Position numbers and translations under genes: made by a program. A DNA stretch of 64,000 nt from Mycolicibacterium fluoranthenivorans (GTDB lineage Bacteria; Actinomycetota; Actinomycetes; Mycobacteriales; Mycobacteriaceae), in contig NZ_JAANOW010000001.1 in the NCBI RefSeq assembly GCF_011758805.1, positions 62,001-126,000 on the forward strand, written 5' to 3'. Below the pieces are notes generated by a model that worked only from the letters and a program-made list of their open reading frames with translations, did not search any database and was not told the origin of the DNA. Below are positions 1-64,000 of the stretch, piece after piece; position 1 is the stretch's first letter, and each line of letters begins with the position of its first letter.

Positions 1-108
1 TGCGCTGTAGGCCGAAGATTGCGAACCCGCACCGCCGATTCCGGCGAGGGCCTGTCGGCAACCGCGGAAAACCACCTGAAGCCGCGCAGGCGGCCCTAGG
101 GTGACCGC

Positions 109-1020
109 ATGTGGATCCGGCCGGTCCTGGCCGCCGCACTGCTCGCCATCGCCGTCGGCGCGGGGCCGCCCGCCGCCGCCGACACCTCGCGCCTGGTGCC
201 TATCGGCGACGGGCGCTCCCTGTTCCTGGACTGTCAGGGATCCGGGGGGCCAACGGTGTTCGTCATCCCCGGGAAAGGCAGTTACGCGCAGGCCTGGAAC
301 GCCGCCATCGCGCCCGACGACCCGGTCCGGGCGTCCCCGTACGACCTCATCGAGGAGGCCGAGCCTGGACTCACCCCGGTCTCCACGCAGCCGCTGGTCG
401 CCAGGACCACCCGGATCTGCACCTACGATCGACCCGGCACCCGCCCGGACGGCAGCGACCGCTCCACGGCGGTACCGCAACCGCACCATGTCCGCGACGA
501 TGTCGACGACGTCGTGAAACTTATTGCCGCGGCACATCTTCCGACGCCCATGGTGTTCGTCGCGCACTCCTACGGCGCGCTGATCCTGGATCTGCTGGCC
601 CGCACCCACCCCGAACTGGTCGGCGGGATGGTGTTCTCCGAGCCGACATCGGAGTTCCTGATGGCGCTGGGCCGGCCGGATCAGAACGCCGCCTTCGACC
701 GGGACGGCAGGGTGATCGACCCGCAGAGCCCCGAAGCGATCCTGGCCGATGACGCCTTCGGGCAGATCGCCGCGGCACCTCCCCTGCCCCGAGTGCCCGC
801 CATCGTGCTCAGTGCGGACAAGTTCGCGCCCCCGTGGGCGCTCACACCGGACAATTACACGCAGGCGCAGATACACGCCGCCAACGATCTGCTGGCGGCC
901 GCACTGGGCACCACCAATGTGGTCCTCCCCGGCACCGGCCACAACCAGATGCTGTATCAGCCGCAGGCCGTCGCCGACCAGATCACCGGCGTCGTCGCGC
1001 GGGTCCGCGACGGGAACTAA
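109..1020 (+). CDS. Exported alpha/beta hydrolase
   Basis: A 303-residue protein with an N-terminal signal peptide (hydrophobic stretch to about residue 19, likely cut after the Ala run at 22-24). The nucleophile elbow reads A-H-S-Y-G with Ser154, a variant of GxSxG. A likely catalytic His278 lies in a GTGHNQ motif and Asp237 is a candidate acid. The fold family is therefore a secreted or cell-wall alpha/beta hydrolase (esterase or lipase class), but the substrate cannot be deduced. The ATG at 109 follows a short leader. The gene ends 26 nt before msrB on the same strand, so co-transcription is possible without any evident functional link. Confidence 0.85.
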
Positions 1021-1046
1021 CCGCACGTCACGGTGGTTATCACTAC

Positions 1047-1499
1047 GTGACGTACAACAAGAATCCCGGGGCAGTGGACGCCCTGACCCCGGAGCAGTAC
1101 CGGGTCACCCAGCGCGACGGCACGGAACGGCCCTTCACCGGTGAGTATTGGGACAACCACGAACCGGGTATCTACGTCGATGTGGTGTCGGGCGAGCCAC
1201 TGTTCGCCTCGACCGACAAGTTCGACAGCGGTAGCGGCTGGCCCAGTTTCACGAAACCGATCAACGGCTCGAACGTGGTGGAGAAGCGCGACTTCTCGCA
1301 CCTGATGATCAGAACCGAAGTGCGGTCGGCCACCGCCGACAGCCACCTCGGCCACCTGTTCACCGACGGGCCCCGCGACCGCGGAGGCTTGCGCTACTGC
1401 ATCAACTCGGCTTCGCTGAGATTCATCCACCTCGACGACCTCGAGGCGCAGGGGTACGGCGAGTTCCGGACCCTTTTCCCGACACAGGAGGACAAGTGA
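1047..1499 (+). CDS. msrB: Peptide methionine-R-sulfoxide reductase MsrB
   Basis: Reduces the R epimer of methionine sulfoxide in oxidised proteins. The 150-residue protein carries the family signature GWPSF (64-68), the SHLGH loop (99-103) and the catalytic block RYCINSASL with Cys118. Cys118 is the only cysteine, so neither the two CxxC zinc motifs of many MsrBs nor a resolving cysteine is present. The GTG at 1047 is chosen because conserved MsrB sequence begins just after it; the frame is open further upstream but lies in the preceding gene. The stop overlaps the msrA start (GTGA), giving a coupled pair that covers both sulfoxide epimers. Confidence 0.93.
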
Positions 1500-2002
1500 G
1501 CAACAAGAAGGCGATTCTGGCCGGCGGCTGCTTCTGGGGCATGCAGGACCTGATCCGCAAGCAGCCCGGTGTCGTGTCCACCCGGGTCGGCTACACGGGC
1601 GGCCGAAACGACCACCCGACCTACCGCAACCACCCCGGCCACGCCGAGGCGATCGAGATCGTCTACGACCCGGCGCTGACCGACTACCGGGCGCTGCTGG
1701 AGTTCTTCTTCCAGATCCACGACCCGTCCACGAAGGACCGGCAGGGCAATGACATCGGCAGCAGCTACCGGTCGGCGATCTTCTACGTCGACGATGAGCA
1801 GAAGCAGGTGGCGCTGGACACCATCGCCGATGTGGACGCCTCGGGCCTGTGGCCCGGCAAGGTGGTGACCGAAGTGGTGCCCGAGGCCGACTTCTGGCAG
1901 GCCGAACCGGAGCATCAGGACTACCTGGTGCGCTACCCGTCGGGCTACACCTGCCACTTCCCGCGACCGGGCTGGAAGCTGCCCAAGCGGGCCGAGGTCT
2001 AA
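1496..2002 (+). CDS. msrA: Peptide methionine-S-sulfoxide reductase MsrA
   Basis: Reduces the S epimer of methionine sulfoxide. The 168-residue protein starts with the catalytic GCFWG motif (Cys12) and contains GYTGG and the [11 protein letters not shown] block typical of the family. The GTG start lies inside the last codons of msrB (4-nt overlap), so the two repair enzymes should be made together. The 3' end overlaps the convergent cyp138 gene by 4 nt. An msrA gene tail-to-tail with cyp138 is the arrangement of Rv0137c/Rv0136 in M. tuberculosis, which supports both calls. Cytoplasmic. Confidence 0.95.
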
Positions 2003-3330
2003 GCCTTAGGGCGCAACACCACCCGGCCGCCGCGCTTGGGCGTGAAGGCCACTCCTCGTGAGTGCACCTTCTCCCCCGGCGCGGTGGTCGTGGTGAGGGT
2101 GAAGTGCCGCAACACCGTGCGCAGCACGATGTCCATCTCCACATTCGCGAACACGGCGCCGACGCAGCGGCGGGTGCCACCGCCGTAAGCCGCCCAGGCC
2201 AGCGGCGGCCGGGTCCCCATGAAGCGCTCGGGATCGAATCGGTCGGCGTCCGCGAACTCGCGCTGGTGCAGCTGCGAGAGGCTGACCATGATCGAATGAC
2301 CTTGCGGGACAACCCATTCACCCATCTCGAAGGTCGGCGAATGGACATGTCTACCCGCGAAGTCGATGACGGTGCGGTTGCGCTGGGTCTCCAGGATGAC
2401 GGCCTGCCGGTACTCGTTACCGTCGCCGTCCGCCTCGTCGACCAGCCGGGCCAGCACCTGCGGATGCCGGCTGATCCGCTCGAACACCCAGGCCAGAGTG
2501 GAGGCCGTGGTCTCGTGTCCGGCGGCCAGCAACGTCAGGAGTTCGTCGGCGATGTCCTGGCGTGACATCGCGGTGCCGTCCTCGTAGGTGCTGCGCAGCA
2601 GCAACGCCAGCACATCGTCGCGATCGGCCAGGCCGGGATCCGCGCGCACCTCGTCGATCAGCCGGCCCACCACGTTGTCGTACCGGCGCCGGTACTCGGC
2701 CAACCGCCCCCACGGACTCAGCCGCCCGTAATCGCGCTTCGGACTGGGCATCGTGGCCACCCGGGAGCCCAGCGTCACCCATGGCGGGATGATCCGGCGC
2801 AATTCGTCCAGGTGCGCACCATCGGCCCCGAACACCGCCCGCAGGATCGCGTTCAAGGTGATCCGCATCATCGGCTCGAGCGTCGGAAACTCCTGCCCGA
2901 CGGGCCAGTCTGTGGCCTCGCGCAGCGTCTCCTCCTCGAAGATCCGCTCGTAGTTCTTGATGCTCTTGCCGTGGAACGGCGGGGTCAGCAGCTTGCGGCG
3001 GCGGCGGTGCTCGGCCCGGTCCAGCGCGAACACCGAGCCGGGCCCGAGCACCCGGGAGAGATTCGGCTGGATATTGCCGACGTCGTCGGTGTGGGCGGTG
3101 AAGAGCTGCTTGGCCAGGTGTGGGTCGGCGACGATCACGGTCTGGCCGAACACCGGCAGGCTGATGGTGACCGCGGGGCCGTACCGGCGAACCAGCATCT
3201 CGGTCATCGGCCGGCGGAACAGGGCGAAGGCGATGCCCTGCAGCGAGCGGGCCACGCGCGGGCCGGGCGGCAGATGCACCGCACGGACGGAAGCGGGCTG
3301 CTCCGAAGTCTTCAAGGCCGTCTCAGTCAT
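1999..3330 (-). CDS. cyp138: Cytochrome P450 CYP138
   Basis: Haem mono-oxygenase of 443 residues. It has the I-helix AGHETT, the K-helix ExxR (ETQR), and the haem loop [10 protein letters not shown] with the thiolate Cys (Tyr replaces the usual first Phe). Sequence and synteny with msrA match mycobacterial CYP138, whose substrate I do not know to be established. The ATG at 3330 follows a GGAG element; a GTG two codons upstream is possible. Two GGTAC-N6-GTACC palindromes lie 21-72 bp upstream, and a TetR gene is directly upstream on the same strand, so repression by that regulator is likely. A paralogue with the same LLTPPFHG core is encoded at 4798-6099. Confidence 0.92.
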
Positions 3331-3350
3331 GCGCACTCCAGACCCGTACG

Positions 3351-3402
3351 TTGGTACTTCTGTGTACCAATGGCGTGTGCGTCACGGTACTCTGCGGTAC
3401 CG
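3351..3402. promoter_or_regulatory. Twin inverted-repeat operator upstream of cyp138
   Basis: Two copies of GGTAC-N6-GTACC: TTGGTAC-ttctgt-GTACCAA at 3351-3370 and CGGTAC-tctgcg-GTACCG at 3385-3402. Their starts are 33 bp apart, about three helical turns, placing both on one DNA face. They lie between the stop of the TetR gene and the cyp138 start, which fits an operator-promoter of cyp138. The binding protein is inferred from position only. Confidence 0.7.
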
Positions 3403-3463
3403 ATTGGGCGCAAGAGCTTCCGGTAGGACATTTCGGGGGCGCGCAGCGGCCTCGGCTCGGGCT

Positions 3464-4737
<1,274 letters not shown>

Positions 4738-4797
4738 ACGAACGGACGCCTGCCGTCCACCCGTTCGACGTTTCGGCCCTCTATCGTGCGCGGCGCC

Positions 4798-6099
4798 ATG
4801 ACCGCACACCCGCACCTGCCTCCCGGTCCGCCGCTGCCGCGCGCGGTGCAGGGCGCGCTCGGCGTCGCCGACCGGATTCGCGCACTGGCGATCCTGCGCG
4901 CGCGATACGGCTCGGCTTTCTCGATCGACCTGCCGATCTTCGGTCACCTGGTGGTGCTCAGCGATCCCGGCCAGGTGCGCGAGCTGTTCCGGTGCGGTCC
5001 TGCGGTGGTCGATACGACCGAGGCCAATCTGGGCCGCGTGATGGGCCCGCATTCGTTGTTCGCATTGACCGGCGACCGGCACCTCGCCCGGCGCAAACTG
5101 CTCACACCGCCGTTCCACGGCCGCCGGCTGACGGCCTTCGAGCAGATCGCCGAACAGGAGACGCTCCGCGAGGCCGCGAACTGGCCGGTGGCACAGGAGT
5201 TCCCGATGCTGCCGTCGATGATGCGTATCACGTTGAACGTCATCCTGCGGGCCGTGTTCGGGGCCGACGGCCAGGAGTTGCAGCAGCTGCGCGCGGTGCT
5301 GCCACCGGCGATCCGGCTGGGCTCGGCCTTGTCACTCATCCCTGTGCCGCAATGGGATTGGGGACGTTGGAGCCCGTGGGGCCGGGTATACCGGTACCGC
5401 CGCGAGTACGACACCATCGTGGGCCGGCTGATCGACAAGGCGCTGGCCGATCCCGCGCTGGCCGATCGCGACGATGTGCTGGCCACGCTGCTGCAGAGCA
5501 GATACGAAGACGGCAGCCCGATGTCCCGGGCCGAGATCGCCGATGAGCTCCTCACGATGCTCGCGGCCGGCCACGAGACGACGGCCACCACCTTGGCCTG
5601 GGCGGCGGAACGGCTGCAACGGCACCCGGGCGTGCTGGCCCGGCTCACCGCCGAGCTGGACCGGGGCGCAACGGATCTGCTCGACGCCACCATCCTCGAG
5701 GTACTGCGGGCCCGGCCCGTCATCGACGTGACGTTCCGGCAGGTGAAAAGCCCGATGCTGCAGCTCGGCCCATGGCGGCTGCCGCGGGGTCAGACCATCG
5801 TCGCCGGTATCGGACTGCTGCACTCGGACCCGACGGTGTTCCCCGATCCGCATCGGTTCGACCCGGACCGCTTCCTGCGCCGGCCGCCCAACGCGGGTGA
5901 GTGGATGCCCTACGGGGGTGGGGTCCGGCGCTGTATCGGCGCCGCATTCGCGACGATGGAGATGCGGGTGGTGTTGCGCACGCTGTTGCTCGAACACACC
6001 CTCGTGACCACGACCGCACCGAGTGAACGGTCCCGGTCCCGCGGGGTGGCCGTCGCGCCGGCGCGGGGCGCCCGGGTGCGACTCGACAGGCGGACCTAG
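4798..6099 (+). CDS. Cytochrome P450, CYP138-like paralogue
   Basis: A 433-residue P450 with I-helix AGHETT, K-helix EVLR (ExxR) and haem loop YGGGVRRCIG. Long blocks match the cyp138 product encoded 1.5 kb away (proline-rich LPPGPP start, [44 protein letters not shown]), so the two are paralogues of one subfamily, perhaps from a local duplication followed by inversion. The ATG at 4798 places the proline-rich hinge close to the N-terminus, as in the paralogue. The 3' end overlaps the convergent alpha/alpha-barrel gene by 4 nt. Redox partner genes are not nearby. Confidence 0.9.
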   Translation: MTAHPHLPPGPPLPRAVQGALGVADRIRALAILRARYGSAFSIDLPIFGHLVVLSDPGQVRELFRCGPAVVDTTEANLGRVMGPHSLFALTGDRHLARRKLLTPPFHGRRLTAFEQIAEQETLREAANWPVAQEFPMLPSMMRITLNVILRAVFGADGQELQQLRAVLPPAIRLGSALSLIPVPQWDWGRWSPWGRVYRYRREYDTIVGRLIDKALADPALADRDDVLATLLQSRYEDGSPMSRAEIADELLTMLAAGHETTATTLAWAAERLQRHPGVLARLTAELDRGATDLLDATILEVLRARPVIDVTFRQVKSPMLQLGPWRLPRGQTIVAGIGLLHSDPTVFPDPHRFDPDRFLRRPPNAGEWMPYGGGVRRCIGAAFATMEMRVVLRTLLLEHTLVTTTAPSERSRSRGVAVAPARGARVRLDRRT

Positions 6100-7166
6100 C
6101 GGCCCGAAGCCGCACAGGCGCAGTCGAACTCGTCCTCCAGCCCGCGCGGCAACCCGGCACCGCGGAAGATACCGCTGGCCGGGCTGGTCGAGGACAACGC
6201 ATCGGCGGCCAGGATCATCGCCGCGCCGGTCCAGGTGGTGCGCTCCTCGGGCCAGCGCTTGCCGTCGGCGAACACCAGCCCCGTCCAGTAGGAGCCGTCG
6301 GTCTCGCGCAGGTGCTGCATGGCGGCGAACTGCTGGTGTGCCCGCGCCCGGTCGCCGACCGCATCCAGCGCCATCACCAGCTCGCAGGTCTCCGCACCGG
6401 TGACCCACGGCCGATGGTCCACGCACCGGATGCCCAGGCCGTCGACCACGAAGTCATCCCAGCGGTCCTCGATCCGGGCCCGCGCGGCGGCACCGCGCAC
6501 CGCACCGCCCAGTATCGGGTAGTACCACTCCATCGCGTGGGTGTCCTTCGGACTGAACGCATCCGGATGCTCGGCGATCACATGGCCGAGCTGTCCGACG
6601 GCCACCTCCCATTCGGGCTGCGGTTCGTCGAGATAGTTCGCCAGCGCCAGCGCACACCTGATGCTGTGGTAGATGCTCGCACACCCGGTCAGCAAGGCCT
6701 CGTCCATCATCCCGGCATCGCTTCTGGCCCAGCTGATCTGGCCGCCGGGCAGCTGCATGCTGAGCACCAACTCGATAGCCCGGCTGACCGTCGGCCACAT
6801 CTGCAGTGCAAAGCGCCGGTCCCCGGTGATCAGCACGTGGTGCCAGACTCCGGTGGCGATGTAGGCGCAGAAGTTGCTGTCGGTGTTGGCGTCCTCGATG
6901 ACACCGTTGCGCGTTTGGATCGGCCACGACCCGTCGGCCCGTTGGGTGCTGCGGCACCAGTCGAATCCGGCCCGAGCCGGCTCGAGAAGACCTGCGACGG
7001 TCAGCGCCATCAGGTTCTCGACGTGATCCCACGGGTCGGTGTGACCGCCCACCGACCACGGCACGGCACCGTCGGACTCCTGGGTGTCGGCGATGGACTG
7101 AGCCGTCTGCAGGCACTGCAGCGGCGTCAATACACCTGACACACCGGGAATCTCGTGGTGGCGCAT
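6096..7166 (-). CDS. Alpha/alpha-barrel (prenyltransferase/glycosidase-like) protein
   Basis: 356 residues with repeated helical-hairpin motifs of the six-hairpin barrel type (PWSVGGHTDPWDHVENL, ADGSWPIQTRNG, TDGSYWTGLVF). Such folds occur in terpene cyclases, prenyltransferase beta-subunits and glycoside hydrolases of the glucoamylase or unsaturated-glucuronyl type. No DxDD or zinc-site signature that would settle the class is visible. It follows the methyltransferase gene by only 6 nt on the same strand, downstream of a GT4 glycosyltransferase, so a role in a glycan or glycolipid pathway is the best inference. Probably cytoplasmic: no signal peptide is seen. Confidence 0.65.
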   Translation of the reverse strand: MRHHEIPGVSGVLTPLQCLQTAQSIADTQESDGAVPWSVGGHTDPWDHVENLMALTVAGLLEPARAGFDWCRSTQRADGSWPIQTRNGVIEDANTDSNFCAYIATGVWHHVLITGDRRFALQMWPTVSRAIELVLSMQLPGGQISWARSDAGMMDEALLTGCASIYHSIRCALALANYLDEPQPEWEVAVGQLGHVIAEHPDAFSPKDTHAMEWYYPILGGAVRGAAARARIEDRWDDFVVDGLGIRCVDHRPWVTGAETCELVMALDAVGDRARAHQQFAAMQHLRETDGSYWTGLVFADGKRWPEERTTWTGAAMILAADALSSTSPASGIFRGAGLPRGLEDEFDCACAASGR

Positions 7167-7172
7167 GGTGTC

Positions 7173-7889
7173 CTACGCGGCCGGCTTGGCGAAGTAGAGC
7201 GCCACACTCTTGCCGATCAGCGGGTTCAGCACGTCCTCGGCGGTGCGCGTCAGCCACGGCCGGCTCATCATGTCCCACACCAGCAGCTTGTGATAAGCGG
7301 TGACCACGGGGTGTTTCGGTTTATCCACGCCGACGGCGCATTTCAGCCACCAAAACGGAGCGTGCAGCGCGTGTGCGTGATGGGCGTGGACGAACGTCAA
7401 CCCGCGGGAGGTGATCTTGTCCCGCAGCTCGTCGGCGCGATAGATGCGGATGTGTCCGCCCTCGTTGGCGTGGTACTCGTCCGACAGCAGCCAGCACACC
7501 TTCTCCGGCAGCCAGCGCGGTACCGTGACCGCGAGCTTGCCGCCGGGCTTGAGCACCCGCACCAGCTCGGCGATCGCCGCGTCATCGGCGGGCACGTGCT
7601 CCAGGATCTCCGAAGCGATGACGACATCGAAGGTGCCGTCGCCGTAGGGCAGATCCAGGGCGTCGCCCTTGACCGCTTCCGCGCGTGCCCCGGCCGGAGC
7701 CTCGCCCTGTTCCTTCATCGCGGTCAGGATGGCGTCGACATCGTTGAGGTCCTCGACGCTCTGGTCGAAGGCGATGACGTCGGCACCGCGCCGGTAAGCC
7801 TCGAACGAGTGCCGGCCGGCACCGCAGCCCACGTCGATCACCGAGGTGCCGGGTCCGACACCCAGGCGGTCATAGTCGACGGTCAGCAC
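7173..7889 (-). CDS. Class I SAM-dependent methyltransferase (Methyltransf_11 type)
   Basis: A 238-residue methyltransferase with motif I VIDVGCGAGRHS, an acidic strand end (VIAFDQS), the DVVIASEILEHVPAD motif and LVRVLKPGGKLAVTVP. The GTG at 7889 is preferred to longer in-frame starts because AGAGGA lies just upstream and the glycosyltransferase stop is only 4 nt away. It is second in a tight minus-strand operon (glycosyltransferase, methyltransferase, alpha/alpha-barrel protein), suggesting methylation of a sugar or of the glycosyltransferase product. The exact acceptor cannot be read from the sequence. Confidence 0.85.
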   Translation of the reverse strand: MLTVDYDRLGVGPGTSVIDVGCGAGRHSFEAYRRGADVIAFDQSVEDLNDVDAILTAMKEQGEAPAGARAEAVKGDALDLPYGDGTFDVVIASEILEHVPADDAAIAELVRVLKPGGKLAVTVPRWLPEKVCWLLSDEYHANEGGHIRIYRADELRDKITSRGLTFVHAHHAHALHAPFWWLKCAVGVDKPKHPVVTAYHKLLVWDMMSRPWLTRTAEDVLNPLIGKSVALYFAKPAA

Positions 7890-7893
7890 GACG

Positions 7894-9126
7894 TCATCCT
7901 CTCGTGGTCCTCTCGATTGCCTTCTCATACACCGAAACCGTCTGTGCGGCAACCGATTCCCAACTGAACACGGCCAGGGCCCGCTGGCGTCCGGCCGCGC
8001 CGAGCTTGCGGCGTTGCGCCGGGGAGTCCAACAGCTCGCCGAGCACGGCAGTCAGTCGATCGATATTGCCCGGCGGCACCAAGCGGGCGCATTCGCCTTC
8101 GGCGCCCAGCACTTCGGGCAGCGCTCCCGCGCGGCTCGCCACGATGGGCGTGCCGCTGGCCATCGCCTCCACGGCAGGCAGCGAGAATCCCTCGTAAAGG
8201 GAAGGAATGCAAGCGATCTCAGCCGAGGCCAGCAAGCCGGCCAGCTCCTCGTCGGGCAGGCCGGACGAGCTGTGCACGATATCGGAGATGCCGAGTTCGG
8301 CGATCAACTTCTCGGTGGGTCCGTTGGGCTCCAGCTTGGACACCAACTGCACGTCCAGATTGTGGTGAGCGCGCAGCCTGGAGACCGCATGCAGCAGATT
8401 GCTGACACCCTTGAGCGGAACGTCGGCGCTGGCGATCGCGATGATGCGGCCGGGCACCCGGTGGTCTGCCGGCCGGAACAGGTCGGTGTCGACCCCGAGC
8501 GGCACCACATGCAGCTGGTCGTCGGCCACCCCGAAGTCCTCGGCGATATCGGCACCCGATGTCGTCGACACGGTCAGCAGTTCGGGGATCCGGCGGGCCA
8601 CCCGCTTCTGCATCTCGGCGAATCCGTACCAGCGCCGCACCAGGGGTTTGCGCCACCAGGTGGCGGCGGCCACCTCCAGCACCCGGTCCCGGGTGATCGG
8701 ATGGTGCACGGTCGCGACCAGCGGGATATCCCTGGCGATCCCCAGCAGGGCGCTGCCCAGGCTCTGGTTGTCGTGCACGACGTCGAACTCGTCACGACGT
8801 TCGGCCAGGATCCGGGCCACGCGCATGCAGAACGTGCGGGGTTCAGGGAAGCCGGCGGACCACATGGTGAACAGCTCCAGCAGATCGATGCCGTCCCGGA
8901 TCTCACTGGGACGCGGCACCCGGAACGGATCGGGTTCGCGGTAGAGATCCAGACTCGGCACCTTGGTCAGCCGGACGCGCGGATCCAGCCCTTCCGGATA
9001 CGGCTGGCCGGAGAACACCTCGACGTCGTGGCCGAGCTCGACCAGACCGCGGGACAGGTGCCGGACGTACACACCTTGGCCACCGCAGTGCGTCTTGCTT
9101 CGATACGAAAGCAGGGCGATACGCAC
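7894..9126 (-). CDS. GT4-family glycosyltransferase
   Basis: A 410-residue GT-B glycosyltransferase. The N-terminal half has the GGQGVYVRHL acceptor-side loop. The C-terminal half carries the GT4 EX7E motif (YEGFSLPAVEAMASGTPIV), which binds the nucleotide-sugar donor. Start GTG 9126. It is the first gene of the minus-strand cluster with a methyltransferase and an alpha/alpha-barrel protein. A perfect 7-bp-arm inverted repeat lies 35 bp upstream of the start and may be its operator. Retaining transfer of a sugar to an envelope lipid or glycan is likely; the donor and acceptor are unknown. Confidence 0.88.
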   Translation of the reverse strand: MRIALLSYRSKTHCGGQGVYVRHLSRGLVELGHDVEVFSGQPYPEGLDPRVRLTKVPSLDLYREPDPFRVPRPSEIRDGIDLLELFTMWSAGFPEPRTFCMRVARILAERRDEFDVVHDNQSLGSALLGIARDIPLVATVHHPITRDRVLEVAAATWWRKPLVRRWYGFAEMQKRVARRIPELLTVSTTSGADIAEDFGVADDQLHVVPLGVDTDLFRPADHRVPGRIIAIASADVPLKGVSNLLHAVSRLRAHHNLDVQLVSKLEPNGPTEKLIAELGISDIVHSSSGLPDEELAGLLASAEIACIPSLYEGFSLPAVEAMASGTPIVASRAGALPEVLGAEGECARLVPPGNIDRLTAVLGELLDSPAQRRKLGAAGRQRALAVFSWESVAAQTVSVYEKAIERTTRG

Positions 9127-9160
9127 GTCAGCTCAATCCGCTGAACTGCGGCGAGACACA

Positions 9161-9176
9161 CTGGACATGTGTCCAG
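9161..9176. promoter_or_regulatory. Inverted repeat upstream of the glycosyltransferase operon
   Basis: CTGGACA-tg-TGTCCAG, two perfect 7-bp arms around a 2-nt centre, 35 bp upstream of the GT4 gene start. Size and position fit an operator for a dimeric repressor. The protein that binds it is not identified. Confidence 0.5.
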
Positions 9177-9218
9177 ACTATAGTTTGACGAGCTAGCAGA
9201 CGCAACGCGGACGCGGAG

Positions 9219-9734
9219 TCACCACCGGCGGGGCAGCACAAAGGCAAACGGTGTCGGGAAGCCGAGCCCGGTCAGCCCGCCACGCCGGAAGGTGTCGATC
9301 GCCACCTCGCGCACCTGTCCGGAACTGGGCTCATAGCAACGCAACCGACCCTCGCCCGCGCCGACGACGAGGATCCAGTGCCGGGGCAGGAACCGGCCGA
9401 CGAGCACCGCCACCGGGCGCCCTGCCCGCACCGCCGAGAGCACATCGGACAGTGTGTCCCGGCCACCGGGCGGCAGGCCGCGGAACAGTCGCCACCGGTA
9501 CCGGACCGGGCTGTGCGCGCTGATGGCCCGGGCCACCCCGACCGGCGTGGTCCCCAGCCGGCGCGGCCAGAGCCGGTTGACCAGACGGTGCACCCGGCCC
9601 TGTTCGGCGTGGAAGAGGTGCGGGGTCTGCAGCGCTTCGCGGTACCCCGGATCCAGCAGCGCACCCGCCACCACCGCCACGGTCGGTCCGCACGTGACGC
9701 CATCGCGCTGCCGCAGGCCCGCGAGTTTCATCAT
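9219..9734 (-). CDS. C39-like cysteine peptidase domain protein
   Basis: About 171 residues, with the catalytic-type block QRDGVTCGPT (Cys near residue 15) and a later HWILVVGAGEG strand supplying the His. This is the spacing of papain-like C39 and C39-like peptidases. Neither an ABC transporter nor a signal peptide is present, so it is a stand-alone enzyme. The double ATG at 9729-9734 is chosen because the conserved block begins just after it; nine extra in-frame residues are possible. It ends 43 bp before the inverted repeat upstream of the glycosyltransferase. The substrate is unknown. Confidence 0.7.
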   Translation of the reverse strand: MMKLAGLRQRDGVTCGPTVAVVAGALLDPGYREALQTPHLFHAEQGRVHRLVNRLWPRRLGTTPVGVARAISAHSPVRYRWRLFRGLPPGGRDTLSDVLSAVRAGRPVAVLVGRFLPRHWILVVGAGEGRLRCYEPSSGQVREVAIDTFRRGGLTGLGFPTPFAFVLPRRW

Positions 9735-9868
9735 GCTCAAGGCTAGCGACGGCACCAGCAAACTGCCTAGGCTCGACGCCGTGTCCGGTACCCCTGGTTT
9801 CGGATACAGCTTTCTGACAACATTACCGGCGAGTAGGTATCGCGCTCTTCAACGTAGCGGGGTGGGAC

Positions 9869-11695
9869 ATGGCGCAACAGGTTGCTGTAGTGGCCGCGGC
9901 CGGGACCGAAGGCGGCGGTGCGGCGCTGGACCAGGTCATCGGGATGTCGGTGGCCACCGCCATCATCACCGCCGGACTGTTGTGGATCGGCTACCTGCAC
10001 CGTCAGCGCCGGATCACCTGGCTGCACGATCTCGCCGAGAAAACCGGCCGCACGATGAACCGCCCCGGCTGGGTGGCCCTGCCCGCGCTGCTGTTCACCT
10101 CGACCATCATCTGCGCCATGTTCGGCTTTATCTGGGATGTCAGCCTGCACATCGGCAAGGGCCGCGACGCCGGTCCGCTGGCCAACCCGGCCCACTACTT
10201 CATCCTGATCGGCTTGTTCCTGCTCTTCATCGCCGGATCCCTGTCGATCATCCTGCCCTACGACAAGCCTGGGCCGGCCGCGGTGAAGATCACCCGGACC
10301 TGGTATGCACCCGTCGGCGGCATCCTGATGGCCGGCTGCGGGCTGTACGCCCTGATCGGCTTCCCCCTGGATGACATCTGGCATCGGATCTTCGGCCAGG
10401 ACGTCACCCTGTGGGGTCCCACTCACCTCATGCTCATCGGTGGCGCGGGCCTGTCCCTGGTGGCCACGCTGCTGCTCACCCGGGAGGGCGATATCGCCAG
10501 GGGCGCCGAGGCGCCGGAGCAGCGCCGCAGCATCCTGGCGTATCTGGCGTGCGGCGGCCTGGTCATCGGCCTGTCGGTGTTCCCGGTCGAATACGACTTC
10601 GGCGTCGAACAGTTCCGGTTGGTGCTGCACCCCATGCTCATCGCCGCGGCGGCCGCCATGTCCCTGGTCGTCACACGGCTGTTCCTCGGCCGCTTCGCCA
10701 CCTTCGGTGCGATCGCCTTCGCCTTCCTCATCCGCGGCCTGGTGGCACTGGTCGTCGGACCCGTACTGGGCGCACCGCACAGCTGGTTCGCGCTCTACCT
10801 CGGGTCGGCCATCGTGGTGGAACTCCTCGGGCTCACGCCACTTGTCAAGCGGCCCATCCTGTTCGGTGCGGTTGCCGGTCTGGGCGTCGGGTCCGTGGGC
10901 ATGTGGTTGGAGTCGTTCTGGGTCGACGCCGTCTTCCGCAACCCGTGGCCGCAGAGCATGTGGGGCGAGGCGCTGGCCACCTCGGTGCCGGTGGCCGTCG
11001 GGATGGGCATGTGCGGTGCGCTGCTCGCCATCGTGCTCACCGGCCAGAAACTGCCGCAGCGCCCCGTCGGCATCGGGATCGTCGCCGCCACCGTGCTGGT
11101 CATCGCCGGCGCCGTCGCCAACGGTCTCAACACCACGGTGCCGGAGGATGCCAGCGCGCAGATCACCCTCACCGACGTGCCGAGCGACGCCGGCCAGCGA
11201 CTGGCGAACGCCGACGTCAAGATCACGCCGGCCAACCTGATCAGCGCCGACCCCGAATGGGTGTCCATCCTGGCCTGGCAGGGCAAGCTCGACCACGAGC
11301 GTGGTTTGGTCATCGACCACCTGGAGCGGGTCGGCCCGGGCCACTACCGGTCCACGCGCCCCATTCCGGTGTGGGGCACCTGGAAGACGGTGCTGCGCGT
11401 GCAGGACGGCCGGACCATGGCCGCCGTGCCGATCTTCCTGCCCGCCGACCCCGGTATCGGCGCCGAGGAGACCCCGGCGCTGGCCTCGACCTCGCGTGAC
11501 TTCACCGAGGAGATCCAGGTGCTGCAGCGCGAACGCAACCTCGACGTCCCGTCCTGGCTGTACAGCGCGGCATCGCTGGTGGTGCTGGTGTGCTCGCTGA
11601 TCCTGGTGGCATTGCTGAGTTGGGGTGCGGGACGGATCAATTCGCGCGAACAGCACAGCACCACCGAGACCCGGGAACCCGTCGGACAGCCGTGA
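9869..11695 (+). CDS. Polytopic membrane protein with C-terminal extracellular domain
   Basis: 608 residues. About ten to eleven hydrophobic segments lie in residues 20-430. A predicted outward-facing beta-rich domain (about 440-560; repeated aromatic-Gly pattern around VPVWGTWKTVLRVQDG) follows, then one last transmembrane helix and a short charged tail. Start ATG 9869. The stop overlaps the next gene's GTG. I do not recognise an enzymatic signature, though histidines occur at membrane borders. Because it is chained by GTGA overlaps to a one-helix protein, a cupredoxin-like lipoprotein and another polytopic protein, it is probably one subunit of a membrane complex, perhaps linked to metal or electron transfer. 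Confidence 0.75.
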   Translation: MAQQVAVVAAAGTEGGGAALDQVIGMSVATAIITAGLLWIGYLHRQRRITWLHDLAEKTGRTMNRPGWVALPALLFTSTIICAMFGFIWDVSLHIGKGRDAGPLANPAHYFILIGLFLLFIAGSLSIILPYDKPGPAAVKITRTWYAPVGGILMAGCGLYALIGFPLDDIWHRIFGQDVTLWGPTHLMLIGGAGLSLVATLLLTREGDIARGAEAPEQRRSILAYLACGGLVIGLSVFPVEYDFGVEQFRLVLHPMLIAAAAAMSLVVTRLFLGRFATFGAIAFAFLIRGLVALVVGPVLGAPHSWFALYLGSAIVVELLGLTPLVKRPILFGAVAGLGVGSVGMWLESFWVDAVFRNPWPQSMWGEALATSVPVAVGMGMCGALLAIVLTGQKLPQRPVGIGIVAATVLVIAGAVANGLNTTVPEDASAQITLTDVPSDAGQRLANADVKITPANLISADPEWVSILAWQGKLDHERGLVIDHLERVGPGHYRSTRPIPVWGTWKTVLRVQDGRTMAAVPIFLPADPGIGAEETPALASTSRDFTEEIQVLQRERNLDVPSWLYSAASLVVLVCSLILVALLSWGAGRINSREQHSTTETREPVGQP

Positions 11696-11862
11696 CCGTT
11701 CTCGCCGACCATTCGCTCTGGCTGGCACTGCCCGCGTTCGCACCGGCCGTCGTGGTGGCCGGGGTGGTCGCCTGGGTGGCCGTCCGCGATCGGCGGGCCG
11801 GCCCCGAGGACAGTTCTGACAGCGAGAACGCAGGTTCGACCGACGAGGATGGTTCAGCGTGA
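11692..11862 (+). CDS. Small single-helix membrane protein
   Basis: 56 residues starting at the GTG that overlaps the stop of the preceding gene. One hydrophobic helix (about residues 9-30) is followed by an acidic, Ser-rich tail. Its own stop overlaps the GTG of the lipoprotein gene. The overlapping starts on both sides argue that this is a real gene. Probably a small subunit or assembly factor of the membrane complex encoded around it; no family was recognised. Confidence 0.6.
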   Translation: MTVLADHSLWLALPAFAPAVVVAGVVAWVAVRDRRAGPEDSSDSENAGSTDEDGSA

Positions 11863-12269
11863 CTCTCATCAAGACACTTGCCGCCGTGTGCGCCGCCGCC
11901 CTGATCGCCGGCTGCGGTAGCTCGACGACGCCGGAGAACACCGGCACCACGTCGAGCACCGGGACCGCCGCGCCCGAGATGACGGACCAGCAGTCCCCGC
12001 CGGAACGCGTCGTCATCGACGTCACCATCGCCGGCGGCAACGTCACCCCGACCAACCAGCAGGTGCAGGCCAAGGTCAAGCAGCCGATCATCGTCCGGAT
12101 CAACAGTGACGCCGCCGACCAGCTGCACGTGCACTCCAACCCCGAGCACACCTTCGACATCAAGCCGGAGAACGGTCAGGCGTTCCAGTTCACCGTGGAC
12201 GTGCCCGGCAAGGTCGATGTCGAACTGCACCACCTGGACAAGACCGTCGCGACCATCACGGTGCAGTGA
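11859..12269 (+). CDS. Cupredoxin-like lipoprotein
   Basis: 136 residues with a lipobox ending at Cys19 (LIAGC), so it should be lipid-anchored outside the membrane. After a Thr/Ser-rich linker, the mature part has a cupredoxin-like beta fold (VVIDVTIAGGNVTP ... QLHVHSNPEHTFDI ... FTVDVPGKVDVELHHL). Several His residues could bind metal, but the Cys ligand of blue-copper sites is absent, so redox-active type 1 copper is not supported. Both ends overlap neighbouring genes by 4 nt, placing it in a four-gene coupled operon with two polytopic membrane proteins. Confidence 0.78.
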   Translation: MTLIKTLAAVCAAALIAGCGSSTTPENTGTTSSTGTAAPEMTDQQSPPERVVIDVTIAGGNVTPTNQQVQAKVKQPIIVRINSDAADQLHVHSNPEHTFDIKPENGQAFQFTVDVPGKVDVELHHLDKTVATITVQ

Positions 12270-13537
12270 TCCTGGCGCACGGGCTGGGCGGCTCGGCCGA
12301 TCTGCCCATCCCGCTGACCTATGCCCTGATCGGCGCGGCGTGGGCCCTCACCTTCACCTTCGCGGTGGTGGCACTGGCATGGCGTAGACCCCGCTTCGAC
12401 CCTGCGACGCCGGGGCGGCCGTTGCCGCACTGGGTGACGGCGGCGGTGGACTCGAGCGTGACCCGCGCGGCGGTCGGTCTGCTGGGGCTGGCGTTCGCGG
12501 GGTGGGTCGCGGTGGCTGCGGCGTTCGGTCCGCAGAACTCGTCGAATGCCCTGACCGGGGTGTTCTACGTGCTGCTGTGGGTCGGATTGGTCGCGCTGTC
12601 AGTCCTTTTCGGACCGGTGTGGCGGGTGCTCTCACCGGTACGGACCGTCGCCCGGCTGTTCCGGGTACGCGCTTCGTCCTATCCCGAGCGATTCGGCTAC
12701 TGGCCGGCCGCCTTCGGATTGTTCGCCTTCGTATGGCTCGAGCTGGCCAGCCCGGACCCCGGTTCGCTTGGGGCCGTGAAGATCTGGCTGTTGATCTACC
12801 TCGGTGTCACCCTGGGTGGCACTTTCGCCTTCGGCACTCGGTGGTGCTCACACGCCGACCCGTTCGAGGTGTACAGCGTGGTGGCATCACGGTGCTCCCC
12901 GGTGCGGCGCAACGCCGATGGGCGCATCGCGGTCGGCAACCCGTTCGACCACCTCCCGACCTTGCCGGTCCGGCCCGCAACGGTGACGGTGCTCGCCGTC
13001 CTGCTGGGGTCGACGGCCTTCGACAGCTTCTCGGCGACACCGGCGTGGCGCGGGTTCGTCGACGCGCACACCTCAGGTGCGTGGCAGCCAACGTTTTTCA
13101 AGACGTTCGGGCTTGCGGTATTCGTCTTGATCGTGGCGCTGACGTTCAGTCTCGCGGCCCGGGCCACCGGCGGGGTGAGCCGGGAGCGGCGCCGGGAGTT
13201 GCCGGGGCTGATGGCGCACTCCCTCATCCCGATCGTCATCGGCTATGTGTTCGCGCACTACCTGACCTATCTGGTCGAGAAGGGTCAGCAGACCGTCTAC
13301 GCGCTGTTGGGTACGCACGATGCGCACGTGTATTACGTGCTGTCCCTGCATCCGTCGGTACTGGCCACGTCGAAGGTCCTGTTCGTGGTCGGTGGCCATA
13401 TCGCCGGGGTGATCGCCGCACACGACTGCGCACTGCGTGTTCTGCCCAAGCGGCATCAGCTGACCGGCCAACTCGCGATGATGCTCGTGATGGTCGGCTA
13501 CACCTTCACCGGCCTGTACCTGCTGTTCGGCGGTTAG
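12266..13537 (+). CDS. Polytopic membrane protein of the 'fenitrothion hydrolase' (FedA) annotation family
   Basis: 423 residues with about ten to eleven hydrophobic segments. The N-terminus (LAHGLGGSADLPIP) matches, from memory, actinobacterial proteins often annotated as fenitrothion hydrolase. That label comes from organophosphate-degrading bacteria and should not be taken as its function here. Conserved-looking features include WCSHADPFEVYS and several intramembrane His (for example near GYVFAHYLTYLVE). It is last in the coupled chain with the cupredoxin-like lipoprotein, 9 nt before pncA. The likely role is an unknown membrane complex; a metal or redox link is only inference. Confidence 0.7.
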   Translation: MILAHGLGGSADLPIPLTYALIGAAWALTFTFAVVALAWRRPRFDPATPGRPLPHWVTAAVDSSVTRAAVGLLGLAFAGWVAVAAAFGPQNSSNALTGVFYVLLWVGLVALSVLFGPVWRVLSPVRTVARLFRVRASSYPERFGYWPAAFGLFAFVWLELASPDPGSLGAVKIWLLIYLGVTLGGTFAFGTRWCSHADPFEVYSVVASRCSPVRRNADGRIAVGNPFDHLPTLPVRPATVTVLAVLLGSTAFDSFSATPAWRGFVDAHTSGAWQPTFFKTFGLAVFVLIVALTFSLAARATGGVSRERRRELPGLMAHSLIPIVIGYVFAHYLTYLVEKGQQTVYALLGTHDAHVYYVLSLHPSVLATSKVLFVVGGHIAGVIAAHDCALRVLPKRHQLTGQLAMMLVMVGYTFTGLYLLFGG

Positions 13538-13546
13538 GCTTTGGGC

Positions 13547-14095
13547 ATGCGGGCTCTGATCGTCGTCGACGTACAGCGGGACTTCTGCGAGGGTGGTTCC
13601 CTGGCCGTGGCGGGCGGCGCCGATGTCGCCCGCGCGGTGACCGAACTGCTGGGTTCGCACGACTACGACCATGTGGTGGCCACCAAGGACAACCACATCG
13701 ATCCAGGGTCCCATTTCTCTGATACTCCCGACTACCGGGATTCCTGGCCGCGGCACTGCGTCGTCGGCACCCCGGGTGTCGAGTTCCATCCGTCGTTCGA
13801 TCCGTCGGCGGTGGAGGCGGTGTTCACCAAGGGTGAGTATTCCGCGGCGTACAGCGGTTTCGAGGGCGCGGAAGCGTCCGGGGCCGGCCTGGCGTCATGG
13901 CTGCGCGAGCGCGGGGTGACCGACGTGGACGTGGTAGGTATCGCCACCGACTATTGCGTGAAGGCCACCGCCGCCGATGCCGCGGCCGAGGGTTTCCGCA
14001 CCCGCGTGCTGCTGGATCTGACTGCGGGCGTGGCCCCGACGAGCACCGACGAGGCGGTGGCCGCGTTGCGGGCGGCCGGCGTCGAGGTCGTCTGA
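13547..14095 (+). CDS. pncA: Nicotinamidase/pyrazinamidase PncA
   Basis: Hydrolyses nicotinamide to nicotinate for NAD recycling; in M. tuberculosis the same enzyme activates pyrazinamide. All key residues are present in the 182-residue product: catalytic triad Asp8, Lys95, Cys137 and metal ligands Asp48, His50, His56, His70. The motifs VDVQRDFCEGGSLAV and GIATDYCV are nearly those of the tuberculosis enzyme. ATG 13547 is preferred to an in-frame TTG two codons upstream. It lies 9 nt after the preceding membrane-protein gene and is probably co-transcribed with it. Cytoplasmic. Confidence 0.95.
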   Translation: MRALIVVDVQRDFCEGGSLAVAGGADVARAVTELLGSHDYDHVVATKDNHIDPGSHFSDTPDYRDSWPRHCVVGTPGVEFHPSFDPSAVEAVFTKGEYSAAYSGFEGAEASGAGLASWLRERGVTDVDVVGIATDYCVKATAADAAAEGFRTRVLLDLTAGVAPTSTDEAVAALRAAGVEVV

Positions 14096-14113
14096 ACGTG
14101 TCGTAGGTCCCGC

Positions 14114-14135
14114 TTATAGTCGAATGTATGTTCGA
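14114..14135 (+). promoter_or_regulatory. LexA (SOS) box and -10 element overlapping the 13E12 gene start
   Basis: TCGAAT-GTAT-GTTCGA at 14120-14135 matches the mycobacterial SOS box TCGAAC-N4-GTTCGA with one substitution. The gene's ATG (14128-14130) lies inside it. A TATAGT -10 hexamer at 14115-14120 would put transcription initiation about at the ATG, implying a leaderless mRNA that LexA blocks directly. SOS control of 13E12-family genes is known in M. tuberculosis. Confidence 0.75.
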
Positions 14136-15609
14136 CTTGGGTGGTGCGGGGGATGCGGCGCTGATCGAGGCGTTGCGTTGCGCGACCCGCGCTGAGGCGG
14201 TCGCTGCGGCGCAGCGGTGGGCGATCATCGCCGCTCTGGTCGACTGGCACTGCAAGGACGAAGACGAAGCGCGGGCGTCTGCGGCGTTGGATGGGTGGGA
14301 GTACGCCGCCGCGGAAGTATCGGCGGCCTGCGGGTTGTCCCGGGAGGCCGCGGCCGGGCAGATGCGCATCGCGCTCGCGTTGCGGGATCGGCTCCCGAAA
14401 GTGGGGGCCCTGCTCGAGCACGGGGAGATCTCGGCCAAAACCGCGGCCGCGATCACCTGGCGGACCCGGCTGGTCACCGATACCGAGGCGTTGGCGTTGA
14501 TCGACGCCGCCCTGGCCGGGGTCGCCCCGACGTTGGGGGTGCTCTCGCAGAAGAACACCGAGACCGCCATCGATGTGTGGATCGAGAAATTCGATCCGGT
14601 CGCGGTGCACTGCACCCGCACCGCAGCCCGGTCCCGGTGTATCGAGTTCGGGGCCCAGGAGGATCCCGCCGGCACCGTCGCGGTGTGGGGGCGGCTGCTG
14701 GCCACCGACGCCGCGGTGCTGCGGGCCCGGCTCACCGCCCTCGCCGCCACGGTCTGCGAGGCCGATCCGCGGACGGTCGGGCAGCGCCGCGCCGACGCCA
14801 TGGGGTTACTGGCCGTCGATCCGACCGCCGACCGGCTGACGTGTCTGTGTGGGGAGCCCGGCTGCCCGGCCGCCGGGGTGGATCCCCGCTCGGCCGCGGT
14901 GACGGTCTACGTACTCACCGACACGGTCCCCGGCGCGGCAGCCGACACCCCACGGGATCCCGGCGTGCACGGCGACGACCTGCAGGGCCTGCGGGCCCCG
15001 GCCGCGGTGACCGGCACCCCGGGGGTCATCCCCGGGGGCGGTGTCGTGCCCGCCCCGCTGGTCGCTGAGCTCGTCGCCACCGGCGCCCGGGTCGCCACCC
15101 TCGCCGACACCAACGATCTCACCGCTGAGCCGCGGTATCGGCCCTCGGCGAAGCTGGCGGCCTGGGTCCGCACCCGCGACCTGACCTGTACTTTCCCCGG
15201 CTGCCACCGCGGCGCCCAGTACTGCGACCTCGACCACAGCGTGCCGTGGCCGGGCGGGGCCACCCACCCCGGAAATCTCGCCGCGCTGTGCCGCACCCAT
15301 CACCTACTCAAAACCTTCGCCGGCTGGAGCACCGTCCAGCACCCCGACGGGACACACACCTGGACCAACCCCACCGGGCATACCTACACCACGGTCCCGC
15401 TGACCCGGATCCTGTTCCCCGACAAACCCATTCACACCCCGGCGCCACCACCGACACCAGCCGGCAGCGGCAGCGGCGTCGGGGATCGGGGGCTGGCCAT
15501 GCCCCGCCGCCGCCGCACCCGCGCCCACACCCACACCGCCCGAATCAACGCCGAACGCCGCCTCAACCAACACACCCTCGAACAGAACGCGACACCACCA
15601 CCGTTCTGA
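14128..15609 (+). CDS. 13E12-repeat family protein (DUF222 plus HNH)
   Basis: 493 residues: a long alpha-helical DUF222 region (about 15-320), then an HNH endonuclease-like domain (CTFPGCHRGAQYCDLDHSVP, then NLAALCRTHHLLK, about 352-395) with paired Cys and the DxDH core. A Pro/Arg-rich basic tail follows. This is the architecture of the multi-copy 13E12 family of mycobacteria, often linked to mobile or repeated DNA. An SOS box spans the start codon, so expression in DNA damage is expected. Biochemical activity is not established to my knowledge; a nicking or recombination-associated nuclease is the natural guess. Confidence 0.9.
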   Translation: MFDLGGAGDAALIEALRCATRAEAVAAAQRWAIIAALVDWHCKDEDEARASAALDGWEYAAAEVSAACGLSREAAAGQMRIALALRDRLPKVGALLEHGEISAKTAAAITWRTRLVTDTEALALIDAALAGVAPTLGVLSQKNTETAIDVWIEKFDPVAVHCTRTAARSRCIEFGAQEDPAGTVAVWGRLLATDAAVLRARLTALAATVCEADPRTVGQRRADAMGLLAVDPTADRLTCLCGEPGCPAAGVDPRSAAVTVYVLTDTVPGAAADTPRDPGVHGDDLQGLRAPAAVTGTPGVIPGGGVVPAPLVAELVATGARVATLADTNDLTAEPRYRPSAKLAAWVRTRDLTCTFPGCHRGAQYCDLDHSVPWPGGATHPGNLAALCRTHHLLKTFAGWSTVQHPDGTHTWTNPTGHTYTTVPLTRILFPDKPIHTPAPPPTPAGSGSGVGDRGLAMPRRRRTRAHTHTARINAERRLNQHTLEQNATPPPF

Positions 15610-15615
15610 GCGAAC

Positions 15616-16452
15616 TCAGCGCGTCGGATCCACCGGAGCACCCGTCCACCGCGGGGCCCGCCCCGCGAGATGCGCGCGCACGCCCTCTCGCGCGTCCTCG
15701 TGCGCCATCACCTGCCGGTGGATCTCGGTCTCCCTGGCACCCACCTGCTCGCGCGTGAGCCCGAACGAATCCCACAGCAGCCGCTTGCTCGCGGCAACCG
15801 ACATGGGTGCGGTGTGCTCGGCGATATCGCGGGCGATCTCCACTGCCGTGGGCAGCACCTCCGCCGCGGGGAGCGCCGTACTCCCGAGCCCGAGCTCCAC
15901 GGCCCGCCTGCCGTCGAAAGTCGCTCCGGTCAAGAGGATTTCCGCGGCCGCTGAGATTCCCACCAGCCGGGGCAGCACCCAGTGCGCATACGCGTCACCC
16001 ACCACACCGCGTCGCACCTGCACGACGCCATAGCGGGCGTCGGCCGCGAAGATCCGGATATCGCACTGCAGGGCCAGCGTCAGGCCGAGACCGATGGCGT
16101 GGCCGTTGACCGCCGCGATCACCGGTTTGTCCAGGCTCCAGGCCGGCACCTCGATCCCGGCGGCGCTGAATCCCGCTCCCGGTTCGGCGAAGGTCTGGTC
16201 ACCGGCTCCGAGATCGGCGCCCGCGCAGAAGGCGGGCGGTGCACCGGTGAGCACCACGGCACGGACGGTGTGGTCGGCATCGCAACGGCGGTAGGCGTCG
16301 GCCAACTCCGCACGCATCCCGTCACCGAAGGCGTTGCGCCGTTCGGGCCGGTTCAGCGTGATGACGGCGACGCCGCCGTCGGTGTCGACCAACAGGGTCC
16401 GGTACTCGTGCACCACCTCATCATGGGGCAGCGCGTCAAGATGTTCGGCCAC
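15616..16452 (-). CDS. Enoyl-CoA hydratase/isomerase (crotonase) family
   Basis: 278 residues with the crotonase core: ITLNRPERRNAF near the N-terminus, the oxyanion-hole strand APPAFCAGADLG, and the second block VIAAVNGHAIGLGLTLALQCDIRI. A Glu at the second catalytic position is not obvious (VVGDAYAHW follows), so hydratase activity is less certain than family membership. GTG 16452 is preferred since longer starts would cross the palindrome at 16458-16482. It is divergent from a MarR gene with that palindrome as the only spacer, so MarR probably controls it. The last residues lie 7 nt from the convergent 13E12 gene. Confidence 0.85.
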   Translation of the reverse strand: MAEHLDALPHDEVVHEYRTLLVDTDGGVAVITLNRPERRNAFGDGMRAELADAYRRCDADHTVRAVVLTGAPPAFCAGADLGAGDQTFAEPGAGFSAAGIEVPAWSLDKPVIAAVNGHAIGLGLTLALQCDIRIFAADARYGVVQVRRGVVGDAYAHWVLPRLVGISAAAEILLTGATFDGRRAVELGLGSTALPAAEVLPTAVEIARDIAEHTAPMSVAASKRLLWDSFGLTREQVGARETEIHRQVMAHEDAREGVRAHLAGRAPRWTGAPVDPTR

Positions 16453-16457
16453 ATCGA

Positions 16458-16482
16458 TATTACCTCTGTAACAGAGGTAATA
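16458..16482. promoter_or_regulatory. Perfect 25-bp palindromic MarR-type operator
   Basis: Arm TATTACCTCTGT at 16458-16469, one central base, and its exact complement ACAGAGGTAATA at 16471-16482. It fills the gap between the divergent enoyl-CoA hydratase and MarR genes, 6 bp from the first start codon and 8 bp from the second. A dimeric MarR protein bound here would shut both promoters. Confidence 0.8.
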
Positions 16483-16489
16483 TGTCACG

Positions 16490-16945
16490 GTGGACGCCTA
16501 CGACGACCTCGTCACCGAACTGTTCGGTGTGGTGGGGCGATTCCGGAGACAGTTGCGCCGCTCGACCGGGGGCGGCGGATTCGACCGGTCCGGGCTGACC
16601 CAATCCCAGGCCGAGCTGCTGCGTCTGGTCGGGCGCAAGCCCGGAATCTCGGTGCGGGAAGCCGCCACCGAACTCAGCCTGGCCGCCAACAGCGCCTCCA
16701 CCCTAGTCTCCCGGCTCGCCGCGGACGGACTGCTCATCCGGGAGGTGGACGACGCCGATCGCAGGGTCGGACGCTTGCGCCTGGCCGTGCCGGCGCAACG
16801 CATCGCCGACGACTCGCGCCACGCCCGCCGTGCTGCGATGGCCGATGCCCTCGATGAACTCGACCCTTCCCAGATCGACCAACTCGCAAAAGGTTTGACG
16901 GTCCTCGCCGAACTGACCCGGATACTCCAGGAAAGGCAGCCATGA
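16490..16945 (+). CDS. MarR-family transcriptional regulator
   Basis: 151 residues with a winged-helix domain (LTQSQAELLRLVGRKPGISVREAATEL, then NSASTLVSRLAADGLLIREVDDADRRVGRLRL), the standard MarR recognition helix and wing. Start GTG 16490. The stop overlaps the ABC ATPase ATG by 4 nt, so the regulator and exporter are translated together. The perfect palindrome just upstream suggests autorepression plus control of the divergent crotonase. Ligands of such regulators are usually aromatic or lipophilic compounds, presumably substrates of the exporter. Confidence 0.92.
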   Translation: MDAYDDLVTELFGVVGRFRRQLRRSTGGGGFDRSGLTQSQAELLRLVGRKPGISVREAATELSLAANSASTLVSRLAADGLLIREVDDADRRVGRLRLAVPAQRIADDSRHARRAAMADALDELDPSQIDQLAKGLTVLAELTRILQERQP

Positions 16946-17754
16946 CCACCACTCCGCCGGCAATCGAATGCCGCCGGCTCACCCATCGCTACGGCCAGTT
17001 CACCGCCGTGCACGAACTCGACCTGCAGGTGTCCACCGGCGAGACGGTGGGTCTTCTCGGCCCCAACGGCGCCGGGAAGACCACCGTGATCCGGGTGCTC
17101 ACCACGCTGACCCCCGTGCAGGAGGGCGACGTCCGGATCTTCGGGCTGGACGCGCGACGCGACACCATGGACATCCGCTTCAACATCGGCTATGTCCCGC
17201 AACAACTTTCCATCGAAGCAGCGCTGACGGGACGGCAGAACGTGGAGCTGTTCGCCCGGCTCTACGATGTGCCGCGCCGCGAACGGGCCGAGCGGGTCGC
17301 CGACGCGCTGGACGCCATGCAACTCACCGACGTCGCCGACAACGTGGCCGGAACCTACTCCGGCGGGATGGTCCGTCGGCTCGAGTTGGCGCAGGCCCTG
17401 GTGAACCGGCCGTCACTGCTGTTGCTCGACGAACCGACCGTGGGCCTGGACCCCATCGCACGGGACAGCGTGTGGGAGCAGGTCGGCCGGATGAAGGCGG
17501 ACTTCGGCATGACGGTACTTCTCACCACGCACTACATGGGCGAAGCCGATGCGCTCTGCGACCGGGTGGCACTGATGCACCACGGCCGGCTACAAGCCGT
17601 CGGCACCCCGGCGGAACTGAAGGCCACGGTGAGCCCCACCGCGACCCTCGAAGATGTCTTCCGGCACTACGCGGGATCCGATCTCGACGAGCCCACGCAA
17701 GCGGGCCTGCGTGAGGTACAGGCCGCTCGACGGACGGCGCGCCGTGTCAGCTGA
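16942..17754 (+). CDS. ABC transporter ATPase, DrrA-like
   Basis: Nucleotide-binding subunit of 270 residues with Walker A GPNGAGKTT (about 36-44), Q-loop VPQQ, signature YSGGM, Walker B LLLLDEPTVGLDP and the H-loop TTHYM. The C-terminal extension (TLEDVFRHY) is typical of DrrA/CcmA-type exporter ATPases. It is coupled to MarR upstream (4-nt overlap) and to the permease downstream (11-nt overlap). Together they form an ABC-2 exporter for a drug or lipid, induced when MarR is released from the palindrome at 16458. Confidence 0.93.
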   Translation: MTTTPPAIECRRLTHRYGQFTAVHELDLQVSTGETVGLLGPNGAGKTTVIRVLTTLTPVQEGDVRIFGLDARRDTMDIRFNIGYVPQQLSIEAALTGRQNVELFARLYDVPRRERAERVADALDAMQLTDVADNVAGTYSGGMVRRLELAQALVNRPSLLLLDEPTVGLDPIARDSVWEQVGRMKADFGMTVLLTTHYMGEADALCDRVALMHHGRLQAVGTPAELKATVSPTATLEDVFRHYAGSDLDEPTQAGLREVQAARRTARRVS

Positions 17755-18556
17755 AACACTCACCCTGGTCCGGGCGCCGCGGGGCTGGCGCCGACTGCGC
17801 GGACTGGCCGTGCGCATCGGCGCCTTCTCCTTGGTCGAACTGCAGAAGCTGCGCCACGACCGCACCGAGTTGTTCACCCGCTTGGTGCAGCCGGCGCTGT
17901 GGCTGCTGATCTTCGGCCAGACCTTCAGCCGGCTGCGCGTCATCGATACCGGCCACGTCGACTATCTGGCCTTCCTGGCCCCGGGCATCATCGCCCAGTC
18001 CGCCCTGTTCATCTCGATCTTCTACGGAATCCAGATCATCTGGGACCGCGACGCGGGCATCCTGGCCAAGCTCATGGTGACCCCGGCACCACCGTCGGCA
18101 CTGGTCACCGGGAAGGCCTTCGCCGCCGGTGTGCGCTCGGTGGTGCAGGTGATCGGCGTGGTGCTCCTGACCTACCTGCTGGGCGTGCACATGACCGTCA
18201 ACCCGCTGCGCATCCTCGGCGCGATGGTCGTGGTGGTGCTGGGATCGGCGTTCTTCGCCTGTCTGTCCATGTCCTTGGCGGGTCTGGTCCGGCACCGCGA
18301 CCGGCTGATGGGCATCGGCCAGGCCATCACCATGCCGCTGTTCTTCGCCTCCAACGCGCTCTACCCGGTGGATGTGATGCCGCAGTGGTTGCGCTGGCTC
18401 TCCGCGGTCAATCCGCTGAGCTACGAGGTGAATGCGTTGCGCGGCCTGCTGATCGGCACGCCCACCAACGGCTGGCTCGATATCGCGGTCCTGATCGTCG
18501 CGGCCGTGCTCGGCATCGCCACCGCGTCGGCGCTGCTACGCCGCCTGGTGCGGTAA
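17744..18556 (+). CDS. ABC-2 type permease, DrrB-like
   Basis: 270 residues with six hydrophobic segments in the ABC-2 arrangement and the characteristic motif LFFASNALYPVDVMP before the last helix. It is the membrane partner of the ATPase encoded just upstream. The GTG at 17744, within the ATPase coding end, is preferred over upstream in-frame starts because it gives the usual short cytoplasmic N-terminus before the first helix. The substrate is unknown; the crotonase in the same regulon hints at a fatty-acid-derived or aromatic compound. Confidence 0.9.
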   Translation: MSAETLTLVRAPRGWRRLRGLAVRIGAFSLVELQKLRHDRTELFTRLVQPALWLLIFGQTFSRLRVIDTGHVDYLAFLAPGIIAQSALFISIFYGIQIIWDRDAGILAKLMVTPAPPSALVTGKAFAAGVRSVVQVIGVVLLTYLLGVHMTVNPLRILGAMVVVVLGSAFFACLSMSLAGLVRHRDRLMGIGQAITMPLFFASNALYPVDVMPQWLRWLSAVNPLSYEVNALRGLLIGTPTNGWLDIAVLIVAAVLGIATASALLRRLVR

Positions 18557-18607
18557 GACATATCCAGCACATATCGGGCACCCAGATTCACGGCGTTGAG
18601 TTGAGTC

Positions 18608-18904
18608 ATGAGCACCGAGAATCGTGACAGCGCAGGCAGAGTCGTCATCGTGCTGGACGCCGGAACCGACGAGGGATACCGCACCGCCCGCGCGCTGCTG
18701 GCCGACGGCTGCCGTGTGGTCGCCACTGACCGGCACGCCGCGGCGTTGGTACGCATCCTGCACGACCAACCCGCGGATCGGCTGTTGCTGCTGGCCGCCG
18801 ACGACTCCCAGCACAACCTGGTGCAGGCCAAAGCGAAAGCCCGGTTCGGCCGGGTGGACTCGGTGATCCGGCCGGCCGGGCTGCCGCTGGCGCTATCGGC
18901 CTGA
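18608..18904 (+). CDS. Truncated short-chain dehydrogenase-like protein
   Basis: 98 residues resembling only the N-terminal nucleotide-binding part of an SDR: a beta-strand and glycine loop (VVIVLDAGTDEGYRTARALL), an acidic strand end (VVATDR), and an end around VIRPAG that corresponds to the NNAG motif. The YxxxK catalytic half is missing, so enzymatic activity is unlikely. It may be a degraded gene or a small nucleotide-binding protein. It starts at an ATG after GAGTTGAGTC and overlaps the convergent GT39 gene by 12 bp. Confidence 0.55.
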   Translation: MSTENRDSAGRVVIVLDAGTDEGYRTARALLADGCRVVATDRHAAALVRILHDQPADRLLLLAADDSQHNLVQAKAKARFGRVDSVIRPAGLPLALSA

Positions 18905-20683
18905 CAGGTCGAACACCGTCGTCGATCCGATGAGCTGAGCCGGAAAATGCGCCGCCACCCACTGCGCGATGTCACCGTGGGCGCGCATGTTCAGCGACGG
19001 CCCGTGCCCGGGCGCCTTCTCGACGAGGTAGTACCCGATCTGGTGGCGCGCCACGTCATCTTGGAACTGCTTGAGTGTCGGCGCCGGGTCTGTTCCGGAG
19101 AAGCCCCCGATCGCCATCACCGCCGTATGCGTCGAGAGTTCCAAACCGGCTGCGCTGGAGGAGCGTTCGATGGCCGCCGACCACGGCGCGGTGCTGGCCG
19201 AGAGCAGCGCCTGCAGCGCGGGGGTATCCGCGTCGCGGCCCCACATACCGGTTTCCCGACCAGATCGGTGTGGGCCGACCAACGGCCCGCCGCCCTGGTG
19301 CGCGTTGGCGACGGTCGCCACGGCGTAGGCGGCCGGCCCGAGCAGCGCGGCGCACAGAGCAAGCACGAGTGCCCCTTGCGCGATCACCGGCTTGCGAATC
19401 CAGCACGCCAGACCGGCGACCGCCAGCACGACGATGCCCCAGCGGATCACCGGCAACCAGTGCGGGTTTCGGTGCAGCAACCACCATCCCCAGCCGGCGG
19501 TACCGGCCAGCAGCGCCGTCAGGCCCAACCGGCCTAACCAGGTGCCCCGGCACTCCCACATCCGGCGCACGCCGAGGGCGAACATCGCGGCCACGGCGGG
19601 AGCCACCGACAGGCAGTAGTACGCGTGTGCGGTGCCGTGCATGAAGCTGAGCACCAATCCGTCCACCAGCAGCCAGCCGCCGAACAGCACGGCGCCCGCC
19701 CGCACCCGGTCGGTGCGCGGCGCCCGGCCCCGTTCCACCACCACCAGCACGGTGGCCAACAACGCCCCGGGCAACAACCAGCCGATCTCGAAGCCGAACT
19801 CGCCGTTGAAAAGCCTTGCCAGTCCTTGCGATTGGCCACCCCAGCTGCCGACGCCGCCGCCCTGGATTCCGATCGATCCGAAACTGGTCGCGCGGTGTCT
19901 GCCCAGGACGCGGGCCAGACCGTTGTACCCGAGCACCAGATTCATGAAGTTGTTGTCGGTAGAACCGGCGAGATACGGCCGCGACGACGCCGGCCACGCC
20001 AGCGTCAGCAGCACGTACCAACCCGAGGACACCAGAAACGCCCCCAGCGCCCCGAGCAGGTGCAGCAGCCGCGACCGCCATGCCACCGGTGCCGCGATCA
20101 GGTAGACCAACCCCAGCGCCGGCATCGACATGAGCCCTTCGAGCATCTTGGCCAGGAACGCGAAACCCAGCGCCACCCCGGCCAGCGCCATCCAGCGGGC
20201 GCCGTTTCGTTCCAGAGCCCGCACCGTGCAATACGCCGCCGCGGTCATCAACAACACCATCACCGCATCGGGATTGTTGAACCGGAACATCAACGCCGCC
20301 ACCGGCGTCAACGCCAACCCCGCACCCGCCAGCAGCCCGGCCCACCGCCCGCCGATCCGGCGCACCGCTCCATAGAGCAACCACACCGAGCCGACCGCCA
20401 TCAACGCCTCGGGCACCAGCATGCTCGCACTACTGAACCCGAACAACTGACCCGACAGGCCCATCACCCACTGCGACACCGGCGGCTTGTCCACCGTGAT
20501 GAAATTGCGCGGATCCAACGACCCGAACAACAACGCCTCCCAGTCCACCGACCCGGCCTGCGCGGCCGCAGCATAGAACTGATTGCCCATCCCGTTGACC
20601 GTGATATTCCACAGATAGAGCACGGCGGTGCCGATCAGCAGCACGGCCAGGTCGGCCTTGGCCCGAAGGTAGGTCACGCCCAA
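18893..20683 (-). CDS. GT39-family (ArnT/PMT-like) integral membrane glycosyltransferase
   Basis: 596 residues with about eleven to thirteen transmembrane segments. The first external loop contains the motif FITVDKPPVSQWV, as in actinobacterial GT39 enzymes that use polyprenyl-phosphate sugars outside the membrane. The C-terminal part (GMWGRDADTPALQALL, MAIGGFSGTDPAPTLKQFQ) forms a soluble extracytoplasmic domain. It probably transfers a sugar to a wall glycan, lipid or protein. It is convergent with the SDR-like fragment and 78 bp downstream of the maltokinase gene; no obvious pathway partner is adjacent. Confidence 0.87.
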   Translation of the reverse strand: MGVTYLRAKADLAVLLIGTAVLYLWNITVNGMGNQFYAAAAQAGSVDWEALLFGSLDPRNFITVDKPPVSQWVMGLSGQLFGFSSASMLVPEALMAVGSVWLLYGAVRRIGGRWAGLLAGAGLALTPVAALMFRFNNPDAVMVLLMTAAAYCTVRALERNGARWMALAGVALGFAFLAKMLEGLMSMPALGLVYLIAAPVAWRSRLLHLLGALGAFLVSSGWYVLLTLAWPASSRPYLAGSTDNNFMNLVLGYNGLARVLGRHRATSFGSIGIQGGGVGSWGGQSQGLARLFNGEFGFEIGWLLPGALLATVLVVVERGRAPRTDRVRAGAVLFGGWLLVDGLVLSFMHGTAHAYYCLSVAPAVAAMFALGVRRMWECRGTWLGRLGLTALLAGTAGWGWWLLHRNPHWLPVIRWGIVVLAVAGLACWIRKPVIAQGALVLALCAALLGPAAYAVATVANAHQGGGPLVGPHRSGRETGMWGRDADTPALQALLSASTAPWSAAIERSSSAAGLELSTHTAVMAIGGFSGTDPAPTLKQFQDDVARHQIGYYLVEKAPGHGPSLNMRAHGDIAQWVAAHFPAQLIGSTTVFDLSGR

Positions 20684-20761
20684 CAGTCAGCCATCCCGAC
20701 CGTGAGCGAACCTGTGAGTCCGCCGCGAGGACGCTGCGGGTCGGTGACGAGGGGTGCGCGG

Positions 20762-22033
20762 CTATCCGGCCACGATCCTGTCGACGGCGGCCAGCGGGAT
20801 AGGTAACCAGTCCGGGCGGTACCGCGCCTCGTACCCGACCTCGTACACCGCCTTGTCCAGTTCGTAGGCCGCCAGCGCTGCCACCTCGTGGCGCGGGTCG
20901 GTGCCACTGACGGCCGCGTAGCCGTCGCAGAACGCCGCGCAGTTGCGGTCCACCCAAGCCCGCGTGCCGCGTGCCGCGTAGTCGTAGGACCGCAGCATGC
21001 CGGCGACGTCGCGCAGTGCCGAGTCCGGGCGGCGGCGATCCGCCAGCGGCTGGCCGGGCTCGCCTTCGAAGTCGATCACCAGCCAGGTGCTCGGGGTGCG
21101 CAGCACCTGGCCCAGATGCAGGTCGCCGTGGATCCGCTGGACCGTGCTCGGCGCATCGGTCAGGGCGCGGTAGCGGGTCTCGATCCGCGGGACGTAGTCA
21201 TGCAGCTGGGGCACCGCAGCGGCCACGCCACGCAACCGCCGCACCCAGGTGTCGACGGGGAACGGCGCGGTCGAGGTGCCGAGCGTGCCGGCCAGGGCCG
21301 CGTGCACACTGCCGACCGCCTCGCCCAAGGCGTAGGAGTCGGCGTCGAAGTCGACGGAGGAGTCTCCGGCGGCGGCCAGGGCCAAGTCCCATCCGTCGGT
21401 CGAACCGGCCGCGAAGGAGGTGAGCATTCCCAGCGCGTACGGCTCACCGTCGCCGGCCAGCTCGTAGCTGCCCAGGAGCGGCGTCACATGCGGGTTGCCG
21501 GCCAGGGCGCGGGTCAGTTCGATATCGGGATTGATCCCGGCGATGACGTGCCGGAACACCTTGAGGATGGCCTTCTCACCGAACACCACGCTGGTATTGG
21601 ACTGTTCGGCACCCAGCCGGCGGCCCACCCGGTCGGCCGGGAGCACCGCCCCCGGCTCCAGGCGAAAAGTCACCGGCCCGACGGTCTCGGACGTCCCCAG
21701 CAGATTCAGCAGGATGCCTGCCGCGGCGGGATCGGCCATCGCGTCATAGCCGGCTCGGTCACCGTCGACGCCGATCAGCGCGGGATCATCTCGGCCATCT
21801 GCGTCCCGCCACCGCACCAGCACCTGGTACTGCTCGACCGAGCCGTCGGTATAGCCGACGTCCAGCAGCGCGAGTTCCAGATCGTGGGTCAACTGCACCG
21901 TCTGCGCCGGCCCCACCGCGCGCAGTTGCCTGCCGCGTCCCGAGTACCAGCGCTGCGCAGGCAGCCACGCGTCGAACGCAAGATTCACCAAAGCCACGTA
22001 TCCATCCGTACCCGACTGCTGATCTTCGTACAC
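20762..22033 (-). CDS. mak: Maltokinase Mak (Pep2)
   Basis: Phosphorylates maltose to maltose-1-phosphate, the substrate of GlgE in alpha-glucan synthesis. The 423-residue protein has the N-terminal WLPAQRWYSGRGRQL cap motif, and the aminoglycoside-phosphotransferase-like catalytic loop HGDLHLGQVL followed by VIDFEGEP, which supplies the catalytic Asp and metal ligands. In M. tuberculosis (Rv0127) mak sits beside treS; here the flanks are a GT39 enzyme and a HugZ-like gene, and treS and glgE are not in the window. Divergent from the HugZ-like gene with 28 bp between starts. Confidence 0.92.
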   Translation of the reverse strand: MYEDQQSGTDGYVALVNLAFDAWLPAQRWYSGRGRQLRAVGPAQTVQLTHDLELALLDVGYTDGSVEQYQVLVRWRDADGRDDPALIGVDGDRAGYDAMADPAAAGILLNLLGTSETVGPVTFRLEPGAVLPADRVGRRLGAEQSNTSVVFGEKAILKVFRHVIAGINPDIELTRALAGNPHVTPLLGSYELAGDGEPYALGMLTSFAAGSTDGWDLALAAAGDSSVDFDADSYALGEAVGSVHAALAGTLGTSTAPFPVDTWVRRLRGVAAAVPQLHDYVPRIETRYRALTDAPSTVQRIHGDLHLGQVLRTPSTWLVIDFEGEPGQPLADRRRPDSALRDVAGMLRSYDYAARGTRAWVDRNCAAFCDGYAAVSGTDPRHEVAALAAYELDKAVYEVGYEARYRPDWLPIPLAAVDRIVAG

Positions 22034-22061
22034 CCCGCAGGTTTGTGGGTATGGTGCCGAC

Positions 22062-22949
22062 GTGGCTGACCAATCCCCCGTCGCTTCGCCCGCCCCCGAC
22101 CAATCCCCCGTCGCTTCGCTCGCCCCCGCCTCTGGCTCTGGCTCTGGCTCTACCCTGCGTGATCACGGCGACCCCGGCGATGCCCCGAGCATCCCGCCGG
22201 CCCTGACCCCCGTCGTCAACGCCACCCGGCCGTCGGCGGCCGAAGAGGCCCGCACCATCGCCTCTTCCACCAATGCCGGCACCCTGGCCACCCTCACCGC
22301 CGACGGCGACCCCTGGGCGTCGTTCATCACCTACGGCCTGGTGGGCGGTGCGCCGGTGTTGTGCGTGTCCAATATGGCCGAGCACGGCCGCAACCTGGCC
22401 GGTGATCAGCGGGCCAGCATCTCGATCGTGGCGCCGGACGCGCCGGAGGACCCGTTGGCGTCGGGCCGGATCACCCTGGCCGGGGTGGTCACCCGGCCCA
22501 CCGGCGCCGAACTCGACGCCGCTCGGCAGGCACATCTGGACGCGGTGCCCGCCGCGAAGTACTACATCGACTACAGCGACTTCACCCTCTGGGTGCTGCA
22601 GGTGCAGCGGGTCCGCTGGGTCGGGGGTTACGGCCGGATGGATTCCACCACCGGTGCCGACTACGCCGCCGCAGAACCCGATCCGGTGTCCCCGCATGCC
22701 GCCGGCGCGATCGCCCATCTCAACGCCGACCACGCCGACGCGCTGACGGCCATCGCGCAAACCCTCGGCGGCTACCCGGACGCCACCGCCGTGACCTGCA
22801 CCGCCGCCGACCGTTATGGCCTGGACCTGCGGGTGCTCACTCCGCGGGGCATGGCCTACACCCGGGCCGGCTATTCCGAGCCCATCAACTCCATCGGTGA
22901 ATTGCGCGCGGCCTCAGTCGAATTGACGCATCGGGCCCGGCAGGCCTGA
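22062..22949 (+). CDS. HugZ-like haem-utilisation / PNPOx-DUF2470 protein
   Basis: 295 residues. A low-complexity N-terminus (residues 3-30, DQSPVAS repeated, then SGSGSGS) is followed by a split-barrel PNPOx-like domain (about 60-195; TLATLTADGDPWASFITYGL, GRITLAGVV) and a DUF2470 domain (PHAAGAIAHLNADHADAL). This two-domain layout is that of HugZ-type haem-degrading or haem-binding proteins and of glutamyl-tRNA reductase-binding proteins. The N-terminus is written by a 30-bp tandem duplication plus hexamer repeats, so its length may vary between strains. Start GTG 22062. Confidence 0.82.
   Translation: MADQSPVASPAPDQSPVASLAPASGSGSGSTLRDHGDPGDAPSIPPALTPVVNATRPSAAEEARTIASSTNAGTLATLTADGDPWASFITYGLVGGAPVLCVSNMAEHGRNLAGDQRASISIVAPDAPEDPLASGRITLAGVVTRPTGAELDAARQAHLDAVPAAKYYIDYSDFTLWVLQVQRVRWVGGYGRMDSTTGADYAAAEPDPVSPHAAGAIAHLNADHADALTAIAQTLGGYPDATAVTCTAADRYGLDLRVLTPRGMAYTRAGYSEPINSIGELRAASVELTHRARQA
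22068..22151 (+). repeat. 30-bp tandem duplication plus TCTGGC hexamer repeat
   Basis: Two 30-bp copies (22068-22097 and 22098-22127) differ at one base. They are followed at 22131 by about three and a half TCTGGC units. All lie in the first 30 codons of the HugZ-like gene, and both period lengths are multiples of three, so copy-number change would keep the frame. Confidence 0.85.
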
Positions 22950-22982
22950 GCGCTGCGTGCCCGGTGCAATACGATTCCGGGT

Positions 22983-23549
22983 ATGCAGCGACCGGACACC
23001 TGGCAGGCGGCCTTCGACCTGATCCGCACCCGCGCCCACGAACGGCGTGAAGAACCGTTCCGGCTGGTCAGCGGCCAGCTGAGCCACGACTACATCGACG
23101 GCAAGTACGCCATCGACGACGGTGAGCGGCTCACCATCGTCAGCCGGGCGGTGGCTGATCTGGCGGCGCTGAACGGTATCGAGTTCGACGCCGTCGGCGG
23201 TCTGACCATGGGGGCGGACCCGTTGGCGCACGGTATTGCGATGGTGACGGGTAAGGCCTGGTTCTCGGTGCGCAAGGAGCAGAAGCAGCGCGGGCGTGAG
23301 CAGTGGATCGAGGGCACCCGCCTGAAGGAGGGTGATCGGGTCCTGCTGGTCGACGACGTGATCAGCACCGGCGGGTCGACGGAGAAGGCGTACGAGCGGG
23401 TGCAACAGGTCGGCGCCGTGGTCACCGGTGTCATCCCGATGGTGGACCGCGGCGACGTGGCCGCCGAACTGTTCGGCGGTAAAGGGGTGCCGTTCGTCGC
23501 TCTGGTCACCTACAAGGACCTGGGCATCGACCCGGTCAAAGCCGTCTAG
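22983..23549 (+). CDS. Orotate phosphoribosyltransferase-like protein (PyrE family)
   Basis: 188 residues with the type I PRTase fold. The PRPP-binding loop is VLLVDDVISTGGST (about 119-132), and a KEQKQRGREQWIEG flexible-loop region precedes it. Motifs resemble PyrE, but the N-terminal half is divergent, so another phosphoribosyltransferase substrate is possible. Start ATG 22983. Its stop TAG and that of eccD1 share the CTAG at 23546-23549, so the two genes converge with no intergenic space. Confidence 0.82.
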   Translation: MQRPDTWQAAFDLIRTRAHERREEPFRLVSGQLSHDYIDGKYAIDDGERLTIVSRAVADLAALNGIEFDAVGGLTMGADPLAHGIAMVTGKAWFSVRKEQKQRGREQWIEGTRLKEGDRVLLVDDVISTGGSTEKAYERVQQVGAVVTGVIPMVDRGDVAAELFGGKGVPFVALVTYKDLGIDPVKAV

Positions 23550-25084
23550 AAGCGGAGATTGCGCAGCAGGTCGTAGACGCCCGCTATCCACAGCAGCAAC
23601 GGGATCACCGCGGCGATGGCCGCGCCGTCGAGCAGTTCCAGGATGCGTTTGGTGACCGGTGAGACGCGCTGCACATCGGCGGTGGCGCCGACGATGATCA
23701 GTGCCACGACCGCGACCACGGTGTAGCCGGCCAGCACCAACCAGGCCGACTGCGGGTACCAGAGGCACAGCCGGATCATCACCCCGGTCGGCACCGCCAC
23801 GGTGACCGCCAGAAGGGCCCAGGCGCACCAGCGTTCGGCGTACAGCCGGGAGCGGAAGCCACTCACCGCGGCCACCAGTGCGGCCACGATCAGGCTGTGC
23901 ACGAAGAAGTGGCCCTGCTCCACCACCGCGATCGCGCCGGTGGCCAACACCACCGCACCCGCGGTGAGGAAACCGTTGAGAAGCTGCTTGGAGAGCTGAC
24001 TGCGCTCGCTGAGGCGCGCGGCCGATTCGGGGACCGAGGCGATGATCGCCTGCCACGTCGGGCTTTCCTCGTCGGCGCCGTCGGGGTGGGACACCGGGTC
24101 CAGCAGTTCGTCGTTGGCCACCGTCTCCCCCGGCGCCGGGATCGGCGGGAGCGCGATACGCGCAACGGCGACGGTCAGCTTGGCCGCATTGGTCACCACG
24201 ATGAGGCCGAAGGCGATGGCACCGGCAGGCACCCAGTCCTGGGCGCCGTACCCGTAGGCGATCGCCGCCGCGGTGAGGGCCGTCGCCGCCACCGCGAGAA
24301 AGGACGCCAGATCCGCACGCCGGCGCGGGCCGCCCCGGGTGGCCAGGGCATACAGCAGGACGACGCCGGCCGCCGCGGCGATCTGCGGGGCGCCGAGACC
24401 GTCGGCATCCCGGGGCAGCGGCACCGCCAGCGCGACGGCACCCGCCAGCGCGGGAAGCGCTGCCACCAAGAGACTTTCGGCCATGTCGACATTGCCGAAC
24501 CGGCTCTTCGAGAGCATGCTGCCGCCGAGCAGACCCAGCCCCAGCACGCCCAGCGCGACGGTCCACCACCAGCCGTGGCCGGCCTGCGACCAGGCCAGCA
24601 GGGCGGTGATGACCACGACGGTCGACACGACCGGAACCGCCAGCCCGACAAACCGGTTCAGCGCGGTGCGGTCGAACACCGGGGATTCGTCGAGTACGGC
24701 GATCGCATCGATGACGTCTTCGACGAGCGGCCGATAGCGCTCGGTGCGGCTGACCGACACCAACGTCAGCAGCGATCCGTCGACGACACCCGCATCGTCG
24801 AGCGATTCGGTCGCCTTCAGCGGCGGAGCGCCCGGCCGCGCGAACGCCCACTCCCCCTGCGCCTTGAAGTCGAACCCCGCCAGCACCTCGGCCGGTGTGT
24901 CATCCAGCAGATCCGCCAGTACGGCCACCGTCTCGTCGATGTAGGTCTCGATCGAGGCGGCGGCCGGCAGCACCAGGTCGGTGAGACGGCGTCCGGTCAG
25001 GATGGTGACTCGGGTCGTTGCCGGGCGGCCGGGCGTCACGCTCGTGGACGCGGGTGCGACCGCACCGGTTGAGGTGGCGGTCAA
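23546..25084 (-). CDS. eccD1: ESX-1 membrane channel component EccD1
   Basis: Transmembrane core of the ESX-1 type VII secretion channel. 512 residues (511 in M. tuberculosis), with an N-terminal ubiquitin-like cytosolic domain (ATTRVTILTGRRLTDLVLP to SLLTLVSVSRTERY, about 17-120) and eleven hydrophobic segments. Blocks such as VLDESPVFDRTALNRFVG, DWVPAGAIAFGL and RSRLYAERWCAWALLA are almost those of Rv3877. The TTG at 25084 overlaps the espI stop and gives a family-typical N-terminus. It is the last gene of the locus here: the espJ/K/L/B, eccE1 and mycP1 genes that normally follow are replaced by a convergent pyrE-like gene. Confidence 0.95.
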   Translation of the reverse strand: MTATSTGAVAPASTSVTPGRPATTRVTILTGRRLTDLVLPAAASIETYIDETVAVLADLLDDTPAEVLAGFDFKAQGEWAFARPGAPPLKATESLDDAGVVDGSLLTLVSVSRTERYRPLVEDVIDAIAVLDESPVFDRTALNRFVGLAVPVVSTVVVITALLAWSQAGHGWWWTVALGVLGLGLLGGSMLSKSRFGNVDMAESLLVAALPALAGAVALAVPLPRDADGLGAPQIAAAAGVVLLYALATRGGPRRRADLASFLAVAATALTAAAIAYGYGAQDWVPAGAIAFGLIVVTNAAKLTVAVARIALPPIPAPGETVANDELLDPVSHPDGADEESPTWQAIIASVPESAARLSERSQLSKQLLNGFLTAGAVVLATGAIAVVEQGHFFVHSLIVAALVAAVSGFRSRLYAERWCAWALLAVTVAVPTGVMIRLCLWYPQSAWLVLAGYTVVAVVALIIVGATADVQRVSPVTKRILELLDGAAIAAVIPLLLWIAGVYDLLRNLRF

Positions 25085-26481
25085 CGACGTTCGAGGCGGT
25101 CGAAGTCGTCGGACAGCGCCGCAGCGAGTTCCACGATCCGGCGCTGGAAGGTGCTGCCCAGCAGTTCGAGCTGGATCTCGGTACCGGCGGCGATGTGCTT
25201 GTCCCAGGGCAGCACGATCACCCGGCCGGGTGCGACATGCCGTTCGAACTGCTGCACGAGGTCTTCCACGTCGATGTTGGTCTTGCCCGGGGTGACGTGG
25301 TTGATCACCACGCACGACCGGCCCAGCAGATCTTGATAGCCGTTCTGCCGCAACCAGTCCATGGTGACGGCGGCCTGGCGGGCCCCGTCGATGGAGGCGC
25401 TCGCGACGATCACCAGACCGGACACCGTGGACAGCACACCGCGCGCGGCCGGCTGGAACAGCCCGGCGCCACAGTCGGCGAGCACGAGGTTGTAATAGCG
25501 CGAGACGATGCCGACCGCGCCCTTCCAGTCGTCGTCGTTGAACTCGCGCCGGGCGGCGCTGTACTCCTCCGAGGACAACACCTCGAGGTTGGCGCCGTTC
25601 ATGCTGGTGTACGCCCGGATGTCGTTGTAACGGGATAACTCTTGGTCGGACAACAGATCTGAGATCGTGGCCGCGGACTGCCGGCCCGCCCGGTCGGCGA
25701 GGTTTCCGCCGTCGGGGTCGGCGTCGATGGCCAGGATACGGTCGCCGCGGACCCGGCTCAGCGCCGAACCGAGCGCCACGGTGACAGCGGTCTTTCCGAC
25801 GCCGCCCTTGAGCCCGAACACGCCGATCTGGTAGGAGTCCCTGGCATTTCGGCGGATTCGCGCGTGCAGGTCCATCTCGTAGATCTCGTCGGGCGAGAGC
25901 CCGAGGTTGATCCGGCTGAACACATACAGCCAGTGCCGCCAGCCGCGCTGGGACGGCATCTTCACCGCCGTGCGGACACCGACGTGTGAGAGTGCGTCGA
26001 TGGCACGGTGATTGCCCATGCTGGCGGCTGAGGTCGGCGCGGGCTGGGCCGGGATCGGCTGGCTTTGCGACCACACCGGTTCCGGCGCCTCGGCGAAGAC
26101 CTGGCTGGGTGCCGGCGCAGGCGCGGGACGGGCCGGCGGGGCCGGTGCGGGCCGCTGCTGCTCGTGCCGGGCACCGGAGGTCTGGGCGGCGGGCGGCGGG
26201 GTGCGCAGCATTCCGTTCTGGGCGCGCTGCGGACCGGTGTGTTGGGCCGGCCGGATCTGCTGGGTGATCTCCGCCTCACGCGGGGCAGGGACGCCCGACG
26301 CCTGGGTCTGCGTCGGGGCGACCGGCATCGACGGCGGAGTCACCTCGGTGGCACGCGGCGCCGAGGCGTGGATGGGCATCGGTGGCGGTGTGACCGCCGG
26401 TGCCGCACCGTCGATTTCGCTGTTGGCCTCACCGTCGGCGGGGCCGGCGGAGTGGAAGAGCCGGTCATAGTCGGCCGACAT
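25081..26481 (-). CDS. espI: ESX-1 associated ATPase EspI
   Basis: 466 residues: a Pro/Ala/Gln-rich disordered N-terminal third (about 1-150) and a C-terminal MinD/ParA-like ATPase with deviant Walker A KGGVGKTA (about residue 225) and AIDADPDGGNLADR. EspI is reported to regulate ESX-1 in response to ATP level in M. tuberculosis; its homologue is 666 residues, so the linker here is much shorter. The start ATG has AGAGG upstream. It shares the pre-Walker sequence LSPDEI with the ParA-like protein at 39528. The stop overlaps the eccD1 start, and a strong hairpin separates it from esxA. Confidence 0.93.
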   Translation of the reverse strand: MSADYDRLFHSAGPADGEANSEIDGAAPAVTPPPMPIHASAPRATEVTPPSMPVAPTQTQASGVPAPREAEITQQIRPAQHTGPQRAQNGMLRTPPPAAQTSGARHEQQRPAPAPPARPAPAPAPSQVFAEAPEPVWSQSQPIPAQPAPTSAASMGNHRAIDALSHVGVRTAVKMPSQRGWRHWLYVFSRINLGLSPDEIYEMDLHARIRRNARDSYQIGVFGLKGGVGKTAVTVALGSALSRVRGDRILAIDADPDGGNLADRAGRQSAATISDLLSDQELSRYNDIRAYTSMNGANLEVLSSEEYSAARREFNDDDWKGAVGIVSRYYNLVLADCGAGLFQPAARGVLSTVSGLVIVASASIDGARQAAVTMDWLRQNGYQDLLGRSCVVINHVTPGKTNIDVEDLVQQFERHVAPGRVIVLPWDKHIAAGTEIQLELLGSTFQRRIVELAAALSDDFDRLERR

Positions 26482-26521
26482 GATTACCTCTCATAGGTGA
26501 TACGCGACTGTGCAAGCAGGA

Positions 26522-26556
26522 GGTGGGCGGACAAGCCTCAGGCTAGTCCGCCCACC
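26522..26556 (-). terminator. Hairpin between esxA and espI (attenuator or terminator)
   Basis: Arms GGTGGGCGGAC (26522-26532) and GTCCGCCCACC (26546-26556) pair perfectly over 11 bp around a 13-nt loop. It begins 18 nt past the esxA stop on the minus strand. No U-run follows, which is common in mycobacteria. It would favour esxBA mRNA over read-through to espI-eccD1, or stabilise the esxBA 3' end. Confidence 0.65.
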
Positions 26557-26573
26557 CCACCTGCACTGTGGTT

Positions 26574-26864
26574 CTAACCGGCGAACATCCCGGTGACGCC
26601 GGCTTCGGTCTGCGCCATGGTCTGGGCGGCTTCGTCGACGGTCTGCGCCAGATTCTGCAGCGCGTTGTTCAGCTCGGCCGCCGTGCTGTTCCAGCGGACC
26701 TGCAGGGCCTGGTAGGCCTCGCGGGCGGCGCCGTCCCAGGTGGCCGCGAGCCGGCCCAGCGAGGCCTCGCCCTCTTCGAGCAGGCTCTGGGTGGTACCCA
26801 CGGAGCCGTGGATGTCGGCGGCGCCGGCCATGATGGCGGCGAAATTCCATGTCTGTTGGCTCAT
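26574..26864 (-). CDS. esxA: ESX-1 substrate EsxA (ESAT-6)
   Basis: Secreted WXG100 protein of 96 residues, partner of EsxB in a helical-hairpin heterodimer. The W-x-G turn is WDG (43-45), between two amphipathic helices. The ends match ESAT-6 closely (QQTWNFAAI at the start, ELNNALQNLA and VTGMFA at the end). SD-like GGAG lies upstream of the ATG. It follows esxB by 42 nt and is translated from the same mRNA. In pathogens EsxA is linked to membrane damage; in environmental species ESX-1 is linked to conjugation. The role here is not shown by the sequence. Confidence 0.97.
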   Translation of the reverse strand: MSQQTWNFAAIMAGAADIHGSVGTTQSLLEEGEASLGRLAATWDGAAREAYQALQVRWNSTAAELNNALQNLAQTVDEAAQTMAQTEAGVTGMFAG

Positions 26865-26906
26865 GATTCGATTTCTCCGTTTCGGTGGTGGTAGGTGATT
26901 CGGGTG

Positions 26907-27215
26907 CTAGATCATCCGGCTGGCGAGGGCGCTGGCCTGGTCCTCGTCGGTGCTGCCGTACTGCGTGCCACCGATGCCCAGGTTCTCGGAGATGTCGTCG
27001 AGCTCCCGGTTCTGCTGCGTGGCGGCCTCGTGGAAGCGCAGCAGGGCGGCCTGCGCGGCGGTCGCCGACGCACCGACCCACGCCGGCTGCAGGCCGGCCG
27101 CGGTGGCCTCGACGTGGGCCATCACGGTCCTGAGTTCGTCCGCGATGCGCTGGAAGTTGGCCGACTCGCCCGCGATGACGGAGAGATCGGCTTCCATCCC
27201 CTGTCCTGAAGTCAT
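26907..27215 (-). CDS. esxB: ESX-1 substrate EsxB (CFP-10)
   Basis: 102-residue WXG100 protein with W-V-G (46-48) at the hairpin turn and a C-terminal flexible tail carrying the type VII signal YxxxD (Tyr86 to Asp90). The last residues (ALASRMI) form the segment that in M. tuberculosis CFP-10 is recognised by EccCb1. It is the chaperone-like partner of EsxA. PPE68 lies 104 nt upstream and esxA 42 nt downstream on the same strand. Confidence 0.96.
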   Translation of the reverse strand: MTSGQGMEADLSVIAGESANFQRIADELRTVMAHVEATAAGLQPAWVGASATAAQAALLRFHEAATQQNRELDDISENLGIGGTQYGSTDEDQASALASRMI

Positions 27216-27319
27216 GGTGAAGCTACCTTTCCTTTTCCTGTGTCCTCACCACGTGTTGGCGAGTCTTCCAGCCCCCTCGGCCGGGAAGTTTGGGTGTTGC
27301 CGGTGCCGGTCATCGGTCG

Positions 27320-28627
27320 TCACCAGTCGTCGTCGTCTTCATCGAAACCATGGGCCAGCGGTGACGGGGTGGCGAGCGCCTCCCGCTTGCCACCGCTCTT
27401 CTCGCGCTGAGCGGCGCCGTTCATCGGGCCACCGCCGCCCGATCCGGCACCCACCGGCGCCAGACCGGCACCGGCTCCCCCGGCGGATGCTCCGGTCGGC
27501 GCCGGAGTCGACTGAGCCGGCGACCCGACCAGACTGGACATCAGCGGTGTCCGGGCCAGCGTGCCGCCGGCGCCCGGCAGCGACGCGGCGCGCACCAGAC
27601 CCGCGCCCGATGTCGCACCCGAGCCGCCCAGCAGCGGGTGCTCCGAGAACGGGCTCGCGCCGATCAGACCGAACTGCCGGCCGCCACTTCCGCCCATCTG
27701 ACCGAAGATCGAGCTCACCTGCTGCAACGGTTGGGTCAGCGTCTGCGCCCCCTGCGTGACGCCCTGTGTCATCTGCTGAGGCGCCTGGATCAGCGACTGG
27801 CCCAGTTGCGACGCGATCTGCAGGCCCTGTTGCATCCCTTGCTGCAGCATCTGCTGGGTCTGCTGGCCCTGAGCCTTATCGGCTTTCTGTGCCGCCCCCT
27901 GGGCACGCTGCTCACCCTGATTCGCAAATGCCGCACCCCGGCCCGCCGTCAGCCCGGCCGACTCCACGGTCGCCTGCATGGTGGTGTGCGCGAAGGCGGC
28001 CTCGCGCAGCGCCGAGCCGGGCAGGGTCGCGGCGAGCTGCCCCGAGGCCATGCCCAGTGCCGACTCCCCGACCCCCGGCACGACGATGGGCGTCATCGGC
28101 AGAATCGGTTCGAAGATGGTGTTGGCCGTGGTCTCGGCCTGGTACCCGAACATCACGGCGGCGGCCTGTTCCCACATCCGGACGTAGTCGGCCTCGTTGA
28201 TGCCGATCGGAACCGCATTCACGCCGAGGAAGTTGGTGGCGTTGAGCACCGCATTCGTGACGTGGTTCATCTCGATCTCGGGCAACGGCGGCGTCACCGC
28301 CATGGCCAGCGCGTACGAATTCGCTTGTGCGATGGCCTGCATAGCGCGCTTCTGCGATTGCAGCGCGGCGGTGCGCAGCCACACCACCATCGGCGTGGTC
28401 GCGGTGACCGCCTGCTCGCTGGCCTGGCCCTGCCAGGAACCCGACAGCGAGGCGAGACTGGCCGCGAGTTCTTCGGCCTGCGTCTCCAGCGAGATCGCCA
28501 GAGTTTCCCACGCCGCCGCCGCCTGGAGCATCGGCGTCGGGCCGGCACCGGCCATCAGGCGGCCGGTGTTGATCTCCGGTGGCAATGCCTCATAGAACAT
28601 CGTCAACATTGCGGGGACTGCAGACAT
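27320..28627 (-). CDS. PPE68: PPE family protein PPE68
   Basis: 435 residues. The N-terminal PPE domain (about 180 residues) starts MLTMFYEALPPEINTG, with the Pro-Pro-Glu motif and a SWQG turn matching the WxG-like loop. The C-terminal part is Gln-rich (about 240-300, many QQ and TQ), then Gly/Ala/Pro-rich, and ends in an acidic stretch (FDEDDDDW). It is longer than the 368-residue M. tuberculosis PPE68, the excess lying in the low-complexity tail. It should pair with PE35, be guided by EspG1, and be secreted or surface-held. Position between PE35 and esxB is canonical. Confidence 0.93.
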   Translation of the reverse strand: MSAVPAMLTMFYEALPPEINTGRLMAGAGPTPMLQAAAAWETLAISLETQAEELAASLASLSGSWQGQASEQAVTATTPMVVWLRTAALQSQKRAMQAIAQANSYALAMAVTPPLPEIEMNHVTNAVLNATNFLGVNAVPIGINEADYVRMWEQAAAVMFGYQAETTANTIFEPILPMTPIVVPGVGESALGMASGQLAATLPGSALREAAFAHTTMQATVESAGLTAGRGAAFANQGEQRAQGAAQKADKAQGQQTQQMLQQGMQQGLQIASQLGQSLIQAPQQMTQGVTQGAQTLTQPLQQVSSIFGQMGGSGGRQFGLIGASPFSEHPLLGGSGATSGAGLVRAASLPGAGGTLARTPLMSSLVGSPAQSTPAPTGASAGGAGAGLAPVGAGSGGGGPMNGAAQREKSGGKREALATPSPLAHGFDEDDDDW

Positions 28628-28674
28628 TGTTTGCCAGCTTCGCTCTCGTCAATTCTTGGCGGTCGCCGAGCCGG

Positions 28675-28971
28675 TCACATCAGGGTGGCGGCGCCCTCGG
28701 CGTCCACCGTCGTGTAGATGCCGGAAGACTCCAGATAGGCGGCGCCGGCGCGGGCCAGTTCCTGCTGGGCGTAGGCATTCAGCGCCGCAACCTGGGCGGC
28801 CTCGCTGGCAAAGGCGAGGGCCGCCTGGACCGACACCTCTTCGGCCCCTGCAGGCAGCAGGGCCATAGCCTCACTGGTCGCGGTGGTTCCGGTGGCGAGT
28901 CCGCGTCCCCCGTTGGCAACCACCTGGCTGCCGATGCCCAGCACCGCGGGCGAGTGTTCCATCGGTTGCAT
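28675..28971 (-). CDS. PE35: PE family protein PE35
   Basis: 98-residue two-helix PE protein starting MQPMEHSPAVLGIGSQ. The ATG at 28971 is preceded by GAGGAG with good spacing, while a 14-residue longer in-frame start lacks such a site. The helical hairpin (about 10-85) is the docking partner for PPE68. The C-terminus is short, without PGRS or other extensions. PE35 is the first gene of the PE35-PPE68-esxB-esxA secreted-substrate group and has 149 bp free upstream, room for its own promoter. Confidence 0.9.
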   Translation of the reverse strand: MQPMEHSPAVLGIGSQVVANGGRGLATGTTATSEAMALLPAGAEEVSVQAALAFASEAAQVAALNAYAQQELARAGAAYLESSGIYTTVDAEGAATLM

Positions 28972-29120
28972 GTGCAGTTCCTCCTCAACGGTTCCAAACG
29001 AGCTGGATGACATCTTTGGGATGGGGACCGCAAGTCCTGCCGTGGCGCTTCAATCGTGGACCCCCCGATCCGTTTGCTACCCCGTCGCCGTCAATTTTGC
29101 CAGGCGACTCGAAATCCATA

Positions 29121-30911
29121 CTAACCGTGGTTTTGGGGTGGTGCCGACACTTCTTCTTCCGGAGGATCGACATACGCCGCCTGAATCACCTCCTTCGCGT
29201 CCGGAGAGACGAGAAGTGCCTGGCCAGGCGGCCTGCGCTTGAGCTTGAACGCACTCGACGGGAACTCGGTCTTGTCGCCGGAGAGGAACAGCGTCGGGGT
29301 CCCCGCGCCGTAGGCCGCCCCGACGAACCGGTCCATCGTGGCCCGCTGCGCCTGACTCATCTGGCACGTGACGACGAGGTGCAGGCCGATGTCCGCGGCC
29401 GCGGGCAGCAGGGGCCACAACGGCGCCATCGGAGGCAGGCCGCCCGCGGCCGCCACCACCATGTGCCAGTCGTCGATGAGCAGCACGATATCGGGGCCCG
29501 ACCACCAGGATCGGGACCGCAATTGGGAGGTCGTGAGGTCCGCCGGCGGGAGCCTCTTCTGGAGCAGAACCGCCAGCCCCTTCACCGACTCGTCGAACGT
29601 CGCGGCATTGCGATTGATTGCTCCGGCCGACAGCAGATGACTCTCGGGAACCGCATCCAGCAAACCCGATCGGAAGTCACCGACCATGAACCGCACCTGA
29701 TCTCGATTGTTGCGCAAGCAAATAGCTTGGGCGATCGCATGCGCGATCCGGGTCTTGCCGGACTTGGGCGCACCGAAGACCAACACATGCGGCGTGCGCT
29801 GCATATCGGTGTAGGACACCGACAAGTCGGACTCGCGCACGCCCAGCGGAATGGTCCACCGCGTGCGGTAGTCGGCATCGGGTCCGGGCGGATTGGGGTC
29901 CATCTCGTTCAGGTAGATCCGGCTGGGCAGGACTCTGACCTGCGGGGCTTCCTCGGTGTGCAGCGATGCGATGTGGTCGACGGCCGCGGTGATGGCCGGC
30001 ACCAGGTCGGCACCGCTGTGCACACCGTCCAGGCGCGGCACCCCGATCATCAGGTGGTGCTTCTCCAACGAGATCGCCCGGCCCGGCCGGTTGGCCGGGA
30101 TCTCCCTGGTCATCCGGTCTATCTGCGTCTCGTTGACATCGCCGAGCCGGAACTCCACCTTGGTGCCCAGGTAGTCCCGGACCCGGGAGCGCAGCTCGGT
30201 CCAGCGCGGTGTGGCAATCACGGTGTGCACCCCGAACGCCAGGCCCTGGGCGGCCAGGTCCTGCACCACCGGCTCCAGATCGGGGAACTCGCCGACGAAC
30301 GCCGGCCAGCCGTCGATGACGAGGAAGACGTCCCCGAACGGGTCCTGCGACGCCGCGTGATTCGGGTCCTCCCGCATCTGCCGGTACGCGGCGATGGAAC
30401 CCACCCGGTACTGCTTGAACGTCGCTTCCCGCTGCCGCAGCACGGCCTTGATCTCCGCCACGGCCCGGTTGACCCGGTCCGGCTCGGCGCGGGTGGCGAC
30501 CCCGCCGACATGCGGCAGCCCTTCCAGGTACATCAAACCGCCACCACCCATGTCGATGCAGTAGAACTGCACCTGGCGGGGAGTGTGCGTGGCCGCGGCC
30601 GAGAGCACCAGGGTCTGCAGGAAGGTGGACTTCCCGGTCTGGGGCGCCCCGCCGACGGCGATGTTGCCGCCGGCTCCGGACACATCGATACCCCAGACCT
30701 CCTGGCGGTGCCGGCGCGGCTCGTCCATGATCCCGAGCCCGAAACGCAACGGCTGCCGGTGATCCCGCTCGACGAGCTCGTTGACCGGGGTGGGATCCGC
30801 CAGCGGGGGCAGCCACATCTTGTACGCCCGCACCTCACCGGTGGTCAGCTGTTCGAGGACCACCTCGCGCAGCACCCGCTGGTCACCGAGTTCGGTCATA
30901 CCGTTGGTCAT
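29121..30911 (-). CDS. eccCb1: ESX-1 ATPase EccCb1
   Basis: Cytosolic FtsK/SpoIIIE-type protein of 596 residues (591 in M. tuberculosis) with two ATPase domains: Walker [11 protein letters not shown] (87-96) and GAPKSGKT (about 375-385), with Walker B strands ending FLVIDGW and VLLIDDW. It completes the three-domain EccC motor together with EccCa1 and binds the EsxB tail. Its ATG overlaps the eccCa1 stop by 4 nt, giving coupled synthesis of the split motor, which in other ESX systems is one polypeptide. Confidence 0.97.
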
Positions 30912-33139
30912 GACACCGCCCCCGCGTCCAGCAGCGGTGCCGCCGTGAAGGGCTGAATGCGCACCACCTGGCGCTTGGGCTGGGCCCGTGGCGCATCGTC
31001 GTCGGCGTCCGCGAGCACGGTGGGCACATAGTTGGTACCGGTGTAGACACTGTGGAATTTCACCGGGTCCTCCATCCCCACCCGCAGGAATCCGACACCG
31101 CTCTCCTTGTTGGTGATGTACTGCGCCTCCGGCGTACCGATCACCGCCTTGGATTCCGCGGAACTGGTGGTGCGCAAGGCAATCCGGTACGTGAGGTTGG
31201 GCTCGAGCTTGTCGATCCGGACACCGCCGGTGTTCAGCGACTGGGTGGCCAGCAGCAGATGCACCCGCAGCGACCGGCCGACGCGGCAGATCCGGTCGAA
31301 CAGCGCGATGAAATCGGGGTGGTTCTGCAGAAGCTCGGCGAACTCGTCGACGACGACGAACAGTGTCGGCAGCGGAGCCAGATCGGCCCCGCGTTCACGA
31401 TGCTTCTCGTACTCGGCCACCCCGGAGAGCGCACCGGCGGCACCGACCTGCATACCCGCCTGGCGCAGAATGGACTGCCTGCGGTCCAGCTCACCGGTCA
31501 GCACCTCACCCATCCGGCTGACCAGCTCGGCCTCCTCCTCCATGTTGGTGACCACCGCCGCGGTATGCGGCAGCTTCTCCATGCCGAGGAAGGTGGAGCC
31601 ACCCTTGAAGTCGGTGAGCAGCAGATTCACCTGGTCCGGGTGATGCGTCGCGGCCAGCGACAGGATCAGGGTGCGCAGGAACTCTGATTTACCGGAACCT
31701 GTTGTCCCGATAAGCATTCCGTGCGGACCGGCGCCGAACTCGGCGCCTTCCTTGATGTCCAGGTGCATGATGTCGCCGGTCTTGAGCTCATGCCCGAACG
31801 GAATCCGCAGCCGGTCCCGGTCGGTGTCGGTGAACATCCGCCAGCGCGCGGGGGTGACCTCTTCCACCGTCTGCGCACCGACCAGCTGGTGCCACTCGGT
31901 GGCGACCTTCTTCTGCACCCGGGTGGTCTTGTCGATGATCGTCCCGGTGATGGACCAGCCGGCCAGCTTCCTGGCGATGCGGCCCGCCTGGGCCGGCGTC
32001 ATGGAATCCGCCACCCGGACCACCTGGCGCCAACCCTGTTGGGCCAGTTTGTCTTCGGCAGATCCGTCGGCATTAACCTTCAGTTTGTACGCCGATCCCC
32101 GGTGATTACCCAGCGTGATCACCGTGACACCGGCACGGCCGTCCACCGGGAAGCCGGCCCGGCCACCGGTGAGGTCGATGACGACGACATAGGCGCCGGC
32201 CGGTGCGGCGTCGGCGGTGTGCGGACCGCGCGCCGTGAGATCGGACAGTCCGTCCGGCCGGGTGAACACCAGCCGGGTCGGGCCGGCCACGTCGGTGTCG
32301 GACTGGTGCTGCGCATGCGGCAGCCACTTCAGCCAGGCCCAGTTCGGGTCTTCCGGGGTATCCGTGAGCACCCGGATCTGCAGCAGGTCCGGCGGATGCA
32401 AGACGGCCAGATGGCAGATCATCGCGGTCAGCAGACCGGCCGCACGTTCAGGCTCACCGCCGACGGCGATCGTCGGGAAGGTGCGCAACTGCACCAGTTT
32501 CGGGCAGTCGTGGATCAGGCCGTGGGTGCGCAGGAACTTGATCAGCCACATGTGGCTGACGGGCTCCAGGTGCGGCTGTGGCGCACCCTGGGGTCCGGCC
32601 AACTCACCGCCCACCGCCGGCTTGAGCAGCCGGTCGACGGCCGGCTCGGCACCGATGCCGATCCGGGTGGCCGCGAAGAAGTCGCCATTGGCCGGCCGCG
32701 ACCACTGCCGGTTGGTGCCGACCATCGACAGCAGATCGCCGGGATGCGGTGCGTGATAACCGAAGAACGTCACCTGAGCGGCGGCCGAGGTGGTGACCCG
32801 AGACCGCAGCCCGGCCAGATACCGCAGGTACTCCTTGCGGTCCGCATTGATCTCGGGCACCTTCTTGCCGCCTGGGCCGCCACCGGCCATGAAGCCGACT
32901 GTGCCCATGATCATCATCAGCGGCATCATCAGCATGTAGGGCGACAGCTGCCGGATGCCGGTGAAGACCATGATGGCGAGCATGCCGAGCATGCCGCCAC
33001 CCATGACATAGGGCAGCGCCTTCTGCAGGCCCGACGGGGGGATCTCGATACCCAGGTCATCCGGTGGGGTGACGTTGATCTCGCCCGGTGTCAACCGGGG
33101 GCCCCGCCGGATGGTGGGGGTGAACTTCTTGGTGGTCAT
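30908..33139 (-). CDS. eccCa1: ESX-1 membrane ATPase EccCa1
   Basis: 743 residues (747 in M. tuberculosis). Two adjacent transmembrane helices (about 42-85, [18 protein letters not shown] then [14 protein letters not shown]) anchor a stalk domain and the first FtsK-like ATPase domain, with Walker [10 protein letters not shown] (about 480) and Walker [12 protein letters not shown]. This is the membrane half of the ESX-1 motor. An AGGAGG precedes the ATG, 15 nt after eccB1. All catalytic motifs are intact, so the motor should be functional. Confidence 0.97.
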
Positions 33140-33154
33140 CGTCCACCTCCTTTC

Positions 33155-34681
33155 CTAACGTATCGGCGCACCCGGCGCGGGCATCGGCAGTGGTGCGGCC
33201 CCACCCGGCGGCGCGGGGGCGCCCTGGCCGGGCGCCTGCTGGCCGGTCGCCGTGCCCGCGACCTTGCGGGGGTCAGGGTCGGCGGGCAGCGTGTCGTGCT
33301 CGAGCAAGGCCGCCTCCTTGGACAGCACCGGACCGTCGACGAGCAGGCTGACCACCTGCCAGGGCGCGGTCAGCGGTGAGGTCAGCCCGAGCACGGTGGC
33401 GGTGTCCTGATTCGGCAGGCCGTACCGGATGCCCTGCGGGTCGATGTAGTAGAGCGCCTCGCCATAGCGTGGATCCGGTGACTGCAGCCGGATGAACTGC
33501 CCGCCGTCGATGTACACCGTTGCGGTGCCGGCGATCTGGCGAATGCCCGCGTTCATCCGGGCCGCCGGGATCGGCAGATGCCGTCCGCTGAACACGGTCT
33601 GGCGCGGCGACTGGTCGCCGGGTTCACGCTGCCAGGACCAGCACAGCGTCGGGGCGTCGTGGCGCAGCCGGATCTCCATCGGCTGATCGGGCAACGGTGA
33701 CACGAAAACCTGTTCGGCAATCTTGGCGACATCGCTGGCCTCCACCGACGGCGGCGAGATCAGCCCGAACGAGTTGGACGCGCGCAGGGCGGCGGCCGTC
33801 GTGCCGTTGACCTTCGCGACACCGTCGGCAAGCACCACATACTGCTGCTCGCCTGCGTCGGTGATCGTCTTGAACACCGACCCGATCACCAGATTCGGCG
33901 GCAGGCCAACGGTATTGGGCGCGCCCGCGCCGGCGATCTCCGGCAACTGCCACGGCCCGGCGTTGGGCAGCGCGTTGAACAGACCCTCGGAGATCGGCGT
34001 GGGCCGCGCGGTGACCGGGATGCCGACCGCACTGGTCACGGCCCGGTTGGCCAGGTCGATGGAATGCCGGCCGTCCTGGGTCACCAGCCAGTTGCGGTCC
34101 TGATAGGACACCAGCACGCCCTGGCTGGGGCGGATCGGCCCGACCGAGGAGTCGACCACCGGCGGCATGATGACCACCGACGTCTCCACCGAAGGTGCGA
34201 CGCTGTCGGGTTTGGTGACCGTGTCGCACAATGTCCACGTCGACGCCGGCGCACCCAGCGGGGTGGCATACGGCGCGCCCGGGATACCGATCGGCTGGCC
34301 CTTCGACATCCGGTTCAGCTCATCGGATTTCACCGCCGAAGGATTGTTGGAGTTACCCAGCACCAAGCGGGCCGACGTCAGGTTGTAGACGGGCCGCAAC
34401 TCTCCGGTGCCGGGCAGCACGACGTAGAGCTGGTTGGTCGTCCGGTCCACCAGAAGTGAGTCGTCGCCGCGCTTACCGAGTGGTTTGAAGTACGCCAGCA
34501 GCGCCGCGCCGAGGCACACCAACACCGCAATCACGATGCCCGCGCTGACCGCCCGGCTGTAGAACTGCAGCGGGTCGTCGTACATCCGGGTATCGCGCCG
34601 GACGATCGCATGCTCGACCCGCCGCAGCAGGAAACGCCATCCGCTGACCTGGACCTTGGTGGTGAGCCGGAAACCTGCCAT
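33155..34681 (-). CDS. eccB1: ESX-1 core component EccB1
   Basis: 508 residues. A short cytosolic N-terminus ([31 protein letters not shown]) is followed by one transmembrane helix (about 48-70) and a large periplasmic domain with the family repeats, for example [30 protein letters not shown] Pro/Ala/Gly-rich C-terminus (about 470-508) makes it longer than the 480-residue tuberculosis protein. It forms the periplasmic part of the ESX channel. It starts 4 nt after eccA1. Confidence 0.96.
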
Positions 34682-34685
34682 CTGC

Positions 34686-36407
34686 TCAGGCGCCGATATT
34701 CAGGCGGGCGTGCACAGCCTCGATCGCGGCCGCCATGTCCTCGCCGGTGACCTCGCTGAGCGCGTCGACGTCGAGGTTCTCGAAGTCCAGCGAACGAGCC
34801 AGCCGCATGTCCCGGCTCTGCTCGCCCGCCTCGACGAGCTGGCGGGCGTACCGGCCGTTGCCCGCGATGTCGAGCGCCGGCTTACCGTTGAGGTTCCGCT
34901 GGCTCAGCAGGGTCGCCGCCTCCAGCACACGCTTGGCCGCCTCCTCGTCCAGGCGCGAATCATTGGCCCCCGCAATGACCTTGGCGATCTCGACGATCTC
35001 CTCGGGTGCATAGGAATCGAACTCCACGCGGGTGGAGAAACGCGACCGCAGACCGTCGTTGGTCTCCAGCAGTCGGTCGATGTCGGCGCTGTATCCGGCG
35101 ATGATGACCACGAGTCGGTCGCGGTCGTTCTCCATCCGGGCCAGCAGCGTGTCCAGCGCCTCGGTACCGAACGGGTCGGCGCGGCCGTCCCGCTCCTGCA
35201 CCAGCGTGTACGCCTCGTCGATGAACAACACCCCGCCGACGGCCCTGTCGATGGTCCGCGACGTCTTCACCGCCGACTGGCCTTCGTACTCGGCGACGAA
35301 ATCCTTGCGGGAGGTCTCCACCAGTTTGGGTTCGGTGATGACGCCGAGGCCGGCCAGGATGTTGGCCACCACGCGGGCGATGGTGGTCTTGCCGGTGCCG
35401 GGCGGTCCGGTGAAGATCATGTGCTTGGACTGCTGGGCGACCTTCATCCCGCGTGCGGCCCGGACCCGGGCCATCTGGGTGGCCGCCCGGTACTTCTCGA
35501 TCTGCTCCTTGACCCGGCTCAGCCCGATCTGCCGGTCGAGTTCGGCCTGCGCCTCGGCGAGCAGTCGTTCGCGGCCGGAGTTGTCGGCGGCGACGCTGGC
35601 GGGATCCCACGGGTCCTTGCGGGCGGCGATCTTCTCGGCGGTGGTGGTCTCCATCCGGTAGGACGGATCGCGCAGGGCCGCTGTCACTTTCGGGGACGGG
35701 TGGGTGGCCTGCAGCCATTCCAGCAGCGCGATGGCCGCATCCTCGTTGCCCTGGCTGCGCCGGGTCATCGCCAGGAACCAGGCGATCGCCGGCGCGCACG
35801 CCTCACCGGCCGGCGCCGAATTTGCTTCCGTCAGTCTGCGTTCGGCCTCGGTGAACAGACCGAGGTTGGCCACCGCCACACCGTGCGCCACGCTCGCGGC
35901 CGCGCCGAGGAACTTGTCCGGCCAGCCGGCCGCGCCCCGCACCTGGTCGATCACATCGGTCCAGCGTTCGGCGGCGCCGTAGATGACCGCCTTGATCCAG
36001 GACACCAGGTACTCGGCGCCGGCGGCGGGCGCGTCGTCGAGCGCTTCGATCGCGTCGGCATAGTTGCCCTCGGCGGCTTCGCGCACTGCGAAGGCCATCG
36101 TGATGGCCAGTGGCGAGTTCACCGGGTAGGTGATATCCCCGTACAGCCCGCCGATCGGGATCCGGGCCCCCAGGCTGTTCATCGAGACCTCGGCACGGCC
36201 GGCGAGCTGGCCGAAGTTGCCGCGGGAGAACCAGGCCCGGAACAGGGTGGCCCGGTCGGTGTCCCCGCACCGGATCCGGCCGACCCATGCGTCGCAGGCG
36301 GTCTCGTCGACGGCGGTGATCTCGGTGAACAGTTCCAGGGACCGGGCGGGTGAGCTGGGCAGCATGCCGATCGCGGTGCCGAACAGACTCGCCAGATGTT
36401 CAGTCAT
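34686..36407 (-). CDS. eccA1: ESX-1 AAA+ ATPase EccA1
   Basis: Cytosolic CbxX/CfxQ-type AAA+ ATPase thought to act on PE/PPE-EspG complexes. From the ATG at 36407 the protein has 573 residues, exactly the M. tuberculosis length. The N-terminal half is TPR-like helical (1-280). The ATPase half holds Walker A GPPGTGKT (334-341) and Walker B LFIDEAY (394-400), then a sensor region ([10 protein letters not shown]). A longer frame of 15 codons lies inside espH and is rejected. The start overlaps the espH end by 8 nt. Confidence 0.96.
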
Positions 36408-36951
36408 GGTCACCTGCATACCTGGTCGCGAAAACGTGGGCCTGCGCGGCATCGGCCTCCTCCGGGGAGGGCAGGTCGAGATCGCGCTTCAAGAAGTCCC
36501 GGGTGACCACATCGTCCTGGCCTTCCCGCCGCATTCCTTCGAGCATGTAGGTGAACTGCGCGGACCGGGCCTGCGCGGTGGCCAGGCCGGCGATCACGAC
36601 GATCTCGTCGGCGAGCTGCGCCTCCGTCGACAACACGGCGGCGGGGGCCAGCTCGATCCGCTGCACCCGCCCGTCCATCAGCGCCGTCACCGTCACCGTG
36701 CCCGGCGGGTTCGTGACCGAGAACACCGCCACATCCGCGTCGAGGTCCTCTTCGGCAGGCCCCTCGTCGTCATCCACGGGAGCGGGCAGTCCGGCGTCGA
36801 ACACACTGAAGGCATCGAAAACCGATCCCTCCTGGTCCACGGCCTCGGCGTCGCCTGCCGCGAAGTCCAGCCCGACCAGCTCGTCGAACCCATCCTCGGT
36901 CCCCCCGGGATGCGGATAGTCATCGTCGTCGTACGACGGAGTCCCCACCAT
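36400..36951 (-). CDS. espH: ESX-1 accessory protein EspH
   Basis: 183 residues, the same length as Rv3867. The acidic, disordered N-terminal half (many Asp/Glu, about 1-75) is followed by a compact domain with VFSVTNPPGTVTVTALMDGRVQRIEL and TEAQLADEIVVIAGLA, and ends with SPEEADAAQAHVFATRY, closely matching tuberculosis EspH. EspH is a cytosolic factor affecting ESX-1 substrate stability or secretion. It lies between espG1 (12-nt gap) and eccA1 (8-nt overlap). Confidence 0.93.
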   Translation of the reverse strand: MVGTPSYDDDDYPHPGGTEDGFDELVGLDFAAGDAEAVDQEGSVFDAFSVFDAGLPAPVDDDEGPAEEDLDADVAVFSVTNPPGTVTVTALMDGRVQRIELAPAAVLSTEAQLADEIVVIAGLATAQARSAQFTYMLEGMRREGQDDVVTRDFLKRDLDLPSPEEADAAQAHVFATRYAGDHD

Positions 36952-36963
36952 CGAATGCTCTCT

Positions 36964-37809
36964 TCAGTCCCCGTCGAAGTAGTCGGTGTCCACCGTGCGT
37001 TCGAACCAGGTGCCCGACGGCAGGAATTCGACCAGCCCGTCCAAGGCGCGTTGCAGGTTCTCTTGGGTGCCGGGCAGGAAGCTGCCGAACAACTCGCCGT
37101 TGACCCGGCGCGGGATCGAGACGATCCGGCCGAGTGTGGAATCCAGCACGCCGGCGGCGACGGCGGCCTGACTGTAGGTGCCACCGTCGTGCCGTTCGTT
37201 CGCCGTGATCTCGACCCAGCTGTCGGGTTCCGCGGTCGCCTGGGCGTACACGCGTGCCGACGCCGGGGAGATGCCGAACTGGGCCAGCTGGTGTGGGGTC
37301 CGGGCGTCGGCGAGCTGCGAGCTGACCGCGGTCATCGGTTCCACGTCGGCGGGTTCGGCGGTGCCGAGCACAGCGGTCACCATCCCGGCGAGCCCGACCT
37401 GCGGCGCCACCCGCTGCAAGACCAGCATTTCCCCGTCCCTGGCGGCGATGACATGACGCTCCCCTTTGCGACACACCACGAATCGCACCATCTTCCCACC
37501 CACATCGCGACGCCACCACCGGCCCTCCAGGGTCCGGTCCGGGCGAGCCAGGGTGTCGGTCATCGCCGCCACCTCGGGGTGCGGTGCCCCGAAGACGTCG
37601 AGCACGCCCTGCGCGGTGAGGTCACGCGCGACCTGCTCCCACACCAGGTCCCGGAGTTCGGGCTGCGGGATGTTGGGCCGGATGCCCAACGAGGTCGGGA
37701 ACTCCACCAGGTTGAGCCGGTCGGCGATCACCAGCATCCCGTCGATGGTGATCTCCACCGCGACGACGTCGTCGTAGTGCGTGGGCTCGCGGTGGAAGCT
37801 CGTCATCAC
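36964..37809 (-). CDS. espG1: ESX-1 PE/PPE chaperone EspG1
   Basis: 281 residues of the EspG family: quasi-two-fold alpha/beta repeats with VAVEITIDGMLVIADRLNLVEFPTSLGIRPN at the start and SIPRRVNGELFGSFLPGTQENLQRALDGLVEFLPSGTWF at the end. EspG proteins bind the tip of PPE proteins from the cognate ESX system; here PE35/PPE68 are the expected clients. The ATG overlaps the espF stop by 4 nt. The usual length is about 283 residues. Confidence 0.95.
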   Translation of the reverse strand: MMTSFHREPTHYDDVVAVEITIDGMLVIADRLNLVEFPTSLGIRPNIPQPELRDLVWEQVARDLTAQGVLDVFGAPHPEVAAMTDTLARPDRTLEGRWWRRDVGGKMVRFVVCRKGERHVIAARDGEMLVLQRVAPQVGLAGMVTAVLGTAEPADVEPMTAVSSQLADARTPHQLAQFGISPASARVYAQATAEPDSWVEITANERHDGGTYSQAAVAAGVLDSTLGRIVSIPRRVNGELFGSFLPGTQENLQRALDGLVEFLPSGTWFERTVDTDYFDGD

Positions 37810-38126
37810 CGGCCCCCTGCGATCTGCCGGTCCAGAGCCGACCGCTGCGCGTCGTCGGTGCGGTCGTACCGGCCGGCCGAATTGCCGAGCCGGACACCGA
37901 GACCCTGCGACACCGACGCCATCCGCGTACCGGCGTCCGTGCGGGCTGCCTGTACCGCCGCGAGCGCCGCTGACGTCGCGGAGGCGACCACACCGTGCGT
38001 GGCGCGCACGGCGGGCGGCGTTGCCTCGGGCATTGCGGTGGCGGCGGCGAGTTCACCGGCGGCTCGCTCCTGGACGGCGGCCAGGCCACGTAAGCACGCG
38101 GTGGTGACGCGCAGATCGTCAGACAC
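37806..38126 (-). CDS. espF: ESX-1 secretion-associated protein EspF
   Basis: 106 residues, Ala-rich and mostly helical, with little sequence complexity. Size (103 in M. tuberculosis) and position between espE and espG1 identify it; the sequence itself only weakly resembles Rv3865 (for example the T-G-T-x-x-x-x-VSQGL region). EspE and EspF are co-dependent ESX-1 substrates in M. marinum. The start ATG is 6 nt after the espE stop and the stop overlaps espG1. Confidence 0.8.
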   Translation of the reverse strand: MSDDLRVTTACLRGLAAVQERAAGELAAATAMPEATPPAVRATHGVVASATSAALAAVQAARTDAGTRMASVSQGLGVRLGNSAGRYDRTDDAQRSALDRQIAGGR

Positions 38127-38132
38127 GTGTTC

Positions 38133-39155
38133 TTACCTCCCAGGTGGTGATGTGGCGGCGTCCGATACGGCCGTATGGTCCGTGACAACGTTAGCCGGGT
38201 CGGAGGTGCCAGGACCACTGTCTTCTGCACGGACGTGAGTGAGCTCATCCGGAACGGCCGCCGAAGACGGGTCGGGTTCGCTCTCGTCCTCGTCCTCGGG
38301 CTGGCGCTCGCGCGGGCCGGCCGCCACACCCTGCGCGGCCGCCTGCACCGCCGCGGCGACCAGCCCGCCGGCAGGGGCGAGCAGCGCGGCCAGCGGGGCG
38401 GTGAACGCCGTGGCCAGCGCGGGCAGCGCGCCCGCCATCCCGAACAGACCGGCGAGTGCGGCCGGCGGTCCCGGTGGGTCGGCGGTGTCGACACCGGTCG
38501 ACTCCGCGAGATCCTCGGCACCGCCGGGTCCGCCGAACCCGCCGTCAGGCAGTTCCGCGCCGGCGGCGATGGCCTGGTAGCGGCCGACGAGATCCTTCAG
38601 CTTGTCCGCGTTGTCTGCGGCCTCCTGGTGCATATTGGCGACCTCGAACCCCGCAGATGCCAGCGCCGTGTGCACCGCCGCGCTCTCGACCACCAGTTTG
38701 GCCGCGTCGCCGTAGCGTGGCACCAGATCCAGCCATCGGGTGTATTCCGACAGCTCACCGAGCCAGTTGTAGAGCTCGTCGATCTGTCTACGGTGAAAGC
38801 TCACCTGGTAGGCCTCGCCGGCCAGCACGCGGTGCACCTCACGGTCGGCGTCGGCCACGGATTCCGCGCGCAGCCGCTGCCGGGCGTTCTGGTCTGCGTA
38901 GGCGTCCGCACCCTCCCCCGCCCAGTGGTCCGCGGCGACCGCCCCGCCGAGTTCCGCGTCCGCGCTGCAGAATCCCTCCGCCGCCGCGCCGAACGCCCGC
39001 CCGTCATCGGGATCACCGTCACCGAGGGTGCGCTTCATCTCGGCGAGCAACCACTGACCGCCCGCGAGGATGTGCGAGCCGACCGCCTCGACGAGGGCGT
39101 CGGTGAGCTCGCCGTCCTTTCCCGACGGGCCGGGTGGCGTCGGTCGTGCACTCAC
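38133..39155 (-). CDS. espE: ESX-1 secretion-associated protein EspE
   Basis: 340 residues from the GTG at 39155, which has GGAG 7 nt upstream; the frame is open further but without a good start. The N-terminal half is an EspE/EspB-like helical domain with a W-A-G turn (78-80, HWAGEGADAYADQNA), the WxG of a type VII substrate. The C-terminal half holds a hydrophobic Ala/Gly/Pro segment (about 225-280) and an acidic tail. M. tuberculosis EspE has 402 residues. It heads the espE-to-eccD1 transcription unit and is divergent from the ParA-like gene across 372 bp. Confidence 0.85.
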   Translation of the reverse strand: MSARPTPPGPSGKDGELTDALVEAVGSHILAGGQWLLAEMKRTLGDGDPDDGRAFGAAAEGFCSADAELGGAVAADHWAGEGADAYADQNARQRLRAESVADADREVHRVLAGEAYQVSFHRRQIDELYNWLGELSEYTRWLDLVPRYGDAAKLVVESAAVHTALASAGFEVANMHQEAADNADKLKDLVGRYQAIAAGAELPDGGFGGPGGAEDLAESTGVDTADPPGPPAALAGLFGMAGALPALATAFTAPLAALLAPAGGLVAAAVQAAAQGVAAGPRERQPEDEDESEPDPSSAAVPDELTHVRAEDSGPGTSDPANVVTDHTAVSDAATSPPGR

Positions 39156-39527
39156 CGTGCTCCCGCCGACGATCCGGCGCGCCCGAATCTCACTTTGCCA
39201 ACCCCATTTCCGGTACCTGTCGGATCGCAGGTCCATCCGCCTCCGGAAACGACCATAACAGCGGATTCCGGCCACCTCACGCACCAATTTCCGTCGGCCG
39301 ACGGGCGGTATTTATGCACTACAAGTGGCCTATCCGGATAGCATCCGCACCGGCGGCGCCGATGTGACGATCAGTGACGCGAAGGCCGGACTTCACCGCA
39401 CAGTCGCCGCACCTCCGCACCAATGTGTTTGCTGTCCGGTGCCGGCCCATCCGGTCGCCGAGGGCAGTGGTTGATACTGGTGGGACCTGACGTCCGTGTC
39501 GGGTGACTGCGCAGGAGGAGGACCACG
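39156..39527. promoter_or_regulatory. Divergent promoter region of espE and the ParA-like gene
   Basis: 372 bp without a gene. It is more AT-rich around 39240-39330 than the flanks (for example GGTATTTATGCACTACA). It contains two perfect 12-bp palindromes: CGTCGGCCGACG at 39292-39303 and CTATCCGGATAG at 39330-39341. These lie about mid-way and are candidates for binding sites of an ESX-1 regulator. Individual -35/-10 elements could not be assigned with confidence. Confidence 0.55.
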
Positions 39528-40871
39528 GTGAGCGACCGTGACGACGCGCTGCGTCACGAGCTCGGCTGGACCGGGCCGGAGGATTCCGACTACGAACCGC
39601 CGACCACCGCGGCGCGCTCGGCGGCGCCGGCCCCTGCCGCCGTGCCCGCCCGCCCGCCGGTGGATTTCGTGGCGCCCACACCCGACGAGTCGCGTCCGCC
39701 CGCGCAGCATCACCGGTCCGATGCCGGCGACGACACCGGACCGATCGCCGCCGTGCGGCCCGAGCCCGTTCCCAGCCACCCCCGACCGGAACACCCGCCC
39801 GCCCGGTCCGACTGGCCGCCGCAACACGCTGCACCGCCATCGCGTCCGGCGCCCCCGGGTCCCGGCCATCCGCACCCGGGCCACCCGTGGCCGCCGCCCG
39901 CCGGGTACGCCCCGGCCGCTCCTTCGTCGTACGCCGACCGGATCCCGGTCAGGGATCTGGTTCCCACCCGGCCGGCGCCACCCACCCGCGGCTGGCGCCG
40001 CGTGCTGCACACGCTCACCTTCGGGCTGGTGAACCTTGGCCCCTCGCCCGACGAGATCCGGGAGGCCGAGCTCGAGGCGGGCATCCGCGGCGTGCTGCGC
40101 GGCCACTACAAGATCGGGGTCATGGGCAAAGGCGGCGTCGGCAAGACGACCGTATCCGCAAGTGTCGGTTCGGTTTTCGCGGAGCTGAGGCCTGACGACC
40201 GGGTGGTCGCCGTCGATGCGGACACCGCCTTCGGGAAACTGGGCAGCCGGGTGGATCCGCGCGCGGTCGGCTCGTACTGGGAGTTGGCGTCCGACCAGCA
40301 TCTGGATACGTTCGCCGATATCCGCAACCGGGTCGGAAACAACGCCGCCGGGTTGTTCGTGCTGGCGGGCGAGGCCAGCCCCGCGCGCCGGCGCATCCTG
40401 GACCCCGCCATCTACCGGGAGGCGACCTCACGGTTGGACCGGTACTTCTCCATCTCGATCGTCGACTGCAGTTCCACCATGGACACACCGGTGACCCAAG
40501 AAGTGCTCCGCGATCTCGACGCACTGATCGTGGTGTCCTCGCCCTGGGTGGACGGTGCCGCCGCGGCCGGGCAGACGATGGACTGGCTGGCCAGTCGTGG
40601 ACACACGAACCTGCTGCAGCGCACCGTCGTGGTGCTCAACGACTCCGACGGGCATTCCGACAAACGCACCCGCTCGATCTTGGCCCAGCAGTTTGCCGGG
40701 CAAGGCCAGGCCGTGGTCGAGGTGCCCTTCGACAGCCAGATCAGGCCCGGCGGAGTGATTCCCGGCACCAGGGGGATGTCACCGCAGACCCGGCGAAAGT
40801 TCGTCGAGATCGCCGCGGCGCTGGCCGCCCACTTCCCCCGCACCGACGACCGGAACCGGGAACGCTTCTGA
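39528..40871 (+). CDS. ParA/MinD-like ATPase, EspI paralogue (Rv3860-like)
   Basis: 447 residues: a Pro/Arg-rich disordered N-terminus (about 25-150, with many PxP and HPxPxH) and a ParA-like domain with deviant Walker A GKGGVGKTT (about 204-212), VVAVDADTAFGKLGSRVDP and IVDCSSTMDTPVT. The segment before Walker A (FGLVNLGPSPDEIREAELEA) is shared with EspI, so the two are paralogues. In M. tuberculosis Rv3860 is a similar protein at the espE side of ESX-1. GTG 39528 follows AGGAGGAGG. A regulatory or spatial role in ESX-1 is inferred from position. Confidence 0.85.
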   Translation: MSDRDDALRHELGWTGPEDSDYEPPTTAARSAAPAPAAVPARPPVDFVAPTPDESRPPAQHHRSDAGDDTGPIAAVRPEPVPSHPRPEHPPARSDWPPQHAAPPSRPAPPGPGHPHPGHPWPPPAGYAPAAPSSYADRIPVRDLVPTRPAPPTRGWRRVLHTLTFGLVNLGPSPDEIREAELEAGIRGVLRGHYKIGVMGKGGVGKTTVSASVGSVFAELRPDDRVVAVDADTAFGKLGSRVDPRAVGSYWELASDQHLDTFADIRNRVGNNAAGLFVLAGEASPARRRILDPAIYREATSRLDRYFSISIVDCSSTMDTPVTQEVLRDLDALIVVSSPWVDGAAAAGQTMDWLASRGHTNLLQRTVVVLNDSDGHSDKRTRSILAQQFAGQGQAVVEVPFDSQIRPGGVIPGTRGMSPQTRRKFVEIAAALAAHFPRTDDRNRERF

Positions 40872-40895
40872 CCGCGTTGTGGGTTGCTTCGCCGT

Positions 40896-41606
40896 TCAGC
40901 GCCAGTCGATCTGGGCGATGAGTTCGTCGACGGCGGCTGACGCATCGGCGGGCACCTGTTCCTCGGCCTCGACCCGGGTGACGACGTCCTCGGGCACACC
41001 GGCGGCCTGGGCGGTCTCGGAAATGGTGAGGTTGGCCCGTCTGCGCGTGGCATAGAGCCGCTGCCCCAGGGTCGCGCCCGGGGCGGCTGCGGCACGCAGG
41101 GTGAGCTCGTCCATCAGAGTGCGCACGGTACTCAGCGCCCGGATCAGCGCGGGTGTCACCTGGATCCGGGTGGCCCGGGCGGCGACCGCCTCCAACTGAC
41201 GCAGATCGGACAGGATCGCGGTCGCGCGCGGGACGAACTCCGGGTGCTCGGGATCAGGCAGGGCGGTGATCGTCGACCCGAAGGTGTTCGCCGCCGCCGT
41301 CACCGCCTGTGCGATCAGCGGGATCTCATCCGCGGCCGCTCGACGCTCGGTCCGCGCCTCCGCCGGTTCACCCCGGCGCAGGCGCTCGATGGCGCCGGGC
41401 GGCCATTGCAGGATCGCTTCGAGCTTGGCCCGGGTGCCCTGCCGCGGCCAGCTGCGGCCCTTCTCGAAGGCGATCAGGGCGCCCGCATTGATGACCCCCT
41501 CGGCCGCGAGGCTGCGCTGACTGACATTGAGTTCGCGGCGACGGGCGGCGGCGGCGGCACCGGCACGGACCATTCCAGGGTCTTCGCCAAGGTCGGGTTC
41601 GACCAC
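40896..41606 (-). CDS. HTH regulator with two helix-turn-helix-like regions
   Basis: 236 residues from the GTG at 41606, preceded by AGGGAGG. Residues about 15-70 form a Cro/XRE-like HTH (RRRELNVSQRSLAAEGVINAG, ALIAFEKGRSWPR). A helical middle follows. Residues about 180-230 (LGQRLYATRRRANLTISETAQAAG, DVVTRVEAEE) look like a second XRE-type HTH. It lies between the ParA-like gene and whiB6, divergent from whiB6 across a repeat-rich promoter. Control of whiB6 or of ESX-1 is plausible; I do not recognise a named homologue. Confidence 0.75.
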   Translation of the reverse strand: MVEPDLGEDPGMVRAGAAAAARRRELNVSQRSLAAEGVINAGALIAFEKGRSWPRQGTRAKLEAILQWPPGAIERLRRGEPAEARTERRAAADEIPLIAQAVTAAANTFGSTITALPDPEHPEFVPRATAILSDLRQLEAVAARATRIQVTPALIRALSTVRTLMDELTLRAAAAPGATLGQRLYATRRRANLTISETAQAAGVPEDVVTRVEAEEQVPADASAAVDELIAQIDWR

Positions 41607-41695
41607 GCGCGTGACCTCCCTGAACCCTGGACCGGATGCGACTCGGTGCGGCAATAGTAGCGAAACAACAGCGGCACCATCTACAACTCGCCACA

Positions 41696-41852
41696 AAACT
41701 GTTGCAATGACACCCTTGCTTCCGTTGCATCCGAGCTGCGAAATTGCATCGTTGTAAGCAGTTCACGTAGCTTGCCTGCGTAAACAGTTCAGCTGAAGGC
41801 ACACCCTCGCTGTCCTCAAACTGTTGCATTGCTACGGTTTGTGTTCTACATT
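41696..41852 (+). promoter_or_regulatory. whiB6 promoter with repeated TTGCA motifs
   Basis: AAACTGTTGCAATG (41696-41709) recurs as AAACTGTTGCATTG (41818-41831). Two further TTGCAT elements lie at 41725 and 41744. The last copy contains a possible -35 (TTGCAT, 41824-41829) with a 17-bp spacer to a -10 (TACATT, 41847-41852), about 43 bp before the whiB6 ATG. The copies at -35 and farther upstream suggest looped or cooperative binding by one regulator. Confidence 0.6.
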
Positions 41853-41894
41853 CGTCTGCAATGCGGCAGACCCGCCGCCGACAGGAGGATCACC

Positions 41895-42185
41895 ATGAGC
41901 CCATTGAGTGCAGACGGACTGCCCATCGGCGAGTGCACGCGGGATCCCGAGCGTTGGACCTCGGTGGCCGACGAGGATGCGAAAGCGATCTGCCGGATGT
42001 GCCCGCGCCGCTGGGCCTGCGCCAGGGAAGCCTGCGAACTGCCCCGCGCCGAAGGATTGTGGGCAGGCATCGTCATCCCAGAAGGGGGGCGCGGCCGCAC
42101 CTTCGCGTTACGGCAGCTGCGATCGCTGGCCGAACGCAACGGTTATCCCGTCCGGGCACGCCGGCTCTACCTCGAGTCGGCCTGA
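41895..42185 (+). CDS. whiB6: Iron-sulfur transcription factor WhiB6
   Basis: 96 residues from the ATG at 41895 (AGGAGG 7 nt upstream). Four Cys ligands for a 4Fe-4S cluster are visible in CTRDPERW ... CRMCPRRWAC (C-x(n)-C-xx-C-x5-C). The G-[IV]-[VI]-P turn appears as LWAGIVIPEGGRGR, followed by the basic region. RRWxCAR, AEGLWAGxVIPE and QLRSLAERNGYPVR match tuberculosis WhiB6 almost exactly. WhiB6 is a redox-responsive activator of ESX-1 genes, and here it stands 2.7 kb upstream of espE in the opposite orientation, the expected place. Confidence 0.95.
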   Translation: MSPLSADGLPIGECTRDPERWTSVADEDAKAICRMCPRRWACAREACELPRAEGLWAGIVIPEGGRGRTFALRQLRSLAERNGYPVRARRLYLESA

Positions 42186-42194
42186 GACCGGCTG

Positions 42195-42230
42195 CTCCCG
42201 CTACCGCATTCGAGGGGCCGGTAGCGGGAG
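42195..42230. terminator. Bidirectional terminator hairpin after whiB6
   Basis: CTCCCGCTACCG (42195-42206) pairs perfectly with CGGTAGCGGGAG (42219-42230) around a 12-nt loop. It lies 9 bp after the whiB6 stop and 15 bp from the convergent exported-protein gene end, so it can serve both. Confidence 0.8.
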
Positions 42231-42245
42231 TGGCCTTCTCGGCTC

Positions 42246-42713
42246 TCAGATCTTGGCGATGAAGTCCGTGGTGTACGCCTCGGCAGGCTGCTGCGAATAC
42301 GCACTGGGACGTTCGACGGAGATCCAGACTCCGGTGGCGCCCGGATTGACCGCGGTGCGAATGGTCGCGTGCGCCGCGCCGACCCCGTCGGTCTGCAGCA
42401 ACACCGGAGCGACACCGCAGTCGTTCGAGGCCCGCGGCATCTGGAACACCCGGGCGAAGTACTGGGTGTCAGGGCGTGCGGTCAACAGCTCGACATCGAC
42501 GACGAGGGTGTCGCCCTCGGTCCGCACATGCGCCAGCGGTCGCGCATAACCGGTGGCCCACGTGCGCTCCGCCGGGGTGTAATCGCAAGCCCGCACGGTG
42601 CTGGTGAACGGCATGATGGTGGCGTCGGCCGCGGCCGTACCCACCGGGAAAACCACCGACAGCGCCGCCATCACGCCCAGTCCTGCCGCAGTCACCCTGG
42701 CACGCTCGTGCAT
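42246..42713 (-). CDS. Exported protein of unknown function
   Basis: 155 residues with a clear signal peptide (hydrophobic 10-26, cleavage expected after the GTAAADA region around residue 29). The mature domain, about 125 residues, is beta-rich with two Cys (in VRACDYTP and ASNDCGVAP) that could form a disulfide. No family is recognised; similar small exported proteins are common in mycobacteria. It converges on whiB6 behind a shared terminator hairpin and is divergent from the pirin gene, with 265 bp between the two starts. Confidence 0.75.
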   Translation of the reverse strand: MHERARVTAAGLGVMAALSVVFPVGTAAADATIMPFTSTVRACDYTPAERTWATGYARPLAHVRTEGDTLVVDVELLTARPDTQYFARVFQMPRASNDCGVAPVLLQTDGVGAAHATIRTAVNPGATGVWISVERPSAYSQQPAEAYTTDFIAKI

Positions 42714-42978
42714 GTGGTTCTGGTCTCCCTAAGTTACTTGCGGGTAATTTTACCGCTGCGGCGATACCCGCGGGAGTGGCCGCCGCGGTGATACTGCTCA
42801 CCGCGCGACCGGCGGAATAGCCACGGCCCCCGGCCCGTTGAACACTCCGACGGTGCCGGTCATGCCCCGGGTACCACATCAGAACTGTCGCCTCGAGCGA
42901 CCACTTGCCGAGAGGCGCCATGCCGGTACCGTCCCCAAACTTCCGCTCCCCGCCGTACGCCGGGGCTACTGTGGCAGC

Positions 42979-43935
42979 GTGAGCAACGCGGATGCGAACC
43001 CGGATGAAGTCGACTGCGGCGCATCGCGATTCAGCGGTGTGTTACACGCTCGCCAGGTGCCACTGGGCGGCCCGCGAGCGATGACGGTGCGGCGCACGCT
43101 GCCCGCAAAGGAACGCTCCATGGTGGGGGCGTGGTGTTTCGCCGACCACTACGGTCCCCAGGACGTGCGTGGCGGTCCCGGAATGGACGTCCCGCCCCAC
43201 CCACACACCGGATTGCAGACCGTCAGTTGGCTTTTCCGCGGTGAGATCGAACACCGCGACAGCGCCGGGGTACACGCCATGGTGCGGCCCGGTGAGCTGA
43301 ACCTGATGACCGCCGGTGCGGGTATCTGCCATTCCGAGGTGTCGACCGCGGCCACCACCGTGTTGCACGGCGTCCAGTTGTGGGTGGCGCTGCCCGACAC
43401 GGCCCGCGACGGCGGCCGCGATTTCGCGCACTATGCGCCGCCCGCCGTCTCCATCGGAGGTGCCACGCTGCGGGTGTTCCTCGGCGAGCTGGGCGTAAGC
43501 CGCTCGCCGGTGTCCACCGCCACCGCGCTGCTGGGCGCCCAACTCGATGTGGCCCCCGGGGCGACCATCGAGTTGGACGTCGACCCGGCCTTCGAACACG
43601 GTGCGCTGCTGGACCAGGGTGAGGTCGAGGTCGCCGGCGATCAATTGCAGGTCGCCGATCTCGCCTACCAATCCCCCGGCTGCGATCGCCTGCAGATCGT
43701 CAACCGCGCGGACGCACCCGCACGGCTGATCCTGTTGGGCGGTCCGCCGTTTCCCGAGCGGCTGGTGATGTGGTGGAACTTCGTCGGCCGCACCCACGAG
43801 GACATCGTGGAATACCGCGAGGCCTGGCAGGCCGGGGATGCGCGGTTCGGCGCCGTCGAGGGCTATGCCGGTGCGCTGCCCCGACTGCCCGCGCCCGTGC
43901 TGCCCGGAGCTAGGCTCAAACCCCGTGAGCGCTGA
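42979..43935 (+). CDS. Pirin-family protein
   Basis: 318 residues, a bicupin. The N-terminal cupin has the metal-binding HPHTGLQT and E-HRDS motifs (PPHPHTGLQTVSWLFRGEIEHRDS) and the later GICHSE, giving the His/His/His/Glu metal site. The C-terminal pirin domain ends with the conserved block GGPPFPERLVMWWNFV. Bacterial pirins can act as quercetinases or regulators; which applies is not visible. GTG 42979 is preferred because longer frames add sequence unlike pirins. The 3' end overlaps the GNAT gene by 11 nt. Confidence 0.9.
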   Translation: MSNADANPDEVDCGASRFSGVLHARQVPLGGPRAMTVRRTLPAKERSMVGAWCFADHYGPQDVRGGPGMDVPPHPHTGLQTVSWLFRGEIEHRDSAGVHAMVRPGELNLMTAGAGICHSEVSTAATTVLHGVQLWVALPDTARDGGRDFAHYAPPAVSIGGATLRVFLGELGVSRSPVSTATALLGAQLDVAPGATIELDVDPAFEHGALLDQGEVEVAGDQLQVADLAYQSPGCDRLQIVNRADAPARLILLGGPPFPERLVMWWNFVGRTHEDIVEYREAWQAGDARFGAVEGYAGALPRLPAPVLPGARLKPRER

Positions 43936-44194
43936 ACACACCGCAGCCGTGGTGACGCCCGGCGATAACCGGTTCACCATCTCCTTGGACGGCAGGCAGG
44001 TCGGTCTGGTCGACTTCCACGACCGCGACGGGGTGCGGGTGTTCACGCACACCGAGATCGATCCCGCATTCGGCGGGCGCGGCCTGGGGACGCGGCTGGT
44101 CGCCGAGACGGTGGCAGCCACCCGTGCCGACGGGCTGTCCATCGAGTCGTACTGCTCGATGGTCACCCAATACATCGCGAAGAACCCGGAGTGA
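43925..44194 (+). CDS. Small GNAT-type acetyltransferase
   Basis: 89 residues with the short GNAT fold (YjdJ/GCN5-like): FTHTEIDPAFGGRGLGTRLV carries the acetyl-CoA pyrophosphate loop (G-G-R-G-L-G) and SIESYCSMVTQYIAKNPE is the typical C-terminus. GTG 43925 lies inside the last codons of the pirin gene and the stop overlaps the thioesterase GTG, so the three genes are translated in a chain. Proteins of this class are about 90-100 residues. The acceptor is unknown. Confidence 0.85.
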   Translation: MSAEHTAAVVTPGDNRFTISLDGRQVGLVDFHDRDGVRVFTHTEIDPAFGGRGLGTRLVAETVAATRADGLSIESYCSMVTQYIAKNPE

Positions 44195-44988
44195 GCTTGC
44201 CCGCGGCCTACTTTCGGGCTGCCGGGAACGGGTTCGCGCCGACGCCGCTCGCGCAGGGCCCATGGGGTCAGACCATCAGCGGCAACGTGCTGGGCGGTCT
44301 GCTCGGATTCGTCCTCGACCGCGACGCGGGCGACCCGCAGATGCAGCCGGCCCGGCTCACCGTCGACCTCTTCCGGCCCGCCGCACTTGAGCCGGTCGCG
44401 GTGCGCACCCAGGTGGTCCGCTCCGGTAAGCGCATCAAAGTTGTTGATGCTCAGGCATTTCAAGGTGACGTCATGGTGGCGCGGGCCAGCACCGTGTTCC
44501 TGCGCCGCGGCGAGCCCGCCCCGACCGATATCTGGACATCGGAGATCGCCATCCCGGCCGCGCCGCCGCCCGACCACGATGACGCCCGGCCCATGCAGAT
44601 CGTCGCGCACGGAGCCGGGTCGGAACCGAGTTCGGATCTGACCGCCTGGCAGCACACCGGACCCAAACACGCATGGGTGCGCAACACGGCACCGGTGGTC
44701 GACGGCGAACCCATGACACCGTTCACCCGGGCGGCCATGGCCGGCGACGTGGTGAGCTCACTGACGCATTTCGGGCCGGCCGGGCTGCACTACATCAACG
44801 CCGACTACACCTTGACGCTGAGTCGCCTGCCCGTCGGGCCTGATATCGGTCTCACCGCGCTGACCCACTACAGCAGTGCCGGCGTCGCGACCGGCACCGC
44901 GACATTGTTCGATCGCAGCGGACCGATCGGCAGCGGCATGGCGACCGCGGTGACCAGCGGCGGATTCAGCCCGCCGCCGGGTCGCTAG
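44191..44988 (+). CDS. Acyl-CoA thioesterase (double hot-dog, TesB-like)
   Basis: 265 residues with two hot-dog halves. The N-terminal half contains GNVLGGLLGFVLD and PARLTVDLFRPAALEPV; the C-terminal half contains HYINADYTLTLSRLPVGPDIGL. This is the thioesterase-like fold found in many mycobacterial acyl-CoA thioesterases. Start GTG 44191 overlaps the GNAT stop. It converges on the PNPOx-like gene with a 23-bp overlap. Probably trims acyl-CoA in lipid metabolism. Confidence 0.83.
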   Translation: MSLPAAYFRAAGNGFAPTPLAQGPWGQTISGNVLGGLLGFVLDRDAGDPQMQPARLTVDLFRPAALEPVAVRTQVVRSGKRIKVVDAQAFQGDVMVARASTVFLRRGEPAPTDIWTSEIAIPAAPPPDHDDARPMQIVAHGAGSEPSSDLTAWQHTGPKHAWVRNTAPVVDGEPMTPFTRAAMAGDVVSSLTHFGPAGLHYINADYTLTLSRLPVGPDIGLTALTHYSSAGVATGTATLFDRSGPIGSGMATAVTSGGFSPPPGR

Positions 44989-45484
44989 CCAGATACTGGG
45001 CGGTGCTGCCGCTGACCGGCATCTCCGGCAGTCCCAGCTTGCGGTGATCCCAACTGCGCCGCCGCGACTCCACCACCCGGATGCAGACCCGGTTGTTCAT
45101 CATCTGGTCCACAAAGGGTTTCATCTCGTCGGTGTAGGGACCGGTGTAGCGCTCCCACACACTGATACCGACCCGCAGGTTGGTCTCGGGATCGTCGATG
45201 ATCTCCGCGGTGCCGTCGATCGATACTCCGCGCAAGGTGTTGTAGGTCAACCCGTCCTCGATCATCACGGTGATGGTCGGATCGCGGCGCAGGTTCACCG
45301 CCTTCTGCGATTTGGCCTTGGTCTCGAACCAGATCTCACCGTCGAGGACGGCGTACCACATCGCCACCAGGTGGGGCCGGCCGTTCGGCAGCACCGTCGC
45401 CATGGTGGCGGTGCGGCTGCGCTCGATGAACTCGGTGATCTCGTCATCGGCCATCACGATCGTGGCGCGCTGATTGGTTCCCAT
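44966..45484 (-). CDS. PNPOx/F420-type split-barrel oxidoreductase-like protein
   Basis: 172 residues forming the pyridoxamine-phosphate-oxidase-like split barrel: FIERSRTATMATVLPNGRPHLVAMWYAV, then KSQKAVNLRRDPTITVMIEDG, GVSIDGTAEII. Such mycobacterial proteins often bind F420 or FMN and reduce small molecules; the cofactor cannot be decided from motifs alone. ATG 45484 is preferred to one two codons upstream. It overlaps the convergent thioesterase gene. Confidence 0.85.
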   Translation of the reverse strand: MGTNQRATIVMADDEITEFIERSRTATMATVLPNGRPHLVAMWYAVLDGEIWFETKAKSQKAVNLRRDPTITVMIEDGLTYNTLRGVSIDGTAEIIDDPETNLRVGISVWERYTGPYTDEMKPFVDQMMNNRVCIRVVESRRRSWDHRKLGLPEMPVSGSTAQYLASDPAAG

Positions 45485-45554
45485 GATCAATCCTTACCAG
45501 GGGGCGGCGGCGGCCACCGTCACCGGGATGCCGTTGCGCCCCCTGCCGACCGGG

Positions 45555-46214
45555 CTACCGGCCGGCCCGCAGGACTTCGGCGGCAGCACCGAACATGGTC
45601 TGCTTGATCGCCCCGAGCGTGCCGGGGTCTTTCCCGGCCAGTGGCCGCAGGATGTCGAGAGCGGCACCGTCCACCGCACCCTCACCGGCGGTGCCGTCGA
45701 CGATGGCGTAGGCCTGTGCGTCGACACCGCCGAATCGCCGGCCGGTGGTCATCGATGCGACGGCGGCCTGCGGGGTGAGCTTGGCCTGGATGAGCGCCGC
45801 CATCCCGTCGGTGAACGGGATCCGGATATCGGCCTCGGGGAAACAGAAGAAGCCGCGGTCGGCGCGCATCACCCGGAAGTCGTGCGCGACGGCGAGCATC
45901 GCCCCGGCGCCGAACGCATGCCCGACGATCGCGGCGGCGGTCGGGATGGGCAGGGTCAGCATCCGGGCCAGCAGGCCCTGCACCCGTCCGACGTACCACG
46001 GGGTGCGGTCGGCGTTGGCCGCCAGCCAGTCCAGATCCAGCCCGTTGGTGTAGAACTTCCCACTCGCGGTGGTGAGCAGCCCGGCGGCCCCGTCCGCGAG
46101 CACGGTGTCCAGATGCGCGTTGACGGTATCGAGAAAGTCTGGGGTGAAACGGTTCTCGTCGTCACCGAGGTTGAGCACGGCGATCTTGTCGGTGTACTCG
46201 AGGGTGGCTGTCAT
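45555..46214 (-). CDS. Enoyl-CoA hydratase/isomerase family protein
   Basis: 219 residues, short for a crotonase, resembling delta3,delta2-enoyl-CoA isomerase types: the oxyanion motif GKFYTNGLDLDWL, then TAAAIVGHAFGAGAMLAVAHDFRVM and CFPEADIRIPF with Glu where isomerases keep a catalytic acid. The ATG overlaps the TetR stop by 4 nt, so the regulator and enzyme form one operon, autoregulated by the palindrome at 46831. Likely acts in fatty-acid beta-oxidation of unsaturated chains. Confidence 0.85.
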   Translation of the reverse strand: MTATLEYTDKIAVLNLGDDENRFTPDFLDTVNAHLDTVLADGAAGLLTTASGKFYTNGLDLDWLAANADRTPWYVGRVQGLLARMLTLPIPTAAAIVGHAFGAGAMLAVAHDFRVMRADRGFFCFPEADIRIPFTDGMAALIQAKLTPQAAVASMTTGRRFGGVDAQAYAIVDGTAGEGAVDGAALDILRPLAGKDPGTLGAIKQTMFGAAAEVLRAGR

Positions 46215-46822
46215 GGTCGGGTTCCTTTCACGGGTGGCGGTCCGATATCGAGCACGGCGCGTACGGCCGCGCTCAGGTGGTGGCGGGCGGTCGGGCTGGC
46301 CAGTCGATCCCGGGTGAGCAGGATGGCGGTCGGCAGGTCGACGACGCAGGTGGTGATGGTGTCCGCCGCGGCGCGGTCACGACGGTGCCACAGGCCGTCG
46401 GCCAGTCGCACCATCGTGTCGACCAACCGGGTCTGCAGGTGATGCAGTTCGCGGGCCAGTTCGTCGGGCAACTCGGCATCCAGGATGTCCTCGCGTCGCA
46501 CGGTCAGCACCAGGCGACCGGAATTCGGGTACCGGTCCACCAGCACGGCAGGCGCCCCGGCGGCGGCGATCACGGCGGCCGCCGGGTCCGGCGCCTGATC
46601 GATGAGGGCGTCCTGAACCTGCAGGAACCGGTTACCGGCCCGCAGCCAGGCCCGGCCCAGCAGTTCCGACCGCGACGAGAAGCTGTGGTAGAGCGCGCCG
46701 TTCGAGATGCCGGCGGCGGTGGCGACGGCGCGCACGGTCACGGCCGCCGGACCCTGTTGGACCGCCAGCGTCTCGACGGCGTCGAGCACGGCGTCCGGGT
46801 CGTACACGCGCGGGCGGGCCAT
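46211..46822 (-). CDS. TetR-family regulator of the adjacent crotonase
   Basis: 203 residues: HTH (PAAVTVRAVATAAGISNGALYHSFSSRSELLGRAW, about 23-58) and a ligand-binding half. ATG 46822 is chosen because the longer frame would run through the 26-bp palindrome and into the divergent DUF808 gene. Overlaps the crotonase gene by 4 nt. The ligand is probably an acyl-CoA given the partner gene, an inference only. Confidence 0.88.
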   Translation of the reverse strand: MARPRVYDPDAVLDAVETLAVQQGPAAVTVRAVATAAGISNGALYHSFSSRSELLGRAWLRAGNRFLQVQDALIDQAPDPAAAVIAAAGAPAVLVDRYPNSGRLVLTVRREDILDAELPDELARELHHLQTRLVDTMVRLADGLWHRRDRAAADTITTCVVDLPTAILLTRDRLASPTARHHLSAAVRAVLDIGPPPVKGTRP

Positions 46823-46830
46823 GGCGCCAC

Positions 46831-46856
46831 AATAACAGAGCGGATGCTCTGTTATT
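46831..46856. promoter_or_regulatory. 26-bp inverted-repeat operator of the TetR/crotonase operon
   Basis: AATAACAGAGC (46831-46841), spacer GGAT, GCTCTGTTATT (46846-46856): perfect 11-bp arms. It lies 8 bp upstream of the TetR start and 42 bp upstream of the divergent DUF808 gene, so it may control both. Confidence 0.78.
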
Positions 46857-46898
46857 GGCCGACCTGAGCGGTTCCTGCGTACCGGGTACCCTTCGGGC

Positions 46899-47843
46899 AT
46901 GAGCGCCGGGCTGTTCGGACTACTCGACGACGTCGCCGCGCTGGCCCGGTTGGCGGCCGCGTCCATCGACGACATCGGCGCGGCCACGGGCAAGGCGACG
47001 GCCAAGGCCGCGGGCGTGGTGATCGACGACACCGCGGTGACTCCCCAATACGTCCACGGCATCACCGCCGACCGCGAACTGCCGATGATCAAACGCATCG
47101 CCATCGGGTCACTGCGCAACAAGTTGGTGTTCATCCTCCCGGCGGCGCTGCTGTTGAGCCAGTTCGCACCGTGGCTGCTGACGCCGATCCTGATGGTCGG
47201 CGCGACCTACCTGTGTTTCGAGGGCGCCGAGAAGGTGCTGGGCCGGTTCCTGCATCACGACGCGCACGGCTCTGACGCCGCGGCGGCATCCGCCGCGGCG
47301 GTCGACGAGAAGGCGATGACGGCCGGTGCCATCCGGACGGACTTCATCCTCTCCGCCGAGATCATGGTGATCGCGCTCAACGAGGTGGCCCATCAGCCGT
47401 TCGTGCCGCGGCTGATCATCCTGGTCATCGTCGCGCTGGTGATCACCGCCGCCGTGTACGGCATCGTCGGCGTCCTGGTCAAGATGGACGATGTGGGGCT
47501 CAGCCTGGCGCAACGGCAATCCCGTTTCACGCAGAAGATCGGCCGCGGGCTGGTCTCGGGAATGCCGAAGGTGCTGGCCGCGCTGTCCACCATCGGCACC
47601 GTCGCCATGCTGTGGGTGGGTGGGCACATCCTGCTCACCGGCACCGACAACCTCGGCTGGCATGCGCCCTACGGTCTGGTGCATCACGCCGAAGACTTCG
47701 TACACCACGCAGTGCAGGGCATCGGCGGCGTGCTGGCCTGGCTGACGAACACTGCGGCGTCCGCCGTCGTCGGCCTCGTCGTCGGCGTCATCGTGGTGGG
47801 CATCGTCCACGTGCTGCCGTTCGGCAAGAAGAAGCACGACTGA
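46899..47843 (+). CDS. DUF808 (YedI-like) membrane protein
   Basis: 314 residues. The start MSAGLFGLLDDVAALARLAAASIDD and later YVHGITADRELPMIKRIAIGSLRNKLVFILPAAL are diagnostic of DUF808. Hydrophobic segments lie at about 78-110, 165-205, 225-245 and 285-305, separated by short loops. It is an inner-membrane protein of unknown function. It stands divergent from the TetR/crotonase operon and 31 bp upstream of the EVE-domain gene on the same strand. Confidence 0.88.
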   Translation: MSAGLFGLLDDVAALARLAAASIDDIGAATGKATAKAAGVVIDDTAVTPQYVHGITADRELPMIKRIAIGSLRNKLVFILPAALLLSQFAPWLLTPILMVGATYLCFEGAEKVLGRFLHHDAHGSDAAAASAAAVDEKAMTAGAIRTDFILSAEIMVIALNEVAHQPFVPRLIILVIVALVITAAVYGIVGVLVKMDDVGLSLAQRQSRFTQKIGRGLVSGMPKVLAALSTIGTVAMLWVGGHILLTGTDNLGWHAPYGLVHHAEDFVHHAVQGIGGVLAWLTNTAASAVVGLVVGVIVVGIVHVLPFGKKKHD

Positions 47844-47874
47844 ACCTGTCGGGGTCCGCGCCTACCCTGCGGGC

Positions 47875-48297
47875 GTGACGTACTGGATCAACACCGTGAG
47901 TCGCGGTCACGTCGAACGCGGCGTCGCCGGCGGCTTCACCCAGGCCAACCACGGCAAGCCGCACGGGCTGCGCAGACTGGCCCGCGATGACTGGATCGCC
48001 TTCTATTCACCGAAGACCGATTACCCCGAAGGTGCACCGCTACAAGCGTTCACGGCGCTGGGTCGGGTGTCCGACGACGCGCCGTACCAGGCCGACAACG
48101 AGCACTGGCGACGCCGGGTCGAGTTCGTGACGTGTACCGAGACTCCCATCCGTGCGCTCCTGGATCGACTGGACTTCATCGTCGACAAGGCACGCTGGGG
48201 CTACCGGTTCCGGTTCGGGTTGTTCTCGATAGAGCAGAGCGACTTCGAGGTGATCCGCGCGGCGATGCGCCCCGGTGTCAATGCGGTACCGCACTGA
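47875..48297 (+). CDS. EVE-domain protein
   Basis: 140 residues comprising one EVE (PUA-like) domain: TYWINTVSRGHVERGVAGGFTQANHGK at the start, DWIAFYSPKT, and the C-terminal aromatic block LDFIVDKARWGYRFRFGLFSIEQSDFEVI. EVE domains bind modified bases in DNA or RNA and often accompany restriction systems, but none is nearby. Start GTG 47875. It overlaps the convergent small membrane-protein gene by 20 bp. Confidence 0.88.
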   Translation: MTYWINTVSRGHVERGVAGGFTQANHGKPHGLRRLARDDWIAFYSPKTDYPEGAPLQAFTALGRVSDDAPYQADNEHWRRRVEFVTCTETPIRALLDRLDFIVDKARWGYRFRFGLFSIEQSDFEVIRAAMRPGVNAVPH

Positions 48298-48655
48298 GCA
48301 TCAGGTAGGCCAGGCACAGCATCGCGTTGAGCGCTATCAGCGCCACCGCGACGAAGATCGCCGCCTGCACGGCACTCGCGCGGGCGCGCCGCATCGTGGC
48401 CTGGTGGCGCTGTTGTTCGATATCGAGGGCGGTGAGCGCGAACCGCACGTCGGTCACTTCCGCATCGGTCGCCTCGTGGCCCGCTTCGGCGGTGCCCGCG
48501 ACCAACTCCCGCAGCCGGGGCGCGGAAATGCTGACCCCGACCCCGGAGAACCGCCGGCTCCAGTGCCGTGCCTGCCGTCTGCTCAGCGACGTCGACCGCC
48601 CGTACGCGCGGTGCGGAGCGGCTCCCCATTCGCCGGCCCATACCGGGAATGACAC
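48278..48655 (-). CDS. Small protein with C-terminal membrane helix
   Basis: 125 residues: a basic N-terminus (SRRQARHWSRRF), a helical, possibly coiled-coil segment (about 55-95; VRFALTALDIEQQRHQATMRRARASAV), and a single C-terminal transmembrane helix (about 97-122). Possibly a tail-anchored protein. No family assigned. The gene overlaps the 3' end of the EVE gene, and the codon pattern looks coding; confidence is moderate because of size. Confidence 0.5.
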   Translation of the reverse strand: MSFPVWAGEWGAAPHRAYGRSTSLSRRQARHWSRRFSGVGVSISAPRLRELVAGTAEAGHEATDAEVTDVRFALTALDIEQQRHQATMRRARASAVQAAIFVAVALIALNAMLCLAYLMLSAVPH

Positions 48656-48695
48656 CTCTTGATGTTAGGCCGATTCCCGCTGTAAGGGAACGGCT

Positions 48696-49259
48696 TTAGC
48701 CGTTCGCGCTCAGCACCTTCAGCGCCTCGAGAGCCTCCTCGACGGCCTCCGTCAGCTCGCTTTCCTCGGCCCGGATCCACCGCTCGAATGCCACCTTGAA
48801 CACCGCGATACCCGCCTCCGCGGTGACCCGTGCCGCCAGTTCTGGCACCCCGCGCCCCCGTAGCGCCTCGGTCAGGGCGGCGCCCAATGTCGCAAGCTTG
48901 CTCAGCTCCCGTTCCTGCAGACCGGGATTGGCGTCGATCACCGCCTGCCGGCGACGGGCACCGTCCCGCCGGCCACCGATGATGCGCGCCGCCGCATGCA
49001 GTCCGGCGCCCACGGCGTCGAGGGGCGCGGTGCCCGCGGGCATCCCGGCCACCGCGCCGGTCATCGATTCGATCAGCGCCGCCTGCCCGGAGAACAGCAC
49101 CTCGCGCTTGTCGGCGAAGTACCGGAAGAAGGTGCGCTCGGTGAGCCCGGCATGTGCGGCGATCTCCGCCACCGTCGTCGCGTCGAGACCGTGCGACGCG
49201 TAGAGCTCGAGTGCCGCCTCCTCGAGACGGCCACGGGCGTTGGGCTGCCACCGGCTCAC
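48696..49259 (-). CDS. TetR-family regulator
   Basis: 187 residues: HTH LDATTVAEIAAHAGLTERTFFRYFADKREVLF (about 25-56), then an all-helical effector domain. Start GTG 49259. Divergent from an SDR/epimerase gene, with two ATGACAG-type inverted repeats between them, so it probably represses the SDR gene and itself. The inducer is unknown. Confidence 0.9.
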   Translation of the reverse strand: MSRWQPNARGRLEEAALELYASHGLDATTVAEIAAHAGLTERTFFRYFADKREVLFSGQAALIESMTGAVAGMPAGTAPLDAVGAGLHAAARIIGGRRDGARRRQAVIDANPGLQERELSKLATLGAALTEALRGRGVPELAARVTAEAGIAVFKVAFERWIRAEESELTEAVEEALEALKVLSANG

Positions 49260-49281
49260 GCAGAGATCCTAGCCCGAGGGA

Positions 49282-49328
49282 ATGACAGCGACTGTCATCG
49301 GCGTTACTCCCATGACAGCTACTGACAT
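49282..49328. promoter_or_regulatory. Twin TetR operator between tetR and SDR genes
   Basis: ATGACAG-cga-CTGTCAT at 49282-49298 (perfect) and ATGACAG-cta-CTGACAT at 49312-49328 (one mismatch). The centres are 30 bp apart, about three helical turns. They sit between divergent starts at 49259 and 49344. Confidence 0.78.
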
Positions 49329-49343
49329 CACTTGGAGGATCCC

Positions 49344-50225
49344 ATGCGTATCTTCGTCACCGGAGCATCCGGCTTCGTCGGATCGGCGCTCGTTGCCGAG
49401 CTGGTCGGCGCCGGTCATGAGGTCACCGGTCTGGCCCGATCACCGGAGTCGGCCGCCGCCGTCGCCGCCGCGGGCGCCGTCCCGCACCGCGGTGACCTCA
49501 CCGACCTCGCCGGCCTGCGGGCAGCAGCCGAGGGCGCTGACGCCGTCGCGCATCTGGCGTTCCACCACGATTTCACCGACTTCGAACGGGCGAGCGCGAT
49601 GGATCAAGCCGCCATAGCGGCCCTCGGCGAGGCGCTGGCCGGCTCGCACCGCCCGTTGGTCGTCACCTCGGGGATGGCGGTGGTGAGGTCCGCCGGGCTG
49701 ATCACCGAGGCCGATCCGGCATCGCCCGGAATTCCCCGGCAGTCCGAAGCGGCCGCACTCGGCTTCGCGCAACGCGGGGTCCGCGTGGTCGCCGTGCGCC
49801 TGCCACCGACCGTGCACGGCAAGGGTGATCACGGCTTCGTGCCGCGGCTCATCGACATCGCCCGCGAGACCGGGGTGGCGGCGTATCCGGGCGATGGGGC
49901 CAACCGGTGGCCGGCGGTCCACCGGTTCGACGCGGCGCGCGCGTTCCGGCTGGCGCTCGAGGGCGATATCCCGGCCGGCAGCATCGTGCACGCGGTCGCC
50001 GAGGAGGGCATCCCCACCCGGGTCATCGCCGAGACGATCGGCGCCCATCTCGATCTGCCGGTGCGCTCGGCACGGCCCGACCATTTCGGCTGGCTCGGTG
50101 CCTTCTTCGCCCTCGATGTGGCGGCCTCCAGCGTGCACACCCGGAAAGCGTTGGGCTGGGAGCCGACCGAAATCGGCCTGATGGAAGATCTGGCACAGGG
50201 CCACTACTTCACGCCTCGGCCGTGA
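49344..50225 (+). CDS. NAD(P)-binding epimerase/dehydratase-type SDR
   Basis: 293 residues from the ATG with TTGGAGGATCCC upstream. Extended-SDR Rossmann motif GASGFVGSALV (TGxxGxxG) near the N-terminus and DLTDLAGLRAAAEGADAVAHLAF. The YxxxK motif is not preserved in the expected place (SEAAALGF), so it may be a nitrogen-metabolite-repressor or binding-type member. Regulated by the divergent TetR. A perfect hairpin 3' of the gene serves as terminator. Confidence 0.85.
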   Translation: MRIFVTGASGFVGSALVAELVGAGHEVTGLARSPESAAAVAAAGAVPHRGDLTDLAGLRAAAEGADAVAHLAFHHDFTDFERASAMDQAAIAALGEALAGSHRPLVVTSGMAVVRSAGLITEADPASPGIPRQSEAAALGFAQRGVRVVAVRLPPTVHGKGDHGFVPRLIDIARETGVAAYPGDGANRWPAVHRFDAARAFRLALEGDIPAGSIVHAVAEEGIPTRVIAETIGAHLDLPVRSARPDHFGWLGAFFALDVAASSVHTRKALGWEPTEIGLMEDLAQGHYFTPRP

Positions 50226-50230
50226 AACGG

Positions 50231-50262
50231 TCCAGGCCGGCCCCCGAAGGGACCGGCCTGGA
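50231..50262. terminator. Bidirectional terminator between the SDR gene and katG
   Basis: TCCAGGCCGG (50231-50240) pairs with CCGGCCTGGA (50253-50262), perfect 10-bp stem, 12-nt loop. It lies 5 bp after the SDR stop and 14 bp from the katG end. Confidence 0.8.
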
Positions 50263-50276
50263 TCGAGGGGCTGCAG

Positions 50277-52505
<2,229 letters not shown>

Positions 52506-52952
52506 TCAAACAGTTTGTGCGATAGCACAATCGGGGCAAACGCCCCAGTAGATGACTTCGGCCTCATCGATCGCGAAACCGAGGTCGTCGGATGCCGTCA
52601 GACACGGCGCCTCGCCGACCGCACAGTCGACGTCGGCGATCACGCCGCACTTTCGGCACACCACATGGTGGTGGTTGTCCCCGACTCGGGACTCATAGCG
52701 AGCCACCGAACCCGAAGGCTGGATTCGCCGTACCAGGCCTGCCGCAGTCAGCGCATTGAGCGCGTCGTACACCGTCTGATGCGACACCTCGGGAAGGTCC
52801 GCCCGCACCGAACGGATGACCGTGTCGGTATCGGCATGCGGATGACCGTGCACGGCGCCCAGCACGGCGACCCGGGGACGGGTGACGCGCAGAGAGGCGT
52901 CCCGCAACATCTGCTGGAATTCCTCTGACGTACCCACGCAGTCGAGTCTCAC
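52506..52952 (-). CDS. furA: Ferric-uptake-type regulator FurA
   Basis: 148 residues. Winged helix (VTRPRVAVLGAVHGHPHADTDTVIRSVR, VSHQTVYDALNALTAAGLVRR) then the dimerisation/metal domain with HHHVVCRKCG and a second CxxC near the end (GVCPDCAIA). Represses katG and itself, with loss of binding under peroxide. GTG 52952 directly follows the AT-rich box, consistent with a leaderless transcript. Confidence 0.95.
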   Translation of the reverse strand: MRLDCVGTSEEFQQMLRDASLRVTRPRVAVLGAVHGHPHADTDTVIRSVRADLPEVSHQTVYDALNALTAAGLVRRIQPSGSVARYESRVGDNHHHVVCRKCGVIADVDCAVGEAPCLTASDDLGFAIDEAEVIYWGVCPDCAIAQTV

Positions 52953-52953
52953 C

Positions 52954-52976
52954 CCTTATCTGGAATTAGTCAAGAA
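52954..52976 (-). promoter_or_regulatory. FurA box / furA promoter
   Basis: On the minus strand TCTTGACTAATTCC and then AGATAAGGGG run directly into the GTG start. This AT-rich sequence is almost the known mycobacterial furA promoter and FurA-binding site, containing the -35-like TTGACT. Confidence 0.75.
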
Positions 52977-53011
52977 AAAGGTTGGTGGTTTTTGGGTGAA
53001 GTCCGGACATG

Positions 53012-53041
53012 CGAAAGCCCCGACCGTGGCCGGGGCTTTCG
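53012..53041 (-). terminator. Terminator of the GlsB-like gene
   Basis: CGAAAGCCCCG (53012-53022) pairs with CGGGGCTTTCG (53031-53041): 11-bp perfect stem, 8-nt loop, 14 bp beyond the end of the GlsB-like gene. It insulates the furA promoter from read-through. Confidence 0.85.
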
Positions 53042-53055
53042 GTGTCGCGGAAGTA

Positions 53056-53334
53056 TCAGTGCGTGACGTGATGCGACCGGCCGCGGACGGCCAGGTACAC
53101 CGCGATCAGCCCGGCGGCCACGGCGATACCGACGACGAACGGGATGATCTCCCACCCGCCATTGGCGTTGTGGTAGCCCAGTTGGTAGGTCGCCCAACTG
53201 CCGATGAGCGAGCCGAGGGCGCCGAGTCCGATGGTCATGAGAATGCCGATGTCCTGCTTGCCCGGCATGACAAGCCGAGCCAGGGCGCCGATGATCAATC
53301 CGACGACGAGAGCGCTGATGATGGTCCCGATCAT
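53056..53334 (-). CDS. GlsB/YeaQ/YmgE-family stress membrane protein
   Basis: 92 residues with three hydrophobic segments. The start MIGTIISALVVGLIIGALARLVMPGKQDIG and GALGSLIG are typical of the transglycosylase-associated (GlsB/YeaQ) family. ATG 53334 is preferred over a start nine codons upstream because the family starts right at the first helix. Commonly induced in general stress; its neighbours (ANTAR, STAS genes) fit a stress context. Confidence 0.88.
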   Translation of the reverse strand: MIGTIISALVVGLIIGALARLVMPGKQDIGILMTIGLGALGSLIGSWATYQLGYHNANGGWEIIPFVVGIAVAAGLIAVYLAVRGRSHHVTH

Positions 53335-53405
53335 GGTCGTACTCCTGTCGATGCGGTGCACCCCATTGGTGCGCCCAGATCAGGATTGCCCGCTGCGGCT
53401 GACTC

Positions 53406-54158
53406 TCAAACCGACCCGACGACCGACCCGTCGTCATCCGTCGAACTGCGCTCGGCCAGCCGGGCCGCGATGACCTTCACCGGCGTGTTGGACTCCTGCG
53501 ACACCCGGCGCAACAGCTCGAAGGCCCGGACCGCGTCGACGTCGAAACGTTCCATGATGATGCCCTTGGCCTGCCCGATCAGGTCCCGGCTGGCCAGCGC
53601 CGAGTCGAACTGCTGCTGCCGGTTGGCCGCCACCAGCGAGATGGCCGCGTGCGTGGCCAGCATGGCGCCCAGGGCCTCGGGTTCGGCGGTGAACGAGCCG
53701 GTTCCGAAGCCGAACAGATTCAGCGCACCGCTGTCCACACCCTTGGTGTACAACCGGAATGACATCACGCTGAGCACGCCGGTCGATATCGCGACCTCAC
53801 TGAAGCGCGGCCAGCGACCGTCTTTGCGCAGATCGTTGCAACGCACGATGACATCGCGCTCCGCCGCGTCGACACAGGGCCCCTCACCGGTATCCCGCTG
53901 TGCGTGGTCGAGTGCTCTCGCGACGTCCGATGTACCTGCGAGCGAGGAGAATTCACCGTCCTTGATCAACAGCACGCCGGCACAGTCCACGCCCTCGATG
54001 AGCGCCACCGCGGCCTCGGTCAGTTCGGACAGAGTGCGTTCGATCGGCTTGCGGGCGTCCTCGGCGGTGCCGGCCAGGTCCGCCATGGCCGTCCTGAGGG
54101 CGTCGTCGTAGCTGTGCGTCACCGCGCCGTCATCTCCGTCATCTGCACACCTTCTCAC
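53406..54158 (-). CDS. GAF-ANTAR RNA-binding antiterminator-type regulator
   Basis: 250 residues: a GAF sensory domain (about 45-180; VDCAGVLLIKDG, GEGPCVDAAERDVIVRCNDLR) and a C-terminal ANTAR domain (about 182-235; QQQFDSALASRDLIGQAKGIIMERFDVDAVRAFELLRRVSQ) with the conserved AKGIIMER. ANTAR proteins bind paired hexaloop RNA hairpins to prevent termination. The GTG at 54158 overlaps the AraC stop (TAGTG), indicating coupling; a GTG at 54122 is an alternative. The ligand of the GAF domain is unknown. Confidence 0.9.
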   Translation of the reverse strand: MRRCADDGDDGAVTHSYDDALRTAMADLAGTAEDARKPIERTLSELTEAAVALIEGVDCAGVLLIKDGEFSSLAGTSDVARALDHAQRDTGEGPCVDAAERDVIVRCNDLRKDGRWPRFSEVAISTGVLSVMSFRLYTKGVDSGALNLFGFGTGSFTAEPEALGAMLATHAAISLVAANRQQQFDSALASRDLIGQAKGIIMERFDVDAVRAFELLRRVSQESNTPVKVIAARLAERSSTDDDGSVVGSV

Positions 54159-55162
54159 TAACCACGCAATGTCATATGCGGGCTGACTCCATAAGTCTCC
54201 CGGTAAAGCACCGCAAAACGTCCGGTATGGCCGAATCCCCAGCGCCGCGCCACCTCGGACACCGTGGTGCCGCTTCGGTCGGCCGCGAGCAGGTCCAGAT
54301 GGGCGCGCTGGAGCCGCACCCGACGTAGGTGTTCGGTCGGAGTTTCGTCGAGGTGCCTGCGAAACAGGTATTGGACGGCCCGCGGCGACAGATGCACCGC
54401 TTCGGCGATCTCGTTGACGCCGATCGCCTCGCGCGCGCCGGCGGCGATGAAGGCCATGGCGCGCCGCAACGGCGTAGGCAGATCCATGACGTGCGCGCCC
54501 GCCGGTGAGGGTGGCGCGGGCGGGGATGCGAAGCAGGCGAGCACCGCGGCGGCGAGTACCTGGCCGCCGGCATCGACGAGAGCGCGGGGCGCCCGCGCGT
54601 CCATCATCTCCACGACGTAGTGCACGCTGCGCTGCCAGGCTTCGCCCAACTGCTGCAGCACCGGTCGGGGGTGCAGGTTGCGCATCGCGAGCAGTCCCGC
54701 ACCCCGCTCATCCGCTGCCCGCTGAATCAGCCACGCCTCGAGCATGATCAGCACGACGGTGCCCGAGCGCGCCGTGGCGGACCAACCGCGCCGCTCATCC
54801 GCCAGGACCGACTCGCCGGGTCCGAGTTCGGTGTCCCCCAACTGCACCGCGCCGTCCACCGCCAGCGCGATCATCACCCCGGTCTCGGGCCGAGCGACCA
54901 GCCGGACACCGCGCCGAAGGCTCACCTCGTCCACCGTGAATCCACTGGCTGTGCCGTACCGGTGCCGGACCGAACTCCCCGGACCGAGGCCGTCGATGGA
55001 CAGGGCCGTCCCGTATGTCGCGTCGAGATAGGCCCGTTCCGCACCCCAGTCGCCGGCGCCGGATTCGACCAGCCATCCCCCGGACCCGCGCGGGCCGTCA
55101 CCGTGCCGGCCGATCGGCGCTGAGGCCGGTGCCGTGGTAGCCACGTCGGGGATTGATTTCAC
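54158..55162 (-). CDS. AraC-family regulator
   Basis: 334 residues from the GTG at 55162 (a start 16 codons upstream is possible). An N-terminal AraC-binding-like cupin-ish domain (about 70-200) precedes the C-terminal double HTH (GVNEIAEAVHLSPRAVQYLFRRHLDETPTEHLRRVRLQRA, TVSEVARRWGFGHTGRFAVLYRETYGVSP). It is translationally coupled to the ANTAR gene by a TAGTG overlap. Divergent from the degraded ATPase gene by about 20 bp. The target is unknown. Confidence 0.9.
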   Translation of the reverse strand: MKSIPDVATTAPASAPIGRHGDGPRGSGGWLVESGAGDWGAERAYLDATYGTALSIDGLGPGSSVRHRYGTASGFTVDEVSLRRGVRLVARPETGVMIALAVDGAVQLGDTELGPGESVLADERRGWSATARSGTVVLIMLEAWLIQRAADERGAGLLAMRNLHPRPVLQQLGEAWQRSVHYVVEMMDARAPRALVDAGGQVLAAAVLACFASPPAPPSPAGAHVMDLPTPLRRAMAFIAAGAREAIGVNEIAEAVHLSPRAVQYLFRRHLDETPTEHLRRVRLQRAHLDLLAADRSGTTVSEVARRWGFGHTGRFAVLYRETYGVSPHMTLRG

Positions 55163-55182
55163 GATCTGTCCGCTCTGCCAAG

Positions 55183-55556
55183 ATGGGCCGATTGACACCG
55201 ATCCGCGCACCCAGGGGCGCCGAAGGATCGGGACGGCTCTTGCTCAGCCAGACGTGGTCAGCATACCGCCGCCGCACCGGTACCGTTTCCACCGCCCGGA
55301 TACGGGGTGGTCCGGCGATGATCTCCGCAGCTGCCACCGTCGCTTCGGAACTGGTGGAAAGTACTGTCCTGCCAACGCATTCGGTACCACAGCGGTGGCC
55401 GTCGAGGACACCAGCCGAGTGCGCGCCCAGCGCCGAGAAGACGCCACTCATGGCACCAACCCGGCCTCGGGCCTGGCGGTCGTCGCCGCACTGAGCCGGT
55501 CCTGGGGACGCACACCCAAGGTCCGGGCCGTGTTCGGTCCCGAGAACGCTTTGTGA
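55183..55556 (+). pseudogene. Frameshifted RsbW-like (HATPase_c) anti-sigma ATPase gene
   Basis: Two frames together give one recognisable protein. From the ATG at 55183, one frame reads to ATVASELVESTVLPTHS, resembling the first ATPase helix and N-box (usually SELVTNAVRHA) though without its Asn. About 55375-55390 the homology moves to another frame, reading TTAVAVEDTSRVRAQRRED, then GLAVVAALSRSWG to the stop at 55556, which matches the C-terminal G-boxes of RsbW-like kinases. The shift needs one base lost, by mutation or sequencing error. The convergent STAS gene supports a former partner-switch pair. Confidence 0.5.
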
Positions 55557-55598
55557 GGGCCGGGCGGCGCCGTGCCGCAACGGTTTTCGATGACCGGT

Positions 55599-56048
55599 TC
55601 AGGCGATCCGGCCCTCGTCGCCGGGTCCCGCCACCTGCACGATGGGCACATGGAGTTCTGCGGCGGCGAACCCGTCTTCCAGACATGTCGTCGTCGGCAC
55701 CACGCCGGTGGTGTCGAATCGATGCAAAAGCCGCTGGACCGCATCCGAGGGGATGATCGTCCACCTGGTGTCCGCGATCTCGCAGCGCCCATGCAGGAGA
55801 AGCAGCGCCTCAAGTCCGGAAATGGACATGTACGTGACAGCGCGTAGGTCGACGATCAACGAGCAGCACAGCATGGCCCGGTCCAACACCACGTCGACGA
55901 CGGTGTCGACGTTCGCCGCATCGACGACGCCGTCGAGGGTCGCCACGATGACCGCAGGGTCGTACCACCGGGTCGCCACCGTCAGCACGGTATCCCCGCG
56001 GCGGGGAGCCCGAAAAAGGTTGCCGGCCCGGTTCTGAGTCGACGCCAT
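55599..56048 (-). CDS. STAS-domain anti-anti-sigma-like protein
   Basis: 149 residues from the ATG at 56048 (GAGGAAG upstream). One STAS domain (about 25-125): PAVIVATLDGVVDAANVDTVVDVVLD then LIVDLRAVTYMSISGLEALLLLHG. The site usually written D-S-S-G-L, where RsbW-type kinases phosphorylate Ser, reads S-I-S-G-L, keeping the Ser but not the Asp. Its presumptive kinase partner is the frameshifted gene just downstream, convergent. Confidence 0.85.
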   Translation of the reverse strand: MASTQNRAGNLFRAPRRGDTVLTVATRWYDPAVIVATLDGVVDAANVDTVVDVVLDRAMLCCSLIVDLRAVTYMSISGLEALLLLHGRCEIADTRWTIIPSDAVQRLLHRFDTTGVVPTTTCLEDGFAAAELHVPIVQVAGPGDEGRIA

Positions 56049-56466
56049 GGGCAACTTCCTCACTCTCGGGATGCCCGGCCGCCGCTGTACAGCCGCCGGT
56101 CCACATTCCATGTGGTTTCGAGCAAGCTGTTGTTTCAACTTTGTTCAGGCTAGTGAGCTATCACACAGAAGGCGATCTCCGCCCGAAGGTCTTCGGTTTG
56201 CGGACTACCGACCATCGACGGTGCTGAACTGGCGTGGGCACAGAGCCCATGGCGCCCAACGGTTTGCCGCGAGTGGCGCACCGCAACAGATGCGCGGCCG
56301 CGATGTCCATGAAACGAATAGGCTCGGCACGCACGGCGTCGGGCATTGCCGCAGGCGGCGGTACGCTTCATCGCTATGCGCTGTACGTCACAGAACGGCA
56401 CCGGAGTGAGAACTCCCATCACTCCACGATTCACCGAATAGTTAGCGCTGCTATTATATTTGTGCT
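56049..56466. promoter_or_regulatory. Divergent region STAS / FAAL with AT-rich FAAL promoter
   Basis: 418 bp with no convincing gene. Next to the FAAL start, CTATTATATT (56451-56460) provides a -10 (TATTAT or TATATT) 6-9 nt before the ATG at 56467, with no Shine-Dalgarno, which suggests a leaderless mRNA. The remainder shows no repeats or hairpins that stand out. Confidence 0.5.
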
Positions 56467-58299
56467 ATGGGTCGGGAAGCGTTGAGTGACAAGATCGTTG
56501 AATCTGCCGTGCCGAGTATCGAAGAATACGTCCGGCCAGACGGCACCATCGTCATACCCGACGGCATCACACTGACCTCTTTTCTGGACCGCAATCGCGA
56601 GGTTTACGGCGATGCGCCGGCGTACCGGTTCCTGGACTACACCCAAGGCACCGAAGGCCGGGCGATCGAGCTCAGCTGGAACGGGATGTGGGCCAAGGTG
56701 GGCGCGGTCGGCGCCCGGCTGCAGCAGGTCACCACCCGCGGTGACCGCGTCGCCATCCTGGCTCCCCAGGGCGTGGACTACGTGGCGGCGTTCTTCGCGG
56801 CGATCCATGCCGGCAATATCGCGGTGCCGCTGTTCGCGCCGGCCCTGGCCGGGCATACCGAACGGCTGGCCGCGGTGCTCGCCGATGCCAAACCCACGGT
56901 GGTGCTGACCACCACCGCCGGGTCGGAGGCCGTACGCAACTTCCTGCGTACCCTGCCCGCCGCCGAACGTCCCCGGATGATCGCCGTGGACGCGGTGCCC
57001 GACGCCGTCGCCCAGACCTTCTCGCCGGTACCGCTGGAGACCGACGACGTCGCCTACCTGCAATACACCTCGGGATCCACCCGTACGCCCGCCGGCGTGG
57101 AGATCACCCACCGCAACGTCTGTACCAACGTGCTGCAGATGGTTCTGGCCGGCGATCTGGACATGGGCGTGCGCAGTGTCAGCTGGCTGCCGCTCTACCA
57201 CGACATGGGACTGATCATGATCATGTTCCCGGCGCTGTGCGGCGCGCACATCACCCTGATGGACCCGATGGCCTTCGTCCGCCGGCCCTACCGCTGGATC
57301 AAGGCGCTCGGCATCGAGTCCGCCCACGGGCGCACCTTCGCCGCGGCTCCCAACTTCGCCTTCGACTTGGCCGCCGAACGCGGCCTGCCGCCCAGTGGTG
57401 ACGACCTGGACCTCACCAACGTGGTCACCCTCCTCAACGGCTCAGAGCCCGTGACGCTGTCTTCCATCGAGAAGTTCACCGCGGCATTCGCGCCCTACGG
57501 GCTGCCCGCCACCGCGATCAAACCGTCCTACGGTATGGCCGAAGCCACCCTGTCGGTGGCCAGCATCGCCCCGTCCGCGGCAGCCGAGGCGGTCTATCTG
57601 GACCGCGCCGAGCTCAACGCCGGCCGTGCCGTGGTGGTCGATGCCGGCGCCGACGGTGCGGTGGCCCACGTGTCCTGTGGTCAGCCGATCCCTAACCAGT
57701 GGGCGGTGATCGCCAGCCCCGACGGCGAAGAGCTTCCCGACGGGACCGTCGGTGAGATCTGGCTGCACGGCAACAATGTCGGGCGCGGCTACTTCGGCCG
57801 GGCCGAAGAGACCCTGCGTGTGTTCGGCAACAAGTTGCAGACCCGGCTGCGCGACGACAGCCACGCCGACGATGTCCCCGACAACGGATTGTGGCTTGCC
57901 ACAGGTGATCTCGGTGTCTATCTGGACGGGGAGCTGTACCTCACCGGCCGGATCAAAGACATGATCATCGTCGACGGCCGCAACCACTACCCCACCGATA
58001 TCGAAACCACGGTGAGCGCCGCCTCCCCCGCCGTCCGCTCCGGTTACGTCGCCGCATTCTCGGTACCCGGCACCGCCAGCGAGGAACTCGTCATCGTCGC
58101 CGAACGCGCCGCCGGGTCGGGCCGGGCCGAACCCGGCCCCATCGTGGACGCGATACGTGCCGCGGTGTCACGGAACCACCAGGTGCGCGTGGCCGACATA
58201 CGGATGGTCGCTGCCGGGGTCATCCCGCGCACGACGTCGGGCAAGCTGGCCCGAAATGCCTGCCGGACAGAGTATTTGGCTGGGAAGTTCGACCGCTAG
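56467..58299 (+). CDS. Fatty acyl-AMP ligase (FAAL, FadD32-type)
   Basis: 610-residue ANL-superfamily adenylating enzyme. ATP loop YTSGSTRTPAGVEITHRN (about 199-217), SWLPLYHDMGLI, PSYGMAEATLSVA, and hinge GRIKDMIIVDGRNHYPTDIE. The C-terminal RTTSGKLARNACR supplies the catalytic Lys. The STRTPAG loop and long C-terminus place it with FAALs such as FadD32 rather than acyl-CoA ligases. FAALs load fatty acids as AMP esters onto polyketide synthases, yet no PKS or acyl carrier protein gene is adjacent, so the partner must be encoded elsewhere. Confidence 0.88.
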   Translation: MGREALSDKIVESAVPSIEEYVRPDGTIVIPDGITLTSFLDRNREVYGDAPAYRFLDYTQGTEGRAIELSWNGMWAKVGAVGARLQQVTTRGDRVAILAPQGVDYVAAFFAAIHAGNIAVPLFAPALAGHTERLAAVLADAKPTVVLTTTAGSEAVRNFLRTLPAAERPRMIAVDAVPDAVAQTFSPVPLETDDVAYLQYTSGSTRTPAGVEITHRNVCTNVLQMVLAGDLDMGVRSVSWLPLYHDMGLIMIMFPALCGAHITLMDPMAFVRRPYRWIKALGIESAHGRTFAAAPNFAFDLAAERGLPPSGDDLDLTNVVTLLNGSEPVTLSSIEKFTAAFAPYGLPATAIKPSYGMAEATLSVASIAPSAAAEAVYLDRAELNAGRAVVVDAGADGAVAHVSCGQPIPNQWAVIASPDGEELPDGTVGEIWLHGNNVGRGYFGRAEETLRVFGNKLQTRLRDDSHADDVPDNGLWLATGDLGVYLDGELYLTGRIKDMIIVDGRNHYPTDIETTVSAASPAVRSGYVAAFSVPGTASEELVIVAERAAGSGRAEPGPIVDAIRAAVSRNHQVRVADIRMVAAGVIPRTTSGKLARNACRTEYLAGKFDR

Positions 58300-58484
58300 G
58301 CACGCCCGAGGACAACTGACACCTGATATGCAGGCGTCGCGGTGTCAATCCCCTCTCTGAGGGCACGGAACAGCCTTTGACGCGCACCGAGTTCAGTGGT
58401 GGTGCGGGTGCCAAGTTCACGCCGCCAGGCCTGCGCATAGCGAGACACGGTCACTTCACCCAGGCAGGCGCCGTGTTTCAGCAC
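58296..58484 (-). other. Possible gene remnant, 62-codon open frame
   Basis: A short frame with an HTH-like start (EVTVSRYAQAWRRELGTR) and helical continuation lies between FAAL and the LpqN-like gene. It has no clear ribosome binding site and overlaps the FAAL stop by 4 bp. It may be a relic of a regulator or phage-type gene; equally it may be chance. Confidence 0.25.
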
Positions 58485-58521
58485 CGAGCCGCTGCCACCG
58501 TTGTTTTGACAGACCGAACGT

Positions 58522-59157
58522 TTACGTGGGTGCTAGGACTTGGGTGCCGTTCAGCATGGCTTGTGAATCACGTTGATACGTCGGGTCGTTGGGTTGGGTG
58601 GTCACACTGGTGACGGCCACGGTGTAGAGCTTGGCGCCGACTGTGGGGGCAATGACGAGCGCGGTCACGGTTTGAGTGGGACCGCCTGGCGCCGCATCCA
58701 CGGTGTAGTTGAGGGTGAGGGCGGGGTACCCGCATACGACGGTGTTCTGCTGGCTCTTGAGCTGGGGGTTGGTGTGGTTCTTGGTGAGGGCCTTGTAACT
58801 GCCGTCCAGCAGAAGTTGTGGCGTCTTTTGATTCGTAGAGTCCCCGACCACGGCAGTGAGCGCTGGCGCGTAGTTCCCCTGCTGAAGGCTCATGTTGCGC
58901 AGCACGATGGGTGCAGCGGCGGTGATCAGCTCGGGCACAGAGTCCCATGCGGGCGGCTGGGGTACTCGGACGCCGGGACCGTCCCCCGTTGGGGGTGCAG
59001 TGGCCCAGCGGTCCGCAGTCGCCGCCGGACACGTGCCCGCGGCAGGGTCGCTGGGCGGTGACGACACATTCCGAATGGGCTGGCCGCAAGAAACCAAAAC
59101 CACCACCACCAGCGCGGTGCTGATGGCACGTACCGCAGACCGCGGGTGAGATTTCAT
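58522..59157 (-). CDS. LpqN/LpqT-family lipoprotein
   Basis: 211 residues with lipobox LVSC ending at Cys24. The mature part resembles mycobacterial LpqN/LpqT proteins: a Pro-rich linker, then VRVPQPPAWDSVPELITAAAPIVLRNMSLQQGNYAPALTAVV and a beta-rich end with TYQRDSQAMLNGTQV. Surface-anchored; LpqN in M. tuberculosis is linked to envelope interactions. It is last in the minus-strand series of accessory genes that begins with the toxin, though 466 bp separate it from the Imm51-like gene. Confidence 0.82.
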   Translation of the reverse strand: MKSHPRSAVRAISTALVVVVLVSCGQPIRNVSSPPSDPAAGTCPAATADRWATAPPTGDGPGVRVPQPPAWDSVPELITAAAPIVLRNMSLQQGNYAPALTAVVGDSTNQKTPQLLLDGSYKALTKNHTNPQLKSQQNTVVCGYPALTLNYTVDAAPGGPTQTVTALVIAPTVGAKLYTVAVTSVTTQPNDPTYQRDSQAMLNGTQVLAPT

Positions 59158-59623
59158 GATTGACCATCCTTACTAAATAGAAACGCGATCCGCCCCGGCA
59201 TGTCGGGATGATCCATCCCGGCAGAAAATCCCCAACGACCCACGATCCAGTTCCCCTTACATCGATCAACATCGCCCGTCAGCTACGACGGGCATCTGCA
59301 AGGTGTAGTCGGGAACCAACTCCTAAACCGAACGGTGATCTAGCCCACAGCAATGAACGCGAAGCGGTACGCGGCGTACTCATGGTCGATGTGGCCGTTC
59401 ACCAAGGAAGGTGTTTGAAAGCGGAGAAGCCCCGACAGGTAGACCGCGGGGTCACGGGCCAAACACCGCACACTGGGCAATGTCTCATGCGGATCGGGGC
59501 GCCCCACTCAACAGCTGATCCGCCAGGACTCAGCAACGAACACGCGATCACGCCAAACGAGACAAGAAATGAGCCATCCAAGTTCTTCAGAATCGAGACA
59601 TATTCGCGAATATGGCGCGGCCG
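59158..59623. other. 466-bp gene-free stretch
   Basis: No gene supported on either strand. A small hairpin, CGGGATG-atc-CATCCCG, lies at 59204-59220. The stretch is less GC-rich than the core genes and may hold a decayed gene, but no family is recognisable. Confidence 0.5.
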
Positions 59624-59962
59624 TTACGTGAAGAGGTCGTTCCCCGCGGCGTCAATGAGTGTGGCGATGATGTCGGGGTCGGTGACCGCGGGGAGGGCGT
59701 GCAGCTCAATGAGGCTGTCACGGTCACCGTAGGCGGCGAATGTTCCGGCCTCGGGATCGAATTCGATGGTGCTGGCTAACGCTGGTTGGTGCTGACTGAT
59801 CAGGTATCGGGCGACCGCAGTCCAGAAATGCCCGTTGGCGATGTGCCCGGCATCGTCCACGACGTCCTCGACGGGAAGATACTCATCTGCGTCGAGCAGG
59901 AGTGTGTGGTCGACGTCTTCGCTGTCGCCCTTGAAGAGATCGAATGGTTCGAATGGTTCCAT
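59624..59962 (-). CDS. Imm51-like immunity protein
   Basis: 112 residues from the ATG at 59962. Acidic, with HTLLLDADEYLPVEDVVDDAGHIANGHFWTAVARYL and STIEFDPEAGTFAAYGDRDSLIEL, the pattern I associate with the Imm51 family of polymorphic-toxin immunity proteins (GxxPNGxFW, FDPEAGxFxAYG). Cytoplasmic. It is fifth after the toxin on the same strand. It may neutralise a related toxin rather than the adjacent one. Confidence 0.7.
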   Translation of the reverse strand: MEPFEPFDLFKGDSEDVDHTLLLDADEYLPVEDVVDDAGHIANGHFWTAVARYLISQHQPALASTIEFDPEAGTFAAYGDRDSLIELHALPAVTDPDIIATLIDAAGNDLFT

Positions 59963-60115
59963 GAGCTCGGTTGCTCCTTGTCTCCAGTGGCGGCTGGTCA
60001 CATCCCGGTTTGAGTCGTATTCCACCGCAGCGGGGCAGTCTGGATCAGCTGGTGTGCGCCGAGGGAAGCCCGCCGGTGTGGTGGTAGAGGGCGGTGCAGA
60101 TGACAGGAGTTGGAA

Positions 60116-60712
60116 TTAGTAGATGTCGTCTCCGGGGTCGAAGTCGACCCAGTAGAAGTCGATGTGGATGGCGGTCAGGTCACCTTCGGCGGTGCGGGTG
60201 GCCAGGATCGGGAAGGCGCCGTCGCGTCCGGTGCGACACGCCACGACATGAGCGCCGCTGTCGGTGATGACGTTGGTGGCACCGATCGGTGTCCGGGTGA
60301 GGGTATCCAGATCGACGAACAGAGCCTGTACCAATGCCTTCGGGTCGATCTTCGCGTCGGCGTCGTAGACGGCGATCATGGCGTTGTCGCTGCCACTGAC
60401 CGCGCCGGTGACCATCGAGATGGGTGGGGCGATGAGAAAGTCGGCGAACGCGACGGTGGCCGGCTGGGCCTCGGTGAACCTGAAGGACAGGTAGGCCGGG
60501 CACCAGCCGAGGTCATCATCGATGTGAATGTAGGTGATAAACGCTCGGTGCTGTCCAGGTGGCACCCACAACACACACCCGTAGCGGGCTTCGAAGAACG
60601 GATCGATGATCCGCAGCCGACCTGAGGGCACCGACACTGTGCCCGTGGGTCTTTCAGCGGCGTTGGCGTATTCCTCGGTCCGGCCAACGAGAAACTTGCT
60701 GACGTCTTCCAC
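60116..60712 (-). CDS. Putative immunity-type protein
   Basis: 198 residues, acidic, no signal peptide. VSVPSGRLRIIDPFFE and LWVPPGQHRAFITYIHIDDD near the N-terminus recall DUF4241-like proteins, which occur in toxin-immunity loci, but this match is tentative. The end is acidic (FYWVDFDPGDDIY). GTG 60712 has GAGGAG upstream. It lies between the ankyrin and Imm51-like genes in the toxin-linked array. Confidence 0.6.
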   Translation of the reverse strand: MEDVSKFLVGRTEEYANAAERPTGTVSVPSGRLRIIDPFFEARYGCVLWVPPGQHRAFITYIHIDDDLGWCPAYLSFRFTEAQPATVAFADFLIAPPISMVTGAVSGSDNAMIAVYDADAKIDPKALVQALFVDLDTLTRTPIGATNVITDSGAHVVACRTGRDGAFPILATRTAEGDLTAIHIDFYWVDFDPGDDIY

Positions 60713-60760
60713 AGAAAAGCTCCTCGCGATCGTGTCCGACCCATAACCCTCGAACGAGGG

Positions 60761-61171
60761 TTATGCCGTGTCGCCGTCCTTGGCGAGGAATGCGCGGGCT
60801 GCCTCATCCAAGAGCGGGATCACCTCTTCCGGGTGGCGACCAGCCAGGTCCATCGGCCGGACGCCGTGATGGTTGGCGATGGTGGGATCCGCACCGTGCG
60901 CGATCGCCTTCTTGATCGTGGGCACATCGCAATAGGACACCACTTGCACGAACGCCGAGTTGCCGTGGATCTTCTCCTGCAGATTGGGATCCGCTCCGGC
61001 ATCCAGCAGCGCTAAGGCGATCTGAGACTGTCCTTGCTCGGCTGCGTAATGCAGGGGCGTTTTCCCGTCGGCATCCTGGGCGTTGACGTCATGTTCTCCG
61101 CTGGCAATCAACCCCAGGTACTCATCGATCTCATACTCCATGTCGTACATGTGCAGCGGTGTTCGTGCCAT
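60761..61171 (-). CDS. Ankyrin-repeat protein
   Basis: 136 residues with about three ankyrin repeats: DADGKTPLHYAAEQGQSQIALALLDAGADPN is a canonical repeat, followed by HGNSAFVQVVSYCDVPTIKKAIAHGADP and HHGVRPMDLAGRHPEEV. Small ankyrin proteins are frequent in immunity arrays, where they may bind toxins. Cytoplasmic. Start ATG 61171 with GGATG upstream. Confidence 0.85.
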   Translation of the reverse strand: MARTPLHMYDMEYEIDEYLGLIASGEHDVNAQDADGKTPLHYAAEQGQSQIALALLDAGADPNLQEKIHGNSAFVQVVSYCDVPTIKKAIAHGADPTIANHHGVRPMDLAGRHPEEVIPLLDEAARAFLAKDGDTA

Positions 61172-61426
61172 TACTACATCCTTTGCGCGGCGAATATTCT
61201 TGCGGCAGAAGCGGATTCAAATATAACGACGGGGCTATAGGGCGGTTCCTGTTGAACAGGTATTCCGCCACCCCTGTCCACAAGTAGCCGTAGGGCATCA
61301 CCATGCCTCAACGACCGCGTCTACAGACAGGTCACCCGCGCTCAGCTGAAACCTGCACCGATGCGGGATCCTCGCCTTCAAAGAAGAACGGGTCCACCAG
61401 TGACGCCTCTGAGTGTTATTAGGTGC

Positions 61427-61660
61427 TTATTGTTCGCTGCTGATGCGAGCCGCGAGTTCGCGTTTAACGCCCTCTGGTAGTACGGGTTCGCTGCGTCGCG
61501 GGTCCAGGTGGAGCATCTGATTGACCTGGTAGCTGAGCTTGTCCGTGCGCAGGTTGGCGTCGATGACTTCCAAACTGGGGTGGCCCGTCAGCACTGTGAA
61601 ATCCTCTCGTTGCAAAGTGTCGCTTAGGGTCCGCAGGTAACGAAGGGCAGGACGATTCAC
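61427..61660 (-). CDS. Small protein in the toxin-immunity array
   Basis: 77 residues from a GTG start, 12 nt after the DUF4265-like gene. Charged, helical, without recognised motifs. It could be a small immunity gene or the relic of a longer one. Coding status is uncertain because of its size and weak ribosome binding site. Confidence 0.4.
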   Translation of the reverse strand: MNRPALRYLRTLSDTLQREDFTVLTGHPSLEVIDANLRTDKLSYQVNQMLHLDPRRSEPVLPEGVKRELAARISSEQ

Positions 61661-61672
61661 CGTTTTGCTGTC

Positions 61673-62203
61673 CTAGGTGTCGAAAGTCATGCAGGCCGAC
61701 TCGACGGTGAGCTCGCCGGCTTCGCCCCGGGGAATCAGGCAGTCGTCGTACACGTGCTCGTACGCATCGAGGGTAGGGATGTCGACGGCGACGATCAGAT
61801 CCCATCCCGTGCGCCGCACCACGCACCCCGCGGCCTCCACTTCATCAATGATGGCTGCGATACGGAAACTGAGGATGTCTTCCTCGGCCTGGTGGTCAAT
61901 AAAAATGCGGATGGTGGAGTGCCCTCCCGACTCGACCTTCCGGTCGAATACAACGTTGCCCTCCGGACCAGAGGTGCCCAAAACGAGGTCATCCACCGCG
62001 ATCCCGAAGACAAGAAGGGGAATGCTGAGGATTCGATACGCTTGGCCGTCAGATTCAGGTCGCACCCACAACGCCTCCCAATCCGCTGGCGGCCAGGAAT
62101 GATCGTCGTCAGTATCTACTTTGAACAGCATGGACAGAGCCCCGTGCGGAGGTGTCGCCGCGACGGCGACCTCGGTGAGGATGTCGATACGTTCATGGGC
62201 CAT
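61673..62203 (-). CDS. DUF4265-like protein, candidate cognate immunity protein
   Basis: 176 residues. ALWVRPESDGQAYRILSIPLLVFGIAVDDLVLG matches the DUF4265 pattern (W-x-R-x6-Y-x-[IL]-x-[SN]-[IV]-P-x5-G-[IV]-A-x-[GD]-D), and the middle has a beta-alpha layout ending ESACMTFDT. It starts 37 nt after the toxin stop, the position where immunity genes of polymorphic toxins are found, so it is the best candidate to block the HNH nuclease. Cytoplasmic; no signal peptide. Confidence 0.72.
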   Translation of the reverse strand: MAHERIDILTEVAVAATPPHGALSMLFKVDTDDDHSWPPADWEALWVRPESDGQAYRILSIPLLVFGIAVDDLVLGTSGPEGNVVFDRKVESGGHSTIRIFIDHQAEEDILSFRIAAIIDEVEAAGCVVRRTGWDLIVAVDIPTLDAYEHVYDDCLIPRGEAGELTVESACMTFDT

Positions 62204-62240
62204 CTTGGATCGGCACCCTTCCTGTTCGGAACCTGCTTAT

Positions 62241-64000
62241 TTACTTGCCGCTTGGCTTCGGGTGGTTCGGTTTGCTCTTTTTGTGGCTCTTCTTCTTCCC
62301 CTTTTTCGATGAGCTTCCATCGTGAATCCTCGATCCAGAATCGCTCCCTTGTCGAGCATTTGGCTCACTGGTCCGCTGCGCGGATTCCTGTGCGGACTGA
62401 CGCTGCCGATCCGTCACAGTTTGCACGCGAGTCTCTTGGTCGGCACGTTGATCGGCTGGCGACGATAGGCGCTGTTGCGTACCCGACGAGCGTTGCTGAT
62501 GTATCCGAATCGCTTCATCGAGAAACTTCTGATCGGCATCAGAGCGCGTCACCCCCCGCGCGTCAAGATCACGAAGAAAATCCTCCGGCCGTTTGTCACT
62601 CTTGGGCAGATTGCAGGTTTTCATGCATGCTGGCGCGAGATTGTGCGGCTCGTTAGTTCCACCCTTCGCGCGCGGGACGACGTGGTCGATATGAGTGGTG
62701 GCGCTCGTGCTGCCACAGTAGGCGCATTGGGGTTTACCTCCGTTACGAGCCGCGCTCGCTTCGAGGGCCGCATCTCGCTTCGACGCGCTGGCGGGAGGTA
62801 CCCGCTCGCTACGCGGAATGTTTCCGGGCCTCACTCCAGCTGTGTCAGCGGCAGGCGAACTTGCACTGATACTGGGCGTTTCGGGTCCGGGGGGCGTTGC
62901 CGGGGGCGTCGGGCAGTTGTGGACCAGGACGTTGGCGGTGGGGGTGGCGATGTAGAAGGTGTGGGTGGTCTCGATGGTGAGGTCCCACATGTCGGCTGTG
63001 CCGGCGACCTGGGTGTGGCCGGCGACGTGGACGACGCTGTCGTAGAACGGGGTGGCTAGCTGGTCGCCGGGGCGCAGGTCGGTGGCGTCAACCCACCCCG
63101 CAGTGTCTGCAGGCGCCTGGGTGGTGGTGTTGGCCAACCCGGTGATCGTCGACCCAGTCGTCTGCGCCTGGGCGCGGACAGGGCTGTAGAACGGGTGTTT
63201 GGCGGTGGTGTGCACCACGGAGGTGACATCGGCGGGGTTGGTGAGCGTGAGGTCGAGCAGGTCGGTGTCGTGGTTGACCAGCACCGCGGCCACCGTCTGG
63301 CCGCTGGTGCGTCCGGTGTCCGGGTCGGTGGACCAGACTCGATCCCCCACCTGTAGGGCCGCGATCGGTCGCTTTGATCCATCAGCGAGTAGCACCAGCG
63401 TGTCCGGGCTGAACGACTGCCCCGCACATGGAACCCGCTCACCCAACGGCGTCGCCGGAGCTTCGGGCGCCTTCACCGCTGGTGGCGCGTTGGGTGCTTT
63501 CGGAGTCCCTACACCGGGCAGGGGTGGCTTCCCGGCCGCTGCGGCTGCGGCGATCTCCTCGCGGACCTGAGCCGGGTTGGGTACGACTTTGGTCGCATCG
63601 ATGATGTCGTCGGTGTGTTTGAGGGCTTGTTCAGCGACAACTTCGGCCGTTTCTTCGGCGATCTTCTTCGCCGCCCCGGTCGGGGTGAACATCGTCGCGA
63701 CGTCCGCCAACGTGGAAGCCACACCCAGGGCTTGGTTGTCGGGCATGGCTTCTGAGGCGATCTGCAAACCGGCGGCACTCACATTGGCGACGGCGGCGGC
63801 GATCGCGGCTGCCCCGGCCGGCCCGCCCACACCGGTGACCGCGACCGCGGCACCGGCGACGATGATCGCGGTTTCCATTGGGTTGTTCTTCACGAACGTG
63901 CCCACAGCTTTGGCCCCGGACACCGTGGCCGACGCGGCAGTGGTGACCGCATCCCCTACTGCGCTGGCGGCACTGCTGATCGTGGAGGTGAAAGAATCGA
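62241..64000 (-). CDS. Polymorphic toxin with Hint and HNH nuclease domains (5' end outside window)
   Basis: The frame is open to the window edge, so the N-terminus is missing. Numbering from an internal GTG at 63923: an Ala/Gly/Val-rich hydrophobic segment (17-60), a Pro-rich linker (130-160), a Hint domain (166-337) with Cys166, ADGSKRPI, HTTAKHPF (His243) and the splice-type end VLVHNC (His335-Asn336-Cys337), then an HNH nuclease (400-450) with CAYC, HIDHVVPRAKGG and the N-x-x-K region, and a basic Ser/Lys-rich tail of about 110 residues. Hint self-cleavage would release the nuclease. Immunity-type genes follow. Export route is unknown; ESX is plausible. Confidence 0.85.
   Translation of the reverse strand, partial: DSFTSTISSAASAVGDAVTTAASATVSGAKAVGTFVKNNPMETAIIVAGAAVAVTGVGGPAGAAAIAAAVANVSAAGLQIASEAMPDNQALGVASTLADVATMFTPTGAAKKIAEETAEVVAEQALKHTDDIIDATKVVPNPAQVREEIAAAAAAGKPPLPGVGTPKAPNAPPAVKAPEAPATPLGERVPCAGQSFSPDTLVLLADGSKRPIAALQVGDRVWSTDPDTGRTSGQTVAAVLVNHDTDLLDLTLTNPADVTSVVHTTAKHPFYSPVRAQAQTTGSTITGLANTTTQAPADTAGWVDATDLRPGDQLATPFYDSVVHVAGHTQVAGTADMWDLTIETTHTFYIATPTANVLVHNCPTPPATPPGPETPSISASSPAADTAGVRPGNIPRSERVPPASASKRDAALEASAARNGGKPQCAYCGSTSATTHIDHVVPRAKGGTNEPHNLAPACMKTCNLPKSDKRPEDFLRDLDARGVTRSDADQKFLDEAIRIHQQRSSGTQQRLSSPADQRADQETRVQTVTDRQRQSAQESAQRTSEPNARQGSDSGSRIHDGSSSKKGKKKSHKKSKPNHPKPSGK

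Follow-up and report, generated by a model that had tools for sequence, protein, structure and literature searches.

A complete ESX-1 gene set in two unlinked operons of Mycolicibacterium fluoranthenivorans, very probably separated by an inversion carrying the replication origin

The window analysed here is a stretch of 64,000 nucleotides (C1:62001-126000) from the M. fluoranthenivorans genome, a 6.41 Mb assembly in six contigs. It contains, entirely on the minus strand and running from 39155 to 23546, the complete series espE-espF-espG1-espH-eccA1-eccB1-eccCa1-eccCb1-PE-PPE-esxB-esxA-espI-eccD1, which ends against a convergent pyrE-like gene. In window coordinates the features are:

38133..39155, minus strand: espE (EspA/EspE family, PF18879), start as set by the gene caller
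37806..38126, minus strand: espF, named from position (EspC family, PF10824)
36964..37806, minus strand: espG1 (PF14011, EspG)
36400..36951, minus strand: espH, named from position (YbaB match only, below cut-off)
34686..36452, minus strand: eccA1 (TIGR03922, 750.6 bits)
33155..34681, minus strand: eccB1 (TIGR03919, 522.8 bits)
30908..33139, minus strand: eccCa1 (TIGR03924, 764.7 bits)
29121..30911, minus strand: eccCb1 (TIGR03925, 665.6 bits)
28675..28962, minus strand: PE35-like gene (PF00934)
27320..28609, minus strand: PPE68-like gene (PF00823)
26907..27197, minus strand: esxB (WXG100)
26574..26864, minus strand: esxA (WXG100)
25081..26481, minus strand: espI, MinD/ParA-like ATPase (NF047907, 27.7 bits, cut-off 30; 96% to the copy in locus L013)
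23546..25081, minus strand: eccD1, last gene of this half (TIGR03920, profile positions 1-455 of 455)
23546..23549, no strand: CTAG common to the pyrE and eccD1 stops, the inversion breakpoint
22983..23549, plus strand: pyrE-like gene, the new neighbour of eccD1 (TIGR00336, 108.2 bits, cut-off 106.8)

Family scans of the window place EccD, EccCb, EccCa, EccB, EccA and one WXG100 protein above the model cut-offs, with the EspI N-terminal model falling slightly short of its own, and Pfam adds matches to WXG100 (for both EsxB and EsxA), PPE, PE, EspG, the EspC family and EspA/EspE. The products that we take to be EspF and EspH are so called from their position in the ESX-1 gene order. The scans bear out what a preliminary description had claimed from the letters alone, namely a complete and ordered espE to eccD1 series, and the sharing of one CTAG by the eccD1 and pyrE stops is likewise correct. 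Upstream of espE and divergent from it lies an ATPase gene (40002-40871, plus strand) whose relatives in M. canariasense and in a further genome, G420, match EspI at 36-38%.

The M. tuberculosis ESX-1 gene order extends from espE to mycP1. Among the window genes to the left of eccD1, comprising pyrE and other chromosomal genes, there is no match to espL, espB, eccE1 or mycP1; their absence, asserted in the preliminary description for this locus, does not extend to the genome, in which a whole-genome search located an intact mycP1-eccE1-espB-espL operon at C1:403407-398690 on the minus strand (L009:8691-13408). From eccD1 to espL is 313 kb on the same contig, and ESX-1 in this genome is accordingly not one contiguous locus, although all of its core components are found, distributed over two loci. 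A search for eccE1, mycP1 and espB had been proposed in order to choose between a split locus, replacement by paralogues of another ESX system and outright loss, and all three genes turned up in this one operon. Loss of the four genes is rejected with an intact operon at hand, replacement is contradicted by the presence of dedicated MycP1 and EccE1, and the split locus stands, the operon being unlinked and its MycP and EccE closely similar to copies from intact ESX-1 loci.

The genome encodes two EccE proteins (C1:401 and 825 kb), three mycosins (402, 824 and 1430 kb) and three EccD proteins (85, 822 and 1431 kb), the genes within 815-832 kb and at 1430 kb belonging, we presume, to ESX-3 and ESX-4. 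MycP1 and EccE1 of the tail operon are 95% identical to those of G420 and 84-88% to those that the M. neoaurum, M. frederiksbergense and M. aurum relatives encode within an unbroken ESX-1 locus, while the two other mycosins of the genome reach only 43% and 40% identity with the tail mycosin; the latter retains the DTG, HGT and GTSFA motifs, presumably catalytic. EspB carries the EspB PE and PPE domains (PF18625 and PF21856), with an NCBIfam score of 121.6 bits that is far short of the 450 cut-off, and EspL is named from its position and a YbaB domain. Directly upstream of mycP1, on the same strand and with a gap of less than 200 bases (L009:13372-13555), lie deoR-pfkB-fruA-ptsH, and transcriptional read-through from this fructose operon into mycP1 is possible.

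The pyrE-eccD1 junction also occurs in MAG nzgw94 (L013), in M. canariasense (L022) and in G420, and the agreement of three other assemblies excludes an artefact of contig joining. The four genomes sharing the junction group as one clade (support 99, starred) in a tree of EccD1 with 87 rows, and their sister group comprises the unsplit M. neoaurum, M. frederiksbergense and M. aurum along with others (98, starred, for the ten together); among the matches listed, MAG nzgw94 (93%) and M. canariasense (92%) are the nearest named EccD1 relatives.

The genes opposite pyrE form an ABC operon (ABC-perm2-perm1-SBP) in the unsplit genomes G384, G230, G284 and G364; in G386, where the ABC and permease genes are missing, pyrE faces SBP instead. 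In each of the four unsplit genomes read at the other junction (G364, G384, G386 and G230) eccD1 faces espL, the two genes sharing a CTAG. Here, eccD1 stands opposite pyrE, and SBP-perm1-perm2-ABC is directed towards espL, from which a cyclase gene separates it; in G420, the only genome for which direct contact is known, ABC and espL overlap by CTAA. Compared with the ancestral pairs, pyrE|eccD1 and ABC|espL are the reciprocal junctions of one inversion, whose second breakpoint falls between the ABC gene and espL at C1:395-398.7 kb, beyond the limits of the window. The gene interposed there (C1:395473-398514; L009:5474-8515) is an adenylate cyclase plus AAA gene and is absent from this place in G420. 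No cyclase homologue was found at E 1e-20 in the loci compared, and the gene looks like a later insertion; as a candidate for the ancestral neighbour of pyrE it was rejected, the relatives having the ABC operon in that position.

Gene strands across the region give the same picture. Reciprocal best hits between C1:60-420 kb and the unsplit G384 yielded 158 pairs, and 123 of the 125 shared genes in the interval are on the opposite strand, while all 33 shared genes in the flanks keep theirs (18/18 on the left and 15/15 on the right, the latter counting 14 plus espL, which fell on the cut line). Among the pairs listed the order within the interval is mostly reversed. The interval includes dnaA (C1:168124-169500), flipped relative to the flanks in comparison with G384, G230 and G284, so that the origin was carried along and each gene is still read in the same direction with respect to replication, a feature that makes inversions of this kind tolerable. 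Both breaks are 3'-3' junctions and disrupt no gene. In G364 pyrE and ESX-1 are both on one side of dnaA and in G386 dnaA has the other orientation, layouts that differ from that of G384 and point to further rearrangements around the origin.

We therefore consider it highly probable that the complete ESX-1 set came to occupy two unlinked operons through a single inversion of ∼313 kb, spanning dnaA/oriC, in an ancestor shared by this genome, MAG nzgw94, M. canariasense and G420. Gene order shows that the breaks fell in two convergent pairs, pyrE-ABC and eccD1-espL, which exchanged partners, cutting both ESX-1 operons at their 3' ends only and leaving coding sequences whole and upstream regions untouched; the split would have been tolerated because the operons were separate convergent transcription units beforehand. 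CTAG is roughly tenfold depleted in the window (19 occurrences, where base composition predicts ∼190), and an overlap of exactly four bases occurs in 5 of the 51 convergent pairs of C1:60-420 kb. A CTAG is common to pyrE and ABC in G384 and G284, but in G230 and G364 a few bases separate the two genes. Our guess is that exchange at the shared CTAG was a four-base microhomology joining; the separation of pyrE and ABC in G230 and G364 means that microhomology is only suggested, and the ABC/espL overlap of G420, being CTAA, does not match exactly either.

Two other origins of this arrangement deserve weighing. A misassembly at 23.5 kb, which the preliminary description had named as one finding that would overturn it, might be entertained for a genome in six contigs, but the same CTAG junction in MAG nzgw94, M. 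canariasense and G420, together with the partner junction ABC|espL in G420, reduces its likelihood to practically nil. Relocation of the tail operon by transposition or horizontal transfer would be in keeping with the many mycobacterial genomes that show further rearrangements here, and with G197, a split genome of another type described below, where the espK and mycP1 ends flank one site (window ∼9.1-9.9 kb) in a manner more like insertion followed by a break. The 313-kb interval is, however, reversed in its entirety (123 of 125 shared genes), and the tail operon retains its ancestral upstream neighbours ptsH-fruA-pfkB-deoR; we regard such a relocation as very improbable.

In order to see how often ESX-1 is divided we surveyed 248 genomes of the genus, drawn evenly and including this one, accepting EccD1 matches at E 1e-150 or below and MycP1 matches at E 1e-120 or below. 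Both are present in 136 genomes and MycP1 only in 5 more. The two genes are within 25 kb in 87 genomes (3.1-19.4 kb; 86 of 87 convergent) and 52-315 kb apart on one contig in 19 (17 convergent, the exceptions being this genome and G311), while in 30, G420 among them, they are on different contigs and distance is not interpretable. Thus ESX-1 is split in 19 of the 106 genomes in which a single contig carries both genes. Splits are recurrent and arose in at least two lineages. One type (G197/G147) has M. novocastrense and M. lehmannii as matches beside eccD1, another (G311/G235) has M. barrassiae, M. neglectum and M. deserti; these cluster with each other (support 94, not starred) and apart from this genome in the EccD1 tree, and the split members G382 and G369 are elsewhere again. 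The G311 type has espL next to the gene that precedes pyrE, and espK remains with eccD1. The G197 type has its mycP1 and espK ends next to genes that in M. fluoranthenivorans lie on either side of a single site, 11-15 kb upstream of pyrE. The same part of the chromosome has thus been involved repeatedly. All six split genomes whose tail was read (this one, G420, G147, G197, G235 and G311) have an intact tail operon. The layout of G332 differs from that of its near relative G311. G430 contains two equal-scoring EccD1 copies in opposite orientation (C1:1280-2806 and C1:197111-198637), each with a MycP1 copy ∼15 kb away, reflecting duplication or an assembly effect.

Neither ESX-1 half contains espJ or espK. 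In the four unsplit near relatives read at the junction eccD1 and espL overlap, leaving no room for these genes, and their absence is therefore older than the split. An esp-like cassette of a 250-aa gene, an EspJ-like and an EspK-like gene is present at C4:180.4-185.7 kb (L117:12469-17749), flanked by a LOG/AAA pair on one side and ABC-F/dapE/dapD on the other. Its EspJ- and EspK-like genes (C4:180.7-185.7 kb), named from the positions of the relatives' genes, are 40% and 55% identical to them; G420 has such genes at a like site, with the EspK end at 83%, and G364 and G386 have homologues of 41-51% at a different one. The C4 genes may be displaced originals or old paralogues.

Two of the genomes sharing the split have lost a large part of ESX-1. 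Gone from the locus in G420 and M. canariasense are espH, eccA1 to eccCb1, PE, PPE, esxB and esxA, and in both genomes espG1 up to about residue 114 is joined in frame to espI (L098:14249-15970 in G420; L022:8232-9953 in M. canariasense). The identical joint suggests that the deletion happened once, in which case the differences between the two post-date it. No ESX-1-like EccCb was found in G420, where three matches of only 37-42% lie on contig C3, away from the locus; G420, lacking an ESX-1 EccC, retains EccD1, MycP1, EccE1, EspB and EspL. Between G420 and M. canariasense the differences in eccD1 number 10 nonsynonymous against 63 synonymous (dN/dS 0.056), a mark of strong purifying selection, and those in the fusion 15 against 97 (0.046), compared with 0.064 for pyrE and looser values for espE (0.38) and espF (0.53). 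Amino-acid changes unique to G420 and to M. fluoranthenivorans number 6 and 6 in mycP1, 0 and 8 in eccE1, 6 and 6 in eccD1, 2 and 3 in espL and 10 and 5 in espB (chi-square 1.67), so that no general relaxation is visible. EccD1 thus seems to be retained without its own motor, on the evidence of one genome pair with M. canariasense represented by one contig, and the same probably seems to apply to EccE1 and MycP1. We put forward, tentatively and with some doubt, that EccD1-EccE1-MycP1 plus EspB could form a separable ESX-1 sub-assembly with a job that does not require its own EccC motor, borrowing that of another ESX system or acting alone in the envelope. PMC6917791 notes that several ESX-1 genes are absent in M. 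cosmeticum and that its clade is without espE, espF, espJ and espK by BLAST with M. tuberculosis genes, the discussion there naming espL in place of espK as missing; in contrast to that clade report, espE-, espF- and espL-type genes are present here.

As for function, the parts are whole and show purifying selection: dN/dS (Nei-Gojobori) between this genome and MAG nzgw94 is 0.067 for eccD1, 0.048 for eccCb1, 0.044 for espI, 0.082 for esxB and 0.142 for esxA, and between this genome and G420 it is 0.075 for mycP1, 0.053 for eccE1, 0.048 for espL and 0.189 for espB. Most likely, on these sequence comparisons, ESX-1 works normally here from two unlinked operons: EccABCD1, EsxAB, PE/PPE and EspE-I from the window would be made together with MycP1, EccE1, EspB and EspL from C1:399-403 kb and would assemble an ordinary ESX-1 machine. 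The genome does have other mycosins and one other EccE, yet provision of the MycP and EccE functions by other ESX systems is exceedingly improbable given dedicated genes that are intact, constrained and in possession of the DTG, HGT and GTSFA motifs. Since G420 and M. canariasense no longer have eccA1-eccCb1 and esxBA at the locus, ESX-1 is dispensable in the clade, and it may be on its way out in this genome too. That the genes are whole and the system already unused, in early decay after the split, would fit the missing motor genes of these sister genomes; it is nonetheless unlikely, since dN/dS is 0.04-0.14 between this genome and MAG nzgw94, which diverged with the split already present. 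Normal function from two operons remains the reading that we prefer.

Among open-licence PMC papers we found no description of an ESX-1 with unlinked mycP1/eccE1 or of this inversion. What is new here is an origin-carrying inversion at convergent stops, the recurrence of splits via other breaks and a constrained motor-less remnant. The recurrent splits show that mycP1-eccE1-espB-espL acts as a module apart from eccABCD/esxBA, and the motor-less sister genomes offer a direct test of whether EccD1, EccE1 and the mycosin have any role without EccC.

The same espE-eccD1 and mycP1-eccE1-espB-espL sets, in the same order within each half, make up the ESX-1 loci of M. tuberculosis and M. smegmatis; unlike those, the halves here are 313 kb apart and neither includes espJ or espK. 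The nearest unsplit form occurs in M. neoaurum, M. frederiksbergense and M. aurum, a compact ESX-1 in which eccD1 converges on espL-espB-eccE1-mycP1 with no espJ or espK between, and which is contiguous whereas the present locus is split. In the G197/G147 and G311/G235 genomes eccD1 and mycP1 are likewise far apart with the tail intact, though by other breakpoints and in another lineage. PMC2763215, which gives the M. tuberculosis ESX-1 locus tags, describes the gene order of T7S systems as highly variable and espACD as unlinked to the main ESX-1 locus. In that case the unlinked genes are accessory; here they encode the core membrane components MycP1 and EccE1.
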